64,000 nt of DNA, taken from assembly GCA_017515325.1 (NCBI GenBank), contig JAFWGA010000013.1:62001-126000 (forward strand). The letters run 5' to 3'. The DNA is from Blautia sp. (GTDB lineage: Bacteria; Bacillota; Clostridia; Lachnospirales; Lachnospiraceae). Position 1 is the first letter of the stretch. Each line of letters starts with the position of its first letter. This document shows positions 1 to 64,000 of the stretch, one piece after another. Below the pieces are notes generated by a model, which saw only the letters and a list, made by a program, of their open reading frames with translations, was not told the origin of the DNA and did no database searches. The translations under genes and the position numbers were made by a program.

Positions 1-41
1 GTCAGTGTACAAAATTTTATAACGAGAGGAGAATTCACAAG

Positions 42-1091
42 ATGAAAGGTACAATGAAAACAGCAGTCATGACAGAACTCAAGCATTGCGAAATCCAGCA
101 GCGTCCTATTCCGGAGCCCAAGGATGACGAAGTCCTGGTAAAGGTGGAAAACGTAGGGGTATGCGGTTCTGACCTGCACTATTATGAATCCGGAAGGATC
201 GGAAACTTTATCGTGGAATACCCCTTTGTCCTCGGCCATGAAGCCGGCGGAACGGTGGTAGAGGTAGGCAGGAACGTCAAAAAGATAAAAGTAGGAGACC
301 GTGTTGCCCTTGAGCCAGGCAAAACCTGCGGAAAATGTGAGTTCTGTAAGACCGGCAGATACAATCTCTGCCCGGACGTAGTGTTTTTTGCCACACCTCC
401 CGTCGATGGCGTTTTCCAGGAATATGTCGCTCATGAAGCGGATCTCTGCTTCAAAATCCCGGACAATATGTCCACGGAAGAAGCGGCTCTGATCGAACCC
501 CTGGCCGTAGGCATGCATGCCGCGAATCAGGCTGAGGCTCACCTGGGTCAGACCGCTGTTGTTACAGGCAGCGGATGCATTGGCCTGATGTCCCTGCTCT
601 CCCTGAAGGCAAGAGGCGTTTCCAAGGTCATCGTGGTAGATGTCATCGAAAAACGTCTGGCACAGGCGAAAAAGCTCGGCGCAGATTATGTCATCAATGG
701 GAAAGAGGAGAACACCATTCAGAGGATCATGGAGCTCACAGACGGCAAGGGCTTTGACGTAGGCATCGAAACAGCCGGCAACCAGCTTACTGCCTCCCAG
801 CTGATACAATCCGCCAAAAAAGGCGCTACCATCGTCTTTGTCGGCTACAGCGCCTCCGGTGAAATGACCCTTCCCATCGGCACCGCATTGGATAAAGAAC
901 TGATCATGAAAACGGTATTCCGCTATCGCAACATCTATCCCATGGCCATCGATGCCGTTGCCAGCGGAAAAATCGACGTCAAAGGCGTTGTCACGGATTA
1001 CTTCAAACTGGACGACATCCAGGAGGCCCTCACAGCCTGCGTAGAAGACAAAGCAAATATCGTTAAAGGTGTCATCAAAATAGGAGATTAA
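42..1091 (+). CDS. Zinc-dependent medium-chain alcohol/polyol dehydrogenase
   Basis: Medium-chain dehydrogenase of 349 residues, the usual length for sorbitol/L-iditol or threonine-type dehydrogenases, which oxidise a polyol or secondary alcohol with NAD+ in the cytosol. Seen: catalytic zinc ligand Cys41 in GVCGSDLHYY, His66-Glu67 in GHEAGG, structural zinc cysteines 96, 99, 102 and 110, and the Rossmann motif GSGCIG near residue 177. An Asp follows the second beta strand (VIVVD), which in this family favours NAD+ over NADP+. GAGAGGAG ends 10 nt before the ATG; a second in-frame ATG at 54 is possible. The upstream gene lies outside the window, so the substrate cannot be inferred from an operon. 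Family is firm; polyol specificity is inference. Confidence 0.9.
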   Translation: MKGTMKTAVMTELKHCEIQQRPIPEPKDDEVLVKVENVGVCGSDLHYYESGRIGNFIVEYPFVLGHEAGGTVVEVGRNVKKIKVGDRVALEPGKTCGKCEFCKTGRYNLCPDVVFFATPPVDGVFQEYVAHEADLCFKIPDNMSTEEAALIEPLAVGMHAANQAEAHLGQTAVVTGSGCIGLMSLLSLKARGVSKVIVVDVIEKRLAQAKKLGADYVINGKEENTIQRIMELTDGKGFDVGIETAGNQLTASQLIQSAKKGATIVFVGYSASGEMTLPIGTALDKELIMKTVFRYRNIYPMAIDAVASGKIDVKGVVTDYFKLDDIQEALTACVEDKANIVKGVIKIGD

Positions 1092-1124
1092 CAGCAAAGG
1101 AACGCGGCTCTGAGATAAAAAAAG

Positions 1125-1174
1125 AAAAGCCTCGCCCCCACTGGCAAGCAAGCTTGCCGTGGGGGAGGCTTTTT
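1125..1174. terminator. Bidirectional intrinsic terminator between convergent genes
   Basis: Long GC-rich hairpin (AAAAGCCTCGCCCCCAC against GTGGGGGAGGCTTTTT, with GGCAAGCAAGCTTGCC inside) with T/A tails on both sides. It serves the plus-strand dehydrogenase and the minus-strand HD-GYP gene. About 32 bp of it recurs almost unchanged, in the opposite orientation, downstream of the carboxypeptidase gene near 39426-39458. Confidence 0.9.
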
Positions 1175-1183
1175 GTACAGGAA

Positions 1184-3313
1184 TTATACATAGCTGTTCA
1201 TCACTTCCCGCACCTCATCTGAGGCATGGATGAAGGCGTCTGCAACATGCGGATCAAAATGAATGCCTCTCCCTTCGCTGATGATAGCCATAGCCTTTTC
1301 GAAAGGAAAGCCGTCCTTATAGCTCCGCTTGGAAACGAGGGCATCAAAGACATCCGCCACAGCCATAATACGGGCAGAAAGAGGAATATCTTCACCCTTG
1401 AGGCCGCAAGGATACCCCGTGCCATTCCATTTCTCGTGATGGTATTGGGCAAGATTACGAGCTTCATAAAGATAACCGGAATCCTCCTTCGAGACTTTGC
1501 TGATGACCCGCGAGATAATCTCGCTGCCGGCAGTGGTGTGAGCCTTCATCTGCTCAAATTCCTCGTCCGTCAGCTTGCCAGGCTTATTCAGAATCGCATC
1601 AGGAACCTGAATCTTGCCAATGTCGTGAAGAGGAGCGGAATTAATCACGTCGTCTATGAAATCCTCCGTGAGCACATCCTGGTATATTCCTTCTTTTTTC
1701 AGCTGCCGCATGATGATATTGGTATAGGCGGCAGTCTTCCGCACGTGGTCACCTGTATTCTGATCCCGGCTTTCCACGATGTCAGCAAGGACAAGGATCA
1801 GGCCGTTCTGCATCTTCGTGATGACCTCACTCTGCTTCTGCATGTGGTCAACGGATTCAGCCATGCCCTTAGTGGTCTTTACAATGGCATCGTAAAGATT
1901 TTCAATCTCATTTCCGGTATGAATTTCGAGCTGCTCAATGGTCTCGATCGTGCGAATTCGCGATTCGGCACTGTTGAAATCAAAATGGTTCGTAGTGACT
2001 GCCATACTGTTGATGGGAAAGATCACACTGTACTCCGCCATCCATATGGCAAGCGCCAGGATCATGACAAAAAAGGCGAAGAAAAGCGAGATAACTGATG
2101 CCAGGAACTGGTAGCCCTCAGTGGAAATATGATTCATATTGATGTCCACGGCTGCATAGCACTGGCAGACACCATTGCTGTCATATACCGGCTCATATAC
2201 AGTGAGAAGCCAGCCGTAGGACTCATTGGAAATAACCGGTTCAATCTTTTCACCTGCCAGCAGGGCAGGCAGATAATCCCTGAAGGCTTCGTCAAAGGGA
2301 ACAATGGTACCCGGATCTTCTCCTGGCAGGTCGGCCGAATCCGGGTCAAAGACGACATGGCAGCCATCCTCCAGAATACGGTAGACATAACAGTACTCAA
2401 CATTATCTGAGCTGTCCATGAGGCGCTTCATGATAGCCTCAGACTCCAGATACCCATCGCAGGCTTCACCATAGGTCAGGTAGTCGTCAACGCGGTCATG
2501 GTCAAAACTGTCCTGGATCACGTTGGCAATGCCATAAGCCAATTGAGTCTGTTCCTTTATCGTGGATGTCCTGTAGTGAATGAAGCTGATGGTGGTCACG
2601 ACAATAGCGGTTACCAATGTGGCAGAGGCAACCATGAGAATAATGGTACGCCTCAGGGACTTATGGTGAGGCAGCTTTTGTTCTTCCTTTTTGAAATTGA
2701 TGGATCTTTCACCCGGCTGCCAACTGTAGGAATAGAAGAGCCTTTTAAAGGATTCCGGCAGCAGATGCAGGATCAGGGCGACGGTAAGGACAGTGATGGT
2801 TTTATCCAGCAGGTCAATCAGCATATCTGCCGTGAACTGTGACCAGAATAAATCAACCTTTCCCGTCGCATAGATGAGACGAGCCAGCGGAGCGGAAATA
2901 CCTGTCCCAAAATCAAAGCCATAGAGCACCCAGGTCAGAATAGAACCGATTCCTCCTCCGATGAGAGAATAGGTAACGATGATCAGAGGGAGCTTTGAAG
3001 GCTTGCCGTAATATCCTCTTCGGGCGAAGTAGGCGGAAAAGACTGCAATCAGCACAGTCAGGGAACCGTAGTAGGTTGTGGTGTAATCGTTGATGCCATT
3101 GATCAGGTTGGTAAAAAAGCCTACGATGATACCCGGAATGAGCCCGCCGAGCGCTGCTGTGAGCGCACTTCCGATATTGTCCAGGAATAGAGGCAGCTCC
3201 AGCCCAAGTGCGAGCTTAACGCCTGCAATATTGATAAGAAGCCCAACGCAGCATAACAGTAAATCATAAATCTGAACTGTACGTTTTGAGCCGGCAGGAT
3301 AGTCTGTATTCAT
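1184..3313 (-). CDS. Membrane sensor with HD-GYP cyclic-di-GMP phosphodiesterase domain
   Basis: Predicted 709-residue membrane signalling protein. The first ~195 residues are very hydrophobic, with repeated Gly-rich segments (DNIGSALTAALGGLIPG) resembling ECF-transporter S components. A basic linker, a TM helix, an extracytoplasmic Cache-like stretch of roughly 170 residues and another TM helix follow. The C-terminal ~200 residues are an HD-GYP domain with LHDIGK, HHEKWNGTGYP, ADVFDAL and the closing HFDP motif. HD-GYP domains hydrolyse cyclic di-GMP; all key motifs are present, so activity is expected. The start is set at ATG 3313, preceded by GGAGG; the longer reading frame to 3382 lacks a ribosome site. 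No c-di-GMP synthase is nearby. Ligand unknown. Confidence 0.87.
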   Translation of the reverse strand: MNTDYPAGSKRTVQIYDLLLCCVGLLINIAGVKLALGLELPLFLDNIGSALTAALGGLIPGIIVGFFTNLINGINDYTTTYYGSLTVLIAVFSAYFARRGYYGKPSKLPLIIVTYSLIGGGIGSILTWVLYGFDFGTGISAPLARLIYATGKVDLFWSQFTADMLIDLLDKTITVLTVALILHLLPESFKRLFYSYSWQPGERSINFKKEEQKLPHHKSLRRTIILMVASATLVTAIVVTTISFIHYRTSTIKEQTQLAYGIANVIQDSFDHDRVDDYLTYGEACDGYLESEAIMKRLMDSSDNVEYCYVYRILEDGCHVVFDPDSADLPGEDPGTIVPFDEAFRDYLPALLAGEKIEPVISNESYGWLLTVYEPVYDSNGVCQCYAAVDINMNHISTEGYQFLASVISLFFAFFVMILALAIWMAEYSVIFPINSMAVTTNHFDFNSAESRIRTIETIEQLEIHTGNEIENLYDAIVKTTKGMAESVDHMQKQSEVITKMQNGLILVLADIVESRDQNTGDHVRKTAAYTNIIMRQLKKEGIYQDVLTEDFIDDVINSAPLHDIGKIQVPDAILNKPGKLTDEEFEQMKAHTTAGSEIISRVISKVSKEDSGYLYEARNLAQYHHEKWNGTGYPCGLKGEDIPLSARIMAVADVFDALVSKRSYKDGFPFEKAMAIISEGRGIHFDPHVADAFIHASDEVREVMNSYV

Positions 3314-3482
3314 AGATGGGAAAACCTCCGTATTATCCCTTATATCAATCAGAAATAGATATGATTCCACTTCTGGCGGCAATAGTTTTTTATTTGTATA
3401 GTATACTACATTTTCTTTTTCATAGCAATGAAAAAAAGGGAATTGATGAGCCTGAACTGAAATATACTGAAAAGGAAACCAT
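3314..3482. promoter_or_regulatory. Divergent intergenic region, HD-GYP / GNAT
   Basis: AT-rich space between two divergent genes. The self-complementary TATAGTATACTA near 3397-3408 could supply a -10 box to either strand. No clear -35 partner was found, so this is only a candidate promoter region. Confidence 0.4.
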
Positions 3483-4001
3483 ATGGAGAATAATGAGTAT
3501 CGATTTTGTCTGGCAGAACAAGAGGATGCGGAAAAGATCGCCGGTCTGATGCATGAGGTCCATGAAGGGATGAAAAACCAGGATCATTTTGTCTGTGATG
3601 ACCTGGATTATGTCAGGCGGCATATCGAGGAGGAAGGATTTATCTTACTGGCAAAAGACCGGTCGGGTATGGTGGCGGGCTTGCTGATCATTCATATACC
3701 GGGAAATGGAGAGGAGAACCTGGGAAGAGATATCGGGCTGGCCGAAAAGGATTGGGAGCATGTGGCACATATGGAAAGCGCTGTGGTACATCCATGTGCC
3801 AGGGGCCGGCATCTGCAGACCCGGCTTCTTCTGGAGGCAGAGACTATTCTGGAAAAGAAAGGCTATGTTATTCTTCTGGCAACCGTGCATCCGGAAAACC
3901 TTCCCAGCAGGAGAAGTCTGGAAAAAGCAGGCTTTCACCTTGTCGTGATGAAGGAGAAATACGGGGGCTTGCTGAGGGCAATTATGGCTAAAGCTCTGTA
4001 G
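3483..4001 (+). CDS. GNAT-family N-acetyltransferase
   Basis: A 172-residue GCN5-related acetyltransferase transferring acetyl from acetyl-CoA to an unknown amine. The central VVHPCARGRHLQTRLL matches the V-x-P-x-x-[RQ]-G-x-G/A acetyl-CoA loop, and HPENLPSRRSLEKAGFHLV is the conserved motif B region. AAAGGA lies about 10 nt before the ATG. It is transcribed alone, divergent from the HD-GYP sensor, and ends in a strong terminator. The pattern resembles single-domain acetyltransferases of small molecules or free amino acids; nothing in the sequence fixes the substrate. Confidence 0.85.
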   Translation: MENNEYRFCLAEQEDAEKIAGLMHEVHEGMKNQDHFVCDDLDYVRRHIEEEGFILLAKDRSGMVAGLLIIHIPGNGEENLGRDIGLAEKDWEHVAHMESAVVHPCARGRHLQTRLLLEAETILEKKGYVILLATVHPENLPSRRSLEKAGFHLVVMKEKYGGLLRAIMAKAL

Positions 4002-4008
4002 TGCCTAA

Positions 4009-4055
4009 AAAAGTGCGCCTTTCGATCTGACAGCAGAAACGAAGGCGCACTTTTA
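4009..4055. terminator. Intrinsic terminator, GNAT gene and convergent permease
   Basis: Stem AAAAGTGCGCCTTTCG pairs with CGAAGGCGCACTTTT around a 16-nt loop, with A and T runs on the two sides, so it can work in both directions. Confidence 0.88.
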
Positions 4056-4120
4056 CCTACAATGACAGAAGACAGGTAATCCCAGGGTGGGATAAGGCTC
4101 CTCTCAAGGGCTTGCCGGGA

Positions 4121-5116
4121 TTATCTGTCTTCTCTGAAGAAGGAGAGACCCAGGCTTTTGGGAGGCTGTTTATCGCGCTGGTTGCGGATGCTGGAAAGAA
4201 TCAGGACAATGATCGTGACCACATAAGGCAGCATTTTGTACAGTTCCTTTACGGCAAGGTTCATCCCGGTAGGGATATACATATGGAGGATGTAAAGACC
4301 GCCAAAGAGAATCGAGGACAGAACCCCGACGTTGGGACGCCAGATTGTGAAGATGACAAGGGCAATGGCCAGCCAGCCACGGTCTCCAAATGCATTGCTG
4401 CTCCAGATCCCGCTGGCATAATCCATAATGTAATAAAGTCCCCCGAGACCAGCGATCATACTTCCGATGCAGGTGGCGGCGTATTTGTATTTTCCCACCG
4501 AGATGCCGGCGGCATCCGCCGTGCCAGGGTTTTCACCGACTGCTCTCAGATGCAGTCCTACGCGGGTATGGTTCAGAACAAAGGAGACGACCAGAGAGAT
4601 AACGATGGCAACATAGGCCAGAAAGCCGTAGGAGAAAAAAGCCTTGCCTGCCCAGCCGGTGGCACTGGCCCAGGGGAGGGGAGTACAATAGGCAGCGCTG
4701 GTAGCGGAAAGTGCCAGGTAGGGCATGCTGTTTCCGGAAAGCTTAATCAGAGATCCGCCAAAGAAATTCCCGAAACCCACACCAAAGGTGGTAAGGGCAA
4801 GGCCGGTCACATTCTGGTTGGCTCTGAGGGTGACAGTAAGGAAGCAGTAAATCAGACCCATCAGGAAAGAGCCTGCCAGGCAGCACAGCAGAGAGATCAG
4901 TACGGCAAACAGTGGCTGAAAAGCTTCCGGCGAGGGAAGAGAGGATTCATAGAAAAAGGCGCCGATGACACCGCTGATCGCACCCACATACATGATCCCG
5001 GGGATACCCAGGTTCAGATTGCCGGATTTTTCCGTCAATGTTTCTCCTGTACTGCCTAACATCAGAGGGATGCCTTGAATGACAGCCCGGGGAAGGAAGG
5101 ATAGAAAATCAAACAT
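4121..5116 (-). CDS. Nucleoside-type ABC transporter permease (second permease)
   Basis: A 331-residue polytopic inner-membrane permease of the branched-chain/ribose superfamily, like NupQ/YufQ of BMP-dependent nucleoside transporters. Seen: the opening LTEKSGNLNLGIPGIMYVGA, typical of this subfamily, and about nine hydrophobic segments including QNVTGLALTTFGVGFGNFF. It is the last gene of a five-gene minus-strand run: 9 bp separate it from the upstream permease, and AGGAGG sits 5 nt before the ATG. It should pair with that permease to form the translocation channel for nucleosides or purine bases. Specificity is inferred from the xpt neighbour. Confidence 0.88.
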   Translation of the reverse strand: MFDFLSFLPRAVIQGIPLMLGSTGETLTEKSGNLNLGIPGIMYVGAISGVIGAFFYESSLPSPEAFQPLFAVLISLLCCLAGSFLMGLIYCFLTVTLRANQNVTGLALTTFGVGFGNFFGGSLIKLSGNSMPYLALSATSAAYCTPLPWASATGWAGKAFFSYGFLAYVAIVISLVVSFVLNHTRVGLHLRAVGENPGTADAAGISVGKYKYAATCIGSMIAGLGGLYYIMDYASGIWSSNAFGDRGWLAIALVIFTIWRPNVGVLSSILFGGLYILHMYIPTGMNLAVKELYKMLPYVVTIIVLILSSIRNQRDKQPPKSLGLSFFREDR

Positions 5117-5125
5117 GATGGCCTC

Positions 5126-6220
5126 CTATTTGGACGAATGCCGGAAACTGAGTCTGTACTGGATAAAAAATTCGCTTCCCAAAATGAAAAAGAGGATAAT
5201 TCCTGTCAGGATATCCGAGAAGGACTGGTTCAGACCGAAATTCGTGGAGATCTCACCGGATCCTTTTTCCAGGAAAACCAGCAGGAAGGAGGTGGCGATC
5301 ATCCAGACAGGGTTGAACTTGGCAAGCCAGGCTACCATGACAGCAGTGAAGCCTCGGCCACCGGTGATGGAGGTAGTCAGGGTATGGTCTGTGCCTCCTA
5401 CCAAAAGCATGCCGATCAGGCCGCAAAGAGCACCGGAAAGCACCATGGTACGCATGATAACCCGGTCAACCTTGATCCCGATGTAACGGGCAGTGTTCAC
5501 GCTTCCTCCAATGACGGAGATCTCATAGCCATGCTTGGAATAGCGTAGGTAGACATACATGAGAACCGTCATGACTGCTGCGATGATGATGTTTAAAAGA
5601 TATTTTTGCCCGGCGACAGAGGGCAGCCAGCCCTTCATGGTGGATTGGTTGATGATGCCGATTTTTCCTGCTCCCTTGGGAACCTCCCAGATGATGATGA
5701 AATAGGATACCAGTTGTATGGCTACATAGTTCATCATCAGGGTAAAGAGCGTTTCGTTGGTATGGAATTTTGCCTTGAAAAAGGCGGGGATCAATCCCCA
5801 GACTGCTCCGGCGACAAGACAGGAGACCACCATAAGGACAATGATCAGCCAGCCGGGAAAAATGTCCTTGAAGCAGATCATGCATGCAGCGCTGGCAAGC
5901 CCGCCGGCCAGCATCTGGCCTTCACCGCCCAGATTCCAGAACTTCATGCTGAAGGCAGGAATGAGAGCCAGAGCTACACCAAGGAGCATGGCGATATTCT
6001 GAAAAAGAACCCATGTGCGTCGGGGGGTGCTGAAGGAAGCACTGAAGATACTGGAAAAGACGGCCATTGGATCCAGATGAGTAATCAAGGTGGTGATGAG
6101 AGCGCATACCAGCAAAGCCAGCGCAATGGCCAGGCCACGGATCAGCCAGGCATAATACCAGCGAAGAGCACCCCTGCGGGAAATGTGAAGGAGGGAATCC
6201 CTGTGTTTTGAATTATGCAT
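5126..6220 (-). CDS. Nucleoside-type ABC transporter permease (first permease)
   Basis: A 364-residue membrane permease of the NupP/YufP type. Characteristic stretches are FSMKFWNLGGEGQMLAGGLA near residue 85 and NTARYIGIKVDRVI near residue 245. The chosen start is ATG 6220 inside the ATPase stop region (ATGCATAA, 8-nt overlap), with GGGGG upstream, indicating translational coupling; an in-frame GTG at 6229 is less likely. It forms the channel with the neighbouring permease. Family assignment is firm, nucleoside specificity is inferred. Confidence 0.88.
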   Translation of the reverse strand: MHNSKHRDSLLHISRRGALRWYYAWLIRGLAIALALLVCALITTLITHLDPMAVFSSIFSASFSTPRRTWVLFQNIAMLLGVALALIPAFSMKFWNLGGEGQMLAGGLASAACMICFKDIFPGWLIIVLMVVSCLVAGAVWGLIPAFFKAKFHTNETLFTLMMNYVAIQLVSYFIIIWEVPKGAGKIGIINQSTMKGWLPSVAGQKYLLNIIIAAVMTVLMYVYLRYSKHGYEISVIGGSVNTARYIGIKVDRVIMRTMVLSGALCGLIGMLLVGGTDHTLTTSITGGRGFTAVMVAWLAKFNPVWMIATSFLLVFLEKGSGEISTNFGLNQSFSDILTGIILFFILGSEFFIQYRLSFRHSSK

Positions 6221-7913
6221 TGCTAGCACCCCCTGTCTGGGTCATCATGGTTCCGATTTTCTGTTTGTCTGCCTCCGGGCCGGGAACAATGCCGCTGACC
6301 TTGCCGGAGCAAAGCACCAGGATTCGATCTGCCAGCGATAAAAGGACGTCAAGGTCTTCGCCGACGTAAATCACGGCAACCCCGGCCTTTTTCTGCTTGT
6401 TGAGAAGATCGTAGATGGTATAGGAGGAATGAATGTCCAATCCTCTGACAGGATAAGCCGCCATGAGGACTTTGGGAGAAAAGGTGATTTCACGGCCTAC
6501 CAGAACCTTCTGTACGTTGCCTCCCGATAGACGGCGTACCGGTACATTGGTACCGGGAGTAGAGATATCCAGGTTCTCGATGATCTGCTCAGCCTGCTCC
6601 CTGGGGGTTTTTCTGTCCAGCAGGCCGGCATGTCCCTTTCGGTAGGTGCGAAGCATCATGTTGTCTGTGATGTCCATATTGCCTACCAGCCCCATTCCCA
6701 GCCTGTCCTCCGGCACAAAGGCCATGCGGATGCCCAATTCCCGGATCTCCTGGGGCGTCTTGTAACGCAGGTCTACGATCTCATCCTCATTAAAGAGAAC
6801 GTCTCCCGTCTCTACCCACCGGATGATTTCTTTGTCGCTCATTCCTTCAAAAGAAACGGGCACCATATTGGTATCATGGAAGGTATCGGCAGCTCCCAGT
6901 TCCTTTATCTTTTTCAGGCTTTTATGGGTAAAAGTCACAGGACGGTTCTTCTTTGGGTTGTGGAAAACGATTTCTCCGCTTTCCAGTGGATACAGTCCGA
7001 TAATGGACTCTAGGAGTTCCTTCTGACCGGAGCCGGAAATGCCGGCTATTCCAAGGATTTCCCCGGAATTGACGGTAAATGAAACGTCGTCCAGCTTGAG
7101 GACACCTTCCTCATCCTTGACAGAGAGATGACGGATTTCCAGTCTTGTCTGGGGATCGACCGGAGCAGGTCTTTCAATGTTCAGGGAGACGGGATGGCCA
7201 ACCATGAGATCGGTGAGCTCCTGGGCCGTGGTCTGGGCTGTGGGCACATCCTTGATGAATTTGCCATGGCGAAGGATAGCCACACGGTCAGACAGCTCTT
7301 CCACCTCGCTCAGTTTATGGGTGATGATGACGATGGTCTTTCCGTTGTCTCTCATACTCCGCAGCACCGCAAAAAGACGCTCGGTTTCCTGTGGGGTAAG
7401 TACAGCGGTGGGCTCATCCAGGATCAGGATATCCGCGCCCCGATAGAGAACCTTGATGATTTCTACGGTCTGCTTCTGGGAGACGTTCATGTCATAGATC
7501 TTTTGGTCCGGATTGATATCAAAACCATATTCATTGCAGATCGAACGGATTTTCTGGGAGGCTTTTTTACGGTCAAGCCGTCCTTCCAGACCCAATATGA
7601 TGTTTTCCGTGGCAGTAAGGACATCTACCAGCTTGAAGTGCTGATGAATCATGCCGATGCCAAGATTGAAGGCGTCACGGGGGGAGGAGATCACGGCAGG
7701 CTGTCCGTTCACATAGATGGTTCCGGCATCAGGGAAATAAATCCCGGAAAGCATATTCATCAAAGTCGTCTTACCGCTGCCGTTTTCCCCCAGCAGGGCA
7801 AGTATTTCTCCTTTGCGGATACTCAGAGTGATATCATCGTTGGCCCAGGTATTGCTGACTTTGCCAAACCGCTTGGAGATATGCCTCATTTCTATCGCAT
7901 TGCTAGTATTCAA
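6213..7913 (-). CDS. Nucleoside-type ABC transporter ATPase with two nucleotide-binding domains
   Basis: A fused double ATPase of the RbsA/NupO type, 566 residues. Domain 1 has Walker A GENGSGKTT (about 42-50), Q-loop IHQHFKLV, a variant signature VSQKQ and Walker B ILILDEPTAVL. Domain 2 has an altered P-loop (GISGSGQKEL), signature LSGGNVQ and a Walker B-like MAAYPVRGLD without the usual catalytic acid, so ATP hydrolysis probably relies on domain 1. An insertion of about 70 residues (roughly 310-385, FHDTNMVPVSFEGMSDKEII) separates the domain 2 P-loop from the usual VPEDR motif; typical family members are near 510 residues. The start is read as TTG 7913 with AGGTGAT five nt upstream. Confidence 0.88.
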   Translation of the reverse strand: MNTSNAIEMRHISKRFGKVSNTWANDDITLSIRKGEILALLGENGSGKTTLMNMLSGIYFPDAGTIYVNGQPAVISSPRDAFNLGIGMIHQHFKLVDVLTATENIILGLEGRLDRKKASQKIRSICNEYGFDINPDQKIYDMNVSQKQTVEIIKVLYRGADILILDEPTAVLTPQETERLFAVLRSMRDNGKTIVIITHKLSEVEELSDRVAILRHGKFIKDVPTAQTTAQELTDLMVGHPVSLNIERPAPVDPQTRLEIRHLSVKDEEGVLKLDDVSFTVNSGEILGIAGISGSGQKELLESIIGLYPLESGEIVFHNPKKNRPVTFTHKSLKKIKELGAADTFHDTNMVPVSFEGMSDKEIIRWVETGDVLFNEDEIVDLRYKTPQEIRELGIRMAFVPEDRLGMGLVGNMDITDNMMLRTYRKGHAGLLDRKTPREQAEQIIENLDISTPGTNVPVRRLSGGNVQKVLVGREITFSPKVLMAAYPVRGLDIHSSYTIYDLLNKQKKAGVAVIYVGEDLDVLLSLADRILVLCSGKVSGIVPGPEADKQKIGTMMTQTGGASNA

Positions 7914-7940
7914 AGGGCATCACCTCGTTATGGAAATGAA

Positions 7941-7976
7941 GGAAGGACCCCAGCTGAATGACACCAGGGTCCTTGA
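7941..7976 (-). terminator. Intercistronic hairpin between binding protein and ATPase genes
   Basis: AAGGACCC and GGGTCCTT form a stem in the 118-bp gap after the binding-protein gene. There is no U run, so it is more likely an attenuating or RNA-stabilising stem that keeps binding-protein mRNA more abundant than the membrane components. Confidence 0.5.
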
Positions 7977-8031
7977 TCAGGTTAGTCAAGCCTTTCGGCA
8001 TTGCTGCTAATATGATTAGGGAAGAAACGGA

Positions 8032-9210
8032 TCAGAACGCGGTATCCAGAAGCTCGATGCCATCGATCTGAAGATCGAAATAGGGAGCGGAACGGTACTC
8101 TGATTCATGGAAATACCCGTCTGAGATAACTTCAGTATCCGCAGTATAGGCTTCATCTGTATCCACATCGGCCATGTAGCTTTCGAGAGTATTGCCGTCC
8201 ACGGTGAAGGCGGAGGTATCAAAGACATGCAGCTCGCCGCTCTCCAGCTTGGCTTTGATTTCCTCGATGGTCTCGGCGGTGCCGGGAGCCACAACGTCTT
8301 CATTCAGATCAAGGATCTGAACGGAATCGGTGGCGATGCTGCCGGTCCAATCGGTGTCGATCTCTTCTCCGTTGGCGACACAGTTGATCATGTATTCAAA
8401 GTAGGGAGCCCAGTTGATCCTGGAGGCAACCATGTAGGTATTGGGGCAGGCATCCTGGGCGGAACCGTTGTAGAAGACGAAGGGAACACCGGCCTTCTCA
8501 CATTCGGAAGGAGCTCCCATAGAGTCGGCATGCTCGGAAATGAGGACACAGTTGTTGCCGATCAGTTTTACGGCTCCTTCCTGCTCAAGGGCGGGATCAT
8601 ACCAGGAACCGGTAAAGGTAACCTCCATAGTGGCACTGGGGCAGACTGAGCGGGCGCCCAGGAAGAAGGAGGTATAGCCGGAAATAACCTCGGCGTAGGT
8701 AAAGGCGCCAATGTAGCCGATTTTGGCCTGATCTGCCGTGATGGTGCCTTCCTCGATCATTTGGTTCAGCTTCAGGCCGGCGACGACACCGCCCAGGAAG
8801 CGGCCTTCATAGATGGAAGCGAAAGCATTGTGATAGTTGGGAAGGCCTTCGGTATGGGCTTTGGTACCGGTGCCATGGCTGAACTGAACCTCAGGATATT
8901 CCCTGGCTGCCTGGATTATGTAATCTTCATGGCCGAAGCTGTCTGCAAAGACGATGTCACAGCCACTGTCCGCCAGATCTGCCGCTGCCTCGTAGCAGGC
9001 TTCTGATTCATCGACCCCTGTCTTCAGGACATATTCGACACCCAGCTTTTCACAGGCTTCTTTGGCGCCATTGATGAAGTTGAGGTCATAGGTAGAATTT
9101 TCGTCATGCAGGAAGATGAAGCCAACCTTGACGTCCTCTGTGGCTGCCATGACAGGCAGGGCAAACAGACTCAGACCCAGGGCAAGAAGCGGGACAAACA
9201 GTTTTCTCAT
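8032..9210 (-). CDS. BMP-family (purine nucleoside) ABC transporter binding protein
   Basis: A 392-residue extracytoplasmic binding protein of the Med/BMP family, which captures purine nucleosides for NupOPQ-like transporters. An N-terminal signal (MRKLFVPLLALGLSLFALP then VMAATEDV) precedes the fold, with VGFIFLHDENSTYDLNFING at the ligand-binding N-lobe, CDIVFADSFGHEDYI and KIGYIGAFTYAEVISG. AAGGAGG lies 8 nt before the ATG. Odd: there is no lipobox cysteine, so it looks like a type-I secreted protein rather than the lipoprotein expected in a single-membrane Firmicute. It follows xpt, 165 bp downstream on the same strand, and leads the ATPase and permease genes. Confidence 0.9.
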   Translation of the reverse strand: MRKLFVPLLALGLSLFALPVMAATEDVKVGFIFLHDENSTYDLNFINGAKEACEKLGVEYVLKTGVDESEACYEAAADLADSGCDIVFADSFGHEDYIIQAAREYPEVQFSHGTGTKAHTEGLPNYHNAFASIYEGRFLGGVVAGLKLNQMIEEGTITADQAKIGYIGAFTYAEVISGYTSFFLGARSVCPSATMEVTFTGSWYDPALEQEGAVKLIGNNCVLISEHADSMGAPSECEKAGVPFVFYNGSAQDACPNTYMVASRINWAPYFEYMINCVANGEEIDTDWTGSIATDSVQILDLNEDVVAPGTAETIEEIKAKLESGELHVFDTSAFTVDGNTLESYMADVDTDEAYTADTEVISDGYFHESEYRSAPYFDLQIDGIELLDTAF

Positions 9211-9375
9211 GCGTTTTTCCTCCTTGTAGGATGATGAAATAGGTTGACAGGATCAAGCCTCTGCCGGCTCTGATCCTGGCGGGCTGCAGATCACCAAAGA
9301 GTGATCTTTCCGTATTTAGTACTATATAATGAGCCATACGGCAGCGCTGCCAAAATAATAAATACCCGTTCCCGG

Positions 9376-9954
9376 TCAATCGTCGGCCAGAATGAGTTTT
9401 CCGTCCTTTATCCCCGTAACGACGGCTAAAGATCTGACTTTCAGACCCTGGGAACGAAGAAGGCTGCTTCCGGGCAGGAATCCTTTTTCGATGGCAATGC
9501 CGATTCCGACAACGGGGCAGCCTGCCTGGCGGCATAGATCCAGCAGGGCGTTACAGGCACAGCCGTCAGCCAGGAAATCATCGATGATCAGGACACGGCT
9601 CCCCCGGGGCAGGTATTGTCTGTCTGCATGGATGATCGTTTCTGTTTTATGGGTAAAGGAGAAGACGGTGGCCGTCAAAAGACCTGTGTCTTGTATGACA
9701 TTTGATCCTTTTTTGGCAAAGACGAGGGGGATGTCTCCCAGGGCATGTGCCGTGGCAAAAGCAAGAGCGATTCCGCTGGCCTCCAGGGTAAATACCAGAT
9801 CCGGCTTGTCCTCCCGAAAGGCTTGTGCAAATTCTTTCCCCATGTCAAAGACCAGATCGGTCTGAAGCCGGTGGTTGAGAAACATGTCTACCTTTACAAT
9901 GTCATCGCCGATGCCCTGTCCGTATCGCATGATCGCTTCCCGTAATTGCTGCAT
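9376..9954 (-). CDS. xpt: Xanthine phosphoribosyltransferase
   Basis: A 192-residue type-I phosphoribosyltransferase converting xanthine (often also guanine) plus PRPP to the nucleotide. The PRPP loop VLIIDDFLADGCA near residue 127 and the N-terminal MQQLREAIMRYGQGIGDDIV are characteristic of Xpt; length matches the family (190-195). Start ATG 9954 has GGGAGG 8 nt upstream; the longer frame to 10032 runs into an intergenic repeat and is not coding. Head gene of the purine uptake block: imported nucleosides or bases are converted here. I looked for the purine riboswitch core in the leader and did not find it. Confidence 0.92.
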   Translation of the reverse strand: MQQLREAIMRYGQGIGDDIVKVDMFLNHRLQTDLVFDMGKEFAQAFREDKPDLVFTLEASGIALAFATAHALGDIPLVFAKKGSNVIQDTGLLTATVFSFTHKTETIIHADRQYLPRGSRVLIIDDFLADGCACNALLDLCRQAGCPVVGIGIAIEKGFLPGSSLLRSQGLKVRSLAVVTGIKDGKLILADD

Positions 9955-10000
9955 GGCACAAACCTCCCTATGATTTATCGAACTAAGCTTGTCTTTGGGT

Positions 10001-10070
10001 TCGTTAACTCCGCCGAAAAGACACCGCGACAAGCGGCATGATTCTGCAGGTAATTCAGTCGTCTACTATA
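10001..10070 (+). repeat. Intergenic repeat family R1, copy 1
   Basis: Diverged copy of the R1 element: inner hairpin CCGC/GCGG followed by the conserved ATGATTCTGCA bulge and GGTAATTCAG. It lies about 50 bp upstream of xpt on the xpt leader side. The outer stem is poorly preserved here. Confidence 0.6.
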
Positions 10071-10128
10071 TAGCAGAGACAAATGAATAATCTTTGCATA
10101 TTTTATAAACATTCCGTTTCCAAACCTT

Positions 10129-10938
10129 CTAAACACTGTATAGAAGCCAGGAAAGATCGGCGATCTCTCTCTCAAAGGAAAAGGTATCCACGTCATCGGC
10201 AAGAAAGCATAAAAGCAAAGGGTTATTTCCCTCGATGATACCGACGTCATGGGTGATTCCTTTGTCTTCCCCGGTCTTGTGGGCAATGACAGGCGCGGGC
10301 GACAGCTGTTTCAGGCGGGCGGGGATCTTGTTGTTGAGCCGCTGGTGTTCCAGGATGGTAAGCATCTGCCGGGAAGCCCGGGGGCTGATCAGGCGGCCAT
10401 TATAGATCCTCTCCAATAGTGCGGCTGTATCTGCCGCTGTGGTGTAATTCTGGATCCCTTTGGCGGCTTTTTCTTCGTCGAACATTTTTCGCTGATACAC
10501 AGTAGCGGAAAAGCCAAGGGTTTTATGGATAAAAGTGTTAAGCCTGTCAGAGCCATAGAAATCATAGAGGAGATTGGCGGCGGTATTGTCGCTGACGATG
10601 ATCATCAGCTCTGTCAGATCCCGAAGAGAAAGTACTTTTCCGTTATCCAGGTAAGTCAGGACGCCACAGGAGGGGACACACTCGCTGCGGGGAACGGCAA
10701 GCCTGTCGGAGGGGAGAAAGTCTCCGTCTTCAAAGCCCTGGAATATGGCAGCCATGAGAAAAAGCTTAATGATGCTGGCGGCGACATGGGGGGCTTTTTC
10801 CCGATAGGTATAAGTCTCTCCTGTTTTGAGCTCCTTTAAGTATAGGCTGATATTACCGGAAAATGCCTGCAGCTGCTGAGTCAGCCAGCTGTACTTTGAG
10901 TCCTGATTTACGCCTTCATCATAGTAGAAGTCTATCAC
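10129..10938 (-). CDS. Beta-lactamase-fold (class A-like) serine hydrolase
   Basis: A 269-residue serine hydrolase of the class A beta-lactamase/penicillin-binding superfamily. Catalytic motifs are complete: S-x-x-K as SIIK, SDN in IIVSDNTAANLL and KTG in IAHKTGEDKG, with acidic residues in the omega-loop region (RKMFDEEKAAKG). The best start is GTG 10938 with GGAGGAG 7 nt upstream; the longer frame enters a palindromic repeat. From this start there is no signal peptide, so the protein appears cytosolic, which is unusual for beta-lactamases but seen in uncharacterised Clostridial paralogs. Substrate unknown; resistance should not be assumed. Confidence 0.83.
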   Translation of the reverse strand: MIDFYYDEGVNQDSKYSWLTQQLQAFSGNISLYLKELKTGETYTYREKAPHVAASIIKLFLMAAIFQGFEDGDFLPSDRLAVPRSECVPSCGVLTYLDNGKVLSLRDLTELMIIVSDNTAANLLYDFYGSDRLNTFIHKTLGFSATVYQRKMFDEEKAAKGIQNYTTAADTAALLERIYNGRLISPRASRQMLTILEHQRLNNKIPARLKQLSPAPVIAHKTGEDKGITHDVGIIEGNNPLLLCFLADDVDTFSFEREIADLSWLLYSV

Positions 10939-10952
10939 AAATTCCCTCCTCC

Positions 10953-11013
10953 GTAACTGCTCAGTCATGAGTGCCGCCACAGTTACGGAGACAGGCACTG
11001 ACTGAACCGTTAC
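10953..11013. repeat. GTAAC/GTTAC palindromic repeat, long form
   Basis: Inverted repeat of 61 bp with arms GTAACTGCTCAGTCATGAGT and GGCACTGACTGAACCGTTAC. Members of the same family occur at 27947, 35195, 47440, 53994 and 63702. A further lone right arm (CATGACTCAACAGTTAC) lies at about 11121-11137. Confidence 0.75.
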
Positions 11014-11177
11014 CCCTATTCCGATGCTTCGGTTTATGACTTATCCTATCAGAAGGGACAAAAGCTGTCAACTTTTTCTGTGACTTGATATGTGTCTGTC
11101 CGACAACGGTGAAGGAAGACATGACTCAACAGTTACGAATGCTTTTGAAATCAATATTCTGTCATCATCAATGATTC

Positions 11178-11206
11178 TTGACACGGTTAAAGTGACATGT
11201 TATATT
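11178..11206 (+). promoter_or_regulatory. Sigma-A promoter of the PTS gene
   Basis: TTGACA-N17-TATATT, a perfect -35 with optimal spacing. It places the start of transcription near 11213, which also rules out the longer PTS reading frame beginning at 11197. Confidence 0.85.
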
Positions 11207-11244
11207 TAAAAATAATAAAATTTCATATTTTAAAGGAGGTTTTT

Positions 11245-13422
11245 ATGGCAAAAAAAGACAATGGCGGTGGTGCATTTGCCGTCGCCCAGCAAATCGGTAA
11301 ATCTCTTTTCCTTCCCATCGCGGTACTGCCGCCGGCTGGTATCCTGCTCGGCATCGGCAGCTCTTTTACAAATCCTACCACGATAGCAACCTATGGACTG
11401 ACGGGCATTCTGCATCCGGGTACCTTTCTCTATGCGCTGATGCAGCTGTTCAATACTGCCGGAAATGCCATCTTCGGCAATCTGGCTCTGATCTTCGCCC
11501 TGGCCGTCGCCCTCGGTATGGCAAAGAAGGAAAAGGGCGTTGCGGTTCTTTCAGCCGGTATTTTTTACCTGGTCATGCTCAGCACCATGAATATCTGCCT
11601 GCAGATCAGTGGACAGATCGTGGATGGTGTGATTCAGCCCGGAGTCAAAGAAGGTGCGATCGCTGAGGTATTGGGTATCCAGACTCTGCAGATGGGCGTG
11701 TTTGGTGGTATCCTGGCTGGTCTCCTTGCGGCTGTGCTGACCAACAGGTTCTACAAGACGCAGCTTCCCAATGCCCTGTCCTTCTTCGCGGGAACCCGTT
11801 TTGTGCCTATTGTCTCTATGGTTTGTGCTATCGCAGTTGGCGCTGCCATGTTTATCGTATGGCCCATCATCCAGAACGGAATCTATGCTCTGGGTGGGAT
11901 TGTTCAGTCTGCCGGTTATTTTGGTACCTTTATCTATGGATGCATTGAGAGGGCATTGATTCCCTTCGGCCTGCATCACATTTTCTATATGCCCTTCTGG
12001 CAGACAGGTGTTGGCGGCTCCATGATGATAGACGGTACCCTGGTAGAGGGTGCGCAGAATATTTTCTTCGCACAGCTGGCTTCTCCGGAGACGACCAAGT
12101 TTTCTATCGATGCCGCCCGTTTCCTGGTAGGTAAATATCCCTTCATGATGGGTGGTCTGCCGGGTGCTGCCCTGGCTATGTACTCCTGCGCGAAGCCGGA
12201 GAAGAAAAAAGAGGCAGGCTCCCTTCTGTTCTCGGTTGCCCTGACCTCCTTCCTGACGGGCGTGACTGAGCCTATTGAGTTTACCTTCCTCTTCCTGGCT
12301 CCGGTTCTGTTCGGAATCCATGTTTTCTTTGCAGGCTGTGCCTTTGCGGTTTGCCATATTCTCGGCATCTGTGTGGGTACTACCTTCTCTGACGGTCTGA
12401 TCGACCTGATCCTTTATGGTATCCTGCCCGGTCAGGAGAAGTCAAACTGGATGACGCTGATTCCGGTTATCCTGGTTTACTTTGTGCTTTACTTTATTGT
12501 GTTCCGTACCTTTATCCTGAAAAAGGATCTGAAGACTCCCGGCCGTGGAGATGATGATGAAGAGATGCATCTTGTCACCAAGGATGAGTACCGTCAGGCT
12601 ACGGGTGTCGGTCTTGCAGGCGGAAAACCGGCTGCTTCTTCCACAGACGCCAAGTCTGCGGCTATCCTTCGAGGTGTGGGCGGTTCCGCCAATGTGGAGG
12701 ATATCGACTGCTGTGCGACTCGTCTGAGACTGACCCTGAAGGATACCAGTATCATCAATGAGCCTCTGCTCAAATCAACCGGTGCCTCTGGCGTTGTGGT
12801 CAAGGGTTCGGGCATCCAGGTGATTTATGGTCCCTCCGTTACCATTGTGAAGTCAAACTTTGAAGAATACGTAGAACAGATCCGGTCTGGCGCTATTGCA
12901 GAGGAAGCGCAGGAAGCAGCTCCCGCTGCCGTGGCAGCAGAGGAGAAGGCGCCTGTCGAAAAGAAAGCAGACGCAGTTTACGGAGCCCACATGAATGGCC
13001 AGATGAAGCTGATGTGTGAGGTCGAAGACGAGACCTTTGCCCAGTGTATGCTTGGTGACGGCGTCGCCATTGAACCTTCCGAGGGAAAACTGTATTCACC
13101 CTGCAATGGTACGGTAGATACGGTCTTCGAGACCAGGCATGCCATCTCCCTGCAGTCCGAGGAGGGATCGGAGATCCTGCTGCACATCGGCATTGACACC
13201 GTCCAGTTAGGCGGGAAATTCTTTGAGCCGAAGGTGAAGGATTCCCAGACCGTGAAGAAGGGTGACCTCCTCGTAGAGTTCGATCTCGAAGGCATCAAAG
13301 CGGCGGGATATAAGGTGACGACACCTATGATTATCTGCAATACCGATGAGTATGCCGCCGTGAAGCCTTTGAAGACGGGCCCGGTAAAAGCAGGAGAGGA
13401 TCTCCTCCATGTAATTGGCTAA
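11245..13422 (+). CDS. PTS sugar transporter subunit EIICBA, glucose/GlcNAc/maltose family
   Basis: A 725-residue fused phosphotransferase permease that imports and phosphorylates a sugar. Residues 1 to about 430 are the membrane EIIC domain (SLFLPIAVLPPAGILLGIGS, GVTEPIEFTFLFLAPVLFG). About 480-555 is EIIB with IDCCATRLRL, where the second Cys aligns with the phosphocysteine. About 590-725 is EIIA with the phospho-His in ILLHIGIDTV and the upstream TRHAISL histidine. AAAGGAGG precedes ATG 11245. Monocistronic, with a strong promoter and terminator. Glucose-superfamily membership is firm; glucose, GlcNAc or maltose cannot be distinguished by reading. Confidence 0.92.
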   Translation: MAKKDNGGGAFAVAQQIGKSLFLPIAVLPPAGILLGIGSSFTNPTTIATYGLTGILHPGTFLYALMQLFNTAGNAIFGNLALIFALAVALGMAKKEKGVAVLSAGIFYLVMLSTMNICLQISGQIVDGVIQPGVKEGAIAEVLGIQTLQMGVFGGILAGLLAAVLTNRFYKTQLPNALSFFAGTRFVPIVSMVCAIAVGAAMFIVWPIIQNGIYALGGIVQSAGYFGTFIYGCIERALIPFGLHHIFYMPFWQTGVGGSMMIDGTLVEGAQNIFFAQLASPETTKFSIDAARFLVGKYPFMMGGLPGAALAMYSCAKPEKKKEAGSLLFSVALTSFLTGVTEPIEFTFLFLAPVLFGIHVFFAGCAFAVCHILGICVGTTFSDGLIDLILYGILPGQEKSNWMTLIPVILVYFVLYFIVFRTFILKKDLKTPGRGDDDEEMHLVTKDEYRQATGVGLAGGKPAASSTDAKSAAILRGVGGSANVEDIDCCATRLRLTLKDTSIINEPLLKSTGASGVVVKGSGIQVIYGPSVTIVKSNFEEYVEQIRSGAIAEEAQEAAPAAVAAEEKAPVEKKADAVYGAHMNGQMKLMCEVEDETFAQCMLGDGVAIEPSEGKLYSPCNGTVDTVFETRHAISLQSEEGSEILLHIGIDTVQLGGKFFEPKVKDSQTVKKGDLLVEFDLEGIKAAGYKVTTPMIICNTDEYAAVKPLKTGPVKAGEDLLHVIG

Positions 13423-13455
13423 TCAGAGGACAGCTTTTTTGGTCAAACAGACACA

Positions 13456-13493
13456 AGACGATCCCTGGCAGAGATGTTTGGGATCGTCTTTTT
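13456..13493 (+). terminator. Intrinsic terminator of the PTS gene
   Basis: Perfect 10-bp stem AGACGATCCC / GGGATCGTCT followed by TTTTT. Confidence 0.92.
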
Positions 13494-13505
13494 GTGCCTT
13501 GAGAC

Positions 13506-13534
13506 TTGTCTTTCCTCCTTTAAAGAGATATAAT
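13506..13534 (+). promoter_or_regulatory. Promoter of the peptide transporter operon
   Basis: TTGTCT-N17-TATAAT. Transcription would start near 13541, giving a leader of about 135 nt that contains a complete R1 element just before the ribosome site of the first permease gene. Confidence 0.8.
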
Positions 13535-13595
13535 GTAAAAATATTGATAAAAAAATGTCGGAAACGAGCCAAAGGGTTTTATCTTGTTTCGTTTC

Positions 13596-13651
13596 CCGCG
13601 CCGGATTGACGCCGCGTAAGCAGCGTGTTTCCGCAGAATATTCGTGCGCAT
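13596..13651 (+). repeat. Intergenic repeat family R1, copy 2
   Basis: GCGCCGGATTGAC, inner hairpin GCCGC-GTAA-GCAGC (GNRA loop), bulge GTGTTTCCGCA, then GAATATTCGTGCGC. It sits in the 5' leader of the peptide ABC operon, about 12 nt before its Shine-Dalgarno sequence. Confidence 0.75.
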
Positions 13652-13675
13652 GCGAAAAGAAAAGGAGTGGAAGAA

Positions 13676-14587
13676 GTGGGTAAATATGTCATCAAGCGAG
13701 TGATCCTGGCGATTATTACGATTTTTGCCATCAGCGCGATCACATTCTTTGCCATGAATGCCATCCCGGGAGGTCCTTTCAGCGGAGAGAAGGCTTTGAG
13801 TCCTGAGGTTGAGAAGGTGTTGATGGAGAGATTCAACCTGGATAAGCCGGTTCCACAGCAGTATGTGATTTATCTGGGAAGACTGCTGCATGGAGATTTT
13901 GGCGTATCTCTGAAAACAGGCCGGGATATTGCTGCTACCGTTTTTGAATCCTTTAAGGTCTCTGCCCGGCTGGGAGGGCTGGCTGCGCTGACAGCTATTA
14001 TCTGCGGCATTGTTCTGGGCAGCGTTGCGGCATTGAATCGGAATCACTGGCCTGACCGTGTGATCGTTTTCCTCTCTACTCTGGCTACAGCTGTTCCCAG
14101 CTTTGTCCTGGCGACCCTTCTGCTGCTGATCTTTTGTATCAGGCTGAAATGGTTTCCGGTTTTTTCTACAGGAGAGAGGAGTTATGTCCTGCCTGTGATC
14201 GCTCTGGCCATGTATCCCATGGCTTATATTACCCGCCTGACCAAGACCAGCATGCTGGACGCCCTGGGGCAGGATTATGTGCGTACAGCAAAGGCAAAGG
14301 GCGTATCCAGAGTCCTGGTTATTTTCAAGCATGCCCTGAGGAATGCCCTGATTCCTGTCATCACCTATGTGGGACCCATGCTGGCTTACATCCTGACCGG
14401 TTCCCTCGTCGTGGAGAATATCTTCACCTTCGGTGGACTGGGGGCTAAATTTGTCTCGGGCATTACCACCAGGGACTATCCTATGATCATGGCGACGACG
14501 ATTTTCCTGGCGACTTTGATGGTCATCATGAATCTGATCAGCGATCTGGTATACAAGCTGGTCGATCCAAGGATTAACTTTGACTGA
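13676..14587 (+). CDS. Oligo/dipeptide ABC transporter permease B
   Basis: A 303-residue DppB/OppB-type permease, six TM segments. The N-terminal helix (VIKRVILAIITIFAISAITF) is followed by the large external loop with NLDKPVPQQYVIYLGRLLHG and the C-terminal EAA-like loop (ALGQDYVRTAKAKGVSRVLV). Start GTG 13676 has AAGGAG 8 nt upstream; the frame continues upstream through the R1 repeat, which is not coding. First gene of the operon B-C-D-F-A; it forms the channel with the following permease. Confidence 0.92.
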   Translation: MGKYVIKRVILAIITIFAISAITFFAMNAIPGGPFSGEKALSPEVEKVLMERFNLDKPVPQQYVIYLGRLLHGDFGVSLKTGRDIAATVFESFKVSARLGGLAALTAIICGIVLGSVAALNRNHWPDRVIVFLSTLATAVPSFVLATLLLLIFCIRLKWFPVFSTGERSYVLPVIALAMYPMAYITRLTKTSMLDALGQDYVRTAKAKGVSRVLVIFKHALRNALIPVITYVGPMLAYILTGSLVVENIFTFGGLGAKFVSGITTRDYPMIMATTIFLATLMVIMNLISDLVYKLVDPRINFD

Positions 14588-14632
14588 TTAACCCCTTTTG
14601 CTGAATTTCGGGAATAGATGAGGAGAAGATTT

Positions 14633-15700
14633 ATGGCAAAGGAAGAATTTAAGAAAAATCCGCTGAGCGTCCAGATCGATCTTGCCAAATTCGAGCTGGC
14701 CAGCGAGGAGGAGAAGGCCCAGCAGGAGGTGATGAGTGAGTCCACCACCTTCTTCAGGGACGGGATGCGAAAGCTGAGAAAGAACCCACTGGCCATGGCC
14801 AGCATCATTGTCCTGATCCTGATTGTGACATTGGCTGTGGCCGGCCCTATGGTTATCCCCTACAAATATTCCGAGATGATCTCGGTAGATGGGCGCAGAG
14901 ATAAGACCGCCAAAAACCTGGCTCCTTTTACCTGGTCAAAAAATGAGCAGAAGGCCATAGAACAGGGTGAAAAGCTCTTTCCCCATATTCTGGGGACAGA
15001 TGAGCAATGCCGGGATTATCTGGTGAGAGTGCTGTACGGAACAAGAGTATCGCTTTTTGTCGGTTTTTTTGCCGCTATCCTGGTTCTGATTATCGGCCTT
15101 TTGTATGGCAGTATCTCAGGCTATGTGGGAGGCAGGGTGGATCTGATCATGATGCGTATTGTCGATGTGATCTATTCGCTGCCTGATACCCTTATGGTAA
15201 TTCTGCTGTCTGTCGTCCTGAAGCAGACGCTGCAGCCCTTGATTGAGGGAACAGCCCTGGCTAAGCTGGGTGTGAATATGATCTCCTTGTTTGTCGTCTT
15301 TGGTCTTCTGTACTGGGTGGGAATGGCCAGGCTCATCCGCGGACAGATTCTGTCCATTAAAGAAAATGAGTATGTGCTGGCGGCGCGCGCCATCGGCGCT
15401 AAACCGGGCTGGATCATCCGCAAGCATATTATCCCCAACTGCCTGAGCGTAATCATCATTTCGACCGCGCTGCAGATCCCCTCTGCGATATTTACGGAGA
15501 GCTTCCTGAGCTTTGTGGGTCTGGGGGTACAGTCTCCCATGCCGTCACTGGGATCCCTGGCCAATGCAGCCAGGGAAGGGATGCAGAGCTATCCCCATAA
15601 GCTGGTCATACCTGCCGTCGTGATCTGTCTGTTGGTTCTGTCCTTCAACCTTCTGGGAGATGGACTGAGGGATGCCTTTGACCCCAAGCTAAGGAGGTAA
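14633..15700 (+). CDS. Oligo/dipeptide ABC transporter permease C
   Basis: A 355-residue DppC/OppC-type permease. A charged cytoplasmic N-terminus of about 55 residues precedes the first TM helix, then an external segment with HILGTDEQCRDYLVRVLYGT (the family LGTDxxGRD motif) and the EAA loop ENEYVLAARAIGAKPGWIIR. ATG 14633 follows GAGGAG by about 7 nt; an upstream ATG at 14618 lacks a good site. The gap to the first permease is 45 bp. Unusually long N-terminal tail for the family. Confidence 0.92.
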   Translation: MAKEEFKKNPLSVQIDLAKFELASEEEKAQQEVMSESTTFFRDGMRKLRKNPLAMASIIVLILIVTLAVAGPMVIPYKYSEMISVDGRRDKTAKNLAPFTWSKNEQKAIEQGEKLFPHILGTDEQCRDYLVRVLYGTRVSLFVGFFAAILVLIIGLLYGSISGYVGGRVDLIMMRIVDVIYSLPDTLMVILLSVVLKQTLQPLIEGTALAKLGVNMISLFVVFGLLYWVGMARLIRGQILSIKENEYVLAARAIGAKPGWIIRKHIIPNCLSVIIISTALQIPSAIFTESFLSFVGLGVQSPMPSLGSLANAAREGMQSYPHKLVIPAVVICLLVLSFNLLGDGLRDAFDPKLRR

Positions 15701-15703
15701 AAT

Positions 15704-16708
15704 ATGAGCGAGAATTGTGAATATATGCTGGAAGTAAAAAATCTCCATACCTCCTTTTTCACGGATTCCGGAGAGGTGAAAGCGGTAAACGGCGTGTCCT
15801 TTGACCTGAAGCCGGGGGAGATCATGGGGATTGTAGGAGAATCCGGGTCCGGCAAAAGCGTTACTGCCTATTCCGTCATGCAGATCCTGGCGGATACCGG
15901 CAGGATCGTGGAAGGCAGTGTCTTCTATAAGGGAGAGGATATTACCCGGTGGGACAAGCGGAGGATGCAGAAATTCCGTGGCAAATGCTGCAGTATCATC
16001 TTCCAGGATCCCATGACCAGCCTGAATCCTGTTTTTACCATTGGCAACCAGCTGATGGAAGCGATCCGCCTTCATACGGATAAGAACCGGTCCCAGGCAA
16101 AAGCCAGAGCGATAGAAATGCTGGAGCTGGTGGGGGTCAATGAGCCGGCCAGACGTCTCAAGCAGTATCCCTATGAGATGTCGGGGGGCATGCGGCAGCG
16201 AGTGATGATTGCCATGGCTCTGGCCTGTGAACCGGACATTCTGATTGCGGATGAGCCCACGACAGCGCTTGATGTTACCATCCAGGCTCAGATCCTGGAG
16301 CTGATGCAGGAGCTTCAGAAAAAGATGGGCATGGCTATCATCATGGTGACCCATGACCTTGGCGTGATTGCGGATATGTGTGACAAGATCATCGTCATGT
16401 ACGGAGGAAGTATCTGCGAGAGGGGAACCGCGGATGATATTTTTTATGATCCCCGGCATGAGTACACCAAGGGTCTTCTCCGTTCTATCCCCAGCGCGAC
16501 AAACAGCAAGGAGCGTCTTGTCCCGATCAGCGGGAGCCCCATCAATCTTTTGAATATGCCTAAGGGATGCGCCTTCTGCAGTCGGTGCGACCATGCCATG
16601 AAGATCTGTATCGAGGAGAAACCCCAGGAACTGACGCTCACCCCGACCCATCAGGCATCCTGCTGGATGAATGTGAAAAAATTACAGGAAGGGCAGGTGA
16701 GGCCATGA
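15704..16708 (+). CDS. Oligo/dipeptide ABC transporter ATPase D
   Basis: A 334-residue DppD/OppD-type ATPase that powers peptide import. Walker A GESGSGKS (about 45-52), signature MSGGMRQRV, Walker [14 protein letters not shown], switch His in VTHDLG, and the C-terminal cysteine-rich signature with CAFCSRC, as in oligopeptide ATPases. AAGGAGG precedes the ATG, only 3 nt after the permease stop, and the gene end overlaps the next start by 4 nt (ATGA). Tight coupling with its partner supports a heterodimeric motor. Confidence 0.94.
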
Positions 16709-17673
16709 ATACGGAATATCTGGTAGAGGTAAAGGAACTGAAGCAGTATTTCCCGATCCATACGGGATTTCGCAAGGTCACGAATCTGAAGGCGGTGGAC
16801 GGTGTTTCCTTCTCCATCCGTCCCGGAGAGACTCTAGGACTGGTAGGAGAATCCGGCTGCGGCAAGACAACGGTAGGGAGGACTCTCCTTCGTCTGTATC
16901 AGCCTACAGGCGGCCAGGTTTTGTTTGAGGGAGAAGAGGTGACGGATAAGAATATCCTGGAGCTGCGGAAAAAAATGCAGATGGTATTCCAGGATCCCTA
17001 CTCTTCCCTTGATCCCAGGATGACAGTAGAGGATATCATCGGGGAACCCATGGATGTTCATCGACTGTATAAAAATCGGGCAGAACGGCGGGAAAAGATC
17101 CTCAGACTGATGGAGCTGGTCGGGCTTAATGCCGAGCACGCTACCCGCTATGCCCATGAGTTTTCCGGTGGTCAGCGCCAGAGGATCGGGATCGCCAGAG
17201 CTCTGGCGGTGAACCCGAAGTTCATTGTCTGCGATGAGCCTGTCAGTGCTCTGGATGTGTCTATCCAGGCTCAGGTTGTCAATATGTTTGAGGATCTGCA
17301 GAAAAAGCTGGGAGTGGCTTACCTGTTTATTGCCCATGATTTATTGATTGTCCGTCATATTTCTGATAGAATAGCCGTGATGTATCTGGGCAGGATCGTG
17401 GAGATCGGGGATGCGGATGAGGTATATGAACATCCAAAGCACCCTTATACGATTTCGCTGCTGTCCGCAGTACCGATCCCGGATCCCAGGTTGACCCGCC
17501 AGAGGCAAAGGATCGTACTGGAGGGGGATGTCCCCAGCCCCATGCATCTGCCCAGCGGCTGCGCCTTCCGTACCCGCTGCCGTTATGCTACAGAGAAATG
17601 TGCCCAGGAGCGTCCCGTCCTGGCTGATACAGGGAACGGACACTTTGCTGCCTGCTGGCATCTGCAGTCATGA
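16705..17673 (+). CDS. Oligo/dipeptide ABC transporter ATPase F
   Basis: A 322-residue DppF/OppF-type ATPase. Walker [11 protein letters not shown]-loop [12 protein letters not shown], signature [15 protein letters not shown], Walker [15 protein letters not shown], switch His in IAHDL and the C-terminal CAFRTRC cysteine region. ATG 16705 overlaps the previous stop (ATGA) with AGGTGAGG just upstream; the longer frame starting at 16567 lies inside the upstream gene and is spurious. It should pair with the D subunit. The binding-protein gene follows after 121 bp. Confidence 0.94.
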
Positions 17674-17794
17674 TCTTAAGGTTTCATTGATTCTTATACA
17701 GCAAGGGGAAACCCTTGCTGTTGGGAATAGATTACCGGCTGCCCTTCAGACAGCCGAGACCGTTACCAGTTACTATTTTAAGGAGGTACTGAAA

Positions 17795-19504
17795 ATGAGG
17801 AAAAAGATTCTTGCAGTCGTTCTTGCGGCGGCTACAGCACTGGCTCCGGCGGCTGGCGTTTTTGCCAAGTCCTCGGAAGCCGCACCGGACTGGGAAGCCT
17901 ATGATGAGCTGATCTCTGAGATCAAAACCACCACAGACTTTAAAGAGCGTGAAGCTCTCATGCATGAGGCGGAGGATATGTTGATGGATACCGGCGCTAT
18001 CGTGCCGATCTACTTCTACAACGATGTCTATATGCAGAAGGAAGCTGTTACCGGGATCTACAGTAATGCCTACGGTTTTAAATATTTCATGTTTGCCGAG
18101 AACGGCGACAGTGATGTCCTGCGCCTGAACCTGGCCTCTGAGCCTGATAAGCTTGACCCGGCCCTTAACTCCTCCGTTGACGGTGCCTGCCTTGCTGTTA
18201 CTGCTTTCTCCGGTCTGTTTGCCTATGACGAGGAAAGCAATGTCGTTCCGGAACTGGCAGACTCCTATGAGGTGAGCGAGGATGGCCTGACCTATACCTT
18301 TACTCTGCTTCCCGATCTGAAATGGAGTGACGGGTCTGCCCTCACGGCCAATGATTTTGTTTATTCCTGGAACCGTGCAGCTGCTCCCGAGACCGGCGCA
18401 GACTATTTCTACATGTTCGATGCCATCGCCAAGAATGAGGATGGAACCTTGAAGGTAGAGGCCAGCGAGGATGGCATGACCCTTACCGTCACTTTGGCGG
18501 CTCCCTGTGCTTACTTCCTGGATCTGTGCGCTTTCCCGGCCTACTATCCGGTACCTCAGGCCTCTGTGGAAGGAGCTGAGGGTTATCAGGATAATCCTGG
18601 CGCCTGGGCTCTGGAGGCTGGCTTTGTCTCCAACGGCGCTTATACTCTGACCTCCTGGAAACACAATGAGAGCATGGTCTATACCAAGAACCCCAACTGG
18701 CATCGTGCAGACGAAGTCAAGATCGAGACCCTTGAGTTCATGCTCAGCAATGATGACACCGCTATTTATGCTGCCTACAATGCAGACGACCTGGACTTCA
18801 TCGATACCGTTCCCACCGACGAGATCCAGAACCTTCTTGACAATCCGGAATTCCATATCGTTGACAACCTTGGCACTTATTATGTCAGCTTCAATGTCAA
18901 CAGCCCGCTCTTTGAAGGCAAGACGGTTGAGCAGGCAGCTGATATGAGAAAGGCACTCAGTCTTCTGATCGACAGAGACTATATCTGTGAGAATATCGGC
19001 CAGACAGGCCAGCAGCCCGCCTCCACCTTTATCCCGGCAGGAATGGCTGACGGCCAGGGCGGCGAGTTCCGTGTCAATGACGAGGACTATACTTATCCTG
19101 TCACCTACACCTACAACGACGAGGAAATCGGCGGTTACTTTGATCCTACCTATGATGCTTATGACAGCAACCTGGAGGAGGCGATTGCCCTTCTGGAAGA
19201 GGCCGGTTTCGAGTTTACCGAGGATGGCGTCCTTTCTGACGAGACTCCGCTTTCCATGAATTATATTACCAATGAGACTTCCGGCCATGTCGCCATCGCG
19301 GAAGCTCTGCAGCAGGATTTCGCCGCGGTCGGCATCGACATGACGATCGAGACCACAGAGTGGAATGTCTTCCTGAATGAAAGAAAGGCCGGAAACTTTG
19401 ACATTGCCCGCAATGGCTGGCTTGCAGATTTCAATGACCCGATCAATATGCTGGAGATGTGGACGACCGATTCCGGCAATAATGATGTCCAGTTTGGCAG
19501 ATAA
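17795..19504 (+). CDS. Peptide ABC transporter substrate-binding protein, apparently circularly permuted
   Basis: A 569-residue OppA/DppA-family binding protein, secreted through an N-terminal signal (MRKKILAVVLAAATALAPAA). The order of parts is abnormal. Residues about 33-101 (AYDELISEIKTTTDFKEREA, GAIVPIYFYNDVYMQ, YGFKYFMF) correspond to the segment that normally ends these proteins. At residue about 106 the usual mature N-terminus begins (DVLRLNLASEPDKLDPALN), and the protein stops after WTTDSGNNDVQFGR, exactly where the tail would normally follow. This reads as a circular permutation behind the signal peptide. There is no lipobox Cys. ATG 17795 follows AAGGAGG; the frame from 17528 overlaps the ATPase gene and is not used. 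Identity of the family is firm; the permutation is my reading. Confidence 0.88.
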   Translation: MRKKILAVVLAAATALAPAAGVFAKSSEAAPDWEAYDELISEIKTTTDFKEREALMHEAEDMLMDTGAIVPIYFYNDVYMQKEAVTGIYSNAYGFKYFMFAENGDSDVLRLNLASEPDKLDPALNSSVDGACLAVTAFSGLFAYDEESNVVPELADSYEVSEDGLTYTFTLLPDLKWSDGSALTANDFVYSWNRAAAPETGADYFYMFDAIAKNEDGTLKVEASEDGMTLTVTLAAPCAYFLDLCAFPAYYPVPQASVEGAEGYQDNPGAWALEAGFVSNGAYTLTSWKHNESMVYTKNPNWHRADEVKIETLEFMLSNDDTAIYAAYNADDLDFIDTVPTDEIQNLLDNPEFHIVDNLGTYYVSFNVNSPLFEGKTVEQAADMRKALSLLIDRDYICENIGQTGQQPASTFIPAGMADGQGGEFRVNDEDYTYPVTYTYNDEEIGGYFDPTYDAYDSNLEEAIALLEEAGFEFTEDGVLSDETPLSMNYITNETSGHVAIAEALQQDFAAVGIDMTIETTEWNVFLNERKAGNFDIARNGWLADFNDPINMLEMWTTDSGNNDVQFGR

Positions 19505-19670
19505 TTCACATCGCCAACTGACGGCGCTGAGTGCCGGTGGCACTCGTTTAGCGCTGACCGAGTCTGAAGACGAGACCAACGCAGCAGATGCCTGCGAGGA
19601 CAAGTCAGAGAGGGAAGGCTGACTTTCGGTAACCACGAACACAGCGTTATTCCACTGTAAATGCAAGGTG

Positions 19671-19711
19671 AAAGCCCGGAATGTATCGACAGATATGTTC
19701 CGGGCTTTTTT
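19671..19711 (+). terminator. Intrinsic terminator after the peptide transporter operon
   Basis: AAAGCCCGGAA pairs with TTCCGGGCTTTTTT around a short loop; a strong U-tailed hairpin 167 bp after the last gene. Confidence 0.85.
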
Positions 19712-19725
19712 CTATGGCAGGGGCG

Positions 19726-19842
19726 GGCAGGGGCGCTGAAAGGAAGATGTCACCTGAAGGTGACCAGCGCCCCGCCGTGGGGTAGAGAGTCGGCTGTGCC
19801 TCCCTCTACCCTATTGGCAGGGGTGCCGGAAGGAAGAGGCCG
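19726..19842 (+). repeat. Structured intergenic repeat family R2, copy A (about 1.3 units)
   Basis: Unit of about 90 bp. GGCAGGGGCGCTG pairs with CAGCGCCCCGCC across an asymmetric AAAGGAAGAT bulge and an inner hairpin GTCACC-TGAA-GGTGAC. A second hairpin (GGGGTAGAG / CTCTACCC) follows, and then the start of a second unit at 19816. Confidence 0.75.
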
Positions 19843-20004
19843 TTATTGATTAACAGAGTTACACTTGACTTTTTTTTTAGCACTCACTAAAATTTACAGT
19901 ATGCTCATAAATTTACTGTAGAATCATGCCACCTGCCATGGCATAATTCCCTATTTTGATATGACAGACCCCAAATCCTCTGCGAAAGGAAAAAAGGATT
20001 AGAG

Positions 20005-21585
20005 ATGAAACTTAGCATGTGGATCCTGGCTAACAGGCTTGGTTCTTTTGAACCGAGGATTTCTATCCATTCCCCTTCAAGGCGGTGCCTTTTGAGCGCC
20101 AGACGTACCAGTGTTCCGGACTGCGTCTGGGTACATGAAGAAAAGGATGGTGTTTGCATCAGCTGCGATGAGGATTGGATTATTCTTCCCGGGCTTGATC
20201 TGGCTACCGGTTTTGAATTGGTGCAGGGGATCTTTGACTTTTTTGACGACTGGGAAGAAGAGCTTTTAGACGGTATGTCAAAATGTGATTATCAAAGAAT
20301 CGTCGAGCTATGCTGGCAGGTTTTTGAAAATCCGGTTTTTCTATTGAACGGAAACAGGGAGCTTTTGGGGATCTCGGATCATTATCCCTATGAGGAGATG
20401 GACAGTGAATGGGTTTATCTGTGCAAAAACAGGCGCTCATCTCCGGAATCTGTCAAAAGATTCCTGCAGAGCAGTTCATACAGTCAATATATCCATGAGG
20501 GAATCAATCATTTTAGCCCACATAGTCTGCTGAAATTCGGTGGAATGATGTACAGTATGTTTCATCAGGGTTTTGAGTGCGGCCGTCTTCAACTGATGGA
20601 GAAGGATCGGCTCCTGAACGAAGGAGATGTTCAGCTTCTGGAGATGGTTGCGCATAAGCTGAAGCACTGCCTGCTTTCCTCTGCCGGGTTGGGGCATGAG
20701 CCGGGCAATATTTATATGCTGGCGAATCTGATCAGCCATACTCCTGTCAGCCGCTCTGCGCTCTCCCGGCTTTTGTCTTACCGGAACTGGGATATCCATG
20801 ATACCTATCGGATCTGGATTCTACACCCAAGGCAGGAATCCAGGATATCCGCTGCAGCAGCTCTCTCCAGGCTGTTTTTTCTGATCAATTATCCCTTTCC
20901 TCACACAGTGGCGGTGGAAGAGGAGGACAGAATCCTGGTAGTCTGTAACGGAAAAAGTGCGATTGACCAGTCCTTTCCCGATTACCTGAGTTCTTATCAG
21001 GTTCTGGATTATATATACGCCGCCTGCTCGTTGCCTGTCCGGGGGATCAACCATCTTGGCTTTTTGTATACTCAGGCGGAGTATGCTCTGGAAAACGGGA
21101 TAGCCTGGAATCCTGACCGGAACATTTTATCGTTTGAGGACTATGCTGTCGATTTTCTGATAGAATCCCCTTCGCCGGAGGAAAGACTGTATGCCGTGCA
21201 TCCGGGCCTGATCTCTGTTCTGGAGGCTGTTCAAAAGGAACAGTATCCGGTATATGACACTCTTGCCGCATATATGGCTAATGACTGTGCCATATCAGAG
21301 ACGGCGCATGAGCTTGGGATTCACAGGAATACATTGATCTACCGCATTTCCAGAATCACGGACTACTGCTCACGGGACTTGGCGGAATATCATACCAGGG
21401 AATATATGAAGTATTCTCTGCGTGTTCTGGAACTGTACCGGGAAAGGCAAAGACTGCCGGATATGACGGCTGTTCTGGAAAGAATTATGTCGGATCCTTA
21501 TCTGCTGGAGGGGAAAAATGAAGATAAGCATGTGGATGCTGGCCAATCGTCTGGAGATGCTGTCTCCGGAGCTTCATTTGAGTGA
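20005..21585 (+). CDS. PucR/CdaR-type helix-turn-helix regulator, paralog 1
   Basis: A 526-residue regulator. The C-terminal PucR-type DNA-binding domain is clear: YMANDCAISETAHELGIHRN then TLIYRISRI (about 415-450). The N-terminal ~90 residues (KLSMWILANRLGSF, VPDCVWVHEEKDG, FDFFDDWEEELLDG) are shared with the next gene and look like a sensor domain; the middle is GGDEF-like in length but without recognisable motifs. AAAGGA lies upstream of the ATG. It overlaps the following paralog by 68 nt, so they are co-transcribed. Position after the peptide operon suggests, but does not prove, control of it or of purine genes. Confidence 0.8.
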   Translation: MKLSMWILANRLGSFEPRISIHSPSRRCLLSARRTSVPDCVWVHEEKDGVCISCDEDWIILPGLDLATGFELVQGIFDFFDDWEEELLDGMSKCDYQRIVELCWQVFENPVFLLNGNRELLGISDHYPYEEMDSEWVYLCKNRRSSPESVKRFLQSSSYSQYIHEGINHFSPHSLLKFGGMMYSMFHQGFECGRLQLMEKDRLLNEGDVQLLEMVAHKLKHCLLSSAGLGHEPGNIYMLANLISHTPVSRSALSRLLSYRNWDIHDTYRIWILHPRQESRISAAAALSRLFFLINYPFPHTVAVEEEDRILVVCNGKSAIDQSFPDYLSSYQVLDYIYAACSLPVRGINHLGFLYTQAEYALENGIAWNPDRNILSFEDYAVDFLIESPSPEERLYAVHPGLISVLEAVQKEQYPVYDTLAAYMANDCAISETAHELGIHRNTLIYRISRITDYCSRDLAEYHTREYMKYSLRVLELYRERQRLPDMTAVLERIMSDPYLLEGKNEDKHVDAGQSSGDAVSGASFE

Positions 21586-22942
21586 AAACACACCTCGAGT
21601 GCTCAAAAGCGCTCGGCTGGCATACGCTACAGACTGTGTTTATGTCTATGCCGAGGGAAATGCTGTTGTGGTGAGGGCAGAGGAGGATTATTTCGTTATC
21701 CGGGAGCTTTCCCTGAAGGATGTTTATGCTACCGTGCAGTCGGTGTTTGACAGCTTTGAAAATTGGTGTGCTCAGCTGGAGGAACTGGCTCAGGAAGGAA
21801 ATTTCCAGAAAATGACAGAAATGGGAAGCGTCCTTCTGAATAATCCCTTGGCTTTTCTGGATCAAGCCTATAGAGTGCTTGGCATAAGTAAGAGTTCTTC
21901 CGAAGAAGACTTAGGAGACGAATGGAATTATATGAAGAAATATGGGTTCGCCTCGGTAGACGGCCCCTTTACGAGAGATGCTCAGCTGGTGAATGGACGA
22001 TCTTTTTTTACCCTTTCGGGAGCGAGGTTTTATCACGGTGTATCGGTCCCTGTTTCTTTTCAGAATGAGGAAAAAGGGAATCTTTGTATCATTGTCAAAG
22101 ATCGCATTCTTAACTGTGGGGATTTTCAGATTCTGGATATCCTTTCCCGGGCTTTTGGGAGAATGCTCTTTAGTGGAACAATTCAGAAAGACTATTCCTT
22201 CAGCTCCTCCGTATTTGAGGATCTTCTTTGTGGGGAAAGGATGGATACGGAGCTTCTGAAGACACAGCTGGAGCTTCGGAACTGGGGGGAAGAAGATGTC
22301 TATCAGCTATACCTGCTGGAATTCTTTTCCTCCTCGGCCAGGCGGTGGCAGCTGCGGCTGGTTTTTCGTACGATATGCGGTTGTTTAAAGGAGGCACAGG
22401 CTGTTATCCTTGGTTCCCAGATCGCTGTCCTCTATAACTGCAGCAGAGGAAAGCTGGATCATCCGGGAAGAAAACTGCGGTCCATCGCGGAACAAAATCA
22501 TATGACAGGCTCCTGTTCCCTTTCTCTGGAAGGCATTTGGGTCTGCCCTTATCTGATGTCCCAGGCTGCTTATGTATTGAATCATATGGGACAGGAGGAA
22601 CAGCCGAGATTTTTCGCTCCCTTTGTTGATTGCGCTCTGGATTATGTTCTCGAGTCTCAGAATCTTGAGGAATGTGTTTACGCTGTCCATCCTAAGATCC
22701 GTTCCCTGTATCAGATGGAAGAAAAGGAACGGTCTGTCATGCTGGATACATTGAGAGCTTATCTGAGAAATGACACTTCGCTTGTCAATACGGCAAGGGA
22801 GCTTTTTATCCATCGCAATACATTGGTATACCGGATGGCAAAGATCAACGAGTACCTGCACGAATCTCTCGAGGACAGAGGAACACTGGCTTACCTGAGG
22901 CTTTCAATCCGAGTTATGGATTTATATAAAAAAAGAGTATGA
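21518..22942 (+). CDS. PucR/CdaR-type helix-turn-helix regulator, paralog 2
   Basis: A 474-residue paralog of the preceding regulator. It begins MKISMWMLANRLEML, matching the neighbour's MKLSMWILANRL, and ends with the same helix-turn-helix (TSLVNTARELFIHRNTLVYR). GGAGGGG lies 5 nt before ATG 21518, inside the upstream gene. In the shared N-terminal region DCVYVYAEGNAVVV aligns with DCVWVHEEKDGVCI. The tandem arrangement suggests a duplicated sensor pair that may heterodimerise (inference). Targets unknown. Confidence 0.8.
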   Translation: MKISMWMLANRLEMLSPELHLSENTPRVLKSARLAYATDCVYVYAEGNAVVVRAEEDYFVIRELSLKDVYATVQSVFDSFENWCAQLEELAQEGNFQKMTEMGSVLLNNPLAFLDQAYRVLGISKSSSEEDLGDEWNYMKKYGFASVDGPFTRDAQLVNGRSFFTLSGARFYHGVSVPVSFQNEEKGNLCIIVKDRILNCGDFQILDILSRAFGRMLFSGTIQKDYSFSSSVFEDLLCGERMDTELLKTQLELRNWGEEDVYQLYLLEFFSSSARRWQLRLVFRTICGCLKEAQAVILGSQIAVLYNCSRGKLDHPGRKLRSIAEQNHMTGSCSLSLEGIWVCPYLMSQAAYVLNHMGQEEQPRFFAPFVDCALDYVLESQNLEECVYAVHPKIRSLYQMEEKERSVMLDTLRAYLRNDTSLVNTARELFIHRNTLVYRMAKINEYLHESLEDRGTLAYLRLSIRVMDLYKKRV

Positions 22943-22987
22943 CTGTTGCGTCTCAGCCGTGATGATGCTTGGCGGAAAGGACGGGAA

Positions 22988-24190
22988 ATGAATCAGGAAG
23001 AGAAAAAAATTTACGTAAAATGGGGACTGACCCTGACAGGAGTAGTTGTCCTGGGAATCCTTTTTTTCTTTTTTATTTACCATTTTGATAAACTGACCGA
23101 TTTTTTCGGTATGATCCTTGGAATCCTCAGGGCATTTGTTTTTGGCGCTGCCATTGCCTACATTGTCCTCCCCTTGTGCAAGAAGCTGGAAAGCCTGACA
23201 GGAAAGCTTTTGGGAGAAAAACACAAGGGAGCTGCTTCGGCCATTGCCATCATATTGTCGCTTGTCATAGTAGTGCTTATTGTGCTGGCGGTGATTTTCC
23301 TCATTGTTCCCCAATTGATCACCAGCATTATGCAGATCATCGAGGCATTGCCTGGGCAGGTTCAGGCTCTGGAAGCACGGATTACCTCCATGCTGGAGGG
23401 TATGCCTGAGCTGCTTGAAAAGTGGGAGGAAATATCCGCCGAACTGACGGACTTTGTGAACAGTTTCTTTGGTGGAGGGGAAAACAGCGGAACTCTGCGC
23501 AGACTGATTGATTTCCTGAATGGAGCCGCAGTACATGTCCTGGCCATTTTGGGACTGATTAAGGATCTGCTGCTGGGGTTGATCGTTGCCGTTTACCTTT
23601 TGTCCAGGCGTTCCCAGCTGGGGGCTCAGGCCGTATTGGTGTTATGGAGTATTTTTAAGCCTGCTCAGGCAAAATGGATTCAAGATGAAACCCGTTATGC
23701 CGACAAGATGTTCAATGGGTTTTTTATGGGAAAGCTTGCGGATTCCGCTATTGTTGGTGCCATCTGTTTTGTAGGCTGTGTGGCGATGGGCTGTGAATCT
23801 CCTCTTCTGATTGCTGTGATCGTGGGGGTTACCAATATCATCCCCTTTTTTGGCCCCTTTATCGGTGCGGTTCCTTCAGCCTTGCTGCTCCTTTTGGAGA
23901 ATCCCATGCGCTGCCTGATCTTTATCCTGTTTGTGATCGTTCTGCAGCAGGTGGACGGAAATATAATCGGACCGAAGATTCTGGGAAATACTACAGGGCT
24001 TTCGGCCTTGTGGGTTATGTTTGCTATTTTTCTCTTCGGCGGGCTCTGGGGCATTATCGGTATGATCGTGGGTGTCCCGCTGATGGCGGTGATCTATGAC
24101 ATCATACGCCAGCTGACCTACCGGGGCCTGCATCAAAAAGGAATGGAGGAAATGATCGCAAACTATCAGGATACTTTCCATTCCCCGTAA
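22988..24190 (+). CDS. AI-2E (YdiK/PerM/YtvI) family membrane protein
   Basis: A 400-residue polytopic membrane protein of the AI-2E family: two N-terminal TM helices, a long amphipathic segment (PGQVQALEARITSMLEGMPE), then clustered helices. The family signature is clear in VGVTNIIPFFGPFIGAVPSA and QQVDGNIIGPKILGNTTGLS. Members are proposed exporters, including autoinducer-2 and ion antiporters, so the cargo here is open. Start ATG 22988 follows AAAGGA by 6 nt; the frame opening at 22946 has no ribosome site. Follows the regulators by 45 bp and may share their transcript. Confidence 0.88.
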   Translation: MNQEEKKIYVKWGLTLTGVVVLGILFFFFIYHFDKLTDFFGMILGILRAFVFGAAIAYIVLPLCKKLESLTGKLLGEKHKGAASAIAIILSLVIVVLIVLAVIFLIVPQLITSIMQIIEALPGQVQALEARITSMLEGMPELLEKWEEISAELTDFVNSFFGGGENSGTLRRLIDFLNGAAVHVLAILGLIKDLLLGLIVAVYLLSRRSQLGAQAVLVLWSIFKPAQAKWIQDETRYADKMFNGFFMGKLADSAIVGAICFVGCVAMGCESPLLIAVIVGVTNIIPFFGPFIGAVPSALLLLLENPMRCLIFILFVIVLQQVDGNIIGPKILGNTTGLSALWVMFAIFLFGGLWGIIGMIVGVPLMAVIYDIIRQLTYRGLHQKGMEEMIANYQDTFHSP

Positions 24191-24348
24191 TGTTGGAAAT
24201 AGTGTGCCCATTATATTTGTGAAAATATTGTGTTTACCATAGAATTTCAAGGTCTTCTTACGTATATGATAATATAAGGAAAAAGGAAAAAGGAAAACGG
24301 AACCGCTCAGCGCAATACCGTTGTGGTTACGGGAAAAAGGATAGCTGC

Positions 24349-24380
24349 GAAAACAAAATGCAGGCATTTTGTTCGTTTTC
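24349..24380 (+). repeat. Hairpin repeat GAAAACAAAATGC / GCATTTTGTTCGTTTTC
   Basis: Inverted repeat with a 2-nt loop immediately upstream of the 50-residue gene. The same hairpin type precedes the R1 elements at 34595-34627 and 44169-44200. Confidence 0.65.
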
Positions 24381-24411
24381 ATGAATATAGAAATATAAGG
24401 AGGACCCTGAA

Positions 24412-24564
24412 ATGAAAGAAGCATTACAGATCATCAGAATGTGTATCCAGACCCATGTGAATCTTTACGGACGTATCCCTACCAGACAGGAACTGGCGAA
24501 ACAGGTGGGAAATTTATATATACCCTTCATTTCAGATGTCTTGCAGGAATATGCTGTGGCATAA
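24412..24564 (+). CDS. Small 50-residue protein, helical, helix-turn-helix-like
   Basis: Not recognised. The frame encodes MKEALQIIRMCIQTHVNLYG, then RIPTRQELAKQVGNLYIPFI and SDVLQEYAVA. AAGGAGG sits 8 nt before the ATG, the best kind of site in this window, and a terminator lies about 110 bp downstream, so it looks like a real monocistronic gene. The middle (RIPTRQELAKQVG) resembles the first helices of winged-helix regulators, but the protein is too short for a full domain. It could act as a small regulator or partner protein; function unknown. Confidence 0.65.
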   Translation: MKEALQIIRMCIQTHVNLYGRIPTRQELAKQVGNLYIPFISDVLQEYAVA

Positions 24565-24672
24565 TCATACGACAAATCCATCAGCCGTGATGGAGGCGCG
24601 TGATTGTATCGCATAAGTACGTCACGGATGCGGCGTAAGAACCGGATCCATGATTCAGCTCAAACTAAGGGG

Positions 24673-24716
24673 GACAGTATTCTGTTGGGAAGCCTGACGG
24701 AATGCTGTCTTTTTTT
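24673..24716 (+). terminator. Intrinsic terminator of the 50-residue gene
   Basis: GACAGTATTC / GAATGCTGTC stem followed by seven T. Confidence 0.88.
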
Positions 24717-24718
24717 AT

Positions 24719-24769
24719 GGCAGGGGTGCCGAAAGGAAGATGTCACCTGACGGTAACCGGTACCCTGCC
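24719..24769 (+). repeat. Structured intergenic repeat family R2, copy B
   Basis: GGCAGGGGTGCCG / CGGTACCCTGCC outer stem, AAAGGAAGAT bulge, inner stem GTCACC-TGAC-GGTAAC. Compared with copy A, two pairs of the upper outer stem change on both sides (T-A for C-G, C-G for T-A). Confidence 0.75.
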
Positions 24770-24894
24770 GTTCATCTTATGGCAGAAGGATTTGCCTGCA
24801 AGATAAGTCTTGCGAAGAAAGAGAGACTATGTTAGGCTATATTCATGTAAAATATGACTGAAATCAACAGCTTAGATAGATGAGGAGGAAGAAA

Positions 24895-25665
24895 ATGGAC
24901 TTACTGGATATTCTGATGGGATCAATGGCAACTGAGGACTCCGTTGAAGCGCTTTCCCAAAAAACAGGCGCAAGTAAAGAACAGGCACAAAAGCTCCTGG
25001 TAACCTCACTCCCGCTTTTGGTAGGAGGCATGACAAAAAATGCTGCTGCCTCCGACAAGGGAGCGGACTCTCTGCGAGGAGCCTTGACCCAGCACAGGAG
25101 TACCAGAACAGCAGCAGAGCAGATCCAGGAAGCAAATGAAGAGGATGGGGAGAAGATTGTCCGCCATATCTTCGGGGACAAATCAGACAGTGTGGTACAG
25201 ACCTTAGCGGAACAGACCCAGATGAATACAGATCAGGTAACCAGAGGTCTTGCCAGCATGGCACCTCTTCTGCTGTGTATCCTCTCTGCTGTTACGGGGA
25301 AGGCGGCGAAATTCGACCTTTCTGACGGCCTGGACCTGACAGACATTCTGGCTCTTTTCGGTGGCTCTCAACAAAGCGCTTCCAATGGTATTGGTTTGCT
25401 TGGCAGCCTTCTGGGCATGGGAAACACACAGGCTTCAGGAAATCCTCTGGGAGGTCTTATGGGTTCAATGCTGGGAAGTCCGAACCAGCAAAGCTCCGGC
25501 GGTCTTCTGGGCAGTCTCCTGGGCGGTGGCAGCCAGCAGAACACCGGCAGCCTTCTGGGCATGGGATCTCTTTTGGGATCATTTTTGGGTTCACCGAACA
25601 ACAGCCAGAGCATCGGCAACATAAACGGAGGCGACCTGCTCAGCATCCTGTTAGGCCGTAGATAA
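24895..25665 (+). CDS. DUF937 (YidB-like) protein
   Basis: A 256-residue protein of the DUF937 family, function unknown. The N-terminal ~130 residues are helical and family-like (VEALSQKTGASKEQAQKLLV, LPLLVGGMTKNA, GLASMAPLLL). The C-terminal ~100 residues are low-complexity, rich in Gly, Leu, Ser, Asn and Gln with repeated LLGSLLG/GGLLGSLL motifs, suggesting an aggregation-prone or scaffold-like tail. No signal peptide. Start ATG 24895 has AGGAGG nearby; the upstream ATG 24880 does not. Confidence 0.82.
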   Translation: MDLLDILMGSMATEDSVEALSQKTGASKEQAQKLLVTSLPLLVGGMTKNAAASDKGADSLRGALTQHRSTRTAAEQIQEANEEDGEKIVRHIFGDKSDSVVQTLAEQTQMNTDQVTRGLASMAPLLLCILSAVTGKAAKFDLSDGLDLTDILALFGGSQQSASNGIGLLGSLLGMGNTQASGNPLGGLMGSMLGSPNQQSSGGLLGSLLGGGSQQNTGSLLGMGSLLGSFLGSPNNSQSIGNINGGDLLSILLGRR

Positions 25666-25704
25666 AAACCGTGATGGAATCGTTGCCAGGGAAGGATGAA
25701 TGAA

Positions 25705-26313
25705 ATGACAGCAATTATCGACTATGATGCCGGAAATATCAAAAGTGTGGAAAAGGCCCTCCTTTTTCTCGGAGAAGAGACCACCATCTCATCTGACAAG
25801 GATGTGCTCTATGCAGCGGACAGGGTCATTCTTCCCGGTGTCGGCAATTTCGGAGATGCCATGGGAAACCTGGAACGCTATGGGCTGGTTCCCGTCATAG
25901 AAAACATTGTATCCAGAGGAACTCCCTTCCTGGGAATCTGTGTGGGACTGCAGCTTTTGTTTGAGGAAAGCGAAGAAAGCCCGGGAGTACCCGGCCTGGG
26001 ACTCCTGAAGGGAAAAATCCGGCATATTCCCAGGGGAGAAGGCAGAAAGATCCCCCATATGGGATGGAATTCCCTTTCTCTTTGCGGAAAAGGAAAGCTT
26101 TTTGAAGGCATTCCGGATCAGAGCTATGTCTACTTTGTTCATTCCTATTATCTGGATGCGGCGGACAAAAACATGGTGACGGCTGTGACGGAATACGGAA
26201 CCCGGATCGACGCTTCCGTAGAGCAGGGGAATATCTATGCCTGCCAGTTCCATCCGGAAAAGAGCAGCCTGACCGGCCTGAAGCTTCTTGAGAATTTCTG
26301 CGGCTTATCCTGA
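25705..26313 (+). CDS. hisH: Imidazole glycerol phosphate synthase, glutaminase subunit
   Basis: A 202-residue class-I glutamine amidotransferase that supplies ammonia to HisF for histidine and AICAR synthesis. The nucleophile Cys is in [13 protein letters not shown], and the His-Glu pair is in [12 protein letters not shown]. The opening [17 protein letters not shown] and [10 protein letters not shown] (oxyanion region) are family hallmarks. Two in-frame ATGs, 25696 and 25705; the latter is better spaced from GGAAGG. Lies 56 bp before hisF. The other his genes are not in the window. Confidence 0.94.
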
Positions 26314-26369
26314 TCAGGAAAGATATGCCGGCCCGAAGATTTGGCGGCATGAGCATAGGAGAAGATAGT

Positions 26370-27134
26370 ATGCTGACAAAAAGAATTATTCCCTGTCTGG
26401 ATGTCAATAAAGGCAGAGTAGTCAAGGGAGTCAATTTTGTGAACCTAAAGGATGCAGGAGACCCGGTGGAGATAGCCAAGGCCTATGATAAAGAGGGGGC
26501 GGATGAGCTGGTATTCCTGGATATCACTGCCTCCCACGAAGGAAGGGACACGGTAGTGGATATGGTACGCCGTGTGGCAGAGAGTGTATTTATCCCCTTT
26601 ACGGTCGGAGGTGGCATCCGGACGGTGGATGATTTCCGAAGGCTGTTGAGAGAAGGGGCGGATAAAATCTCTGTGAATTCCGCAGCGATAGACCGGCCGG
26701 AGCTTCTTAGGGAGGCTGCGGACAAATTCGGCAGCCAGTGTGTGGTACTGGCAATTGACGCCAGGCGAAGGCCCGACGGAGGATGGAATATATACAAGCA
26801 CGGCGGAAGGCTGGATACGGGGATCGATTGCCTCGAGTGGGCTGTCAGGGGAGTTGCGCTGGGAGCCGGAGAGATCCTGCTGACCAGTATGGACTGTGAC
26901 GGAACAAAGGCCGGATATGATATGGAGCTGACACAGGCTGTTGCTCAGGCAGTGCCGGTTCCTGTGATCGCTTCCGGCGGAGCAGGGACCCTTGAGCATT
27001 TCGGGGACGTTTTGGATCAGGCCGGAGCTGATGCGGCATTGGCGGCCTCTCTTTTTCATTACAAAGAGTTAAGGATTGCAGAGGTAAAGGAGTATCTGGC
27101 CGGACGTGGCATACCGGTAAGATGGAATCGGTGA
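26370..27134 (+). CDS. hisF: Imidazole glycerol phosphate synthase, cyclase subunit
   Basis: A 254-residue TIM-barrel cyclase joining PRFAR and ammonia to give imidazole glycerol phosphate and AICAR. The catalytic Asp is in [14 protein letters not shown] (about residue 11) and the second in VVLAIDARR (about 130); the phosphate loops are TVGGGIRT and [11 protein letters not shown] 26370 follows AGGAGA by 7 nt; the longer frame from 26325 is not supported. Works with the HisH just upstream as a heterodimer with an ammonia tunnel. Confidence 0.95.
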
Positions 27135-27170
27135 CAAGGGGCATTCGCTCAGGTCAGTGGGTGGCATTTG

Positions 27171-27230
27171 CTGCGCCGGATTTACCTTGCTTCAAACGGC
27201 ATAATTCCGTAGCTATAGTATGCGCACGAA
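27171..27230 (+). repeat. Intergenic repeat family R1, degenerate copy 3
   Basis: CTGCGCCGGATTTAC and CGGCATAATTCCG match R1. The right end (CTATAGTATGCGCACGAAT) is the family end in reverse orientation, so this copy is rearranged. It lies 35 bp before the ung start. Confidence 0.55.
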
Positions 27231-27264
27231 TGGTATGACAAGGATAGAAGGAAGGGCGGGAAAA

Positions 27265-27939
27265 ATGGCACAATTGTCGGGAGACTGGCAGGAAGCCCTG
27301 AAGGGAGAATTCAGGCAGCCATATTATGCGAAACTATATCAGACTGTGGCCAGGGAATATCGGACGGCCAGGATATATCCGCCCCCGGGCGAGATGCTCA
27401 ATGCCTTTCATTTCACGCCTCTGTCACAGGTGAAGGTGGTGATCCTGGGTCAGGATCCCTATCATGAGGAGGGGCAGGCAAACGGATTATGCTTTTCCGT
27501 TCGGGCAGATGTGGCAATTCCTCCTTCTCTTGTCAATATCTATAAAGAATTGCAGGAGGATTGCGGGTGCTATATTCCCAATAACGGATGTCTGGAGAAA
27601 TGGGCTTCTCAGGGTGTTTTGCTGTTAAATACTGTTCTGACCGTTCGGGCGCACCAGGCAAATTCTCACCGGGGAATCGGGTGGGAAACCTTTACGGACG
27701 CGGTGATCCGGATCCTGAATGAGCAGGATCGTCCCATAGTCTATCTTCTCTGGGGAAGACCGGCCAGACAGAAGGCTGCTATGCTGAACAATCCGGCACA
27801 ATTGGTTCTGGAGGCTGCTCACCCCAGTCCCCTTTCTGCCTATCATGGCTTTTTTGGCTGTCGGCATTTCAGTCGAACCAATGCATTTCTTACGGCAAAC
27901 GGGATTGAGCCTGTAGACTGGCAGATTGAAAATATATGA
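27265..27939 (+). CDS. ung: Uracil-DNA glycosylase, family 1
   Basis: A 224-residue base-excision enzyme that removes uracil from DNA. The water-activating motif GQDPYHEEGQANGLCFSV (catalytic Asp) and the minor-groove loop HPSPLSAYHGFFGCRHFS are both intact, and LLLNTVLTVRAHQANSH is the conserved uracil-binding region. Start ATG 27265 gives the normal length; the upstream ATG 27220 abuts the R1 repeat. Downstream of hisF by 130 bp. Confidence 0.96.
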   Translation: MAQLSGDWQEALKGEFRQPYYAKLYQTVAREYRTARIYPPPGEMLNAFHFTPLSQVKVVILGQDPYHEEGQANGLCFSVRADVAIPPSLVNIYKELQEDCGCYIPNNGCLEKWASQGVLLLNTVLTVRAHQANSHRGIGWETFTDAVIRILNEQDRPIVYLLWGRPARQKAAMLNNPAQLVLEAAHPSPLSAYHGFFGCRHFSRTNAFLTANGIEPVDWQIENI

Positions 27940-27946
27940 CCCCGCC

Positions 27947-27980
27947 GTAACGGTTCAGTCGTGAGTTCCTTCACGGTTAC
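27947..27980. repeat. GTAAC/GTTAC palindromic repeat, short form
   Basis: 34 bp running from GTAACGGTTCAGTCGTG to TTCACGGTTAC. Its left arm matches the htpG-leader copy at 53994. Located between ung and the flippase gene. Confidence 0.65.
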
Positions 27981-28035
27981 TATGAGTCTTCAGATGTGAG
28001 CTTGTCATCTGATCCTAGATTGGGAATACTTGAAA

Positions 28036-30207
28036 ATGAGAAAGAATGAAAATACACTGGTAAAGAACGCCTCATATCTGATGGTTGCCGCCTTGGTTTC
28101 AAAGATCATTGGGATGCTTTATAAAAGCCCCTTGTCTACGATACTGGGCAATAACAGCTATGCTTTGTTTCAGTATGCGCAGAATGTCTATTTCCTTCTC
28201 CTGATGATCTCCTCCTTCAGCATTCCACAGGCAGTATCAAAGGTTATCTCTGAGAAGCTGACCCTGCGTCGTTATCGGGACGCCCAGAAGGTTTTCCATT
28301 GTGCCCTTTTGTATGCTGTGATCGCCGGCGGACTTGTCTCTCTGGTCTGTGTATTCGGCGCTTCGCTGTTGGTGCCTGATTCCATGGCAAACGCTCGTCT
28401 GGCTTTGCAGATGCTGGCTCCTACCATCTTTCTTTCCGGTATTCTGGGTGTATACAGAGGATACTTTCAGGCTCACAGGAACATGGTGCCCACTTCCCTC
28501 TCCCAGATCATAGAACAGATCATGGTGGCTATCGTGGCATTGGTGATGGCCAATTATATGATCAACCGCTATGCCAATGAGGGAGAAGAGGTCATGCGGC
28601 GCATGGGCGCGGCAGGAGCGACCATGGGAACCGGGGCAGGAGTATTGGCTGCTTTGCTCTTTATGGTTTTCATTTACGCCCTGAACAGAGGAACCATACA
28701 TGCCATGGTTGCCCGCGACCATCGGTCATTGGACGAGAGCACGGGGCTGGTCATGCAGGAGCTTTTGATGATTATCATGCCCATCGTCCTGGGAGCCTGC
28801 GTCTACAATGTCGACGGCTTTATCAACAGCTATATGTATTCCGGAATCAGTGGAGCAAAGGGATTGGGGTCCGGTACCATCGAGCTGCTCTATGCGGAAT
28901 ATGGCTATTATGGTACGCTGATCAATATCCCACTGACTCTGGCAGGGACTGCGCCTATGTCTATGATTCCCGAGGTGGCGGCCCATTATGTAAAGAAAGA
29001 CATGAAGGGAACCCACGCTAAGATTGACCGGACAACCTGGATCAGCATGCTGATCTCCATTCCCTCAGCGGCAGGTCTGGCCGTATTGGCCGGCCCCATC
29101 ACGAGGCTGATTTTCCCGGGGACCAATGGAGTCAGCTCTCAGCTTTTACTGCTCGGCGCAATTACGATTATCCTGAACGGCAATTCCAATATTTCCAACG
29201 GAGTCCTTCAGGGAATCGGAAAGCCCAGGATTCCTCTCTATCACTCCCTGATTGCCCTTGGTGTGGATGTGGTAGTAGCAGCGCTTCTGCTGACCTTTAC
29301 CGATCTTGGCGTATATACGATTGTAATCGCCATTATCGCTTATTCTGTCATCATGTGTCTGCTGAATGATTTTTCCATGAAAAAATACCTGGGCTATAAA
29401 AACCCGTGGAAATATGCTTATCTGAGTCCTCTGCTGGCCTCCGTTCCCATGGCGCTGACAGCAGGCGGCATATATTATCTGCTGTACTTTTTGACCCACA
29501 GAAATTTCATCAGCCTTGTACCGGCCCTGATTCTGGCCATACTGGTCTATTTTGTTTTCTACCTGATGATTGCCAATCCAAGTGATGAGGATTTTGATCT
29601 GATGCCGGGAGGCTCCTATGCCCGCAGACTGGCTCATATGCTTCCGGTAATCCGGGTAAGAGAGAAGGACAGGGATAATACCGATGAGCCAGAGGCGGAA
29701 ACTGAAGATCAGCCTACCGGCTACCCTTCCGGGCAGGCCGGCCGGAATGAAAGCAGGTCTATGAGCCTGGAAGACTTTGCGGATCATTATGTTCAGTCTA
29801 TTATGAAGCAAGAGGAGAAAGGCGTCAGACCGGCGGTAAAACCGGTGGTAAATCCGGCTGTAGTCCATCATGAAACGACAGGCAAAAACATGCCAAGCTT
29901 TCTGACAAACGTAAAGGCTCCCTATATCTCGAACCCGGAAAGCCAAGCAGCTGAGGGAAATAGCAGGCAGCCATCGCCTTCTGCAGCGAAAGAAGAGCCT
30001 GTTCCGCCATCGTCAGCAGCACTGAAAGAAGAGCCTGTTCCGCCATCGTCAGCAGCGCCGAGAGAAGAGTCTGTTCAGCCGTCACCTGACACGCAAAAGG
30101 AAGAGTCTGCACAGCCGGCCCAGGAAGCGGCAGAGGGGAAGTCCGATCAGCAGGCAGTGCCGCCACAGAAAACAGACATGCCGGACAAGAATGAAACATC
30201 AAAATGA
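28036..30207 (+). CDS. MOP-superfamily polysaccharide/lipid flippase (SpoVB/MurJ-like) with repetitive acidic tail
   Basis: A 723-residue protein. Residues to about 520 form the 14-helix oligosaccharide flippase fold (SYLMVAALVSKIIGMLYKSP, GVYRGYFQAHRNMVP, PEVAAHYVKKDMKGTHAKID), closest in style to SpoVB/YtgP transporters of lipid-linked precursors. The last ~200 residues are a Pro/Glu/Ser-rich cytoplasmic tail containing a near-perfect 12-residue tandem repeat (KEEPVPPSSAAL). Canonical members end near 540 residues. ATG 28036 has only a weak ribosome site; the TTG at 28030 is an alternative. Substrate (lipid II, teichoic or capsule unit) cannot be told. Confidence 0.87.
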   Translation: MRKNENTLVKNASYLMVAALVSKIIGMLYKSPLSTILGNNSYALFQYAQNVYFLLLMISSFSIPQAVSKVISEKLTLRRYRDAQKVFHCALLYAVIAGGLVSLVCVFGASLLVPDSMANARLALQMLAPTIFLSGILGVYRGYFQAHRNMVPTSLSQIIEQIMVAIVALVMANYMINRYANEGEEVMRRMGAAGATMGTGAGVLAALLFMVFIYALNRGTIHAMVARDHRSLDESTGLVMQELLMIIMPIVLGACVYNVDGFINSYMYSGISGAKGLGSGTIELLYAEYGYYGTLINIPLTLAGTAPMSMIPEVAAHYVKKDMKGTHAKIDRTTWISMLISIPSAAGLAVLAGPITRLIFPGTNGVSSQLLLLGAITIILNGNSNISNGVLQGIGKPRIPLYHSLIALGVDVVVAALLLTFTDLGVYTIVIAIIAYSVIMCLLNDFSMKKYLGYKNPWKYAYLSPLLASVPMALTAGGIYYLLYFLTHRNFISLVPALILAILVYFVFYLMIANPSDEDFDLMPGGSYARRLAHMLPVIRVREKDRDNTDEPEAETEDQPTGYPSGQAGRNESRSMSLEDFADHYVQSIMKQEEKGVRPAVKPVVNPAVVHHETTGKNMPSFLTNVKAPYISNPESQAAEGNSRQPSPSAAKEEPVPPSSAALKEEPVPPSSAAPREESVQPSPDTQKEESAQPAQEAAEGKSDQQAVPPQKTDMPDKNETSK
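29989..30060 (+). repeat. 36-bp coding tandem repeat in flippase tail
   Basis: Two nearly identical 36-bp units encode KEEPVPPSSAA-L and KEEPVPPSSAA-P; more diverged units follow. Such repeats can change in copy number without shifting frame. Confidence 0.75.
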
Positions 30208-30213
30208 AAAATG

Positions 30214-30255
30214 AAAAAGAACAGCGGCAGGATTCCTCCTGCCGCTGTTCTTTTT
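30214..30255. terminator. Bidirectional terminator, flippase and activase genes
   Basis: Near-perfect palindrome AAAGAACAGCGGCAGGA / TCCTGCCGCTGTTCTTTTT with a 4-nt loop between two convergent genes. Confidence 0.93.
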
Positions 30256-30258
30256 CAA

Positions 30259-33200
30259 TCAGGCATTCCGCCTTTCCTTCCCCAGGTTCTTCATCGCTGT
30301 GGAAAGCATCAGCTTAATTCGATTCAGCTGATTCACTTCGCTGGCACCCGGATCATAGTCGATGGCAACAATATTGGCCTCCGGATGAGTTCTCCGGATT
30401 TCCTTAATGACACCCTTGCCCACGATATGGTTAGGAAGGCAGCCAAAAGGCTGAATACAGACAATATTCGGACAGTTATCATGAATGAGCTCAAGCATCT
30501 CACCGGTCAGGAACCATCCTTCGCCGGTCTGATTGCCGGTAGAGACGATCGGACCCGCCATACGGGCCAGGTCCCGGATATCTGCCGTCGGATGAAAATG
30601 CCGGCTGTGGGCCAGTGCCTCGTTGGCCGCAGAACGCAGCCATTCAATCCCCTTGATGCCCATATTGCCAAGCAAGGCCGATTTCTTTTTAAACCCGAGA
30701 TTTTCCACCTTAAAGTTCTGGTTGTAGAAACTGTAATTCATGAAATCGATCAGATCCGGCACCACAGGCTCGGCTCCTTCCGCTTCAAGCAGCTCAGCCA
30801 GGTAGTTGTTGGCCGCCGGCATGAACTTGACCAGAATTTCCCCGACGATCCCCACTCTGGGCTTTTTGATATTGGAGATGGGAATCTTGTCGAAATCCTG
30901 AACCAGATCCCGGCACATCTGTTTAAATCGGCTGTGACTGACGCTGCTGCCCGAAAGGAAGGTCAGGATCCGTTTCTCCCATTCTTCATGCTTTCTGTTT
31001 ACGATCCCCTTCTCCAGCTCATAAGGACGCATCCGATAAATGCACTTCATCAAAAGATCGCCAAAGATAGCCGAATAGCAGACCCGCTTGACCAAAGGAA
31101 GAGTCAGCTTAAACCCGGGATTGCTTTCAAGCCCGCTCAGGTTAAGGGAAATAACGGGAACCTGCTCCATACCGGCTTTTTTCAGGGCACGCCGGATAAA
31201 GGCGATATAGTTGGAGGCTCTGCAACCGCCGCCGGTCTGAGTCATGATCACAGCAGTCTTGTCAATATCATATTTCCCGGAATGAAGAGCATCCATGATC
31301 ATGCCTACCACGATAAGGGAAGGATAGCAGGCATCGTTATTGACATAGCGAAGGCCAACATCGATGGATTGCTTATTATCATTGGGAAGAACCTCCAGAT
31401 GGTAACCGCAAGCCCTGAAGGCTGCCTGCAGGAGGGTAAAATGAACCGGAGACATCTGGGGACAAAGGATGGTGTAATCCTGGCGCATCTCCTTGGTAAA
31501 GGGAACCTTCTCAATGGAGGAAGGAAGGATCTGCCGTTTTTTGTGCTGGGCTTCCTTGGCTCTGAGGGCAGCCAGCAGGGAACGGACACGTATCCTGGCA
31601 GCGCCGAGATTGTTCACCTCGTCGATCTTCAGGCAGGTGTAGATCTTGTCACTGGATTCAAGAATCTCATAAACCTGATCCGTGGTGACGGCATCGAGGC
31701 CGCAGCCAAAGGAATTCAGCTGGATCAGATCGAGGTCTTCTCTGGTCTTGACAAAGTTTGCCGCCGCATAAAGCCTGGAATGGTACATCCACTGGTCATT
31801 GACCCGGATCGGACGCTCAACCTTTGCCAGATGGGAGACAGAATCCTCGGTCAGAACCGCTACACCGTAGCTCACGATCAGATCCGGGATACCATGGTGG
31901 ATCTCCGGGTCAATGTGATAAGGGCGGCCGGCCAGAACAATTCCGTGTCTGCCGGTCTCGGACAGATAACGGAGGGTTTCCTCCCCCTTTTTCTGGATAT
32001 CCTGGCGTACCACAGCCAATTCCTGCCAGGCGTGATGGGCAGCAGCCTTCACCTGGCTGGCAGGGATATCCGGGAAGATGTCCACAAGCCGTTTGGTGAT
32101 GATCTCCTCATTGGTGAAGGAAAGGAAAGGATTGCAAAAACGGATGGAGGGATCCCGCAGTTCATCGACATTATTTTTAATATTTTCCGCATAGGAGGTG
32201 ACGATGGGACAGTTATAGTGGTTGACCGCTTCCGAGAACTCTTCCCTTTCATATGGAACGCAGGGGTAGAAAATAAACCTGATCCCGTTCTTGATCAGCC
32301 AACTGATATGCCCGTGGGCAAGCTTGGCCGGATAGCACTCTGACTCACTGGGGATCGATTCAATCCCCAATTCATAGATCTTTCGTGTCGAGGTGGGGGA
32401 GAGGACTACCTCATATTTCAGATCCGTAAAGAAGGTGAACCAGAAGGGATAATTCTCAAAGAGGTTCAATACCCGGGGGATGCCCACCTTGCCTCTTGGG
32501 GCTAAATCTGCCCGCAGGGGCTCGTAGGAGAAGAGGCGCTTGTATTTATATTCAAAGAGGTTAGGAACGTGATCCTTATTCTTTTCCTTGCCAATCCCTC
32601 TTTCGCAGCGGTTTCCGCTGATGTACTGCCTGCCGCCTGAAAATTTGTTGATGGTGAGACGGCAGTTGTTGGTACAGCCTCTGCAGTTGGCCATGGAGGT
32701 AGTATATTCCAGGGAATTGATCTGGTCGATGGAGAGCATGGAGGAAAGAGTTCCCTCTTCATAGCGCTCTCTGGCGATCAGAGCGGCCCCGAAAGCGCCC
32801 ATGATACCTGCGATATCCGGGCGGATCGCCTGGCAATTCGCGATCCTTTCAAAGGACCGCAGAACTGCGTCATTGTAAAAGGTTCCGCCCTGCACGACAA
32901 TGTGCTTGCCCAGTTCTGTAGCGTCAGAAACCTTGATGACCTTGTAAAGGGCGTTTTTGATAACGGAATAGGCCAGTCCGGCGGAGATATCCGCAACCTC
33001 TGCTCCTTCCTTTTGGGCCTGCTTAACCTTGGAATTCATGAAAACGGTGCAGCGGGTACCCAGGTCAATGGGATGCCGGGCAAAAAGAGCTGCCTTGGCA
33101 AAATCCTGAACGCTGTAATTGAGGGAGCGGGCAAAGGTTTCGATGAAGGAACCACATCCGGAAGAGCAGGCCTCATTTAACTGAACACTGTCTACCGTCT

Positions 33201-34497
33201 GGTTTTTGATTTTGATGCATTTCATGTCCTGGCCGCCGATATCCAGGATGCAGTCAACTTCAGGGTCAAAAAAGGCAGCAGCATAATAATGGGAGACAGT
33301 CTCCACTTCCCCTTCATCCAGAAGAAGACCGGCTTTGACCAGAGCTTCTCCATACCCTGTGGAACAGGACCAGGCAATATGCGCTTTTGGCGGCATGATG
33401 CGATAGATTTCCTGGATGGAGCGGATGGCTGTCTTGAGAGGACTGCCGTTATTATTGCTGTAGAAGGAGTATAAAAGGCTTCCGTCTTCGCTGATCAGCG
33501 CTGTCTTCGTGGTGGTGGAGCCGGCATCGATGCCCAGATAGCAGTTCCCCTCGTAGCTGGCCAGATCTCCGGCACAGACATGATACTGGGCCTGGCGGTG
33601 AGAGAAATCTTCATAATCCTTCTGGCTGGCGAAGAGAGGCTCCATGCGTTCCACCTCAAAATCCAGATGGATGGACTGGCTCAGACGGTCTTTTAACTCA
33701 GTAAGGACGACGGACTTATCCTTCCCGGCATTCATGGCACTGCCCATGGCGGCAAAAAGATGGGAGTTTTTAGGACTGATGGCATGCTCATCGTCCAGCT
33801 TCAGCGTTCGGATGAAGGCAGCCTTCAGCTCCGGCAGAAAATGAAGAGGCCCTCCCAGAAAGGCGACATGCCCCCGGATGGGCTTGCCGCAGGCCAGGCC
33901 GGAGATCGTCTGGTTGACGACAGCCTGGAAGATGGAAGCAGAAAGATCCTCCTTGGAAGCCCCCTCATTGATGAGAGGCTGGATATCCGTTTTGGCAAAG
34001 ACACCGCAGCGGGCCGCGATCGGGTAAAGCGCTTTGTAGTGGGCAGCGTATTCATTGAGTCCTGTAGCGTCTGTATGAAGCAGGGAGGCCATCTGATCGA
34101 TAAATGAACCGGTTCCTCCGGCGCAGATTCCATTCATGCGCTGCTCTACATTTCCCCCTTCAAAATAGATAATCTTTGCATCCTCGCCTCCCAGTTCGAT
34201 AGCCACATCTGTCTGCGGGGCTATCTTTTCCAGGGCAGTCGACACAGAGATGACTTCCTGTACAAAAGGAATGTCAAGCGCATTTGCAAGGGTAAGCCCT
34301 CCGGAACCGGTGATCACAGGAAATAAAGTGAGCTCTCCAAGTTGATCATAAGCCTTTTCAAGAAGATTAGCCAGGGTTTCCTGTATATTGGCATAGTGGC
34401 GGGCATAGTCCGCGAATAAAAGTGTATCCTGACCGTCCAGGATCGCTATTTTCACAGTGGTTGATCCGATATCGATTCCCAGAGTGTATCTATCCAT
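30259..34497 (-). CDS. Giant 2-hydroxyacyl-CoA dehydratase activase-related protein
   Basis: A 1412-residue protein with two BcrA/HgdC-type ASKHA ATPase domains in tandem. Domain 1: [37 protein letters not shown]. Domain 2: [37 protein letters not shown]. Then comes a cysteine motif [12 protein letters not shown]...CERG, a DUF2229-like segment, and a C-terminal region resembling dehydratase D-subunits ([22 protein letters not shown]). Activases of this family use ATP to inject an electron into a [4Fe-4S] dehydratase. No dehydratase genes are adjacent, so the partner is unknown or is its own C-terminus. ATG 34497 has GGAGG 13 nt upstream. Confidence 0.88.
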
Positions 34498-34594
34498 ATA
34501 GTATCTTAGACCTCCATAGCCATTGCACAAAAGCGGCAGCGAAAACAGGCTGCCCCGATCTGTCGCAAATAATCGTGATAGCGTTATAGATAGG

Positions 34595-34684
34595 AAACGA
34601 CCAAAATGCCTGCATTCTGATTCGTTTACTGCGCCGAATTTACGCCGATGTAAGCGGCATGATTCCGCAGTAAATTCGTACGCA
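34595..34684 (+). repeat. R1 repeat copy 4 with companion hairpin
   Basis: Companion hairpin AAACGA-C-CAAAATGC / GCATTCTGATTCGTTT (34595-34627), then the best-preserved R1: GCGCCGAATTTAC, inner GCCG...CGGC, bulge ATGATTCCGCA, GTAAATTCGTACGC. It lies in the activase leader, antisense to the orientation seen in the plus-strand copies. Confidence 0.78.
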
Positions 34685-34698
34685 TACTATAAAAAGGT

Positions 34699-34727
34699 AT
34701 AATACTCCTTTTGGCCTGATAAAGCAA
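34699..34727 (-). promoter_or_regulatory. Promoter of the activase gene
   Basis: On the minus strand TTGCTT-N17-TATTAT. It predicts a leader of roughly 190 nt that includes the R1 element and its companion hairpin. Confidence 0.7.
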
Positions 34728-34771
34728 GAGTAATCAGTAAGCATTCCTGATTCGGCAGATCAGCCTGACTG

Positions 34772-35179
34772 TTACGAAAGCTTCCCTTGCTCCCTCAAAA
34801 TCTGCTCTGCCAGGGTCACACATTCATAGACCATGTTATCACAGTGAGGCTTTTTTTCCCCATGATGCTCCTTGTTGATTCTGAGCAGCTCTGCACAGTC
34901 AAGGGCACCCTCGTGAGCCTCTCTCAGCTTTCTGTGATAGGCGGAAACAATGGCGGGATCATCCGCCCCAAAAAGACCGAGAACCAGAAGACCACCGACG
35001 ATAGCGCCACAGGCAGATCCTCTTTTCATTCCTGCGCCCAGATTCGCGGCAATACGGTAGGCCTGTTCCGGTGTAAGACCGGCGTCCTTGGCAAAGGGGA
35101 CAAGCACGGCCTGGGCACAATTATAGTGAACTTCCGTTACAGCCCGAAGTTCAATGGCTGTGTCAAGATATTTGCTCAT
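34772..35179 (-). CDS. C_GCAxxG_C_C family protein
   Basis: A 135-residue member of the C_GCAxxG_C_C family, a small cysteine-rich family of unknown, probably redox-linked, function. Seen: Cys in YNCAQAVLVPF, the hallmark GSACGAIVGGLL and C-terminal cysteines in DCAELL, HCDNM and YECVTL. GGAGGG lies 7 nt before ATG 35179; the longer frame runs into a palindromic repeat. Transcribed toward the activase gene with a separate promoter between them; both proteins carry conserved cysteines and could share an electron-transfer context, but that is inference. Confidence 0.88.
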   Translation of the reverse strand: MSKYLDTAIELRAVTEVHYNCAQAVLVPFAKDAGLTPEQAYRIAANLGAGMKRGSACGAIVGGLLVLGLFGADDPAIVSAYHRKLREAHEGALDCAELLRINKEHHGEKKPHCDNMVYECVTLAEQILREQGKLS

Positions 35180-35194
35180 AGGTATTCCCTCCTG

Positions 35195-35227
35195 GTAACG
35201 ACTCGGCACGATACGCTTCGCAGTCAC
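35195..35227. repeat. GTAAC/GTTAC palindromic repeat, 33-bp form
   Basis: GTAACGACTCGGCACGATAC then GCTTCGCAGTCAC. Same 33-bp type at 47440-47472 and, in reverse, 63702-63734. It ends 15 bp from the C_GCAxxG_C_C start codon. Confidence 0.78.
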
Positions 35228-35323
35228 CCCTGCAGATTCAATTGATCAACCTTTTCCTTAGCTTTATATCACAAAGGAGGCTTTCTTTCAAGACCAGCCA
35301 CAGAAGCATGTAACGCATAGTTT

Positions 35324-35368
35324 GCGAATGTCCCTGGTATTTGTCACTGTAGTGACCGCACAGGTCGG
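35324..35368 (+). repeat. R5 repeat copy 1
   Basis: GTCACTGTAGTGACCGCACA then GGTCG, preceded by GCGAATG...TGGTAT. The second copy is at 59414-59458. The core GTCACT-N2-AGTGAC is an inverted repeat. Confidence 0.65.
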
Positions 35369-35534
35369 AACATTGGATCGGCAGGAAAAAACAGAAAAGG
35401 AAATCTGTACAAATCTCAAAAGCTGAGTATAATACCAGAAGAAGCAAGAAATACCTTTTATCCCATGAGACTGTTTTTGTCTTCGGCAGTCTGCCGAATC
35501 AGCAAAAGGTCATCCTGAAGGAGGCAAAGATACT

Positions 35535-35945
35535 ATGTTGAAGCAGATATCCATCTACGCAGAAAATAAGAAAGGAACTATGCAGACAATTACCGGGATC
35601 TTGTATGAAAATGACATCAATATCCTGGGATCAGTAACGAATGATTCGGCCGAGTATGGGATCATCCGTATGGTGGTATCCGACACGGAGGCGGCCTTGA
35701 AGGCTCTTCGCGCGGGAGGCTTCATCTGTAAACAGACAGACGTTCTTGGCATTGAGGTGAAGGATGAGGCAGGTAATCTGAACAAACTGCTGAAGGCACT
35801 TCTGGAAAGCAACATTAACGCCGATTACCTCTATCTTTCTTTTAACAGAGACAGCGGAATGCCCATCATGGTCCTTCATACGCCGGATATCTATGAGGTG
35901 GAGGCCTGTCTGGAAGCGAAAGGCTTTAAAAGTGTGAAACAATAA
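35535..35945 (+). CDS. Tandem ACT-domain protein
   Basis: A 136-residue protein made of two ACT-type ligand-binding domains (KQISIYAENKKGTMQTITGI at 3-22; VLGIEVKDEAGNLNKLLKAL about 70-90). It has no catalytic or DNA-binding part. Stand-alone double ACT proteins bind amino acids and often act as small sensors; in Clostridia they occur near amino-acid or CoA metabolism genes. AAGGAGG lies 10 nt before the ATG. Ligand unknown. Confidence 0.87.
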   Translation: MLKQISIYAENKKGTMQTITGILYENDINILGSVTNDSAEYGIIRMVVSDTEAALKALRAGGFICKQTDVLGIEVKDEAGNLNKLLKALLESNINADYLYLSFNRDSGMPIMVLHTPDIYEVEACLEAKGFKSVKQ

Positions 35946-35990
35946 AAAATGCCCCAGGGCTTCCGGATGAAAAATGAAGCGCCTGAGGCA
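35943..35990. terminator. Terminator between ACT gene and response regulator
   Basis: TGCCCCAGGGCTTC / GAAGCGCCTGAGGCA stem with a T run on the minus-strand side, so it mainly serves the response regulator gene. Confidence 0.75.
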
Positions 35991-36088
35991 GATGAATGAA
36001 GACTTCTCAGATAGTTCTTTTATTACCATGTGAAAACCAGCTTTCCCAAACACTTCAAATTGATTCTTTCTCACAGATTAGTCTCTGT

Positions 36089-36805
36089 TTACGAATTGAG
36101 ATTTTTGACCTCAAATTTGTACCCGATTCCCCATACTGTAGCAAGAAGCCAACGGGGATTGTCTATATCATCCTTGATCTTTTCTCTCAGCCTTTTGATA
36201 TGGACATCTACGGTACGGGTATCGCCGGCATATTCATAACCCCAGATGTGATCCAGAAGCTGGTCTCTGGTAAAGACCTGATTGGGAGATGAGGCCAGAA
36301 AGTACAATAGCTCAAGTTCTTTAGGCGGCATCTCAATGACATTTCCCTGGTAGGTGACGGAATAATTGGTCAGGTTAATGGTAAGATCCGGATAGCTGAC
36401 CGATTTTTCTCCCGAGGGAGCGGCTGGAGTACGGACGGAAAAGCGCCTGAGAACGGCGCGTACTCTGGCAATCAGTTCCTTGGAATCAAAGGGCTTGATA
36501 ATATAATCATCTGCGCCCAGCTCCAGGCCAAGCACCTTGTCGAAGGTTTCTCCTTTGGCAGAGAGCATGATAATAGGGACGTCAGAGAAATGCCGTATCT
36601 CACGGCATACCTGGTAACCATCCATTCCCGGAAGCATGAGATCCAGAAGGATCAGGTTTGGATGAAAGACCGAAAACTCACGTAGAGCTTTTTCGCCGTC
36701 TGAGACGATTTTGGGTTCAAAACATTCCTTCGTCAGGTAAAGGGCTATCAGCTCCGCAATGTTGATATCGTCATCAACAATGAGGATCTTTTGCTTGGCT
36801 GTCAT
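36089..36805 (-). CDS. OmpR/PhoB-family response regulator without adjacent kinase
   Basis: A 238-residue regulator. Receiver: acidic triad DDD near residues 10-12, phospho-Asp in LILLDLMLPGMDG, Thr/Ser in MLSAKGE, Lys in DYIIKPF. C-terminal winged helix: VIEMPPKELELLYFLASSPN and GDTRTVDVHIKRLREKI. GGAGGAG precedes the ATG. Similar in layout to VicR/PhoB-type regulators, but no histidine kinase gene flanks it. Candidate minus-strand -10 TATAAT at 36856-36861 with a weak -35. Confidence 0.93.
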   Translation of the reverse strand: MTAKQKILIVDDDINIAELIALYLTKECFEPKIVSDGEKALREFSVFHPNLILLDLMLPGMDGYQVCREIRHFSDVPIIMLSAKGETFDKVLGLELGADDYIIKPFDSKELIARVRAVLRRFSVRTPAAPSGEKSVSYPDLTINLTNYSVTYQGNVIEMPPKELELLYFLASSPNQVFTRDQLLDHIWGYEYAGDTRTVDVHIKRLREKIKDDIDNPRWLLATVWGIGYKFEVKNLNS

Positions 36806-36855
36806 TCCATACTCCTCCTCCCATAAGCGAACTCTTTTTCTTTTTCTTTATATTC

Positions 36856-36884
36856 ATTATAACTCTGTTTTTTTAAAATGAAAA
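36856..36884 (-). promoter_or_regulatory. Candidate promoter of the response regulator
   Basis: On the minus strand TTTTCA-N17-TATAAT in an AT-rich stretch about 50 bp before the start codon. The -35 is poor. Confidence 0.5.
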
Positions 36885-36939
36885 TAGTTTTCTAATATTT
36901 TCTGATAAGGCTAACAATAGGTAATCTTATTCACAACCT

Positions 36940-36996
36940 AAAAAGGCCATGCAAGGCGCGCTGTTTTTGCGTGAATCGGCTTTGCATGGCTCTTTT
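36940..36996 (-). terminator. Intrinsic terminator of mutS2
   Basis: GCCATGCAA / TTGCATGGC stem flanking a ~30-nt loop, with TTTTT on the minus-strand exit side, ten bases after the mutS2 stop. Confidence 0.82.
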
Positions 36997-37005
36997 ATTA
37001 CCCTA

Positions 37006-39378
37006 TTATTTTTTCAGCTTGACAATGGTTACCCCCGCGTCACCCTCGCCAAACTCTCCCAGACGATAAGAGGCAACCCGCTTCTGACGCCTCAGATAAT
37101 CATGGATTCCCTGGCGAAGCGCTCCGGTTCCCTTGCCGTGGACAACACGGACCGTTTCGAGATGGGCCAGAGCGGCATCATCAAGATATTTATCGAGCTG
37201 AGATATGGCTTCGTCTACAGTCCGCCCCAGGAGATTGATTTCCTGAGAGACATTGGCGGATTTGGACATACGGATTTTTCCGGCACCCGTTTTGGAGGGA
37301 GCCTCTTTTTCTTCTTCGGCAGGCTCCAGATCAGAGATATGGATCTTTGAACGAATACTTCCCATCTGTATAAAAAGAAATCCCTTAGAGTCGGGACGGC
37401 TTGCGACGGTTCCCTTCAGATTCATACTCAGGACATGGACCGGATCACCGATGGACAGTTCATCGACAGTAAGCTTTTTGGCAGGCTTTTTGGGTTCGGT
37501 TCCCAGAGCACTGCTCTGGGTGGACTTGGAAAGCCTTTCCCTGAGAGCATTGCGTTCTCTTTCCATAGCCGCTGTATCGACGTGATCCTTCTGAAATTTA
37601 TGGAAAAGCTTCATGGTTTGATCGGCATAGTCTTTTGCTTCCCGTAAGATCCTGGCAGCTTCTTCATTTGCCTGACGGATAATCCTGTCCCTTCGCTTGT
37701 CCAGCTGTTCCTGCCCCTTCTGAAGACTGGCCGTGAGGGCGGCGGCCTCCTCCCGGGTGCGTTCCAGTTCAGCCCGTTCCTGCTCAATGCCGACCCGGCT
37801 GTTTTCCAGAGAGGATAGCAGATCCTCGAAGGACTCGTCCTGCTCGCTGATCTGTTCCCTGGCTTTCTCTATGATAAAGGATGGCAGACCAAGCTTGGAG
37901 GAAATGGCGAAAGCATTGCTTTTGCCCGGGACACCCACCAGGAGCCGGTAGGTAGGCCGCAGGGTGTCAACGTCAAATTCACAGCAGGCGTTTTCCACAC
38001 CTGGGGTCTGCAGGGCATAGAGCTTCAGTTCACTGTAGTGAGTTGTTGCCATGGTGCGGATCCTGCGTTCATGCAGATAGGAGAGAATGGCAATGGCCAG
38101 TGCGGCTCCTTCGGTAGGGTCGGTTCCGGCACCCAGCTCATCAAAAAGAACGAGGGAAGCGGAATCTGCTTTTTCAAGGAAGGAGACGACATTCTTCATG
38201 TGGGAGGAGAAGGTACTTAATGACTGCTCAATGCTCTGTTCGTCTCCGATATCGGCATATACCTCGGAGAAAACGGAAAGCTCGCTTCGATCCAGGGCAG
38301 GAATGTGAAGCCCGGCCTGCCCCATCAGGGTCAGCAGACCCATGGTTTTTAACGAGACGGTTTTTCCCCCTGTGTTTGGTCCGGTAACGATGAGAAGGTC
38401 AAAATCATCCCCCAGACGGATATCGATGGGAACCACCTTTTTTTTGTCGATCAGAGGATGACGGGCCTGCCTGAGACGGATCCGGAAATCCTCGTGGAAG
38501 ACAGGCCGTGAGGCGTTCATCTCCAGAGCCAGAGAAGCTCTGGCAAAGATGAAGTCAAGAGCGACAAGCACATCGTAGTCGACCCGGATTTCTTCCATAT
38601 GGGAAGCGGCGGTTTCACTGAGGGAGGCAAGAACCGCCTCGATCTCTTTCCTCTCCGTCAGCTCCAGCTCACGGATGTCATTGTTCAGGCGGACGATAGC
38701 CATCGGTTCAATAAAAAGAGTTGCCCCGGTGGAAGACTGGTCATGGATCATGCCGGGAACCTGGGATTTATATTCTGCTTTGATGGGAATACAGTACCTC
38801 CCGTTCCTCATGGTGATGACGGAATCCTGGAGATAGGTTCTGACACTTCCGTTCAGCATGGAGGTCAGCTGAGAATGAATCCTGTCATTTGTGGCACGGA
38901 TGTTGCGGCGCACCTGACGCAAGCCGGAACTGGCATCGTCGCTGATCTCATCCTCCGAGAGGATACAGCGGCGTATCTCGGCGGAGAGAGTGGTCAGCGC
39001 AGAAAGCTGGTTGAAAAGATGGGTAAGAGAATCCGTTTCCTCCAGGGCGCGTTCGAAGCGGGCATAGCTTTTCACTTTAGCTGCGGCTTCAAGCAGGGAG
39101 GAGATGGCCAGAAGCTCCGGAATATTCAGAGAGCTTCCAATCTCAAGTCTTTTTAAGGAAGCGCCAACCTCCTTGATTCCGGCAAAGGAAATGCTGCCTC
39201 TTTGGATCAGGCGCTTAAGAGCATCCTCCGTCTGTTCCTGCAGGATTTCGATCTGTGCTAAGTCCTGCAGGGGTTTCAGCTCACGGCACAGAGCCTTTCC
39301 GGCCTGGGAAGAAGCCTTCTGGGCAAGCCATTCCGTAATTTTGTGAAATTCCAGTGTGGATAAAGCTTTGTCATTCAT
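37006..39378 (-). CDS. mutS2: MutS2 ATPase/endonuclease
   Basis: A 790-residue MutS2, full family length. The N-terminal MutS core/clamp carries GRYCIPIKAEYKSQVPGMIH and DQSSTGATLFIEP; the ATPase has Walker A GPNTGGKT, Walker B LVLFDELGAGTDP and MATTHYSELK. A long coiled coil (EQERAELERTREEAAALTAS) leads to the KOW-like segment and the C-terminal Smr nuclease domain with INLLGRTVDEA and VHGKGTGALR. In Firmicutes it acts on recombination intermediates and collided ribosomes rather than mismatches. AAGGATT precedes the ATG. Confidence 0.96.
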   Translation of the reverse strand: MNDKALSTLEFHKITEWLAQKASSQAGKALCRELKPLQDLAQIEILQEQTEDALKRLIQRGSISFAGIKEVGASLKRLEIGSSLNIPELLAISSLLEAAAKVKSYARFERALEETDSLTHLFNQLSALTTLSAEIRRCILSEDEISDDASSGLRQVRRNIRATNDRIHSQLTSMLNGSVRTYLQDSVITMRNGRYCIPIKAEYKSQVPGMIHDQSSTGATLFIEPMAIVRLNNDIRELELTERKEIEAVLASLSETAASHMEEIRVDYDVLVALDFIFARASLALEMNASRPVFHEDFRIRLRQARHPLIDKKKVVPIDIRLGDDFDLLIVTGPNTGGKTVSLKTMGLLTLMGQAGLHIPALDRSELSVFSEVYADIGDEQSIEQSLSTFSSHMKNVVSFLEKADSASLVLFDELGAGTDPTEGAALAIAILSYLHERRIRTMATTHYSELKLYALQTPGVENACCEFDVDTLRPTYRLLVGVPGKSNAFAISSKLGLPSFIIEKAREQISEQDESFEDLLSSLENSRVGIEQERAELERTREEAAALTASLQKGQEQLDKRRDRIIRQANEEAARILREAKDYADQTMKLFHKFQKDHVDTAAMERERNALRERLSKSTQSSALGTEPKKPAKKLTVDELSIGDPVHVLSMNLKGTVASRPDSKGFLFIQMGSIRSKIHISDLEPAEEEKEAPSKTGAGKIRMSKSANVSQEINLLGRTVDEAISQLDKYLDDAALAHLETVRVVHGKGTGALRQGIHDYLRRQKRVASYRLGEFGEGDAGVTIVKLKK

Positions 39379-39410
39379 ATATATTGGAATCCTTATGTCA
39401 TGCTTTCAGT

Positions 39411-39459
39411 GCAAAAAGCCTGTTTCCACGGCAAGCTTGCTTGCCGGTGGGGGCGAGGT
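39411..39459 (-). terminator. Terminator of the carboxypeptidase gene (shared sequence)
   Basis: On the minus strand CCTCGCCCCCAC-CGGCAAGCAAGCTTGCC-GTGG... then GGCTTTTTG. About 32 bp match the 1125-1174 terminator, but the outer right arm has diverged so the stem is shorter. Confidence 0.7.
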
Positions 39460-39464
39460 TACAA

Positions 39465-41027
39465 TCATTTTTCTTTGGCCAGTTTTATCATACGGATGAA
39501 AAGAAGCAAGGAAAGGAGCAGCCCGATGCCGATAATGATATAGTAAGGAGCCATTTTTTTCCCTGCGGAATATTGCCTGGCCTCCTCAAGAAAGGCATTT
39601 CCTTCCCTGATGGCATCCTCATTGGTTTCCAGCAGCGGGTTTACGATGGCAGTACCTACGGCTTTGCCATTGAAAAGATAGGTCCTGAGAATACCGTTCG
39701 GGCTTTCCTGATCCTCATAGGTTAAGGATGTGCGGCGGGTACCGGCCGGCACAAGGATAATTCCGCCGGAGATGACGTCAAAATTATCCCTGCCCAAATC
39801 CTGCAGTTCAAAATTATCATAACCGTAGTCCAGCAGAGAAACCGCATCCGGTTCCGTCTGATTGGGGGTACCGAGCAAGGCTGAGCAGACCAGGGTTATT
39901 CCGCCCGATTTGGCGGCGCAGATCAGGGAGCTTCCGGATGTTGCTGTATATCCTTCCTTTCCGCCGATGCAGTCCTCGTAATAGTATGCCGAAGAGGGAT
40001 TGGTCAGGGCAAAGGAATTGGTGAGGGTTCTCGTACCGCCGGAAAGGTTGGTGGCCGGAATGGTATAGGTCTGGGCGGCAGCGATGGTGCAGAAAGAAGG
40101 ATTCTGGATCGCAGCCCGCATGATCAGCGCCATGTCGTAGGCGGTAGAATGCTGGGCGGGATCCTCCAGTCCGGTGGGGTTGGTAAAGAGAGAATTTTTA
40201 CAGCCGAGCTCCTGGGCACGCTGGTTCATCATCCGTACGAACTCTTCTACGCTGCCGCCGATATATTCAGCTACCTGCAAGGCGATGTCATTGGCGGAAT
40301 AGAGTACGATAGCGTACAGACACTGCTCCATGGTAAAGATTTCCCCCAGCTGAGTGGAGATATTGAGACCGCTGTCCGTTACCCCGCTTACGCCCGTTTG
40401 GGTCATTGTTACCTCATCGCTCAGATCGCAATGCTCAAGGGCCAGAAGGGTGGTAAGGACTTTGACCGTGCTGCCCGGATCCACGGTTTCGTCCATGTTG
40501 CGGGAATAAAGCAGTGTTCCGGTTTCGCATTCCAGGAGGACGGCGTCCCCTGCTGTGACTGTCGGGCCGGCAGGCCAGCCTTCGATCTGATCCGGCGCTG
40601 GTTCTGAACTGACAGTGTCCGAAGGAACACTGTAATCCACCTCAGTCTCGAGCCCGGTATCATCTGTGATAACAGGATCGGCAACGGCATCCATGTCGTT
40701 GATACTGTCGGCGTCGGCTTCGGTATTCGGATCGGACTCGATGCCCTGTGTTTCATATACCGGTTCTGTGTATGAATCGTCATAAGCTATGTCTGTGTTG
40801 TCAACATATTCTCCGGCAAGGACATCGTAAACCTCCTCGGATGTGTTGTCATAGAGCTCGGTATCCGGAAGAATTTCATATTCTTCCGCACAGACAGAAG
40901 AAACCAATACGAAGGTAAGGCTCAAGGCAGCAATTCTTTTGAGCCAAATCCTGGAAGTCGAAGGTTTTGTATCCGAAAACTGTTTACCCGAAGTCTTTTT
41001 ATCTGCACACACTTTTTCCCTCTTCAT
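39465..41027 (-). CDS. D-alanyl-D-alanine carboxypeptidase (peptidase S11) with acidic linker
   Basis: A 520-residue membrane-anchored penicillin-binding protein trimming peptidoglycan stem peptides. Order: basic N-terminus and hydrophobic segment (IAALSLTFVLVSSVCAEEYE), an acidic Asp/Glu/Thr-rich linker of about 100 residues, then the S11 domain with SxxK in DPGSTVKVLTTLL, SxN in LYSANDIALQ, and GGKEGYTATSG where KTG is usual. A C-terminal TM anchor (YYIIIGIGLLLSLLLFIRMI) follows. The Thr/Ser of KTG is replaced by Glu. ATG 41027 has GGGAG upstream; the frame to 41108 lacks a site. Confidence 0.88.
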   Translation of the reverse strand: MKREKVCADKKTSGKQFSDTKPSTSRIWLKRIAALSLTFVLVSSVCAEEYEILPDTELYDNTSEEVYDVLAGEYVDNTDIAYDDSYTEPVYETQGIESDPNTEADADSINDMDAVADPVITDDTGLETEVDYSVPSDTVSSEPAPDQIEGWPAGPTVTAGDAVLLECETGTLLYSRNMDETVDPGSTVKVLTTLLALEHCDLSDEVTMTQTGVSGVTDSGLNISTQLGEIFTMEQCLYAIVLYSANDIALQVAEYIGGSVEEFVRMMNQRAQELGCKNSLFTNPTGLEDPAQHSTAYDMALIMRAAIQNPSFCTIAAAQTYTIPATNLSGGTRTLTNSFALTNPSSAYYYEDCIGGKEGYTATSGSSLICAAKSGGITLVCSALLGTPNQTEPDAVSLLDYGYDNFELQDLGRDNFDVISGGIILVPAGTRRTSLTYEDQESPNGILRTYLFNGKAVGTAIVNPLLETNEDAIREGNAFLEEARQYSAGKKMAPYYIIIGIGLLLSLLLFIRMIKLAKEK

Positions 41028-41173
41028 CTCTTTCTGAATCTCCCTGTAAACAAGATGTAAACAACAAAGGCTAAAAAAAATCCGGCAAACGGCAGATAGC
41101 ATTTCCATATCATCTGTCGCTGACTAGAATGGTGAAGGAATATCTAACGGAATAGGTACTGCTATATACCAGG

Positions 41174-41190
41174 ATGTGATTATATCACAT
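41174..41190. promoter_or_regulatory. Perfect 17-bp palindrome over the carboxypeptidase -10 box
   Basis: ATGTGATTATATCACAT, arms ATGTGA / TCACAT. It contains the minus-strand -10 (TATAAT, 41179-41184; -35 TTTCTT at 41202-41207, N17, extended TGn). A dimeric repressor bound here would block that promoter. The arms resemble CRP/FNR-family half-sites but the spacer is 5 rather than 6. Confidence 0.6.
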
Positions 41191-41235
41191 TTTTCAGGAA
41201 TAAGAAACGGAGCAATTGCCGAATCCTTCCGTTTC

Positions 41236-41264
41236 TTGCAAAAGTGATAAGGGAATGATACAAT
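41236..41264 (+). promoter_or_regulatory. Promoter of the polysaccharide locus
   Basis: TTGCAA-N17-TACAAT, about 50 bp before the first glycosyltransferase start. Confidence 0.78.
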
Positions 41265-41321
41265 AATCGTTCAGATAACCTGTAACTGGCTTATGCAGGA
41301 AGGATAAGGACATACGACTCT

Positions 41322-43178
41322 ATGACAGGTAAGATTGATTGGAGACGGCAGATCAGTAAACTTTCCCCTTATACGATAAAGAAGGCTATTCTCTATCTGC
41401 GCCATTATGGATGGAAGGAGTTTTTCGTCCGTCTGGGTGAGAGGCTGGAGCCGGAGGAGGTGCCGTACGGTCCATGGTATGATGCCCATCGGGCAGATGA
41501 ACAGACGCTGAAGGCTCAGCGAAGAAGGCCTCCTGCTCCCGGGATAGTTTTTTCCGTCATCGTGCCTGTCTTTCATCCGGTTCCGGAATACCTTGAGCAG
41601 ATGGTCCGGTCTGTCCTCGATCAGACCTATCCGGCCTGGGAGCTGTGCCTGGCCAATGCAGATCCCGGGGATGAGAAAAGCCTGGACATCCTGAGAAGCT
41701 TTCGGGACCGGCCTGAGGCAAAAGGGAGAATCCGTCTGCTTGAGCTTTCGGGCAATGCCGGGATCTCAGAAAACACGAATGCTGCCCTCACGCTGGCTTC
41801 CGGCAGCTGGCTGTGTTTTTTGGATCACGATGACCTGCTTGCCAGCGATGCTCTTTATGAGGCCGCCTGGGCAATTCAAAAAGAGCCGGATGTAGAACTG
41901 GTCTATACGGATGAGGATAAGGTGACACAGAACGGGGCAGAGCATTTCCAGCCACACATGAAGCCGGATTTTAATCTGGATCTGCTTCGCTCGAATAATT
42001 ATATCTGCCATCTGCTGTTCGTCAGGGCTTCCCTGGCGGAGCGGGTGGGAGGGTTCCGGGCGGATTTTGACGGGGCGCAGGACTATGACTTTATCTTCCG
42101 ATGCAGCGAGCAGGCGCAGAGAATTCTTCATATCCCCCGTATTGCCTATCATTGGAGAACCCACCAGGCTTCCACGGCGGATAATCCGGCCAGCAAGATG
42201 TCGGCCTATCAGGCGGGACAAAAGGCCATCGAGGAGCACCTGAGAAGAAGCGGGCAGGAAGGAAAGGTGCTTCAGACAAAGGATTTTGGCTTTTACAGGG
42301 TAAAGTATCCGGTGAAGGGCGAGCCCCTGGTCTCCATCATCATTCCCAACAAGGATCAGGCAGAACTCCTGGCCAAATGTCTGGCGTCCCTTGCCATGAC
42401 CATTTCCTATCCGTCATATGAGATCCTGATCGTGGAAAACAACAGCGAAGAGGCTGAGATTTTTTCCTACTATGAGACATTGTCCGATTGTGCTCATATC
42501 AGGCTGATCCGATTTGACGGAGCGTTTAATTATGCAGCGATCAATAATTTCGCGGCACGGGAAGCAAAGGGGGACTATCTGCTCTTTCTGAATAATGATG
42601 TGACGGCTGTTTCTTCCGGCTGGCTGGAGGAAATGCTGGGTGTATGCCAGCGCAGGGAGGTAGGAGCCGTAGGGGTTAAGCTGCTGTATCCTGACGGGAC
42701 GATCCAGCATGCCGGTATAGTGGTCGGTATGGGAGGGATTGCCGGCAGCATGTTTGTCGGGATGGATGGAGCAAAGACCGGATATCTGCATAAGGCTTCC
42801 CTGCTGCAGGATATGAGTGCGGTAACTGCAGCCTGTATGATGGTGAAACGGTCGGCCTTTTTTGAGGTCGACGGTTTTACCGAGAAGCTGGCTGTGGCCT
42901 TTAATGATGTGGATTTGTGTCTGAAGCTCGGGGAAAGGGGCTATCTTGTGGTTTATGATCCTTTCGCTGTCCTTTATCATGCGGAGTCCAAAACACGGGG
43001 ACCGGAGGATACGCCCCAGAAGGTCAGGCGCTTCCAGGCGGAAATCGAGTATATGCGGACTCGCTGGGACCGTATCCTGAAAAAGGGGGATCCTTGTTAT
43101 AATCCCAATCTGTCATTGAAAAAGTGGAATTATTCCCTGCGGCCGGCGGAAGGAGGGGAAACGTCATGCCGAAGGTGA
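41322..43178 (+). CDS. Two-domain GT2 glycosyltransferase
   Basis: A 618-residue cytoplasmic enzyme with two GT-A domains. Domain 1 (about 75-300): FSVIVPVFHPVPEYLEQMVR and the metal site in LCFLDHDDLLA. Domain 2 (about 335-580): LVSIIIPNKDQAELLAKCLA and LLFLNNDVTAVS. The architecture is that of RgpF/WsaF-like enzymes building rhamnose- or galactose-containing cell-wall polysaccharides. AGGAAGGATAAGGA lies upstream of the ATG. The 3' end overlaps the next glycosyltransferase gene by 13 nt. Sugar specificity unknown. Confidence 0.88.
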   Translation: MTGKIDWRRQISKLSPYTIKKAILYLRHYGWKEFFVRLGERLEPEEVPYGPWYDAHRADEQTLKAQRRRPPAPGIVFSVIVPVFHPVPEYLEQMVRSVLDQTYPAWELCLANADPGDEKSLDILRSFRDRPEAKGRIRLLELSGNAGISENTNAALTLASGSWLCFLDHDDLLASDALYEAAWAIQKEPDVELVYTDEDKVTQNGAEHFQPHMKPDFNLDLLRSNNYICHLLFVRASLAERVGGFRADFDGAQDYDFIFRCSEQAQRILHIPRIAYHWRTHQASTADNPASKMSAYQAGQKAIEEHLRRSGQEGKVLQTKDFGFYRVKYPVKGEPLVSIIIPNKDQAELLAKCLASLAMTISYPSYEILIVENNSEEAEIFSYYETLSDCAHIRLIRFDGAFNYAAINNFAAREAKGDYLLFLNNDVTAVSSGWLEEMLGVCQRREVGAVGVKLLYPDGTIQHAGIVVGMGGIAGSMFVGMDGAKTGYLHKASLLQDMSAVTAACMMVKRSAFFEVDGFTEKLAVAFNDVDLCLKLGERGYLVVYDPFAVLYHAESKTRGPEDTPQKVRRFQAEIEYMRTRWDRILKKGDPCYNPNLSLKKWNYSLRPAEGGETSCRR

Positions 43179-44119
43179 CTGTGGTTATCCCGAATTTTAA
43201 CGGATGTTCTTACCTTCCCCGCCTGTACGAAAGCCTGGGAAGACAGACCTGCTCTGATTTCTGTATTATGCTGGTGGACAACGGCTCAAAAGACGAGAGT
43301 GTGGCATGGACCCGGGATCATTTTCCCCAGATTGAGGTGGCAGCCCTGCCTTGCAATACAGGCTTTGCCGCAGCCGTTAACGAGGGGATCAGACGAAGCC
43401 GTACCCCCTATGTTCTTTTGCTCAACAATGACACTGAGGTCGAGCAGCGCTTTGTGGAGAAACTTCTTGAGGCAATTGAAGCTCATCCCAGGGCTATTGC
43501 CGTACAGGCAAAGCTTCTCCGGTTTGATCAGCGAGACAGGATTGATGACGCAGGAGATTTCTACTGTGCTCTGGGTTGGGCTTACGCGAGAGGGAAAGGA
43601 AAGAATTTTCGGAAGTACAACAAAGAAGAGAGGATATTTGCCTGCTGTGCAGGCGCCGCCATTTACAGGAGACAGGAAACCCTGGCCCTGGGAGCCTTTG
43701 ACGAAGAATATTTTGCCTATCTGGAGGATATAGACCTGGGATACCGGGCCCGTATACAGGGCATGGAGAACTGGTACCAGCCGGATGCAATCGTGTATCA
43801 TGTGGGCTCCGGAACCAGTGGTTCCCGCTACAATGAGTTTAAAGTCCGCTATTCTTCCCGGAATAACGTTTATATGATCGGGAAGAATATGCCTTTGCCG
43901 CAGCTTCTTCTGAATCTTCCCTTCCTGGCGGCAGGCTTTATCGTGAAGCAGTGTTTTTTTCTGTATCGTGGTATGGGCAGGGAATATCTGGCGGGGATAT
44001 GGAACGGCTTACAGCTTTCCCGGAAGGGGAAAAAGGCAAAATTCGAAATTAAGAATTTAAAATATTATATTATGATACAATGGGAACTGTGGATGAATAC
44101 CATAAGACGATTCCTTTGA
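43166..44119 (+). CDS. GT2 glycosyltransferase, rhamnosyltransferase-like
   Basis: A 317-residue GT-A enzyme: VTVVIPNFNGCSYLPRLYES at the N-terminus, DNGSKDES, metal motif in LLLNNDTEVEQRFVEK, acceptor region FDEEYFAYLEDIDLGYRARI. The C-terminal ~40 residues are basic and hydrophobic, suggesting membrane association. GGAGGGG precedes ATG 43166 inside the upstream gene. Similar proteins act in surface polysaccharide and rhamnan chains; donor and acceptor remain open. Confidence 0.9.
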   Translation: MPKVTVVIPNFNGCSYLPRLYESLGRQTCSDFCIMLVDNGSKDESVAWTRDHFPQIEVAALPCNTGFAAAVNEGIRRSRTPYVLLLNNDTEVEQRFVEKLLEAIEAHPRAIAVQAKLLRFDQRDRIDDAGDFYCALGWAYARGKGKNFRKYNKEERIFACCAGAAIYRRQETLALGAFDEEYFAYLEDIDLGYRARIQGMENWYQPDAIVYHVGSGTSGSRYNEFKVRYSSRNNVYMIGKNMPLPQLLLNLPFLAAGFIVKQCFFLYRGMGREYLAGIWNGLQLSRKGKKAKFEIKNLKYYIMIQWELWMNTIRRFL

Positions 44120-44139
44120 TATCTTCTTCTTTTTTCTCC

Positions 44140-44168
44140 TTGCAAAATGAAGCACTTTCTATTATAGT
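44140..44168 (+). promoter_or_regulatory. Promoter before the sugar transferase gene
   Basis: TTGCAA-N17-TATAGT. Predicted transcript starts near 44175, so its leader is almost entirely the companion hairpin plus R1 element. Confidence 0.68.
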
Positions 44169-44255
44169 AAACGAACAAAACCTTTTCATTTTGCTCGTTT
44201 ACTGCGCCGATTTTACGCCGCGCAGCGGCAGAGTTCCGAAGGTAATTCGGGCGCA
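44169..44255 (+). repeat. R1 repeat copy 5 with companion hairpin
   Basis: Hairpin AAACGAACAAAA / TTTTGCTCGTTT (44169-44200), then GCGCCGATTTTAC, inner GCCGC-GCA-GCGGC, bulge AGAGTTCCGAAG and GTAATTCGGGCGC. It sits in the leader of the sugar transferase gene, 57 nt before its start; AAACGAACAAAA recurs just after it at about 44274. Confidence 0.78.
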
Positions 44256-44311
44256 TAGGTAGGAAACGAACAAAAATCAATACCGTGGAAGATATTGGAG
44301 GAAATCTTTCA

Positions 44312-45709
44312 GTGGATAATCAAAAGAACTTTATGCGGCTGTATCTGGTGATTGACGCTTTGACAGCTGTCGGTTCCTTTATGCTGGCATGGGTTTTCCG
44401 TTTCATCGGCCCTTTTGCCTTCAACGCTGTCCGAGCCAGATCTTTTTCCCAGTACATGCTGTGTCTGATTGTCCTGGTACCGCTTTACCTGCTTTTGTAT
44501 CATGCCTTTTCTCTTTATATTCCAATGAGGATGCAGGGCAGAAGGCTCCTTCTGTCAAATCTGGTCAAGGCAAATACCCTCGGCGTTCTGATCATTATTT
44601 CCGGACTGTACATGATTGGAGAGGGATATATTTCCCGTACCATGTTCGGAATGTTCTATTTTCTGAATATTGTTCTGAGTTGGGGAACCCGGATGCTGTA
44701 TTTTATGATAATCCGGGATATGAGGCGCAAGGGGCATTATCTGAAACAGGTATTGCTGGTGGGATACAGCCGGGCTGCCGAAGAATATATAGACCGAGTC
44801 CTTGAGAATCCCCAGTGGGGATTGGTGATCCGTGGAATTCTGGATGACGAGGCTGAAGCCGGAACGGTTTATCGGGGAATTAAGGTATTGGGCAGGATTG
44901 CAAATCTGGATGTTATTCTTCCGGCAAACCGGCTGGATGAGATTGCCATCACGCTGGGGCTGGCGGAATATTATAGGCTGGAGGAGATTGTGGCCTTATG
45001 CGAAAAGTCCGGCGTACATACAAAATTCATTCCCGATTATAATAATATTATACCGACGAAACCCTATACGGAGGATATCCTGGGACTGCCGGTGATCAAT
45101 ATCCGTTATGTTCCTCTGACCAACAACTTCAACGCGCTGGTGAAAAGAATCATGGATCTGGCAGGATCGCTTGTTGCCCTCGTCATTGCTTCTCCGGTCA
45201 TGGTTTTTGCTGCGGCAATGGTAAAGCTGACCAGCAAAGGTCCTTTGATCTATAAGCAGGAGAGAGTGGGGCTGCACAACCGGACCTTCTGGATGTATAA
45301 GTTCCGTTCCATGGAGGTGCAGCCTGAGTCGGTGGAGAAAAAGGCATGGACAACGAAAAACGATCCCCGGGTTACCGGATTCGGCAGGTTTATGAGAAGT
45401 ACGAGCATCGATGAACTGCCTCAGCTGTTTAACATTCTGAAAGGGGATATGAGTCTGGTCGGCCCCAGACCGGAACGCCCATATTTTGTGGAGAAATTTC
45501 GGGAGGAGATCCCCCGCTATATGGTGAAGCATCAGGTGCGGCCTGGTCTGACAGGCTGGGCACAGGTGAACGGATACAGGGGGGATACTTCGATTCGGAA
45601 AAGGATCGAATATGATTTGTTTTATATCGAAAACTGGTCGGTGGGGTTTGATATCAAAATTCTGATTTTGACAGTGTTTCATGGATTTATCAATAAGAAC
45701 GCTTATTAA
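44312..45709 (+). CDS. Polyprenyl-phosphate sugar-1-phosphate transferase
   Basis: A 465-residue initiating transferase of the WbaP/PssY (bacterial sugar transferase) type, which loads a sugar-1-phosphate onto undecaprenyl phosphate at the membrane. Four or five N-terminal TM helices, a Rossmann-like CoA-binding domain (KQVLLVGYSRAAEEYIDRVL), a re-entrant helix (VKRIMDLAGSLVALVIASPV), then the catalytic domain with IYKQERVGLHNRTFWMYKFR, SIDELPQLFNILKGDMSLVG and PGLTGWAQVNGYRGDT. The start is read as GTG 44312 with GGAGG 10 nt upstream; GTG 44285 and ATG 44333 are alternatives. First committed step of the surface polymer. Confidence 0.92.
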   Translation: MDNQKNFMRLYLVIDALTAVGSFMLAWVFRFIGPFAFNAVRARSFSQYMLCLIVLVPLYLLLYHAFSLYIPMRMQGRRLLLSNLVKANTLGVLIIISGLYMIGEGYISRTMFGMFYFLNIVLSWGTRMLYFMIIRDMRRKGHYLKQVLLVGYSRAAEEYIDRVLENPQWGLVIRGILDDEAEAGTVYRGIKVLGRIANLDVILPANRLDEIAITLGLAEYYRLEEIVALCEKSGVHTKFIPDYNNIIPTKPYTEDILGLPVINIRYVPLTNNFNALVKRIMDLAGSLVALVIASPVMVFAAAMVKLTSKGPLIYKQERVGLHNRTFWMYKFRSMEVQPESVEKKAWTTKNDPRVTGFGRFMRSTSIDELPQLFNILKGDMSLVGPRPERPYFVEKFREEIPRYMVKHQVRPGLTGWAQVNGYRGDTSIRKRIEYDLFYIENWSVGFDIKILILTVFHGFINKNAY

Positions 45710-45724
45710 AAGGGGAATAGCGAA

Positions 45725-47428
45725 ATGCCAAAGCGTAGAATACTCTTCATTTTGGAGATGATCCTGTTGTTTCTGTTTCTCGGAATTCTCTTTGTATATG
45801 GCCAGATATCTACACGGATCGAGAATATGGCAGTCTACGAGGAGGCTGAGGCTGAAGAGACGGAAACCGTCGTAGTGAATGAGTCAGCTCCCCGCATGAC
45901 TGGGTTTATGACCCTTGCCCTTTTTGGGCTGGATCATCGTTCCAAGAATGAGGAGCTTAGCGGCGAGAATTCCGATACCATCATCATAGCCAGTGTCAAT
46001 AATGACACAAAGGATGTCAAGCTTGTCTCTGTTTACAGAGACTGTCTTCTGAACATCGGGGATGAGATGTATGCTAAGATCAATGCGGCCTACGCTTATG
46101 GCGGTGCTTCCAGGGCAGTCAATGCCTTGAATCTGAATCTTGACCTGAATATAACGGATTATGTTTCGGTGGATTTTCAGGTGGTGACAGACCTTGTCGA
46201 TGCGGTGGGAGGCATTGAGGTCCCACTTTCCTATGCAGAGATGGTGCATCTGAACAACTATTGTGTGGAAACTGCGGAAGAGACAGGTAAGTCTTATATT
46301 CCCCTTGAGCTGCCTGATCCGAAGCCCCAGGACGAGGAGGAAAGCCTTGGCTATTTTAAGCTGAATGGAGTACAGGCAACCAGCTACTGCCGGATTCGTT
46401 ATACCGCCAGCATGGACATGGGCAGAACAGAACGGCAGCGACGTGTCATCCAGCTTGTGACGCAAAAGCTGAAGAAGGCAAACCTGAATACGATTCTTAA
46501 CCTGCTGGATGATGTGCTTCCCATGATCCATACCTCTCTGACAAAGACGAAAATCATATCCATGATCCCCTCCGTCATGGGCTATTCATTGGATGATACT
46601 TCCGGCTTCCCTACGAAATATACTTTCTCAGACGCCAGGGGAGACATCATAGTATGCGATGACCTGGTGGATAATGTAAAAACCCTTCATGACTTTTTGT
46701 ATGGTACCGACGGAGGCTTTACCCCTTCCGCTACGGTCGGACTGATTAGCCGGCAGATTTTGGCAATTGCCAATGGAGAACCTTTGGAGAACGAATCGAA
46801 GGATGAGAACAATCAGGGCGGAGATGTCTTTACCTGGACACAGACTCCTGATGGGGATACCTATGTATGGACGCCGGCATCTGATGATGTGATATGGGTT
46901 CAGCCTTATGCTGACAGTAACGTGCAGACTTCTCCCTCAGCCTATTCAGATGATTCTGCTTATACCTACAATCAGCCGTCAGCCGAGAGGGGCGATACAG
47001 ATAATTACAGTTATCAGTATGGTTTTACCGGTGAACCTGATCAGGATACAGGCTTTATGGATGGCAGTATAAGCCAGGAACAGGGGCAGACGGTTTATCA
47101 GGAGCCCAGCCATGATCAGAGCACATATCAGGAGGGTACGCCGGACGTGAGGCCCCAGTATAATCAACAACCCTATGTAGAGCCCGAGCCCGACATAGGC
47201 AATTGGGAGACGCAGGGGGCGGAAGAGCCCTATACAAATAATGCGGGCTACAGTGAACCGGACATCGGAACGCTGACTCCGGACAACACGGAAGATGTCG
47301 GTAACCAGGGTGACGGGCAGGACGCCGGTGCTTTTCAGGAAATCATTCAGGATGACGTGATCGAGGTGATCCAGGAGGCGGAGGCAGCCTATGGGGAACA
47401 GATTTTCTGGGATTATGATTATGCCTGA
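45725..47428 (+). CDS. LytR-CpsA-Psr (LCP) family cell-wall glycopolymer ligase
   Basis: A 567-residue membrane protein with an N-terminal TM helix (5-27) and an extracellular LCP domain (about 60-310): SDTIIIASVNNDTKDVKLVS, VYRD, INAAYAYGG, VDAVGGIEV, CRIRYT and GRTERQRRV. The conserved Arg and Asp residues that bind the polyprenyl pyrophosphate are present. LCP enzymes attach teichoic acids or capsule to peptidoglycan, matching the upstream initiating transferase 15 bp away. The last ~200 residues are a Tyr/Gln/Pro/Asp-rich disordered tail, longer than in typical members. Confidence 0.92.
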   Translation: MPKRRILFILEMILLFLFLGILFVYGQISTRIENMAVYEEAEAEETETVVVNESAPRMTGFMTLALFGLDHRSKNEELSGENSDTIIIASVNNDTKDVKLVSVYRDCLLNIGDEMYAKINAAYAYGGASRAVNALNLNLDLNITDYVSVDFQVVTDLVDAVGGIEVPLSYAEMVHLNNYCVETAEETGKSYIPLELPDPKPQDEEESLGYFKLNGVQATSYCRIRYTASMDMGRTERQRRVIQLVTQKLKKANLNTILNLLDDVLPMIHTSLTKTKIISMIPSVMGYSLDDTSGFPTKYTFSDARGDIIVCDDLVDNVKTLHDFLYGTDGGFTPSATVGLISRQILAIANGEPLENESKDENNQGGDVFTWTQTPDGDTYVWTPASDDVIWVQPYADSNVQTSPSAYSDDSAYTYNQPSAERGDTDNYSYQYGFTGEPDQDTGFMDGSISQEQGQTVYQEPSHDQSTYQEGTPDVRPQYNQQPYVEPEPDIGNWETQGAEEPYTNNAGYSEPDIGTLTPDNTEDVGNQGDGQDAGAFQEIIQDDVIEVIQEAEAAYGEQIFWDYDYA

Positions 47429-47439
47429 ATTGCCGTATC

Positions 47440-47472
47440 GTAACTACTCGGCATTTTGTGCTTCGCAGTTAC
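47440..47472. repeat. GTAAC/GTTAC palindromic repeat, 33-bp form
   Basis: GTAACTACTCGGCATTTTGT then GCTTCGCAGTTAC, between the LCP stop codon and its terminator. Confidence 0.78.
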
Positions 47473-47483
47473 TGCCGCGTGAT

Positions 47484-47522
47484 AAGGTATGGGTGCATAA
47501 GACTGTGCCCATACCTTTTTTT
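47484..47522 (+). terminator. Intrinsic terminator of the LCP gene
   Basis: AAGGTATGGGTGCA / TGTGCCCATACCT stem followed by a run of seven T. Confidence 0.92.
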
Positions 47523-47558
47523 CGGCCTGTACGGTGACCGTAAGGTTGCTTTTTTCAG

Positions 47559-47708
47559 AGCCGTACAATGAGTTGATGACTAACGTTGGAACGCGGCCAG
47601 GGGAGGGGGTAGAGGGGCGAATGTGCCTTCCTGTACCCGATTGGCAGGGCGGCTGAAAGGATGAAGTCACCTGACGGTGACCGGCTGCCCGCTGTGTGGG
47701 AGAGAGTC
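47559..47708 (+). repeat. Structured intergenic repeat family R2, copy C (composite)
   Basis: Starts with the block GAGCCG...ATGAGTT...CTAACGTTGGAACGCGG that recurs at 53826. Then comes a GGGTAGAGG / CCTGTACCC hairpin, then the core (47643-47694): GGCAGGGCGGCTG, bulge AAAGGATGAA, inner GTCACC-TGAC-GGTGAC, CGGCTGCCCGCTG. It ends GTGGGAGAGAGTC directly at the ATG of the next gene. Confidence 0.75.
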
Positions 47709-48653
47709 ATGGAAAATAGGAAAACAGTAGAGATCATTATTCCTTCGTTTAAGCCGGGAAAGGAATTGGAGGAGCTCCTTACCAGGCTCTATCGCCAGAC
47801 CAGGCAGGTGGACGAGATCAGGGTGATCAATACGCAGAAGGAGTACTGGGATGACAGGCTGCAGGAACGGTTTCCCATGCTTAAGGTGACCCATATCAGG
47901 AAAGAAGAGTTTGATCATGGAGGGACACGACGAAAAGCCGCGAATGAGTCGACAGCCGATTTTCTGGTATTTATGACACAGGATGCCATTCCGGAAAATG
48001 AGAACCTGCTCGCAGCGCTTTTGTCTGCCTTTGAAGAAGACAATAAGATAGGTGTAGCTTATGCCAGACAGCTTCCGAAGCCGGACTGCCAGAATATCGA
48101 AAGGTTTTACCGGGAATACAGCTATCCGGATGTTTCGTCCGTGAGGAGTGAGGAGGATACTGCTGTTTGGGGGATCCGCACCTATTTTTGTTCGGATGTC
48201 TGTGCTGCCTATCGCAGGAACTACTATTTGGACTGTGGTGGGTTTCCGGAGCATACGATTTTTAATGAAGATATGATCTGTACCGGCCGTCTTCTGCAGC
48301 ATGGCTATAAGGCTGCTTATGTGAGTACGGCCCAGGTGGAGCATTCTCATAATTATTCCTGTTCGGAACAGTTCAGACGAAATTTTGACCTGGGTGTTTC
48401 CCATTCTTCGTTTCCTGAAATTTTTTCCCGTTTTCAGGCAGAAGGGGAAGGAATTGCCATGGTGGCCAAAAACCTGCGCTGTCAATTGTCTCACGGCAGA
48501 TTTGGCAGTGCGGTCTATCTGATTTTCCAGAGCGCGTCCAAATATATCGGGTATCGTATGGGAAGGGCGTATCGCCACCTTCCTCGCAGAGTGGTGTTGG
48601 CATGTACGGCAAATCCCGGGTTCTGGAGAAAGGAAAAAAAGACAGAACTGTGA
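47709..48653 (+). CDS. GT2 glycosyltransferase
   Basis: A 314-residue GT-A enzyme: VEIIIPSFKPGKELEELLTR, FDHGGTRRKAANES and the metal-site region FLVFMTQDAIP, a combination typical of rhamnosyltransferase-like GT2 proteins. Acceptor-side motif GGFPEHTIFNEDMICTGRLL. ATG 47709 is chosen because GGGAG, contributed by the adjoining repeat, lies 7 nt upstream; the same frame is open back to 47661 through the repeat. Separated from the LCP gene by a terminator, so it has its own transcript or relies on read-through. Belongs functionally with the polysaccharide locus. Confidence 0.88.
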   Translation: MENRKTVEIIIPSFKPGKELEELLTRLYRQTRQVDEIRVINTQKEYWDDRLQERFPMLKVTHIRKEEFDHGGTRRKAANESTADFLVFMTQDAIPENENLLAALLSAFEEDNKIGVAYARQLPKPDCQNIERFYREYSYPDVSSVRSEEDTAVWGIRTYFCSDVCAAYRRNYYLDCGGFPEHTIFNEDMICTGRLLQHGYKAAYVSTAQVEHSHNYSCSEQFRRNFDLGVSHSSFPEIFSRFQAEGEGIAMVAKNLRCQLSHGRFGSAVYLIFQSASKYIGYRMGRAYRHLPRRVVLACTANPGFWRKEKKTEL

Positions 48654-48704
48654 AGAAATTCATGAAAGTACAGCTGCGACATTTTGTATCATGAGGAGTA
48701 CAGC

Positions 48705-49997
48705 ATGGAGGACAGGTCCAAAAAGACGGACAGTATCAGAACCAGAATTGTCAGAACAGTATTTCTGGGTCTTCTGTTTGGGATGATTTCGGCGATAGCC
48801 TTTTATGGGACGGGGCTGGCAATCCGTTCCTTTCCTGTGGCTTCTTCCCCCGCCGAGGAGTATGATTCTGAGCCGGCAAACATACCTTCGCTATGGAAGG
48901 GGAATTATACTGTGGCTGAAGTGGCCAAAATGGCATTGCCCTGTGTCGTGGCGATCACCTCTGTCAGCATCCAGGAGATTCCGGATTTTTACACCTTTGG
49001 CTTTAGCTTTGGTTATCGGGATTATGCCAGTACAGGCAGTGGGTCCGGGATTATTGTCGGGGAGAATGAAAGGGAGTTATTCATTGCCACAAATTATCAT
49101 GTCATTGAAGACGCAAGCTCTCTGCATGTCTGTTTTATCGGAGACGACGTGGCTGCGGCAGAAAAGACGGCTGCTCAGGCTGTCAACGGAGTCGTGGATC
49201 AGGAGCTCGAGGGCATTGTCACGGCGACGGTAAAAGGAACAGACCCGGAAAATGATCTGGCTGTTCTCGCGGTGAAAAAAGAAGAAATACCTGTCGAGAC
49301 AAGGCAGGAGATTCAGGTTGCTGTGATTGGGAATTCCGATGAGATGGTGGTCGGAGAACAGGTGGTTGCCATTGGAAATGCCCTGGGATACGGGCAGACG
49401 GTTACCAGCGGATGGGTGAGTGCCCTGGATCGGTCTGTATCTTTTCCGAATGGAATGGGGGAAGGCCTGATTCAGACAGATACGGCCATCAATCCGGGGA
49501 ACAGTGGAGGCGCTCTTTTGAATATGAGGGGAGAGGTGATCGGGATCAATTCCGCAAAATATGCATCCTCTTCCGTGGAGGGAACGGGATTTGCCATTCC
49601 TATTTCCCGCGCGGTCCCTATCCTGGAGGAATTGATGGAACGCAAAACCAGGGAAAGGATTGAAGATAAAAGCAGGCAGGGGTATCTTGGAGTCTTTCCG
49701 GCTGATATTTCCCGCGAGGTCAGCTTCTTCTATGGGATATCGGAGGGAGCCCTTGTCCGAGGCGTTGAGGAAGGGTCTCCCGCAGAACAGGCAGGTCTTT
49801 GCGGCGGTGACATCATTATCGAACTGGATGGTCAAAAGATAAACTCCAGGAAAGATCTGACGGATCGGCTGGAATATTATGAGGCGGGAGAGAAGGTAAA
49901 AATCAGAATTTACAGGTTCTACCAGGGCAGGTACAGGGACGGATATATAGAGGCTTTGCTGGGAAACAGGCCGGCAAAGGAGGAAAAAACGGCATAA
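48705..49997 (+). CDS. HtrA/DegP-type membrane-anchored serine protease
   Basis: A 430-residue quality-control protease facing the cell exterior. A single N-terminal TM anchor (TVFLGLLFGMISAIAFYGTG) leads to a trypsin-like domain with His in FIATNYHVIED, Asp in DPENDLAVLAV and Ser in NPGNSGGALLN, then a PDZ domain (LVRGVEEGSPAEQAGLCGGD, near 345-420). All catalytic residues are present. GAGGAG lies 6 nt before ATG 48705; the frame to 48684 would use TTG. Follows the glycosyltransferase by 51 bp. Confidence 0.93.
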   Translation: MEDRSKKTDSIRTRIVRTVFLGLLFGMISAIAFYGTGLAIRSFPVASSPAEEYDSEPANIPSLWKGNYTVAEVAKMALPCVVAITSVSIQEIPDFYTFGFSFGYRDYASTGSGSGIIVGENERELFIATNYHVIEDASSLHVCFIGDDVAAAEKTAAQAVNGVVDQELEGIVTATVKGTDPENDLAVLAVKKEEIPVETRQEIQVAVIGNSDEMVVGEQVVAIGNALGYGQTVTSGWVSALDRSVSFPNGMGEGLIQTDTAINPGNSGGALLNMRGEVIGINSAKYASSSVEGTGFAIPISRAVPILEELMERKTRERIEDKSRQGYLGVFPADISREVSFFYGISEGALVRGVEEGSPAEQAGLCGGDIIIELDGQKINSRKDLTDRLEYYEAGEKVKIRIYRFYQGRYRDGYIEALLGNRPAKEEKTA

Positions 49998-50092
49998 ACC
50001 GGAACCGGCAGGTGGCCTTGATCGGTGGGAAAAACGGGAGTTAGCCTGAACAGAGGAAGAACAGTTCAGAGGAAAGGATAGAAAATATACCA

Positions 50093-51469
50093 ATGAATGA
50101 TGAGACCCAGACAAAAGAGAAAAAGGGAGAAGAAAGATTTTGTTCCTTATGCCATCGGTCCGAAAGAATCGCAGGAAAACTGGTGGAGATCCCAGGTAAT
50201 ATGCTGGTTTGCAATGATTGTATGCAGAAAAGCTTTGATGCAATGAACAGGCAGCTGAATCATGGAGGTCTTCAGGATCTGCTGCGCAATGTCACCAATT
50301 TAGGGGTGATCGACCTTAGCAATCCCGGCACCTTTGGGCAGGCAAAGCAGGTAAAGCATCGGTCTGAGGAGGCGAAAAAGCCTGTTCTGGATCTCAGGAA
50401 GATTCCGGCACCTCATAAAATTAAAGCGACTCTGGATGAATATGTCATCGGGCAGGAGCATGCCAAGAAGGTGATGTCAGTCGCCGTATATAATCATTAT
50501 AAACGGGTGGCGGCTGACGCTATGGATGAAATTGAGATCGAAAAATCCAATATGCTGATGATCGGACCTACAGGGAGCGGCAAGACATATCTGGTAAAAA
50601 CCCTCTCTCGCCTTCTTGATGTTCCGCTGGCTATAGCCGATGCTACTTCGCTGACAGAAGCCGGTTATATCGGCGATGATATAGAGAGCGTCTGTTCGAA
50701 GCTGCTGGCCGCAGCGGATAATGATGTGGACCGTGCAGAGCATGGGATCGTATTTATTGACGAGATCGATAAGCTTGCCAAGAAAAAGAATGCCAACCAA
50801 CGCGATGTAAGTGGTGAGGCGGTTCAGCAAGGTCTGCTGAAGCTTCTGGAGGGCAGCGAGATAGAGGTCCCGGTAGGGGCAAACAGTAAGAACGCCATGG
50901 TCCCATTGACCAGGATGAACACCAGAAATATCCTTTTTATCTGCGGCGGAGCTTTTCCTGACCTTGAAGATATCATAAAGGAAAGGCTGAATAAACAGGC
51001 TTCTATTGGATTCTATGCAGACCTCAAGGATAAATATGATCATGATCCACATCTGCTCGAAAAAGTGAATGTAGAGGATCTGCGGAAATTCGGCATGATC
51101 CCGGAGTTCCTTGGCCGGCTTCCTGTCATCTTCACTTTGAGCGGACTGGATGAGGACATGCTCGTCCGCATCCTGAAAGAGCCGCGCAATGCCATTCTTC
51201 GCCAGTACCAGAAGCTGCTTGCCCTGGATGAGGTGAAGCTGGATTTTGAAGACGATGCACTGCGCCTTATTGCGGCAAAGGCTCTTGAGAAGGATACGGG
51301 GGCCAGGGCACTCAGAGCAATTCTGGAAGAATACATGCTTGACATAATGTATGAGATACCGAAGGATGACAGCATCGGTCAGGTAATCATTACAAAGGAA
51401 TATATTGAAGGGACCGGCGCTCCTCGAATCCTCTTGAGAGGACAGGACATGTTCCTTCCCGGAAACTGA
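50093..51469 (+). CDS. Divergent ClpX-type AAA+ unfoldase
   Basis: A 458-residue ClpX-like protein. An N-terminal C4 zinc finger (CSLC...CNDC, residues 17-43) is followed after a longer-than-usual linker by the AAA+ core: IGPTGSGKTYL, pore loop GYIGDDIES, Walker B GIVFIDEIDKLAKK, FICGGAFPDLEDI, and EFLGRLPVI with its arginine. The ClpP-docking IGF tripeptide is present (ASIGFYADLKDK). Differences from canonical ClpX include GSEIEVPVGANSKNAMVPLT where the VPPQGGRKHP segment is usual. No clpP or trigger factor gene is adjacent, as would flank the housekeeping clpX. Likely a second, specialised unfoldase (inference). Confidence 0.87.
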   Translation: MNDETQTKEKKGEERFCSLCHRSERIAGKLVEIPGNMLVCNDCMQKSFDAMNRQLNHGGLQDLLRNVTNLGVIDLSNPGTFGQAKQVKHRSEEAKKPVLDLRKIPAPHKIKATLDEYVIGQEHAKKVMSVAVYNHYKRVAADAMDEIEIEKSNMLMIGPTGSGKTYLVKTLSRLLDVPLAIADATSLTEAGYIGDDIESVCSKLLAAADNDVDRAEHGIVFIDEIDKLAKKKNANQRDVSGEAVQQGLLKLLEGSEIEVPVGANSKNAMVPLTRMNTRNILFICGGAFPDLEDIIKERLNKQASIGFYADLKDKYDHDPHLLEKVNVEDLRKFGMIPEFLGRLPVIFTLSGLDEDMLVRILKEPRNAILRQYQKLLALDEVKLDFEDDALRLIAAKALEKDTGARALRAILEEYMLDIMYEIPKDDSIGQVIITKEYIEGTGAPRILLRGQDMFLPGN

Positions 51470-51645
51470 TCTTTGCCAGGAAGGATGGGCTCTGAAGCGC
51501 CTTCTGTGCACATGGCCGACCCTGAAAATACATATTACACCTCAGCATGGCCCAATATGGTATAGTCTCCTCAGGAATTGTTCGAAAAAAAAGACATGGT
51601 TTGAATGAATGCATCAGGAAACATGACGAGACATAAAGTGCTGAG

Positions 51646-51674
51646 TTGTTCCTGTTTTAGTATTCTTTTATAGA
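51646..51674 (+). promoter_or_regulatory. Promoter of the surface protein gene
   Basis: TTGTTC-N17-TATAGA, 30 bp before the chosen start codon. Confidence 0.68.
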
Positions 51675-51703
51675 GAGTGTCATTGGGAGAGAGGTGTATA
51701 TAT

Positions 51704-53755
51704 ATGAGGTCAAAACGATGGCTGTCTTTACTCTTGCCATTGCTGGCAATCCTTTTTATGTTGCCGGCCGGTGCCGCTGCGGGGGAATTGGAGCCGTTGT
51801 CTGGAGGCCTGAGCCTGGGCGGTTATGCAGGGGAAGGCGGGGTTTTGTACGCGGACTTCAGCTATGTATATCCCGTCGGTGTAGGGGATTCAGATGTATA
51901 TTACAGTTGGACCAGGGATGGCATCTGGCTTAGCTCGGAAGGATATTATGTGGTTTCTTCTGCGGATGCAGGAAGTACGATCTCGCTTACCGTTTCGGGG
52001 ATTGAGGAGCAGGGTTATTTTGGTTCCCTGAGTGCTGCCATTGAAATACCTTCCTTTGCAGTCCAGGAGGAGATAGAGGAAACGGTAGAGGAGCCGGTAG
52101 TACAGGAGCCGGAAACGGAGATCACGGATACAGAACAGGTGGAGCCTGCTGCGGAAAATACGGATCAGCCGGAAACAGAGAAAAAAAGTGAGGACGAATC
52201 TTCCGAGACTGTCAAGGACGACGAAAAGAGTGAGAAAAGCTCTGGCGACACTTCTGAAGAAGGAAAAGGCAATTCGGGGGAAGAAAAGACGGATGCAAAG
52301 AAGGCTGAGGCTGGTGCACAGGAAAAGGAAGCAGTTTCGGAAAAAACTTCTGAAGAGGTAAATGAATCGGGAGACACCGATTCAGAAAAGGAACAGGCAG
52401 ATCCGGCATCTGATGAGACAAAGGAAGAGCCATCGACAGACACAAAGACAGAGAAGCCCGTTCAGGATGCTGTTCAGGCGGATATTCCTTCCGATGAAGC
52501 GCAAACAGAAGAGGCTTCTGCCGAGGAAGACGAAAAGCTTCCGGAGGAGGCCGGTTCTTTTGCCAATTATACGGGTGGAACGGAACCGGATCCCTGGGAA
52601 ATGGAACCGGAGGAAGAGGCTTCCTATCAGTTTTCCGTTTCGCCTGAGAGCCTGAACTTCGGTACTTTGGTTGAAGGCTACAACGCGGAAGATGCAGTGA
52701 GTCAGACGATCGTTATTTCCAACGAAGGAAATCAGACCCTGACCTTTGAAACGCCGTTTTTTGATTACGGCTATTTTGCCGTTTCCTCAACAGGTCCTCA
52801 GACACTTGAGCCCGGACAGTCATTTTCCTTTACGATTTCTCCTGTCGGAGGACTGGACGCTGATTTTTATGATGACATGCTGACAATCCGGACAGTTGAG
52901 ACGCAGGTTCCATCCACTCATCTGATGGCAGATTTCCGTGTGGAACAGCAGGATGCTGATGAGGTTCTGGATGTTGACCTTCCCGAGGAAGTTTATATCA
53001 CCAATGGTACGGAAAGAAGCTCTGAAGCCTTTGATCTTCCGGATACCGTCATGGTTTATACTCAGAATGCCCAGTTCGAGCTTCCGGTGACCTGGAATAT
53101 GGATGATTGCAGCTATAATCCCTACGTAGATGAGTCTCAGTCCTTTACCGTGACCGGGAACCTGCATCTCCCCAGTGATGTGTCCGATACGAATGGTCTG
53201 GGAAGCGAGGTCAGTGTAGATGTTTATGCAGACGGAAGAGATAACTTTGTGGCGGATGCCAACTACAATGAGATAGTTGGTGTAGATTCAGACGAAGATT
53301 ATACGACGGAGACAAAGATACGTTTTTCCGCCTATGGAGATGGCATGGACAATGATGCTCCTCTGGAGGGGGATACCCGTTTTTATCCTGCCAGCTGGCA
53401 GGTTCTGGAAGAACGCGGTTTCAGTGATGAGAATTTTGAATCCTCCTTCCGTATTGCCCAGGAGGGCGGCTTCGATCTTTCCGTCACATATCTGGAACAG
53501 GTATACACGGACGACGGCTGGCAGAATACCGGTGTGACAGATACCAAGAACATCAATTTCAATGTTACCCCGGATGCCGGAGAGCAGGTTGCTCTGACAC
53601 CTGCTGTTTCCTATGATTCGCTGGCCTATTCCCTGAGCAGCCGTACCGCAGTACAGACAGCGGACGAAGCTCCTGTCCGTGCTTTGCTTTTGGTGCTGGC
53701 AGGCGCAGCCGGCCTGATTATATCGATCTTATTAGCCAGAAAAGTCCATTCGTGA
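51704..53755 (+). CDS. Membrane-anchored surface protein with acidic linker and Ig-like domains
   Basis: A 683-residue exported protein, not recognised beyond its domains. Signal peptide (WLSLLLPLLAILFMLPAGAA), a small Gly/Tyr-rich beta domain (about 30-120), about 190 residues of Glu/Lys/Asp/Ser-rich linker, an ASH/choice-of-anchor-like domain (FGTLVEGYNAEDAVSQTIVI, SNEGNQTLTF), an Ig-like domain with LPVTWNMDDCSYNPYVDESQ, a further beta-rich part, and a C-terminal TM helix with basic end (AGLIISILLARKVHS). No LPxTG motif. GAGAGAGG precedes ATG 51704. Possibly adhesion or cell-wall spanning; function unknown. Confidence 0.8.
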   Translation: MRSKRWLSLLLPLLAILFMLPAGAAAGELEPLSGGLSLGGYAGEGGVLYADFSYVYPVGVGDSDVYYSWTRDGIWLSSEGYYVVSSADAGSTISLTVSGIEEQGYFGSLSAAIEIPSFAVQEEIEETVEEPVVQEPETEITDTEQVEPAAENTDQPETEKKSEDESSETVKDDEKSEKSSGDTSEEGKGNSGEEKTDAKKAEAGAQEKEAVSEKTSEEVNESGDTDSEKEQADPASDETKEEPSTDTKTEKPVQDAVQADIPSDEAQTEEASAEEDEKLPEEAGSFANYTGGTEPDPWEMEPEEEASYQFSVSPESLNFGTLVEGYNAEDAVSQTIVISNEGNQTLTFETPFFDYGYFAVSSTGPQTLEPGQSFSFTISPVGGLDADFYDDMLTIRTVETQVPSTHLMADFRVEQQDADEVLDVDLPEEVYITNGTERSSEAFDLPDTVMVYTQNAQFELPVTWNMDDCSYNPYVDESQSFTVTGNLHLPSDVSDTNGLGSEVSVDVYADGRDNFVADANYNEIVGVDSDEDYTTETKIRFSAYGDGMDNDAPLEGDTRFYPASWQVLEERGFSDENFESSFRIAQEGGFDLSVTYLEQVYTDDGWQNTGVTDTKNINFNVTPDAGEQVALTPAVSYDSLAYSLSSRTAVQTADEAPVRALLLVLAGAAGLIISILLARKVHS

Positions 53756-53781
53756 CATTTTTCTTATCATTATTTTGCCAT

Positions 53782-53820
53782 AAAAAGGTGACAGAGAATA
53801 ATACTCTGTCACCTTTTTTT
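53782..53820 (+). terminator. Intrinsic terminator of the surface protein gene
   Basis: AAAAAGGTGACAGAG / CTCTGTCACCTTTTTTT, a strong U-tailed hairpin. Confidence 0.93.
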
Positions 53821-53825
53821 ATCCC

Positions 53826-53911
53826 CGAGCCGCGTTATGAGTTTTTCCGACTAACGTCGGAACGCGGCTCCCCTCTACCCTGTTGGTATGGGCGTAGGGA
53901 AGATGGAATAA
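53826..53911 (+). repeat. R2-family repeat, partial copy D
   Basis: GAGCCGCG...ATGAGTT...CTAACGTCGGAACGCGGCTC (itself a stem), then CCCTCTACCCTGTTGGTATG and a truncated core ending GGGAAGATGG. Lacks the inner GTCACC hairpin. Confidence 0.65.
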
Positions 53912-53920
53912 AGCTTGTTG

Positions 53921-53947
53921 TCAGCACTCAATATAACTGAGTGCTAA
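53921..53947. promoter_or_regulatory. CIRCE operator (HrcA site) of htpG
   Basis: TCAGCACTC-N9-GAGTGCTAA, one mismatch from the consensus TTAGCACTC-N9-GAGTGCTAA. It lies just upstream of the -35 box, so HrcA repression of htpG under non-stress conditions is predicted. Confidence 0.88.
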
Positions 53948-53954
53948 TTTTGAC

Positions 53955-53983
53955 TTGACTTTTTTCTACTGTAGTATTACTAT
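53955..53983 (+). promoter_or_regulatory. Sigma-A promoter of htpG
   Basis: TTGACT-N17-TACTAT. It predicts a leader of about 200 nt that includes the 144-bp palindromic element. Confidence 0.75.
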
Positions 53984-53993
53984 AACAAATAAC

Positions 53994-54137
53994 GTAACGG
54001 TTCAGTCATGTATTTCTTTGCAGCTACAGGACAAGTGCTATCTTCCATCGTCGCATGTAAAGCGCGTCTGTCCTTGGTTATTCGATTTTAGCAGCATGCA
54101 GCTTATAGAAAGTGCGATGCTCTGACTGAACAGTTAC
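53994..54137. repeat. Large GTAAC/GTTAC inverted-repeat element in the htpG leader
   Basis: 144 bp bounded by GTAACGGTTCAGTCATG and GCTCTGACTGAACAGTTAC. The ends match the arms of the 10953-11013 palindrome; the interior is unrelated. Confidence 0.7.
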
Positions 54138-54192
54138 CAAAAGAAAAAACAGGCTGTCAAAAAAGACAGATAAGAGAGGAGCATGGAAAGAT

Positions 54193-56292
54193 ATGACACA
54201 AAAACATGGAAATTTGTCTATCAACAGCGAAAATATTTTCCCTATCATAAAAAAGTGGCTGTATTCCGATCATGATATTTTTGCCCGGGAAATGGTTTCT
54301 AATGGCTGTGACGCCATCACTAAGCTGAAGAAGCTTGAGATGATGGGAGAGTACAGCTTCCCGGATGATTATAAACCAGAGATTCATGTTGTCGTCAATC
54401 CCGAAGAAAAGACATTGAAGTTCATTGACAATGGTCTGGGAATGACCGCAGATGAGGTAGAGGAATACATCACACAGATTGCTTTCTCCGGAGCCACTGA
54501 GTTCCTTGAGAAATATAAAGACAAGACGACAGATGACCAGATGATCGGTCATTTTGGCTTAGGCTTTTATTCTGCCTTTATGGTGGCAGACGAGGTGCAA
54601 ATCGATACTCTTTCCTATCGGGAAGGAGCATCTGCTGTACACTGGAGCTGTGACGGAGGGACAGAGTATGAGATGGAGGACGGCAGCCGTACCGTGCCGG
54701 GAACACAGATCACACTCTTTTTAAACGATGAGAGCGTGGAGTTTTCCAATGAATACCGGATGCGTGAGGTGCTGGAAAAATATTGTTCCTTTATGCCGGT
54801 GAACATATACCTGGAAAAAGAAAATGCTCCCCAGGAATATGAAACGATAGATGAAGCGGATCTGCGGGACGATGATGTCATTGTCGAGAGAATTCATGAA
54901 GACGCTAAGACGGAGGAGAAAGAGAAGGAGAATGGAGAAAAGGAGATCGTCGAAATTTCACCGGCCAGAGAGCGGGTAAAGATCAATAAACGACCGGTTT
55001 CCCTTTCCGATCCTAAGCCTCTTTGGACCAAGCATCCCAATGACTGTACAGAGGAAGAGTACAAGGAATTCTACAGGAAAGTATTCCGGGACTATAAGGA
55101 GCCTCTTTTCTGGATTCATCTGAATATGGATTATCCCTTTAATCTGAAAGGAATCCTGTATTTCCCGAAGATCAATATGGAATACGAATCCATAGAGGGA
55201 ACCATCAAACTTTATAACAATCAGGTATTCATTGCGGATAATATAAAGGAGGTAATCCCTGAGTTCCTTCTTCTGCTGAAGGGTGTGCTTGACTGCCCGG
55301 ATCTTCCGTTGAATGTTTCCCGTTCCGCTCTTCAGAACGATGGCTTTGTCCAGAAGATATCGGAGTATATTACCAAGAAGGTAGCCGATAAGCTTACCGG
55401 TATGTGCAAGACCGACAGAGAAGCCTATGAGAAATATTGGGAAGACATCAGTCCCTTTATCAAGTATGGCTTTATCAAGGACACAAAATTTGCGGACCGC
55501 ATGTCCGATTATATTATTTTCAAAAATCTGGACGGGAAATATCTCACGTTAAAGGATTGTCTGGGGGAGGCCAAAGAAGGGCAGGAAGAAAAGACCGACA
55601 GCCAGGCCGCTGAACCCGTCTCCGAAGGTGAGGCTGCGGATAAAGCCCTTGAAGATGCTTCCTCCACCACGGGCGAGGGCGCTCAGGAGGAGACGGCCAA
55701 GCCTTCCATTATCTATTATGTGACGGATGAGGTTCAGCAAAGTCAGTATATCAATCTGTTCAAGGAAGCAGGCAAGGATGCCGTGATCCTCAGGCACAAT
55801 ATCGATGCTCCCTTTATTACCCAGTTAGAGCAGAGAAATGAGAAAGTAAAATTCATGAGGATCGATGCGGATGTGATGGATGAGATGAAGGGAGACGCGG
55901 CAGATGAAGAAACAGTGTCTTCTTTGACCGATCTCTTCCGCAAAGTACTGAATAAGGAAAAGCTTCAGGTGAAGGTAGAGAAGCTGAAAAATGACAAAAT
56001 CGCGGCGATGATTACTTTGTCGGAGGAAAGCCGCCGTATGCAGGATATGATGAAAATGTACAGCATGAATGGGATGGATTTCGGTATGTTCTCAGATCAG
56101 GAAACTCTGGTACTGAATGCCACTCATCCATTGGTAGAGTATCTGGTTAAGGATGGGAACGCAGAGCATGCCGGTCTGATCTGTGAGCAGCTGTATGACT
56201 TGGCAATGCTCAGCCACAAGCCGCTGCCGGCGGATGCCATGACCAGATTTGTACAGAGAAGCAATGAAATCCTGCTGCTGCTTACTAAATAA
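54193..56292 (+). CDS. htpG: Chaperone HtpG (Hsp90)
   Basis: A 699-residue bacterial Hsp90. The GHKL ATPase domain has FAREMVSNGCDAITKLKKLE, KFIDNGLGMTADEVEEYI and MIGHFGLGFYSAFMVAD; the middle domain has FPKINMEYESIEGTIKLYNN and LPLNVSRSALQ with its catalytic Arg; the C-terminal dimerisation domain ends the protein. An acidic Ala/Glu/Ser insertion of about 45 residues (from EAKEGQEEKTDSQAAEPVSE) splits the KYLTLKDCL...IIYYVTDE junction, and a charged loop follows IVERIHEDAK. GAGGAG lies upstream of the ATG. CIRCE upstream indicates heat-shock control by HrcA. Confidence 0.95.
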   Translation: MTQKHGNLSINSENIFPIIKKWLYSDHDIFAREMVSNGCDAITKLKKLEMMGEYSFPDDYKPEIHVVVNPEEKTLKFIDNGLGMTADEVEEYITQIAFSGATEFLEKYKDKTTDDQMIGHFGLGFYSAFMVADEVQIDTLSYREGASAVHWSCDGGTEYEMEDGSRTVPGTQITLFLNDESVEFSNEYRMREVLEKYCSFMPVNIYLEKENAPQEYETIDEADLRDDDVIVERIHEDAKTEEKEKENGEKEIVEISPARERVKINKRPVSLSDPKPLWTKHPNDCTEEEYKEFYRKVFRDYKEPLFWIHLNMDYPFNLKGILYFPKINMEYESIEGTIKLYNNQVFIADNIKEVIPEFLLLLKGVLDCPDLPLNVSRSALQNDGFVQKISEYITKKVADKLTGMCKTDREAYEKYWEDISPFIKYGFIKDTKFADRMSDYIIFKNLDGKYLTLKDCLGEAKEGQEEKTDSQAAEPVSEGEAADKALEDASSTTGEGAQEETAKPSIIYYVTDEVQQSQYINLFKEAGKDAVILRHNIDAPFITQLEQRNEKVKFMRIDADVMDEMKGDAADEETVSSLTDLFRKVLNKEKLQVKVEKLKNDKIAAMITLSEESRRMQDMMKMYSMNGMDFGMFSDQETLVLNATHPLVEYLVKDGNAEHAGLICEQLYDLAMLSHKPLPADAMTRFVQRSNEILLLLTK

Positions 56293-56635
56293 TCGACTTG
56301 TGGGTGTCTCGTAAGGCTGTGGCCTTCTGCCTGGATCAATCCAGTCATAAGCTCGTATCCTTATGGTTACCTCAAAGGGTGAATCATGGACTTGGCTCCG
56401 GGAGCCTGCATAGCTGCCAACTCATCTTAACGAAGACGATACCCTATGATTTTATTTTTTCGAAGCCGGCAGACCATGCCGGCTTTTTTTTCTGATATGG
56501 CAGCGGCACCGTGAAATGGCAGTTACTGCTCAGGCGGCAGGCACTTGATGCCATAAGGCATAGGAAGAGGTATGGCAGATCATCCCTTGTGAATTTATGC
56601 CATACCTCCGCTATAGAAGGAGGAATGAAAAAGAA
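56293..56635. other. 343-bp intergenic region after htpG
   Basis: Contains a 17-bp sequence repeated in reverse at 59338-59354, the htpG terminator, and a stretch with GTTACTGCTCAG resembling the palindrome-family arm. No promoter is convincing. Confidence 0.6.
56463..56491 (+). terminator. Intrinsic terminator downstream of htpG
   Basis: AGCCGGC / GCCGGCT stem with additional pairing (AGACCAT loop) and a run of eight T, 170 bp after the stop codon. Confidence 0.88.
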
Positions 56636-56980
56636 ATGAGTGAGAGAATGCGTTATTTTTTGAGTGTGATGGGAGTTACCATGACTCTCAGAGGTTACAG
56701 TATTGCAATTGAAGCAGCACAGATTCAGATAGAAGGACTATTGACAAACAGAAGTGTTCTGGCGACGAAGGATATTTATCCCAGACTGGCTGCGCTCCAC
56801 CATACCAAGCCATCTAATATCGAGCATGCGATCCGGGTAGTGGCCCAGTGCTGCTGGAGGAATAATAAAACCATGCTGTGCAGACTGACAGGAACATCTT
56901 TGACAAAGGCTCCGTCAAATTCGGAACTGATCGACATGATGGCACGGTATGCGATAGGCCAGAATCATCATACTGACTGA
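56636..56980 (+). CDS. Stand-alone Spo0A C-terminal-type DNA-binding protein
   Basis: A 114-residue protein matching only the Spo0A effector domain: MGVTMTLRGYSIAIEAAQIQ, DIYPRLAALHHTKPSNIEHA, IRVVAQCCWRNNKTMLCRLT and APSNSELIDMMARY align with Spo0A sigma-A-contact and recognition-helix regions. There is no receiver domain, so phosphorylation cannot control it. AAGGAGG is 12 nt before ATG 56636; between them a tiny frame ATG-AAA-AAG-AAA-TGA overlaps the start (ATGA), possibly coupling translation. It could bind 0A-box-like sites; whether it affects sporulation is unknown. Confidence 0.85.
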   Translation: MSERMRYFLSVMGVTMTLRGYSIAIEAAQIQIEGLLTNRSVLATKDIYPRLAALHHTKPSNIEHAIRVVAQCCWRNNKTMLCRLTGTSLTKAPSNSELIDMMARYAIGQNHHTD

Positions 56981-57134
56981 GAGGTCAAGGATACCGAATA
57001 CAGGATTTGTCTCAGGTTATTAGATAAAAACTCTTTTCAAGGTATTTATATTGTGCTACTATACAAGTAGTATTTAAAACCACATCATACAGTTCGGGTT
57101 GCCCGCAATATACTTTGAAGAGAGGGATAGGACA

Positions 57135-57974
57135 GTGAGTTATAAAATTGTGATAGACAGCTGTGGCGAATTGCTGGAGGAATGGAAAGGCAAGCCCCAA
57201 TTTGAGTCAATTCCTTTAACTCTATATGTTGACGGCTACGAAATCGTGGATGATGAGACCTTCGATCAGGCAGATTTTTTAAGAAGAGTGGCACAGAGCG
57301 ATACATATCCCAAATCCGCTTGTCCATCGCCGCAGAGTTACCGGGATTCCTTTGACAGCGATGCGGATCACATATATGGCATTACCTTATCCGCTGAATT
57401 AAGTGGCTCCTACAACAGTGCCATGACAGGCAGGCAGATGGCTCTGGAGGATCATCCGGAAAAACAGATCCACGTTTTCAATTCCCGTTCTGCCTCTATC
57501 GGCCAGACATTGATTGGGCTGAAGATTCAGGAATGTGAAGAAAAAGGTCTGCCCTTTGAGGAGATTGTTTCTACCGTCGAAGCATACATCGACAGCCAGA
57601 TTACCTATTTCGTCCTGGAAAGCCTGGAAGCCCTGCGAAAGAACGGACGTCTGAGCAGAGTAAAGGCTTTTGTCGCCACTGCACTGAAGATTAAGCCGGT
57701 AATGCAGTCTACCCCGGAGGGAAATATCTGCCAGATCGACCAGGCTCGGGGAATCAACAGAGCGCTGGAACGGATGGCAGAACATATTGCGAAAAATACC
57801 GTCAATCCGCAGAACCGGATTTTGGCGATTTCCCATTGCAATTGCCCGCAAAGGGCTGAGATGGTCAGCCAGATGCTGAATGAGAAGCTGCATCCTGTGC
57901 GTACTATTGTTGTCGATACGGCTGGAGTCAGCAGCCTGTATGCTTCTGACGGTGGGATCATTGTTGTCATATGA
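57135..57974 (+). CDS. DegV family fatty-acid-binding protein
   Basis: A 279-residue DegV/FakB-type protein. VIDSCGELLEE opens the fold; SAELSGSYNSA carries the fatty-acid carboxylate-binding Ser, and FVLESLEALRKNGRLSRVKA matches the family FxxxxLxxLxKGGR segment. FakB proteins present fatty acids to a FakA kinase; no fakA is nearby. Start is GTG 57135 with AGAGGG upstream; the frame from 57099 is less likely. The C-terminus (YASDGGIIVVI) differs from the usual GPGxxGxxF ending. Confidence 0.88.
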   Translation: MSYKIVIDSCGELLEEWKGKPQFESIPLTLYVDGYEIVDDETFDQADFLRRVAQSDTYPKSACPSPQSYRDSFDSDADHIYGITLSAELSGSYNSAMTGRQMALEDHPEKQIHVFNSRSASIGQTLIGLKIQECEEKGLPFEEIVSTVEAYIDSQITYFVLESLEALRKNGRLSRVKAFVATALKIKPVMQSTPEGNICQIDQARGINRALERMAEHIAKNTVNPQNRILAISHCNCPQRAEMVSQMLNEKLHPVRTIVVDTAGVSSLYASDGGIIVVI

Positions 57975-58017
57975 CACATCGGTTGGGAAAAGGTCGTGAA
58001 TCCTTGAGAAAATGACT

Positions 58018-58045
58018 TTGCAAGCCCTTGTTTTTGTGCTACAAT
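58018..58045 (+). promoter_or_regulatory. Promoter of the Ala/Glu-tailed membrane protein gene
   Basis: TTGCAA-N16-TACAAT about 80 bp upstream of the start. Confidence 0.65.
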
Positions 58046-58125
58046 ATGCTGATGGAAATGGCAGCACATAAGGCTGTCTGTATTACCGACAAAGTATACA
58101 GGAACGGAAAAGGAGATCAGAAGCT

Positions 58126-58632
58126 ATGAGCCAGAAAAAGGTAGATGCCTACAAGCAGCAGAAAGCAAACCGGGAGAAGATCATGAAAAAAGAAAAGATG
58201 ATCCTGCGCCTGGAGAAGGGGCTTGCTATGCTTGTCTGTTTGGGCATTGTTTGCTGGGTTGGTTTTTCCATTTACGGAAAAGCGACAGAGAATCGTGTTC
58301 AGGAGGTTGTGGACACTCAGATTTCCACGGCTGCGCTGGATGAATATATAAATGGACTCTCGGTGGAACAGGGAGGAACTGCCACGACAGAAGAAGCGGC
58401 GGATGAAGAGGCCGTTGTCGAAGATGCGGCTGTCGAAGAAGAAGCGGCCGCTGAAGATGCGGTTGCCGAAGGGGAAGCTTCTGCGGAAGAAGCCGCTGGC
58501 GGAGAAGAAGCCTCTGCGGAAGAAGCCTCTGCGGAAGAAGCCGTTGGCGGAGAAGAAGCCTCTGCGGAAGAAACCGCTGCTGAAGAATCTGCCGAGGAGG
58601 AAACGGCAGCAGCCGAGAAAGCCGCTGAATAA
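58126..58632 (+). CDS. Single-pass membrane protein with Ala/Glu repeat tail
   Basis: A 168-residue protein, not recognised. A basic cytoplasmic N-terminus (KKVDAYKQQKANREKIMKKE) precedes one TM helix (about 33-51, GLAMLVCLGIVCWVGFSIYG), a short ectodomain, and a ~90-residue tail made almost only of Ala, Glu, Gly, Ser and Val, with a 16-residue unit (GGEEASAEEASAEEAV) repeated. AAGGAG lies 10 nt before the ATG. The N-terminus resembles small Clostridial membrane proteins of unknown role. The tail may act as a flexible acidic spacer. Confidence 0.72.
   Translation: MSQKKVDAYKQQKANREKIMKKEKMILRLEKGLAMLVCLGIVCWVGFSIYGKATENRVQEVVDTQISTAALDEYINGLSVEQGGTATTEEAADEEAVVEDAAVEEEAAAEDAVAEGEASAEEAAGGEEASAEEASAEEAVGGEEASAEETAAEESAEEETAAAEKAAE
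58485..58588 (+). repeat. 48-bp coding tandem repeat
   Basis: GCCTCTGCGGAAGAAG and GGCGGAGAAGAAG blocks recur with a 48-bp period. A likely site of copy-number change. Confidence 0.65.
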
Positions 58633-58717
58633 TATCTGTTGAAAAAAGCCGGTTTTTGCGAAGGCACAAATGGAAAAACATAGTGTCTACCATTGAAAAA
58701 CTACCGTTGAGAAAAAA

Positions 58718-58766
58718 ACAACCCCTCGGGAGACAAGCAGAAGCTCTCCCAGGGGTTTTCTTGTTT
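58718..58766. terminator. Terminator between the Ala/Glu-tailed gene and cspA
   Basis: AACCCCTCGGGAGA / TCTCCCAGGGGTT stem with A-rich and T-rich flanks, usable on both strands. Confidence 0.85.
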
Positions 58767-58838
58767 TTTATTTTCATGCCGCTAAAGAAGCTAAAGGAAA
58801 TAATAAACTCACACTTGCGTGATCTTATTTATCTGATT

Positions 58839-59039
58839 TTATAGCTTTGTTACATTGGCGGCCTGCATACCGCGGTTGCCCTCGGTCAGGTCATAGGTGA
58901 CGGCCTGGCCTTCATCCAGGGACTTAAAGCCTTCGCCGTTAATCGCGGAAAAATGAACGAACACATCTGCGCCATCTTCGCCAGTGATGAAGCCGTAACC
59001 TTTTTCTGCGTTGAACCATTTAACTGTTCCTTTGTTCAT
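58839..59039 (-). CDS. Cold-shock protein, CspA family
   Basis: A 66-residue single-stranded nucleic-acid-binding protein. RNP1 (KGYGFITGE) and RNP2 (DVFVHFSAI) are intact and the sequence begins [14 protein letters not shown], as in CspA/CspB. GGAGGTG lies 7 nt before ATG 59039; the frame to 59093 is leader. A consensus promoter and a leader of about 124 nt precede it, typical of csp mRNAs whose leader folding responds to temperature. Confidence 0.96.
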
Positions 59040-59170
59040 GTTGAACACCTCCGTATGATAATGAAAGTTAAAGCAGAGTCTGGAAAAAATCACCAGATTT
59101 TACAGATTATCTTCTATGAGGAAGCATAAGCTCTAAAATCCAGTGATTTTATACATCTCTCACAATCGAA

Positions 59171-59199
59171 ATTATATGACCCGGTCAAAAAAATGTCAA
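59171..59199 (-). promoter_or_regulatory. Consensus promoter of cspA with overlapping palindrome
   Basis: On the minus strand TTGACA-N17-TATAAT, a perfect consensus. The -35 is one half of the inverted repeat TGTCAAG-GTAAA-CTTGACA (59194-59212). Confidence 0.9.
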
Positions 59200-59413
59200 G
59201 GTAAACTTGACATTTAAAAAAACAACCATTACACACAGAATGATTTGTGAATAATATCAGACAAATTCAAAAATATCTCTTCTTTTGTATGGTGAAAGTG
59301 GAATTGTGATGATGTCCATGAGTCCGATTTCTTTTGACCTTACGAGACACCCACCAACGAAATGTGCAGAATGCGGATGCGCAGCAGCCGCATAAGCGAG
59401 CAGCGCGGATTTT

Positions 59414-59458
59414 GCAAATGCCGTTGGGATCGGTCACTTTGGTGACCGCACAGGTCGA
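59414..59458 (+). repeat. R5 repeat copy 2
   Basis: GTCACTTTGGTGACCGCACA then GGTCG, preceded by GCAAATG...TGGGAT; matches 35324-35368. Confidence 0.65.
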
Positions 59459-59628
59459 AAAGTTTTTCTTTATTTCAGAGAGGATTTCGTGTAAAATAGA
59501 AAGATGATATTAAAGCAATGCCTGAGAAGACAGATTTTGCCATCGGCAGTTGCATAGACCCAGGCTGCGAAATTGTCATCGAAGACAGTTTGTCAGATTA
59601 GAACATGCGTTCCAGAGGAGGACCGCCT

Positions 59629-60939
59629 ATGGGAATATTGATCCGGGGGGGAAGAGCCATTGATGCCCAAACCCATCTCGACGGGATCAGAGATATTTAT
59701 ATCGATGAGGGAAAGATCATGAGGATCGGACAGGGGCTTAAGCAGGAGAAAGCAGAAGACCGGGTCCTGGATGCCGCCGGCTGTATTGTAATGCCGGGAA
59801 TTGTCGATCTTCATGTGCATCTGCGTGATCCTGGACAGACCTACAAGGAAGACATAGGCAGTGGCTCTCAAGCTGCTGCGGCAGGCGGCACGACAACAAT
59901 TGTGGCCATGCCGAATACCATACCGGTTATAGATTCATCTGTTCAGGCAGCCATAGCAAGACAAAAGGCTGCCCGGGAAGCAAAGATACATATCCTGCAG
60001 GCCGGTTCACTGACTAAGGGGCAGGAGGGACGGGAACTCTCTGATATGGCAGGTATGGCCAGGGAGGGAATTCGAGTTTTATCTGAGGACGGAAAATCTG
60101 TCATGAACGCTGCCCTCTGCAGGGACGCCTTCCGCCAGGCCCATCGGCTGGGAATGCTTGTCTGCGACCACTGTGAAGATATCAATCTCCGTGGAGAAGG
60201 CTGTATGAACGAGGATGAAAATGCCCGGCGGCTGGGTCTTCCCGGCATCAGTAATTCGGTGGAGGATGTCCTGACGGCCCGTGATATCCTGTTGGCCATG
60301 GAGACCGGCGTCCGGCTGCATCTTTGCCATGTTTCCACCAGAGGCGTTGTCGAGATGCTTCGCCTGGTGAGAAAGCTGGGATATGACAATATTACGGCTG
60401 AGGCCTGTCCGCATCATCTGATTCTCTCTTCCTCGGATATTCTTTCCGATGATCCTATGTATAAGATGAACCCTCCTCTGAGACGACCCGAAGATGTTCA
60501 GGCACTAAGGGACGGACTTCGGGAAGGACTGATCCAGGCCATCAGTACTGACCATGCCCCTCATGCAGAGGATGAAAAAAAGGGCTCCATGAAGACAGCC
60601 GCTTTTGGGATAGTCGGTCTGGAAACGAGTCTGCCTCTTATCTATACAGAATTGGTGGAAAAGGGAGTGCTGAGTCTGGAGGCAATGGTGGAGAAAATGT
60701 GCCTGAACCCGGCAAGGATCCTGGGACTTCCTTGCGGCAGGCTTACCCAGGGGGCTCCGGCGGATGTGATTGTGGCAGACATGAAGACAAGTTATCGTAT
60801 TGACAGGAACAGTTTTGTATCCAAGGGCAGGAACACTCCCTTCAACGGCAGGCAGGTTCGGGGAAGGGTTTTGGTCACCATCTGCCAGGGAGATGTGGTA
60901 TATCAGCAAAAAACCTTTCCGGCATGCCAGGAGGAGTGA
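59629..60939 (+). CDS. pyrC: Dihydroorotase
   Basis: A 436-residue class I dihydroorotase closing carbamoyl-aspartate to dihydroorotate, third step of pyrimidine synthesis. Metal-binding DLHVHLRDPGQTYKEDI, metal/substrate residues in CDHCED, CHVSTRG and the catalytic Asp in STDHAPHAEDEK are all present. GAGGAGG is 7 nt before ATG 59629; an upstream ATG at 59605 is not used. Leads the operon pyrC-pyrF-pyrK-pyrD-pyrE. No aspartate transcarbamoylase gene in the window. Confidence 0.95.
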   Translation: MGILIRGGRAIDAQTHLDGIRDIYIDEGKIMRIGQGLKQEKAEDRVLDAAGCIVMPGIVDLHVHLRDPGQTYKEDIGSGSQAAAAGGTTTIVAMPNTIPVIDSSVQAAIARQKAAREAKIHILQAGSLTKGQEGRELSDMAGMAREGIRVLSEDGKSVMNAALCRDAFRQAHRLGMLVCDHCEDINLRGEGCMNEDENARRLGLPGISNSVEDVLTARDILLAMETGVRLHLCHVSTRGVVEMLRLVRKLGYDNITAEACPHHLILSSSDILSDDPMYKMNPPLRRPEDVQALRDGLREGLIQAISTDHAPHAEDEKKGSMKTAAFGIVGLETSLPLIYTELVEKGVLSLEAMVEKMCLNPARILGLPCGRLTQGAPADVIVADMKTSYRIDRNSFVSKGRNTPFNGRQVRGRVLVTICQGDVVYQQKTFPACQEE

Positions 60940-60945
60940 GAGAAA

Positions 60946-61875
60946 ATGATTGATAAACTGATAGCAGGCATCAGACAGAAAAAGGCTCCTGTTGTTGTGG
61001 GGCTGGATCCGGCTTTGGCTATGATTCCTCCCTATATTCTGGAGCATGCCTTCAGGGAGTTTGGCCAGACGCTGGAGGGAGTGGGAGAAGCCATTTTTGT
61101 CTTCAATAAAGGGATTATAGATGCGGTCTGTGACCTGATCCCTGCAGTGAAGCCACAGATCGCCATGTATGAGCAGTTCGGACTCCCTGGGATGGCAGCC
61201 TACAAAAGAACCATCGATTATGCCCATGAAAAGGATCTGGTTGTGATCGGAGATATAAAAAGAGGAGATATCGGTTCCACGTCAGAAGCCTATGCCAGGG
61301 GCCATCTGGGAAAGGTCAGGATCGGGGATGCGGTATTTGCCCCCTTCGACGAGGACATTGCGACGGTGAATCCCTACCTTGGGACTGATGGGGTAGAGCC
61401 CTTTGTAAAGCTGTGCAGGGAGGAAAAAAAGGGGATTTTTGTTCTGGTGAAGACCTCCAATCCTTCCAGCGGAGAATTTCAGGATCAGCTTGTCGATGGA
61501 CATCCATTGTATGAGCTGGTTGCCGAAAAGGTTGACAGCTGGGGGAAGGAAGCCATGGGCCAATCCGGCTACAGCCGGGTCGGAGCCGTAATCGGAGCAA
61601 CCTATCCCAGGATGGGTCAGGAGTTGAGGGACAAAATGCCTCACGCTTTGATTCTTGTTCCCGGGTATGGCGCCCAGGGGGGCAAAGGAGCAGATCTGGC
61701 CCCCTATTTTCAGGAATCGGGTATGGGCGCCATCGTCAATTCCTCCCGGGGCATCATTGCAGCCTATAAACAGGAGCTGTATGCCGCCTATGGCCCGGAG
61801 GGCTATGCCGATGCCTCCCGGGCGGCCGTTTTGGCCATGCTGGCAGATATTCGCCCTGCAGCCGGAATGGTCTGA
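60946..61875 (+). CDS. pyrF: Orotidine-5'-phosphate decarboxylase, family 2
   Basis: A 309-residue OMP decarboxylase of the longer family 2 type, producing UMP. VVGLDPALAMIPP and FVFNKGIIDAVCDLIPAVKP at the N-terminus; the catalytic Lys-Asp array in VVIGDIKRGDIGSTSEAYA; phosphate-binding VPGYGAQGGKGADL and IVNSSRGIIAAY. GGAGTGAG upstream, 6 bp after pyrC, so translationally linked. Confidence 0.95.
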   Translation: MIDKLIAGIRQKKAPVVVGLDPALAMIPPYILEHAFREFGQTLEGVGEAIFVFNKGIIDAVCDLIPAVKPQIAMYEQFGLPGMAAYKRTIDYAHEKDLVVIGDIKRGDIGSTSEAYARGHLGKVRIGDAVFAPFDEDIATVNPYLGTDGVEPFVKLCREEKKGIFVLVKTSNPSSGEFQDQLVDGHPLYELVAEKVDSWGKEAMGQSGYSRVGAVIGATYPRMGQELRDKMPHALILVPGYGAQGGKGADLAPYFQESGMGAIVNSSRGIIAAYKQELYAAYGPEGYADASRAAVLAMLADIRPAAGMV

Positions 61876-61895
61876 CAGGAGGGGAGGATTTACAG

Positions 61896-62675
61896 ATGAT
61901 GCTGAAAGAAAGCTGTACTGTTTTATCCTTGGATGAGATAGAAGAAGATATCTACAGTATGTGGCTGTCTTCTCAGGCAATCGCAGAGGAAGCCAGACCG
62001 GGACAGTTTGTCAATGTGTATTCCCGGGACAGGTCACGCCTTCTTCCCCGGCCTATCTCCATCTGTGAGACAGATCCTGCCCAGGGGTGCTTCCGGCTTG
62101 TCTTCAGGGTGGCCGGAGCAGGAACCAGGGAGTTTGCCAGCCTGCAGGCAGGGGCACACACGAATGCCCTTGACGTGATCGGTCCCCTGGGAAATGGCTT
62201 TCCTCTGGCCGAGGAGAAAGGGAAGAGGGTTTTGCTGGTCGGCGGCGGGATTGGCATTCCTCCCATGCTTTCCTGTGCAAAGGTATTGCAGGAGGATGCC
62301 ATGGCTGTATTAGGCTATCGCAGCAGAGCCTTTTTGCAGGAAGAATTTCCTCAGGCCTGCCCTGTTTTTATCGCCACGGAGGACGGAAGCAGCGGAAGCA
62401 AAGGAACCGTAATCGATGCGATACGGGAGAATTCACTGACGGCAGACGTCATTTTTGCCTGCGGGCCGAAACCGATGCTCCGTGCTGTCTCGGCTTGGGC
62501 AGCCAAAGAAGGGATCCCTTGCTTTGTCTCCCTGGAGGAAAGAATGGCGTGTGGGATCGGAGCCTGTCTGGGCTGCGTCTGCGACAGCAATACTTTGGAC
62601 AGGCATCTGAACGTCTGTAAAAAAAGGGTATGTCTGGAGGGACCTGTCTTTCTCAGTACCGAGGTAAAGCTGTAG
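61896..62675 (+). CDS. pyrK: Dihydroorotate dehydrogenase B, electron-transfer subunit
   Basis: A 259-residue iron-sulfur flavoprotein that passes electrons from dihydroorotate oxidation to NAD+. FAD site RLLPRPISIC, NAD(P)-binding LLVGGGIGIPPMLSCAKVL and FACGPKPMLRAV, and the C-terminal [2Fe-2S] cluster CGIGACLGCVC with a distant fourth Cys (NVCKKRVCLEG). AGGAGGGGAGG precedes the ATG. Partner PyrD is the next gene. Confidence 0.95.
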   Translation: MMLKESCTVLSLDEIEEDIYSMWLSSQAIAEEARPGQFVNVYSRDRSRLLPRPISICETDPAQGCFRLVFRVAGAGTREFASLQAGAHTNALDVIGPLGNGFPLAEEKGKRVLLVGGGIGIPPMLSCAKVLQEDAMAVLGYRSRAFLQEEFPQACPVFIATEDGSSGSKGTVIDAIRENSLTADVIFACGPKPMLRAVSAWAAKEGIPCFVSLEERMACGIGACLGCVCDSNTLDRHLNVCKKRVCLEGPVFLSTEVKL

Positions 62676-62779
62676 CCCGTCAGGTCTGCAGAGCGCGCTT
62701 GCTGCAAGCAGAATGCGGGCTTGGATTCGTTTATCATACAGATTTTGATCACGCAGAAAGGATTTGATGGTTACACACA

Positions 62780-63682
62780 ATGAGCCATATGCAGGTAAAA
62801 TTAGCGGGGATAGAGCTGAAGAATCCTGTGATGACCGCGTCCGGAACCTTTGGCTCCGGCCAGGAGTACAGTCGCTTTGTCAACCTGTCCCACCTGGGGG
62901 CGGTAGTGACGAAGGGAGTGTCAATTGTTCCCTGGAGCGGGAACCAGACACCCCGTATCGTGGAAACACCGTCGGGTATGCTCAATGCTATCGGTTTGCA
63001 GAACCCTGGCATTGATGTTTTCTGCGAAAGGGATATCCCCTTCCTGCGGCAGTTTGATACCAGGATCATTGTAAATGTCTGTGGCCACAGTATGGTGGAA
63101 TACTGCGAGGTCGCAGAGCGGCTTTCTATGGAACCGGTGGATCTTTTGGAGATCAATGTTTCCTGTCCGAATGTGAAGGAAGGCGGAATTGCCTTCGGGC
63201 AGGACCCGAAAGCTCTGGCAGGGATTGTCAGGCAGGTGAAGAGGGTTGCCCGCCAGCCCATTATCATAAAGCTGAGTCCTAATGTCACTGACATTAAGGA
63301 AAAGGCAAAAGCGGCAGAGGCGGAGGGAGCAGATGCAATCTCACTGATCAATACCCTGACAGGAATGAAAATTGACATTTACCGCCGCGGTTTTGTCCTG
63401 GCAAACCGCACGGGAGGCCTGTCGGGACCTTGTATCCATCCGGTGGCCGTGCGCATGGTATATGAGGCGGCGCACTCGGTGGATATTCCTGTGATCGGCA
63501 TGGGGGGGATCTCTGTGGCAGAAGATGCCATAGAGATGCTGATGGCAGGAGCTTCGGCCGTAGCTGTGGGAACAGCCTCTTTTCGGGATCCGCTCGCTCT
63601 GGAAAGGATCATTGATGGAATAGAGGAATTCCTTGACAGCCAGGGGGTGGAGCAGATCCAGGATATCATTAAGGTGCTATGA
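62780..63682 (+). CDS. pyrD: Dihydroorotate dehydrogenase B, catalytic subunit
   Basis: A 300-residue class 1B enzyme, FMN-dependent, working with PyrK. Start region VKLAGIELKNPVMTASGTFG, catalytic Cys in INVSCPNVKEGG, IIKLSPNVTDI, FMN phosphate loops GMGGISVAEDAIEML and GASAVAVGTASF. The ribosome site is weak: AAAGGA lies about 17 nt before ATG 62780; ATG 62789 is alternative. An out-of-frame ATG at 62767 lies nearer the AAAGGA. The 104-bp gap after pyrK has no clear promoter. Confidence 0.95.
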   Translation: MSHMQVKLAGIELKNPVMTASGTFGSGQEYSRFVNLSHLGAVVTKGVSIVPWSGNQTPRIVETPSGMLNAIGLQNPGIDVFCERDIPFLRQFDTRIIVNVCGHSMVEYCEVAERLSMEPVDLLEINVSCPNVKEGGIAFGQDPKALAGIVRQVKRVARQPIIIKLSPNVTDIKEKAKAAEAEGADAISLINTLTGMKIDIYRRGFVLANRTGGLSGPCIHPVAVRMVYEAAHSVDIPVIGMGGISVAEDAIEMLMAGASAVAVGTASFRDPLALERIIDGIEEFLDSQGVEQIQDIIKVL

Positions 63683-63701
63683 AACTGAATCATGGGGAGA
63701 G

Positions 63702-63734
63702 GTAACTGCGAAGCGCAATATGCCTGGCAGTTAC
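63702..63734. repeat. GTAAC/GTTAC palindromic repeat, 33-bp form
   Basis: GTAACTGCGAAGCGCAATAT then GCCTGGCAGTTAC, in the pyrD-pyrE gap, 33 bp before the pyrE start; reverse orientation to 35195 and 47440. Confidence 0.78.
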
Positions 63735-63767
63735 GATTGGCGCACATAAGATAAGGAGTGACTGAAG

Positions 63768-64000
63768 ATGGACAGCTATAAAGAAGAATTCATTACATTC
63801 ATGCTGGAATGCCAGGTCCTGCGCTTTGGCGATTTTGTGACGAAGTCCGGGAGGAAAACACCCTTTTTCATCAATACCGGCTTCTACCGTACCGGTTCTC
63901 AGCTTGCCAGGCTGGGGGACTTTTATGCAAGAGCCATATATGACAACTTTGGCGGGGATTTTGACATTCTTTTCGGACCGGCATATAAGGGCATTCCCTT
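63768..64000 (+). CDS. pyrE: Orotate phosphoribosyltransferase (5' part, cut by window end)
   Basis: The first 77 codons are visible: MDSYKEEFITFMLECQVLRF, then TKSGRKTPFFINTGFYRTGS and DILFGPAYKGIP, matching PyrE of the family that adds ribose-5-phosphate to orotate. The PRPP loop would lie beyond the window. AAGGAG lies 9 nt before ATG 63768. Completes the pyrC-F-K-D-E operon. Confidence 0.93.
   Translation, partial: MDSYKEEFITFMLECQVLRFGDFVTKSGRKTPFFINTGFYRTGSQLARLGDFYARAIYDNFGGDFDILFGPAYKGIP

Follow-up and report, generated by a model that had tools for sequence, protein, structure and literature searches.

At the end of an oppBCDF operon in a 64,000-nucleotide stretch of DNA from Blautia sp. 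(the window), we identified a gene whose product, P0001, is in our estimate with a probability of about 0.9 an oligopeptide-binding protein (SBP_bac_5, cluster C) with a natural circular permutation, acting as receptor for the adjacent OppBCDF importer. The original prediction, made from the DNA letters, had given the correct coordinates, frame and residue numbers: P0001 has 569 amino acids and is encoded on the + strand at window positions 17795-19504, with a ribosome-binding site (AAGGAGG, 17780..17786) upstream of its ATG. From the translation, the chain starts with a signal peptide that lacks cysteine (residues 1-24, 17795..17866; cleavage site judged by eye) and a new mature N-terminus made of the linker KSSEAAPD (residues 25-32, 17867..17890). 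These are followed by the segment that has moved from the C-terminal end of the OppA/DppE fold (residues 33-101, 17891..18097; placed by alignment to solved homologues and by profile), the junction from the old C-terminus to the old N-terminus (residues 102-107, 18098..18115; alignment and junction profile) and the remainder of the fold, its N-terminal and middle parts (residues 108-569, 18116..19501; Pfam and alignments). The usual N-terminal stretch, LRLNLASEP, begins at residue 109, and the chain ends at GNNDVQFGR, the last seven residues with the stop codon (NDVQFGR, 19481..19504; translation) forming the new C-terminus at the cut loop.

Comparison with solved homologues showed that P0001 lacks the canonical N-to-C segment order and that its pieces are rotated. 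In a phmmer alignment to DppE (8ay0), query residues 104-432 corresponded to chain residues 19-341, 487-563 to 369-444, and 34-101 to 451-518; the stretch from the chain end therefore sits at the front of the query. The prediction had read residues 33-101 as an OppA-type C-terminal end, had placed the usual N-terminus only at residue ~106 and had the chain stopping where the tail normally continues, and all three points agree with this alignment. Bacillus subtilis OppA (8are) gave the same rotated order (query 35-99 to chain 456-520, i-E 4.4e-5), and profile A1, built from 80 permuted proteins with P0001 among them, recovered it on 8are, 8ay0 and 1b05. On 1b05 the cut of P0001 and its like (type A) lies near residues 441-445. 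The NCBIfam OppA model matched the normal-order relative L119 in one stretch and P0001 in two. The Pfam SBP_bac_5 model (PF00496) matched residues 149-563 (E 3.5e-81, 273.6 bits vs a cut-off of 32.4), and since this 'middle' model still matches in one piece, Pfam alone would not flag P0001. Among the best 60 of 103 and the best 60 of 114 solved homologues found by sequence, all belonged to the SBP_bac_5 kind, with peptides, nickel, heme or similar ligands bound. A chance origin of the rotated order is excluded by the E-values and by the dozens of relatives with the same order, and we regard it as close to certain, at the level of sequence, that P0001 is a genuine circular permutation of an OppA/DppE-type protein.

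The relatives were retrieved with a P0001-based scan of genome contigs, which returned 385 pattern matches, 373 of them relatives; we retained the best 80 loci and classified frames for these together with 32 loci from the source genome and 40 relatives. As the prediction had suggested looking for, the same order was found in relatives: 85 frames were permuted (a count that includes the P0001 locus, L001, and several contigs present twice), 13 were normal and 16 had no detected C segment. The permuted L033 has 85-86 % identity to P0001 and the same breakpoint. Permuted order was also present in the named isolates Proteiniclasticum aestuarii SCR006, Eisenbergiella porci, Porcincola intestinalis and Lachnospiraceae bacterium COE1, in Murimonas intestini, whose record is flagged for possible contamination, and, as type A, in the single-contig genomes G225 and G310. 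Among the frames compared, type A frames terminate in SGNNDxQ[FY]G[RK], which is briefly extended in a few; odd tails occurred in only 2/107 frames, which are two retrieved copies of one TAG-interrupted gene. The permuted copy of G310 (L129, L148; L148:6016-7848) has one in-frame TAG, which may reflect a pseudogene, a sequencing error or read-through. The source genome itself gave only two further matches, both distant (25-26 % identity) and on other contigs.

These relatives bear directly on the main alternative named in the prediction, namely that two tandem normal genes were wrongly joined in assembly or binning. The source genome is a 68-contig draft that is 87.7 % complete, and tandem copies do exist among the relatives (L111, L075), which would both suit such an error. 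Against it, identical order and breakpoint recur in single-contig genomes and in 85 frames drawn from numerous independent assemblies and isolates; this agreement excludes an assembly join, and we reject an artefact for the family and give it next to no weight for P0001.

The genes of the operon lie in close succession on the + strand: an oppB-like permease gene (13625..14587; the true start is probably slightly downstream of the GTG), an oppC-like permease gene (14618..15700), an oppD-like ATPase gene (15704..16708) and an oppF-like ATPase gene (16705..17673, with the start MNTEYLVEV chosen here in place of the longer listed ORF). They were assigned from their ORFs and by synteny, with homologues of the first found upstream of oppC in relatives. 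The order oppB-C-D-F followed by the binding protein, all on one strand, was seen at 72/80 loci, the other 8 being cut by contig ends; G225 (L147) has the binding protein gene upstream of BCDF instead. The expectation that P0001 is the sole binding protein of its operon was borne out by eye, in that no second one was seen among the listed ORFs near it. Using our own Nei-Gojobori script, we obtained a dN of 0.093 and a dS of 1.76 for P0001 versus L033 (dN/dS about 0.05), and dN of 0.001-0.003 with dS of 0.038-0.097 for three close pairs. Selection on the permuted gene is strongly purifying.

This evidence was set against the possibility that P0001 is a decaying or non-functional rearranged gene and that the operon relies on another binding protein. 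The in-frame TAG in the G310 copy fits decay, but the low dN/dS, the 120 invariant columns of the A1 alignment across 80 proteins, the conserved position at the end of oppBCDF and the lack of a second binding protein in the window operon all oppose it, and we consider decay very improbable. A working permutein had been expected from the outset; the conserved operon and purifying selection support this indirectly, and on these grounds the permuted protein very probably works, its likely function being that of a peptide receptor. One of the invariant A1 positions, D521, aligns with OppA residue 419, which we take to be the aspartate that binds the peptide amino group. In the arrangement that we propose, a short linker would join the old C- and N-termini, which are neighbours in lobe 1, and the new termini would come from the opening of a surface loop in lobe 2. 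Because the old termini are adjacent and the break is confined to a surface loop of lobe 2, the two-lobed clamshell would be expected to form as usual and to close on peptides, with the Asp419 equivalent conserved, while the exit of the N-terminus would shift from lobe 1 to lobe 2.

To survey permuted order more widely, we used profile A2, which covers the junction of the fused termini, such that a permuted protein gives one match across the junction and a normal one two half matches, and a broader junction profile, A3. At least 27/397 genomes of the family sample, the source genome included, had an A2 full-span match, 26 at E 1.9e-43 or better and one (G365) more weakly at 3.2e-24; inspection of 11 of these 27 gave type A in 11/11, one of them interrupted. 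The class sample yielded 9 full-span A2 matches in 391 genomes at E 1e-18 and A3 matches in 10/391 genomes at E 1e-20, and the phylum sample 2/398 A2 matches at E 1e-17 (G000 and G851, the latter type B). In the class sample G000, G529 and G761 were type A. Two other breakpoints were found. In type B proteins (G759, G502, G794) the match begins at about N-profile position 262-278 and finishes at about 251-265. In type C proteins (G769, G471, G525, G577) it begins at 375 and finishes at 361 or, by profile, at 324-327, the chain in the latter case continuing to about the same loop. Both types occur in single-contig genomes (type B in G759, type C in G471). The original prediction was right about permutation at the type A cut and had foreseen neither the other breakpoints nor repeated changes of order.

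Placed by eye on 1b05, the type B cut falls at about OppA residues 280-287 and the type C cut at about 353-358, compared with 441-445 for type A. We take OppA domain III (residues 271-486) to be lobe 2. In YejA, lobe 2 comprises residues 287-539, and other peptide-binding proteins are described as having both termini close together by the domain I sheet (PMC10924461). Given these lobe limits and the adjacency of the termini, all three cut loops seem to belong to lobe 2, which would relocate the N-terminus from lobe 1 to that lobe, and the old ends would be joinable by a short linker. Three loops out of three is only suggestive of a bias towards lobe 2, because by our estimate this lobe makes up about half of the stretch where the profiles could show a cut.

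For phylogenetic analysis, all segments were first put into one common order. In the resulting 73-row tree type B fell into three separate positions and type C into two, and a single clade was rejected for type B (AU p about 1e-125) and for type C (AU p 2.6e-5). L166 is the least certain type B placement, since the long branches of L019 and L166 meet in this tree. Holding type A together without the normal-order L119 was not significantly worse in the earlier tree (AU p 0.071). In a 74-row tree with normal-order relatives added and L166 left out, type A and normal order were mixed within one supported clade (100/99) with an unresolved backbone, and a single type A clade was rejected (AU p 8.5e-4; N segment alone, p 4.4e-5). 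The normal-order L195 was sister to the type A proteins L130, L198 and L199 (100/100). We had first read L119 as an unambiguous reversal within a single type A clade; this was weakened once normal-order relatives were added, as type A is not one clade. An AAPDW-like motif in the L119 loop (compare the P0001 linker, KSSEAAPD) was rejected as a relic, because many normal-order relatives carry the same motif within the cut loop. Rejection of a single clade for types A, B and C implies that permutation either recurred or was reversed; the changes in type A order may represent repeated gain or reversal, both of which fit the trees. The normal-order L189 and L190 lie directly after oppBCDF, as the permuted gene does. 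Relatives with another order at the same locus had been named beforehand as a point against permutation; these two in part provide it, yet the permutation stands, and their position indicates that order changed within the family and that the operon can exist without the rotation.

A plausible origin, and the one proposed, is that a tandem duplication was fused in frame and then lost its outer parts. Two arrangements fit it without proving it: L111 (L111:5530-9450) has two type A permuted units in one 1307-aa frame, separated by a low-complexity linker and 92 % identical over 531 aligned residues, and L075 has a partial copy directly upstream of an intact gene. The L111 record is labelled Chloroflexi, and its sequence groups with Bacillota type A proteins. 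Separately, L123-L127 and L152 carry an insert of about 25 residues at the exact loop that is cut in type A. The L152 insert was first considered a leftover of a type A tandem fusion; we rejected this, as L123-L127, its sisters of normal order, have the insert too.

A lipoprotein anchor is usual for such binding proteins in Gram-positive bacteria. The P0001 signal region has no cysteine and hence no lipoprotein anchor signature. In the 80-residue stretch ahead of the C segment, 50 of the 80 type A loci had a lipobox pattern, 14 a cysteine and no lipobox, and 16 no cysteine; 14 of these 16 have a signal region without cysteine, and in L064 and L087 the open frame falls short of a signal peptide. 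All seven type B and C proteins examined have a signal peptide and a lipoprotein-type cysteine. The signal peptides of normal-order binding proteins from the source genus (L008-L012) likewise have no cysteine. In L080 (L080:3919-7707) and L006, judged by length to be the same contig, an acidic, E/A-rich linker of several hundred residues separates the lipoprotein signal from the permuted unit, and the chain ends in a short acidic tail. Long acidic stretches occur in L064 and L087 as well.

Why the order changed can be read in two ways. The permutation may be real but neutral, any break-tolerant loop serving and tandem duplications continually yielding permutants of unchanged function. Consistent with this, the cut loop varies in length among normal-order relatives (including the insert in L123-L127), normal and permuted copies occupy the same oppBCDF locus, and some permuted proteins, P0001 included, have no lipobox. 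The mapping of all three cut loops to lobe 2 speaks against neutrality, with three loops too few to reject chance, as does the lipobox on the moved N-terminus in 50/80 type A and the 7 type B and C examples. We judge the chances of this neutral reading to be about even. Alternatively, shifting the anchor from lobe 1 to lobe 2 could improve the docking or closing of a membrane-tethered receptor, and the permutation would then be adaptive. The repeated origin or reversal of each type (the AU tests above) and the restriction of cuts to lobe 2 point this way, and a tether benefit was raised by the authors who described a permuted sugar-binding protein, TpMglB-2 (PMC4990184); P0001 and at least 14/80 type A relatives, whose signal region lacks cysteine, speak against it. 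We hold an adaptive role only tentatively. The fuller proposal, that permutation in Bacillota peptide receptors is recurrent, perhaps reversible, affects at least three lobe 2 loops, arises via L111-like fusions and was selected because tether position alters docking or closing, seems to us somewhat unlikely in its entirety.

P0001 resembles OppA and DppE (1b05, 8are, 8ay0) in sequence family, OppBCDF operon and the conserved Asp419 equivalent, but differs in that the last ~70 residues of the fold come first and the new termini lie near OppA 441-445. To our knowledge, natural circular permutations are known in few protein families, and our searches of open-licence PubMed Central papers turned up no report of a permuted cluster C or peptide-binding protein; the one natural precedent we found for a permuted binding protein was TpMglB-2 (Tp0684). 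This cluster B protein binds sugars and has 'Type Ic / Cluster Bc' relatives in which the permutation is conserved, among them many from Gram-positive gut bacteria (PMC4990184). P0001, too, is an ABC-transporter binding protein with a naturally permuted order that is conserved among relatives, and it has the permuted chain of Cluster Bc but not the Type I / cluster B sugar-binding fold. TpMglB-2 further differs in its breakpoint and in a moved part with 13 % identity to its counterpart (PMC4990184), whereas the P0001 family has a cluster C peptide-binding fold, a clearly similar moved part, several breakpoints, and a type of operon locus that carries either normal or permuted order. Permuted or cut binding proteins are also used in engineered sensors, but these and other engineered permuted proteins are laboratory-made and of other folds. 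The living relatives of P0001 include normal order, three permuted orders and a two-unit fusion in one family. Since normal and type A forms share the same kind of operon locus, the route and possible reversal can be studied directly, and the family lends itself to asking, in natural proteins, whether it matters where an importer receptor is tethered.

In the surroundings of the operon, no RNA family matched in the window at the gathering threshold, with one weak, implausible match downstream. Promoter patterns showed no excess (7 vs 6.1 in shuffles) and terminator patterns little (9 vs 5.5). A long hairpin followed by T residues lies downstream of the P0001 gene at 19671-19710 and is perhaps the operon terminator; it was found by folding and was absent from the terminator pattern scan. 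A 53-base repeat, 85 % identical between its copies at 19726-19778 and 24719-24771, lies outside the main listed genes. Just after the operon are two adjacent, similar-looking genes (20005-21585 and 21518-22942) that look like, and may encode, regulators of the PucR/CdaR type.
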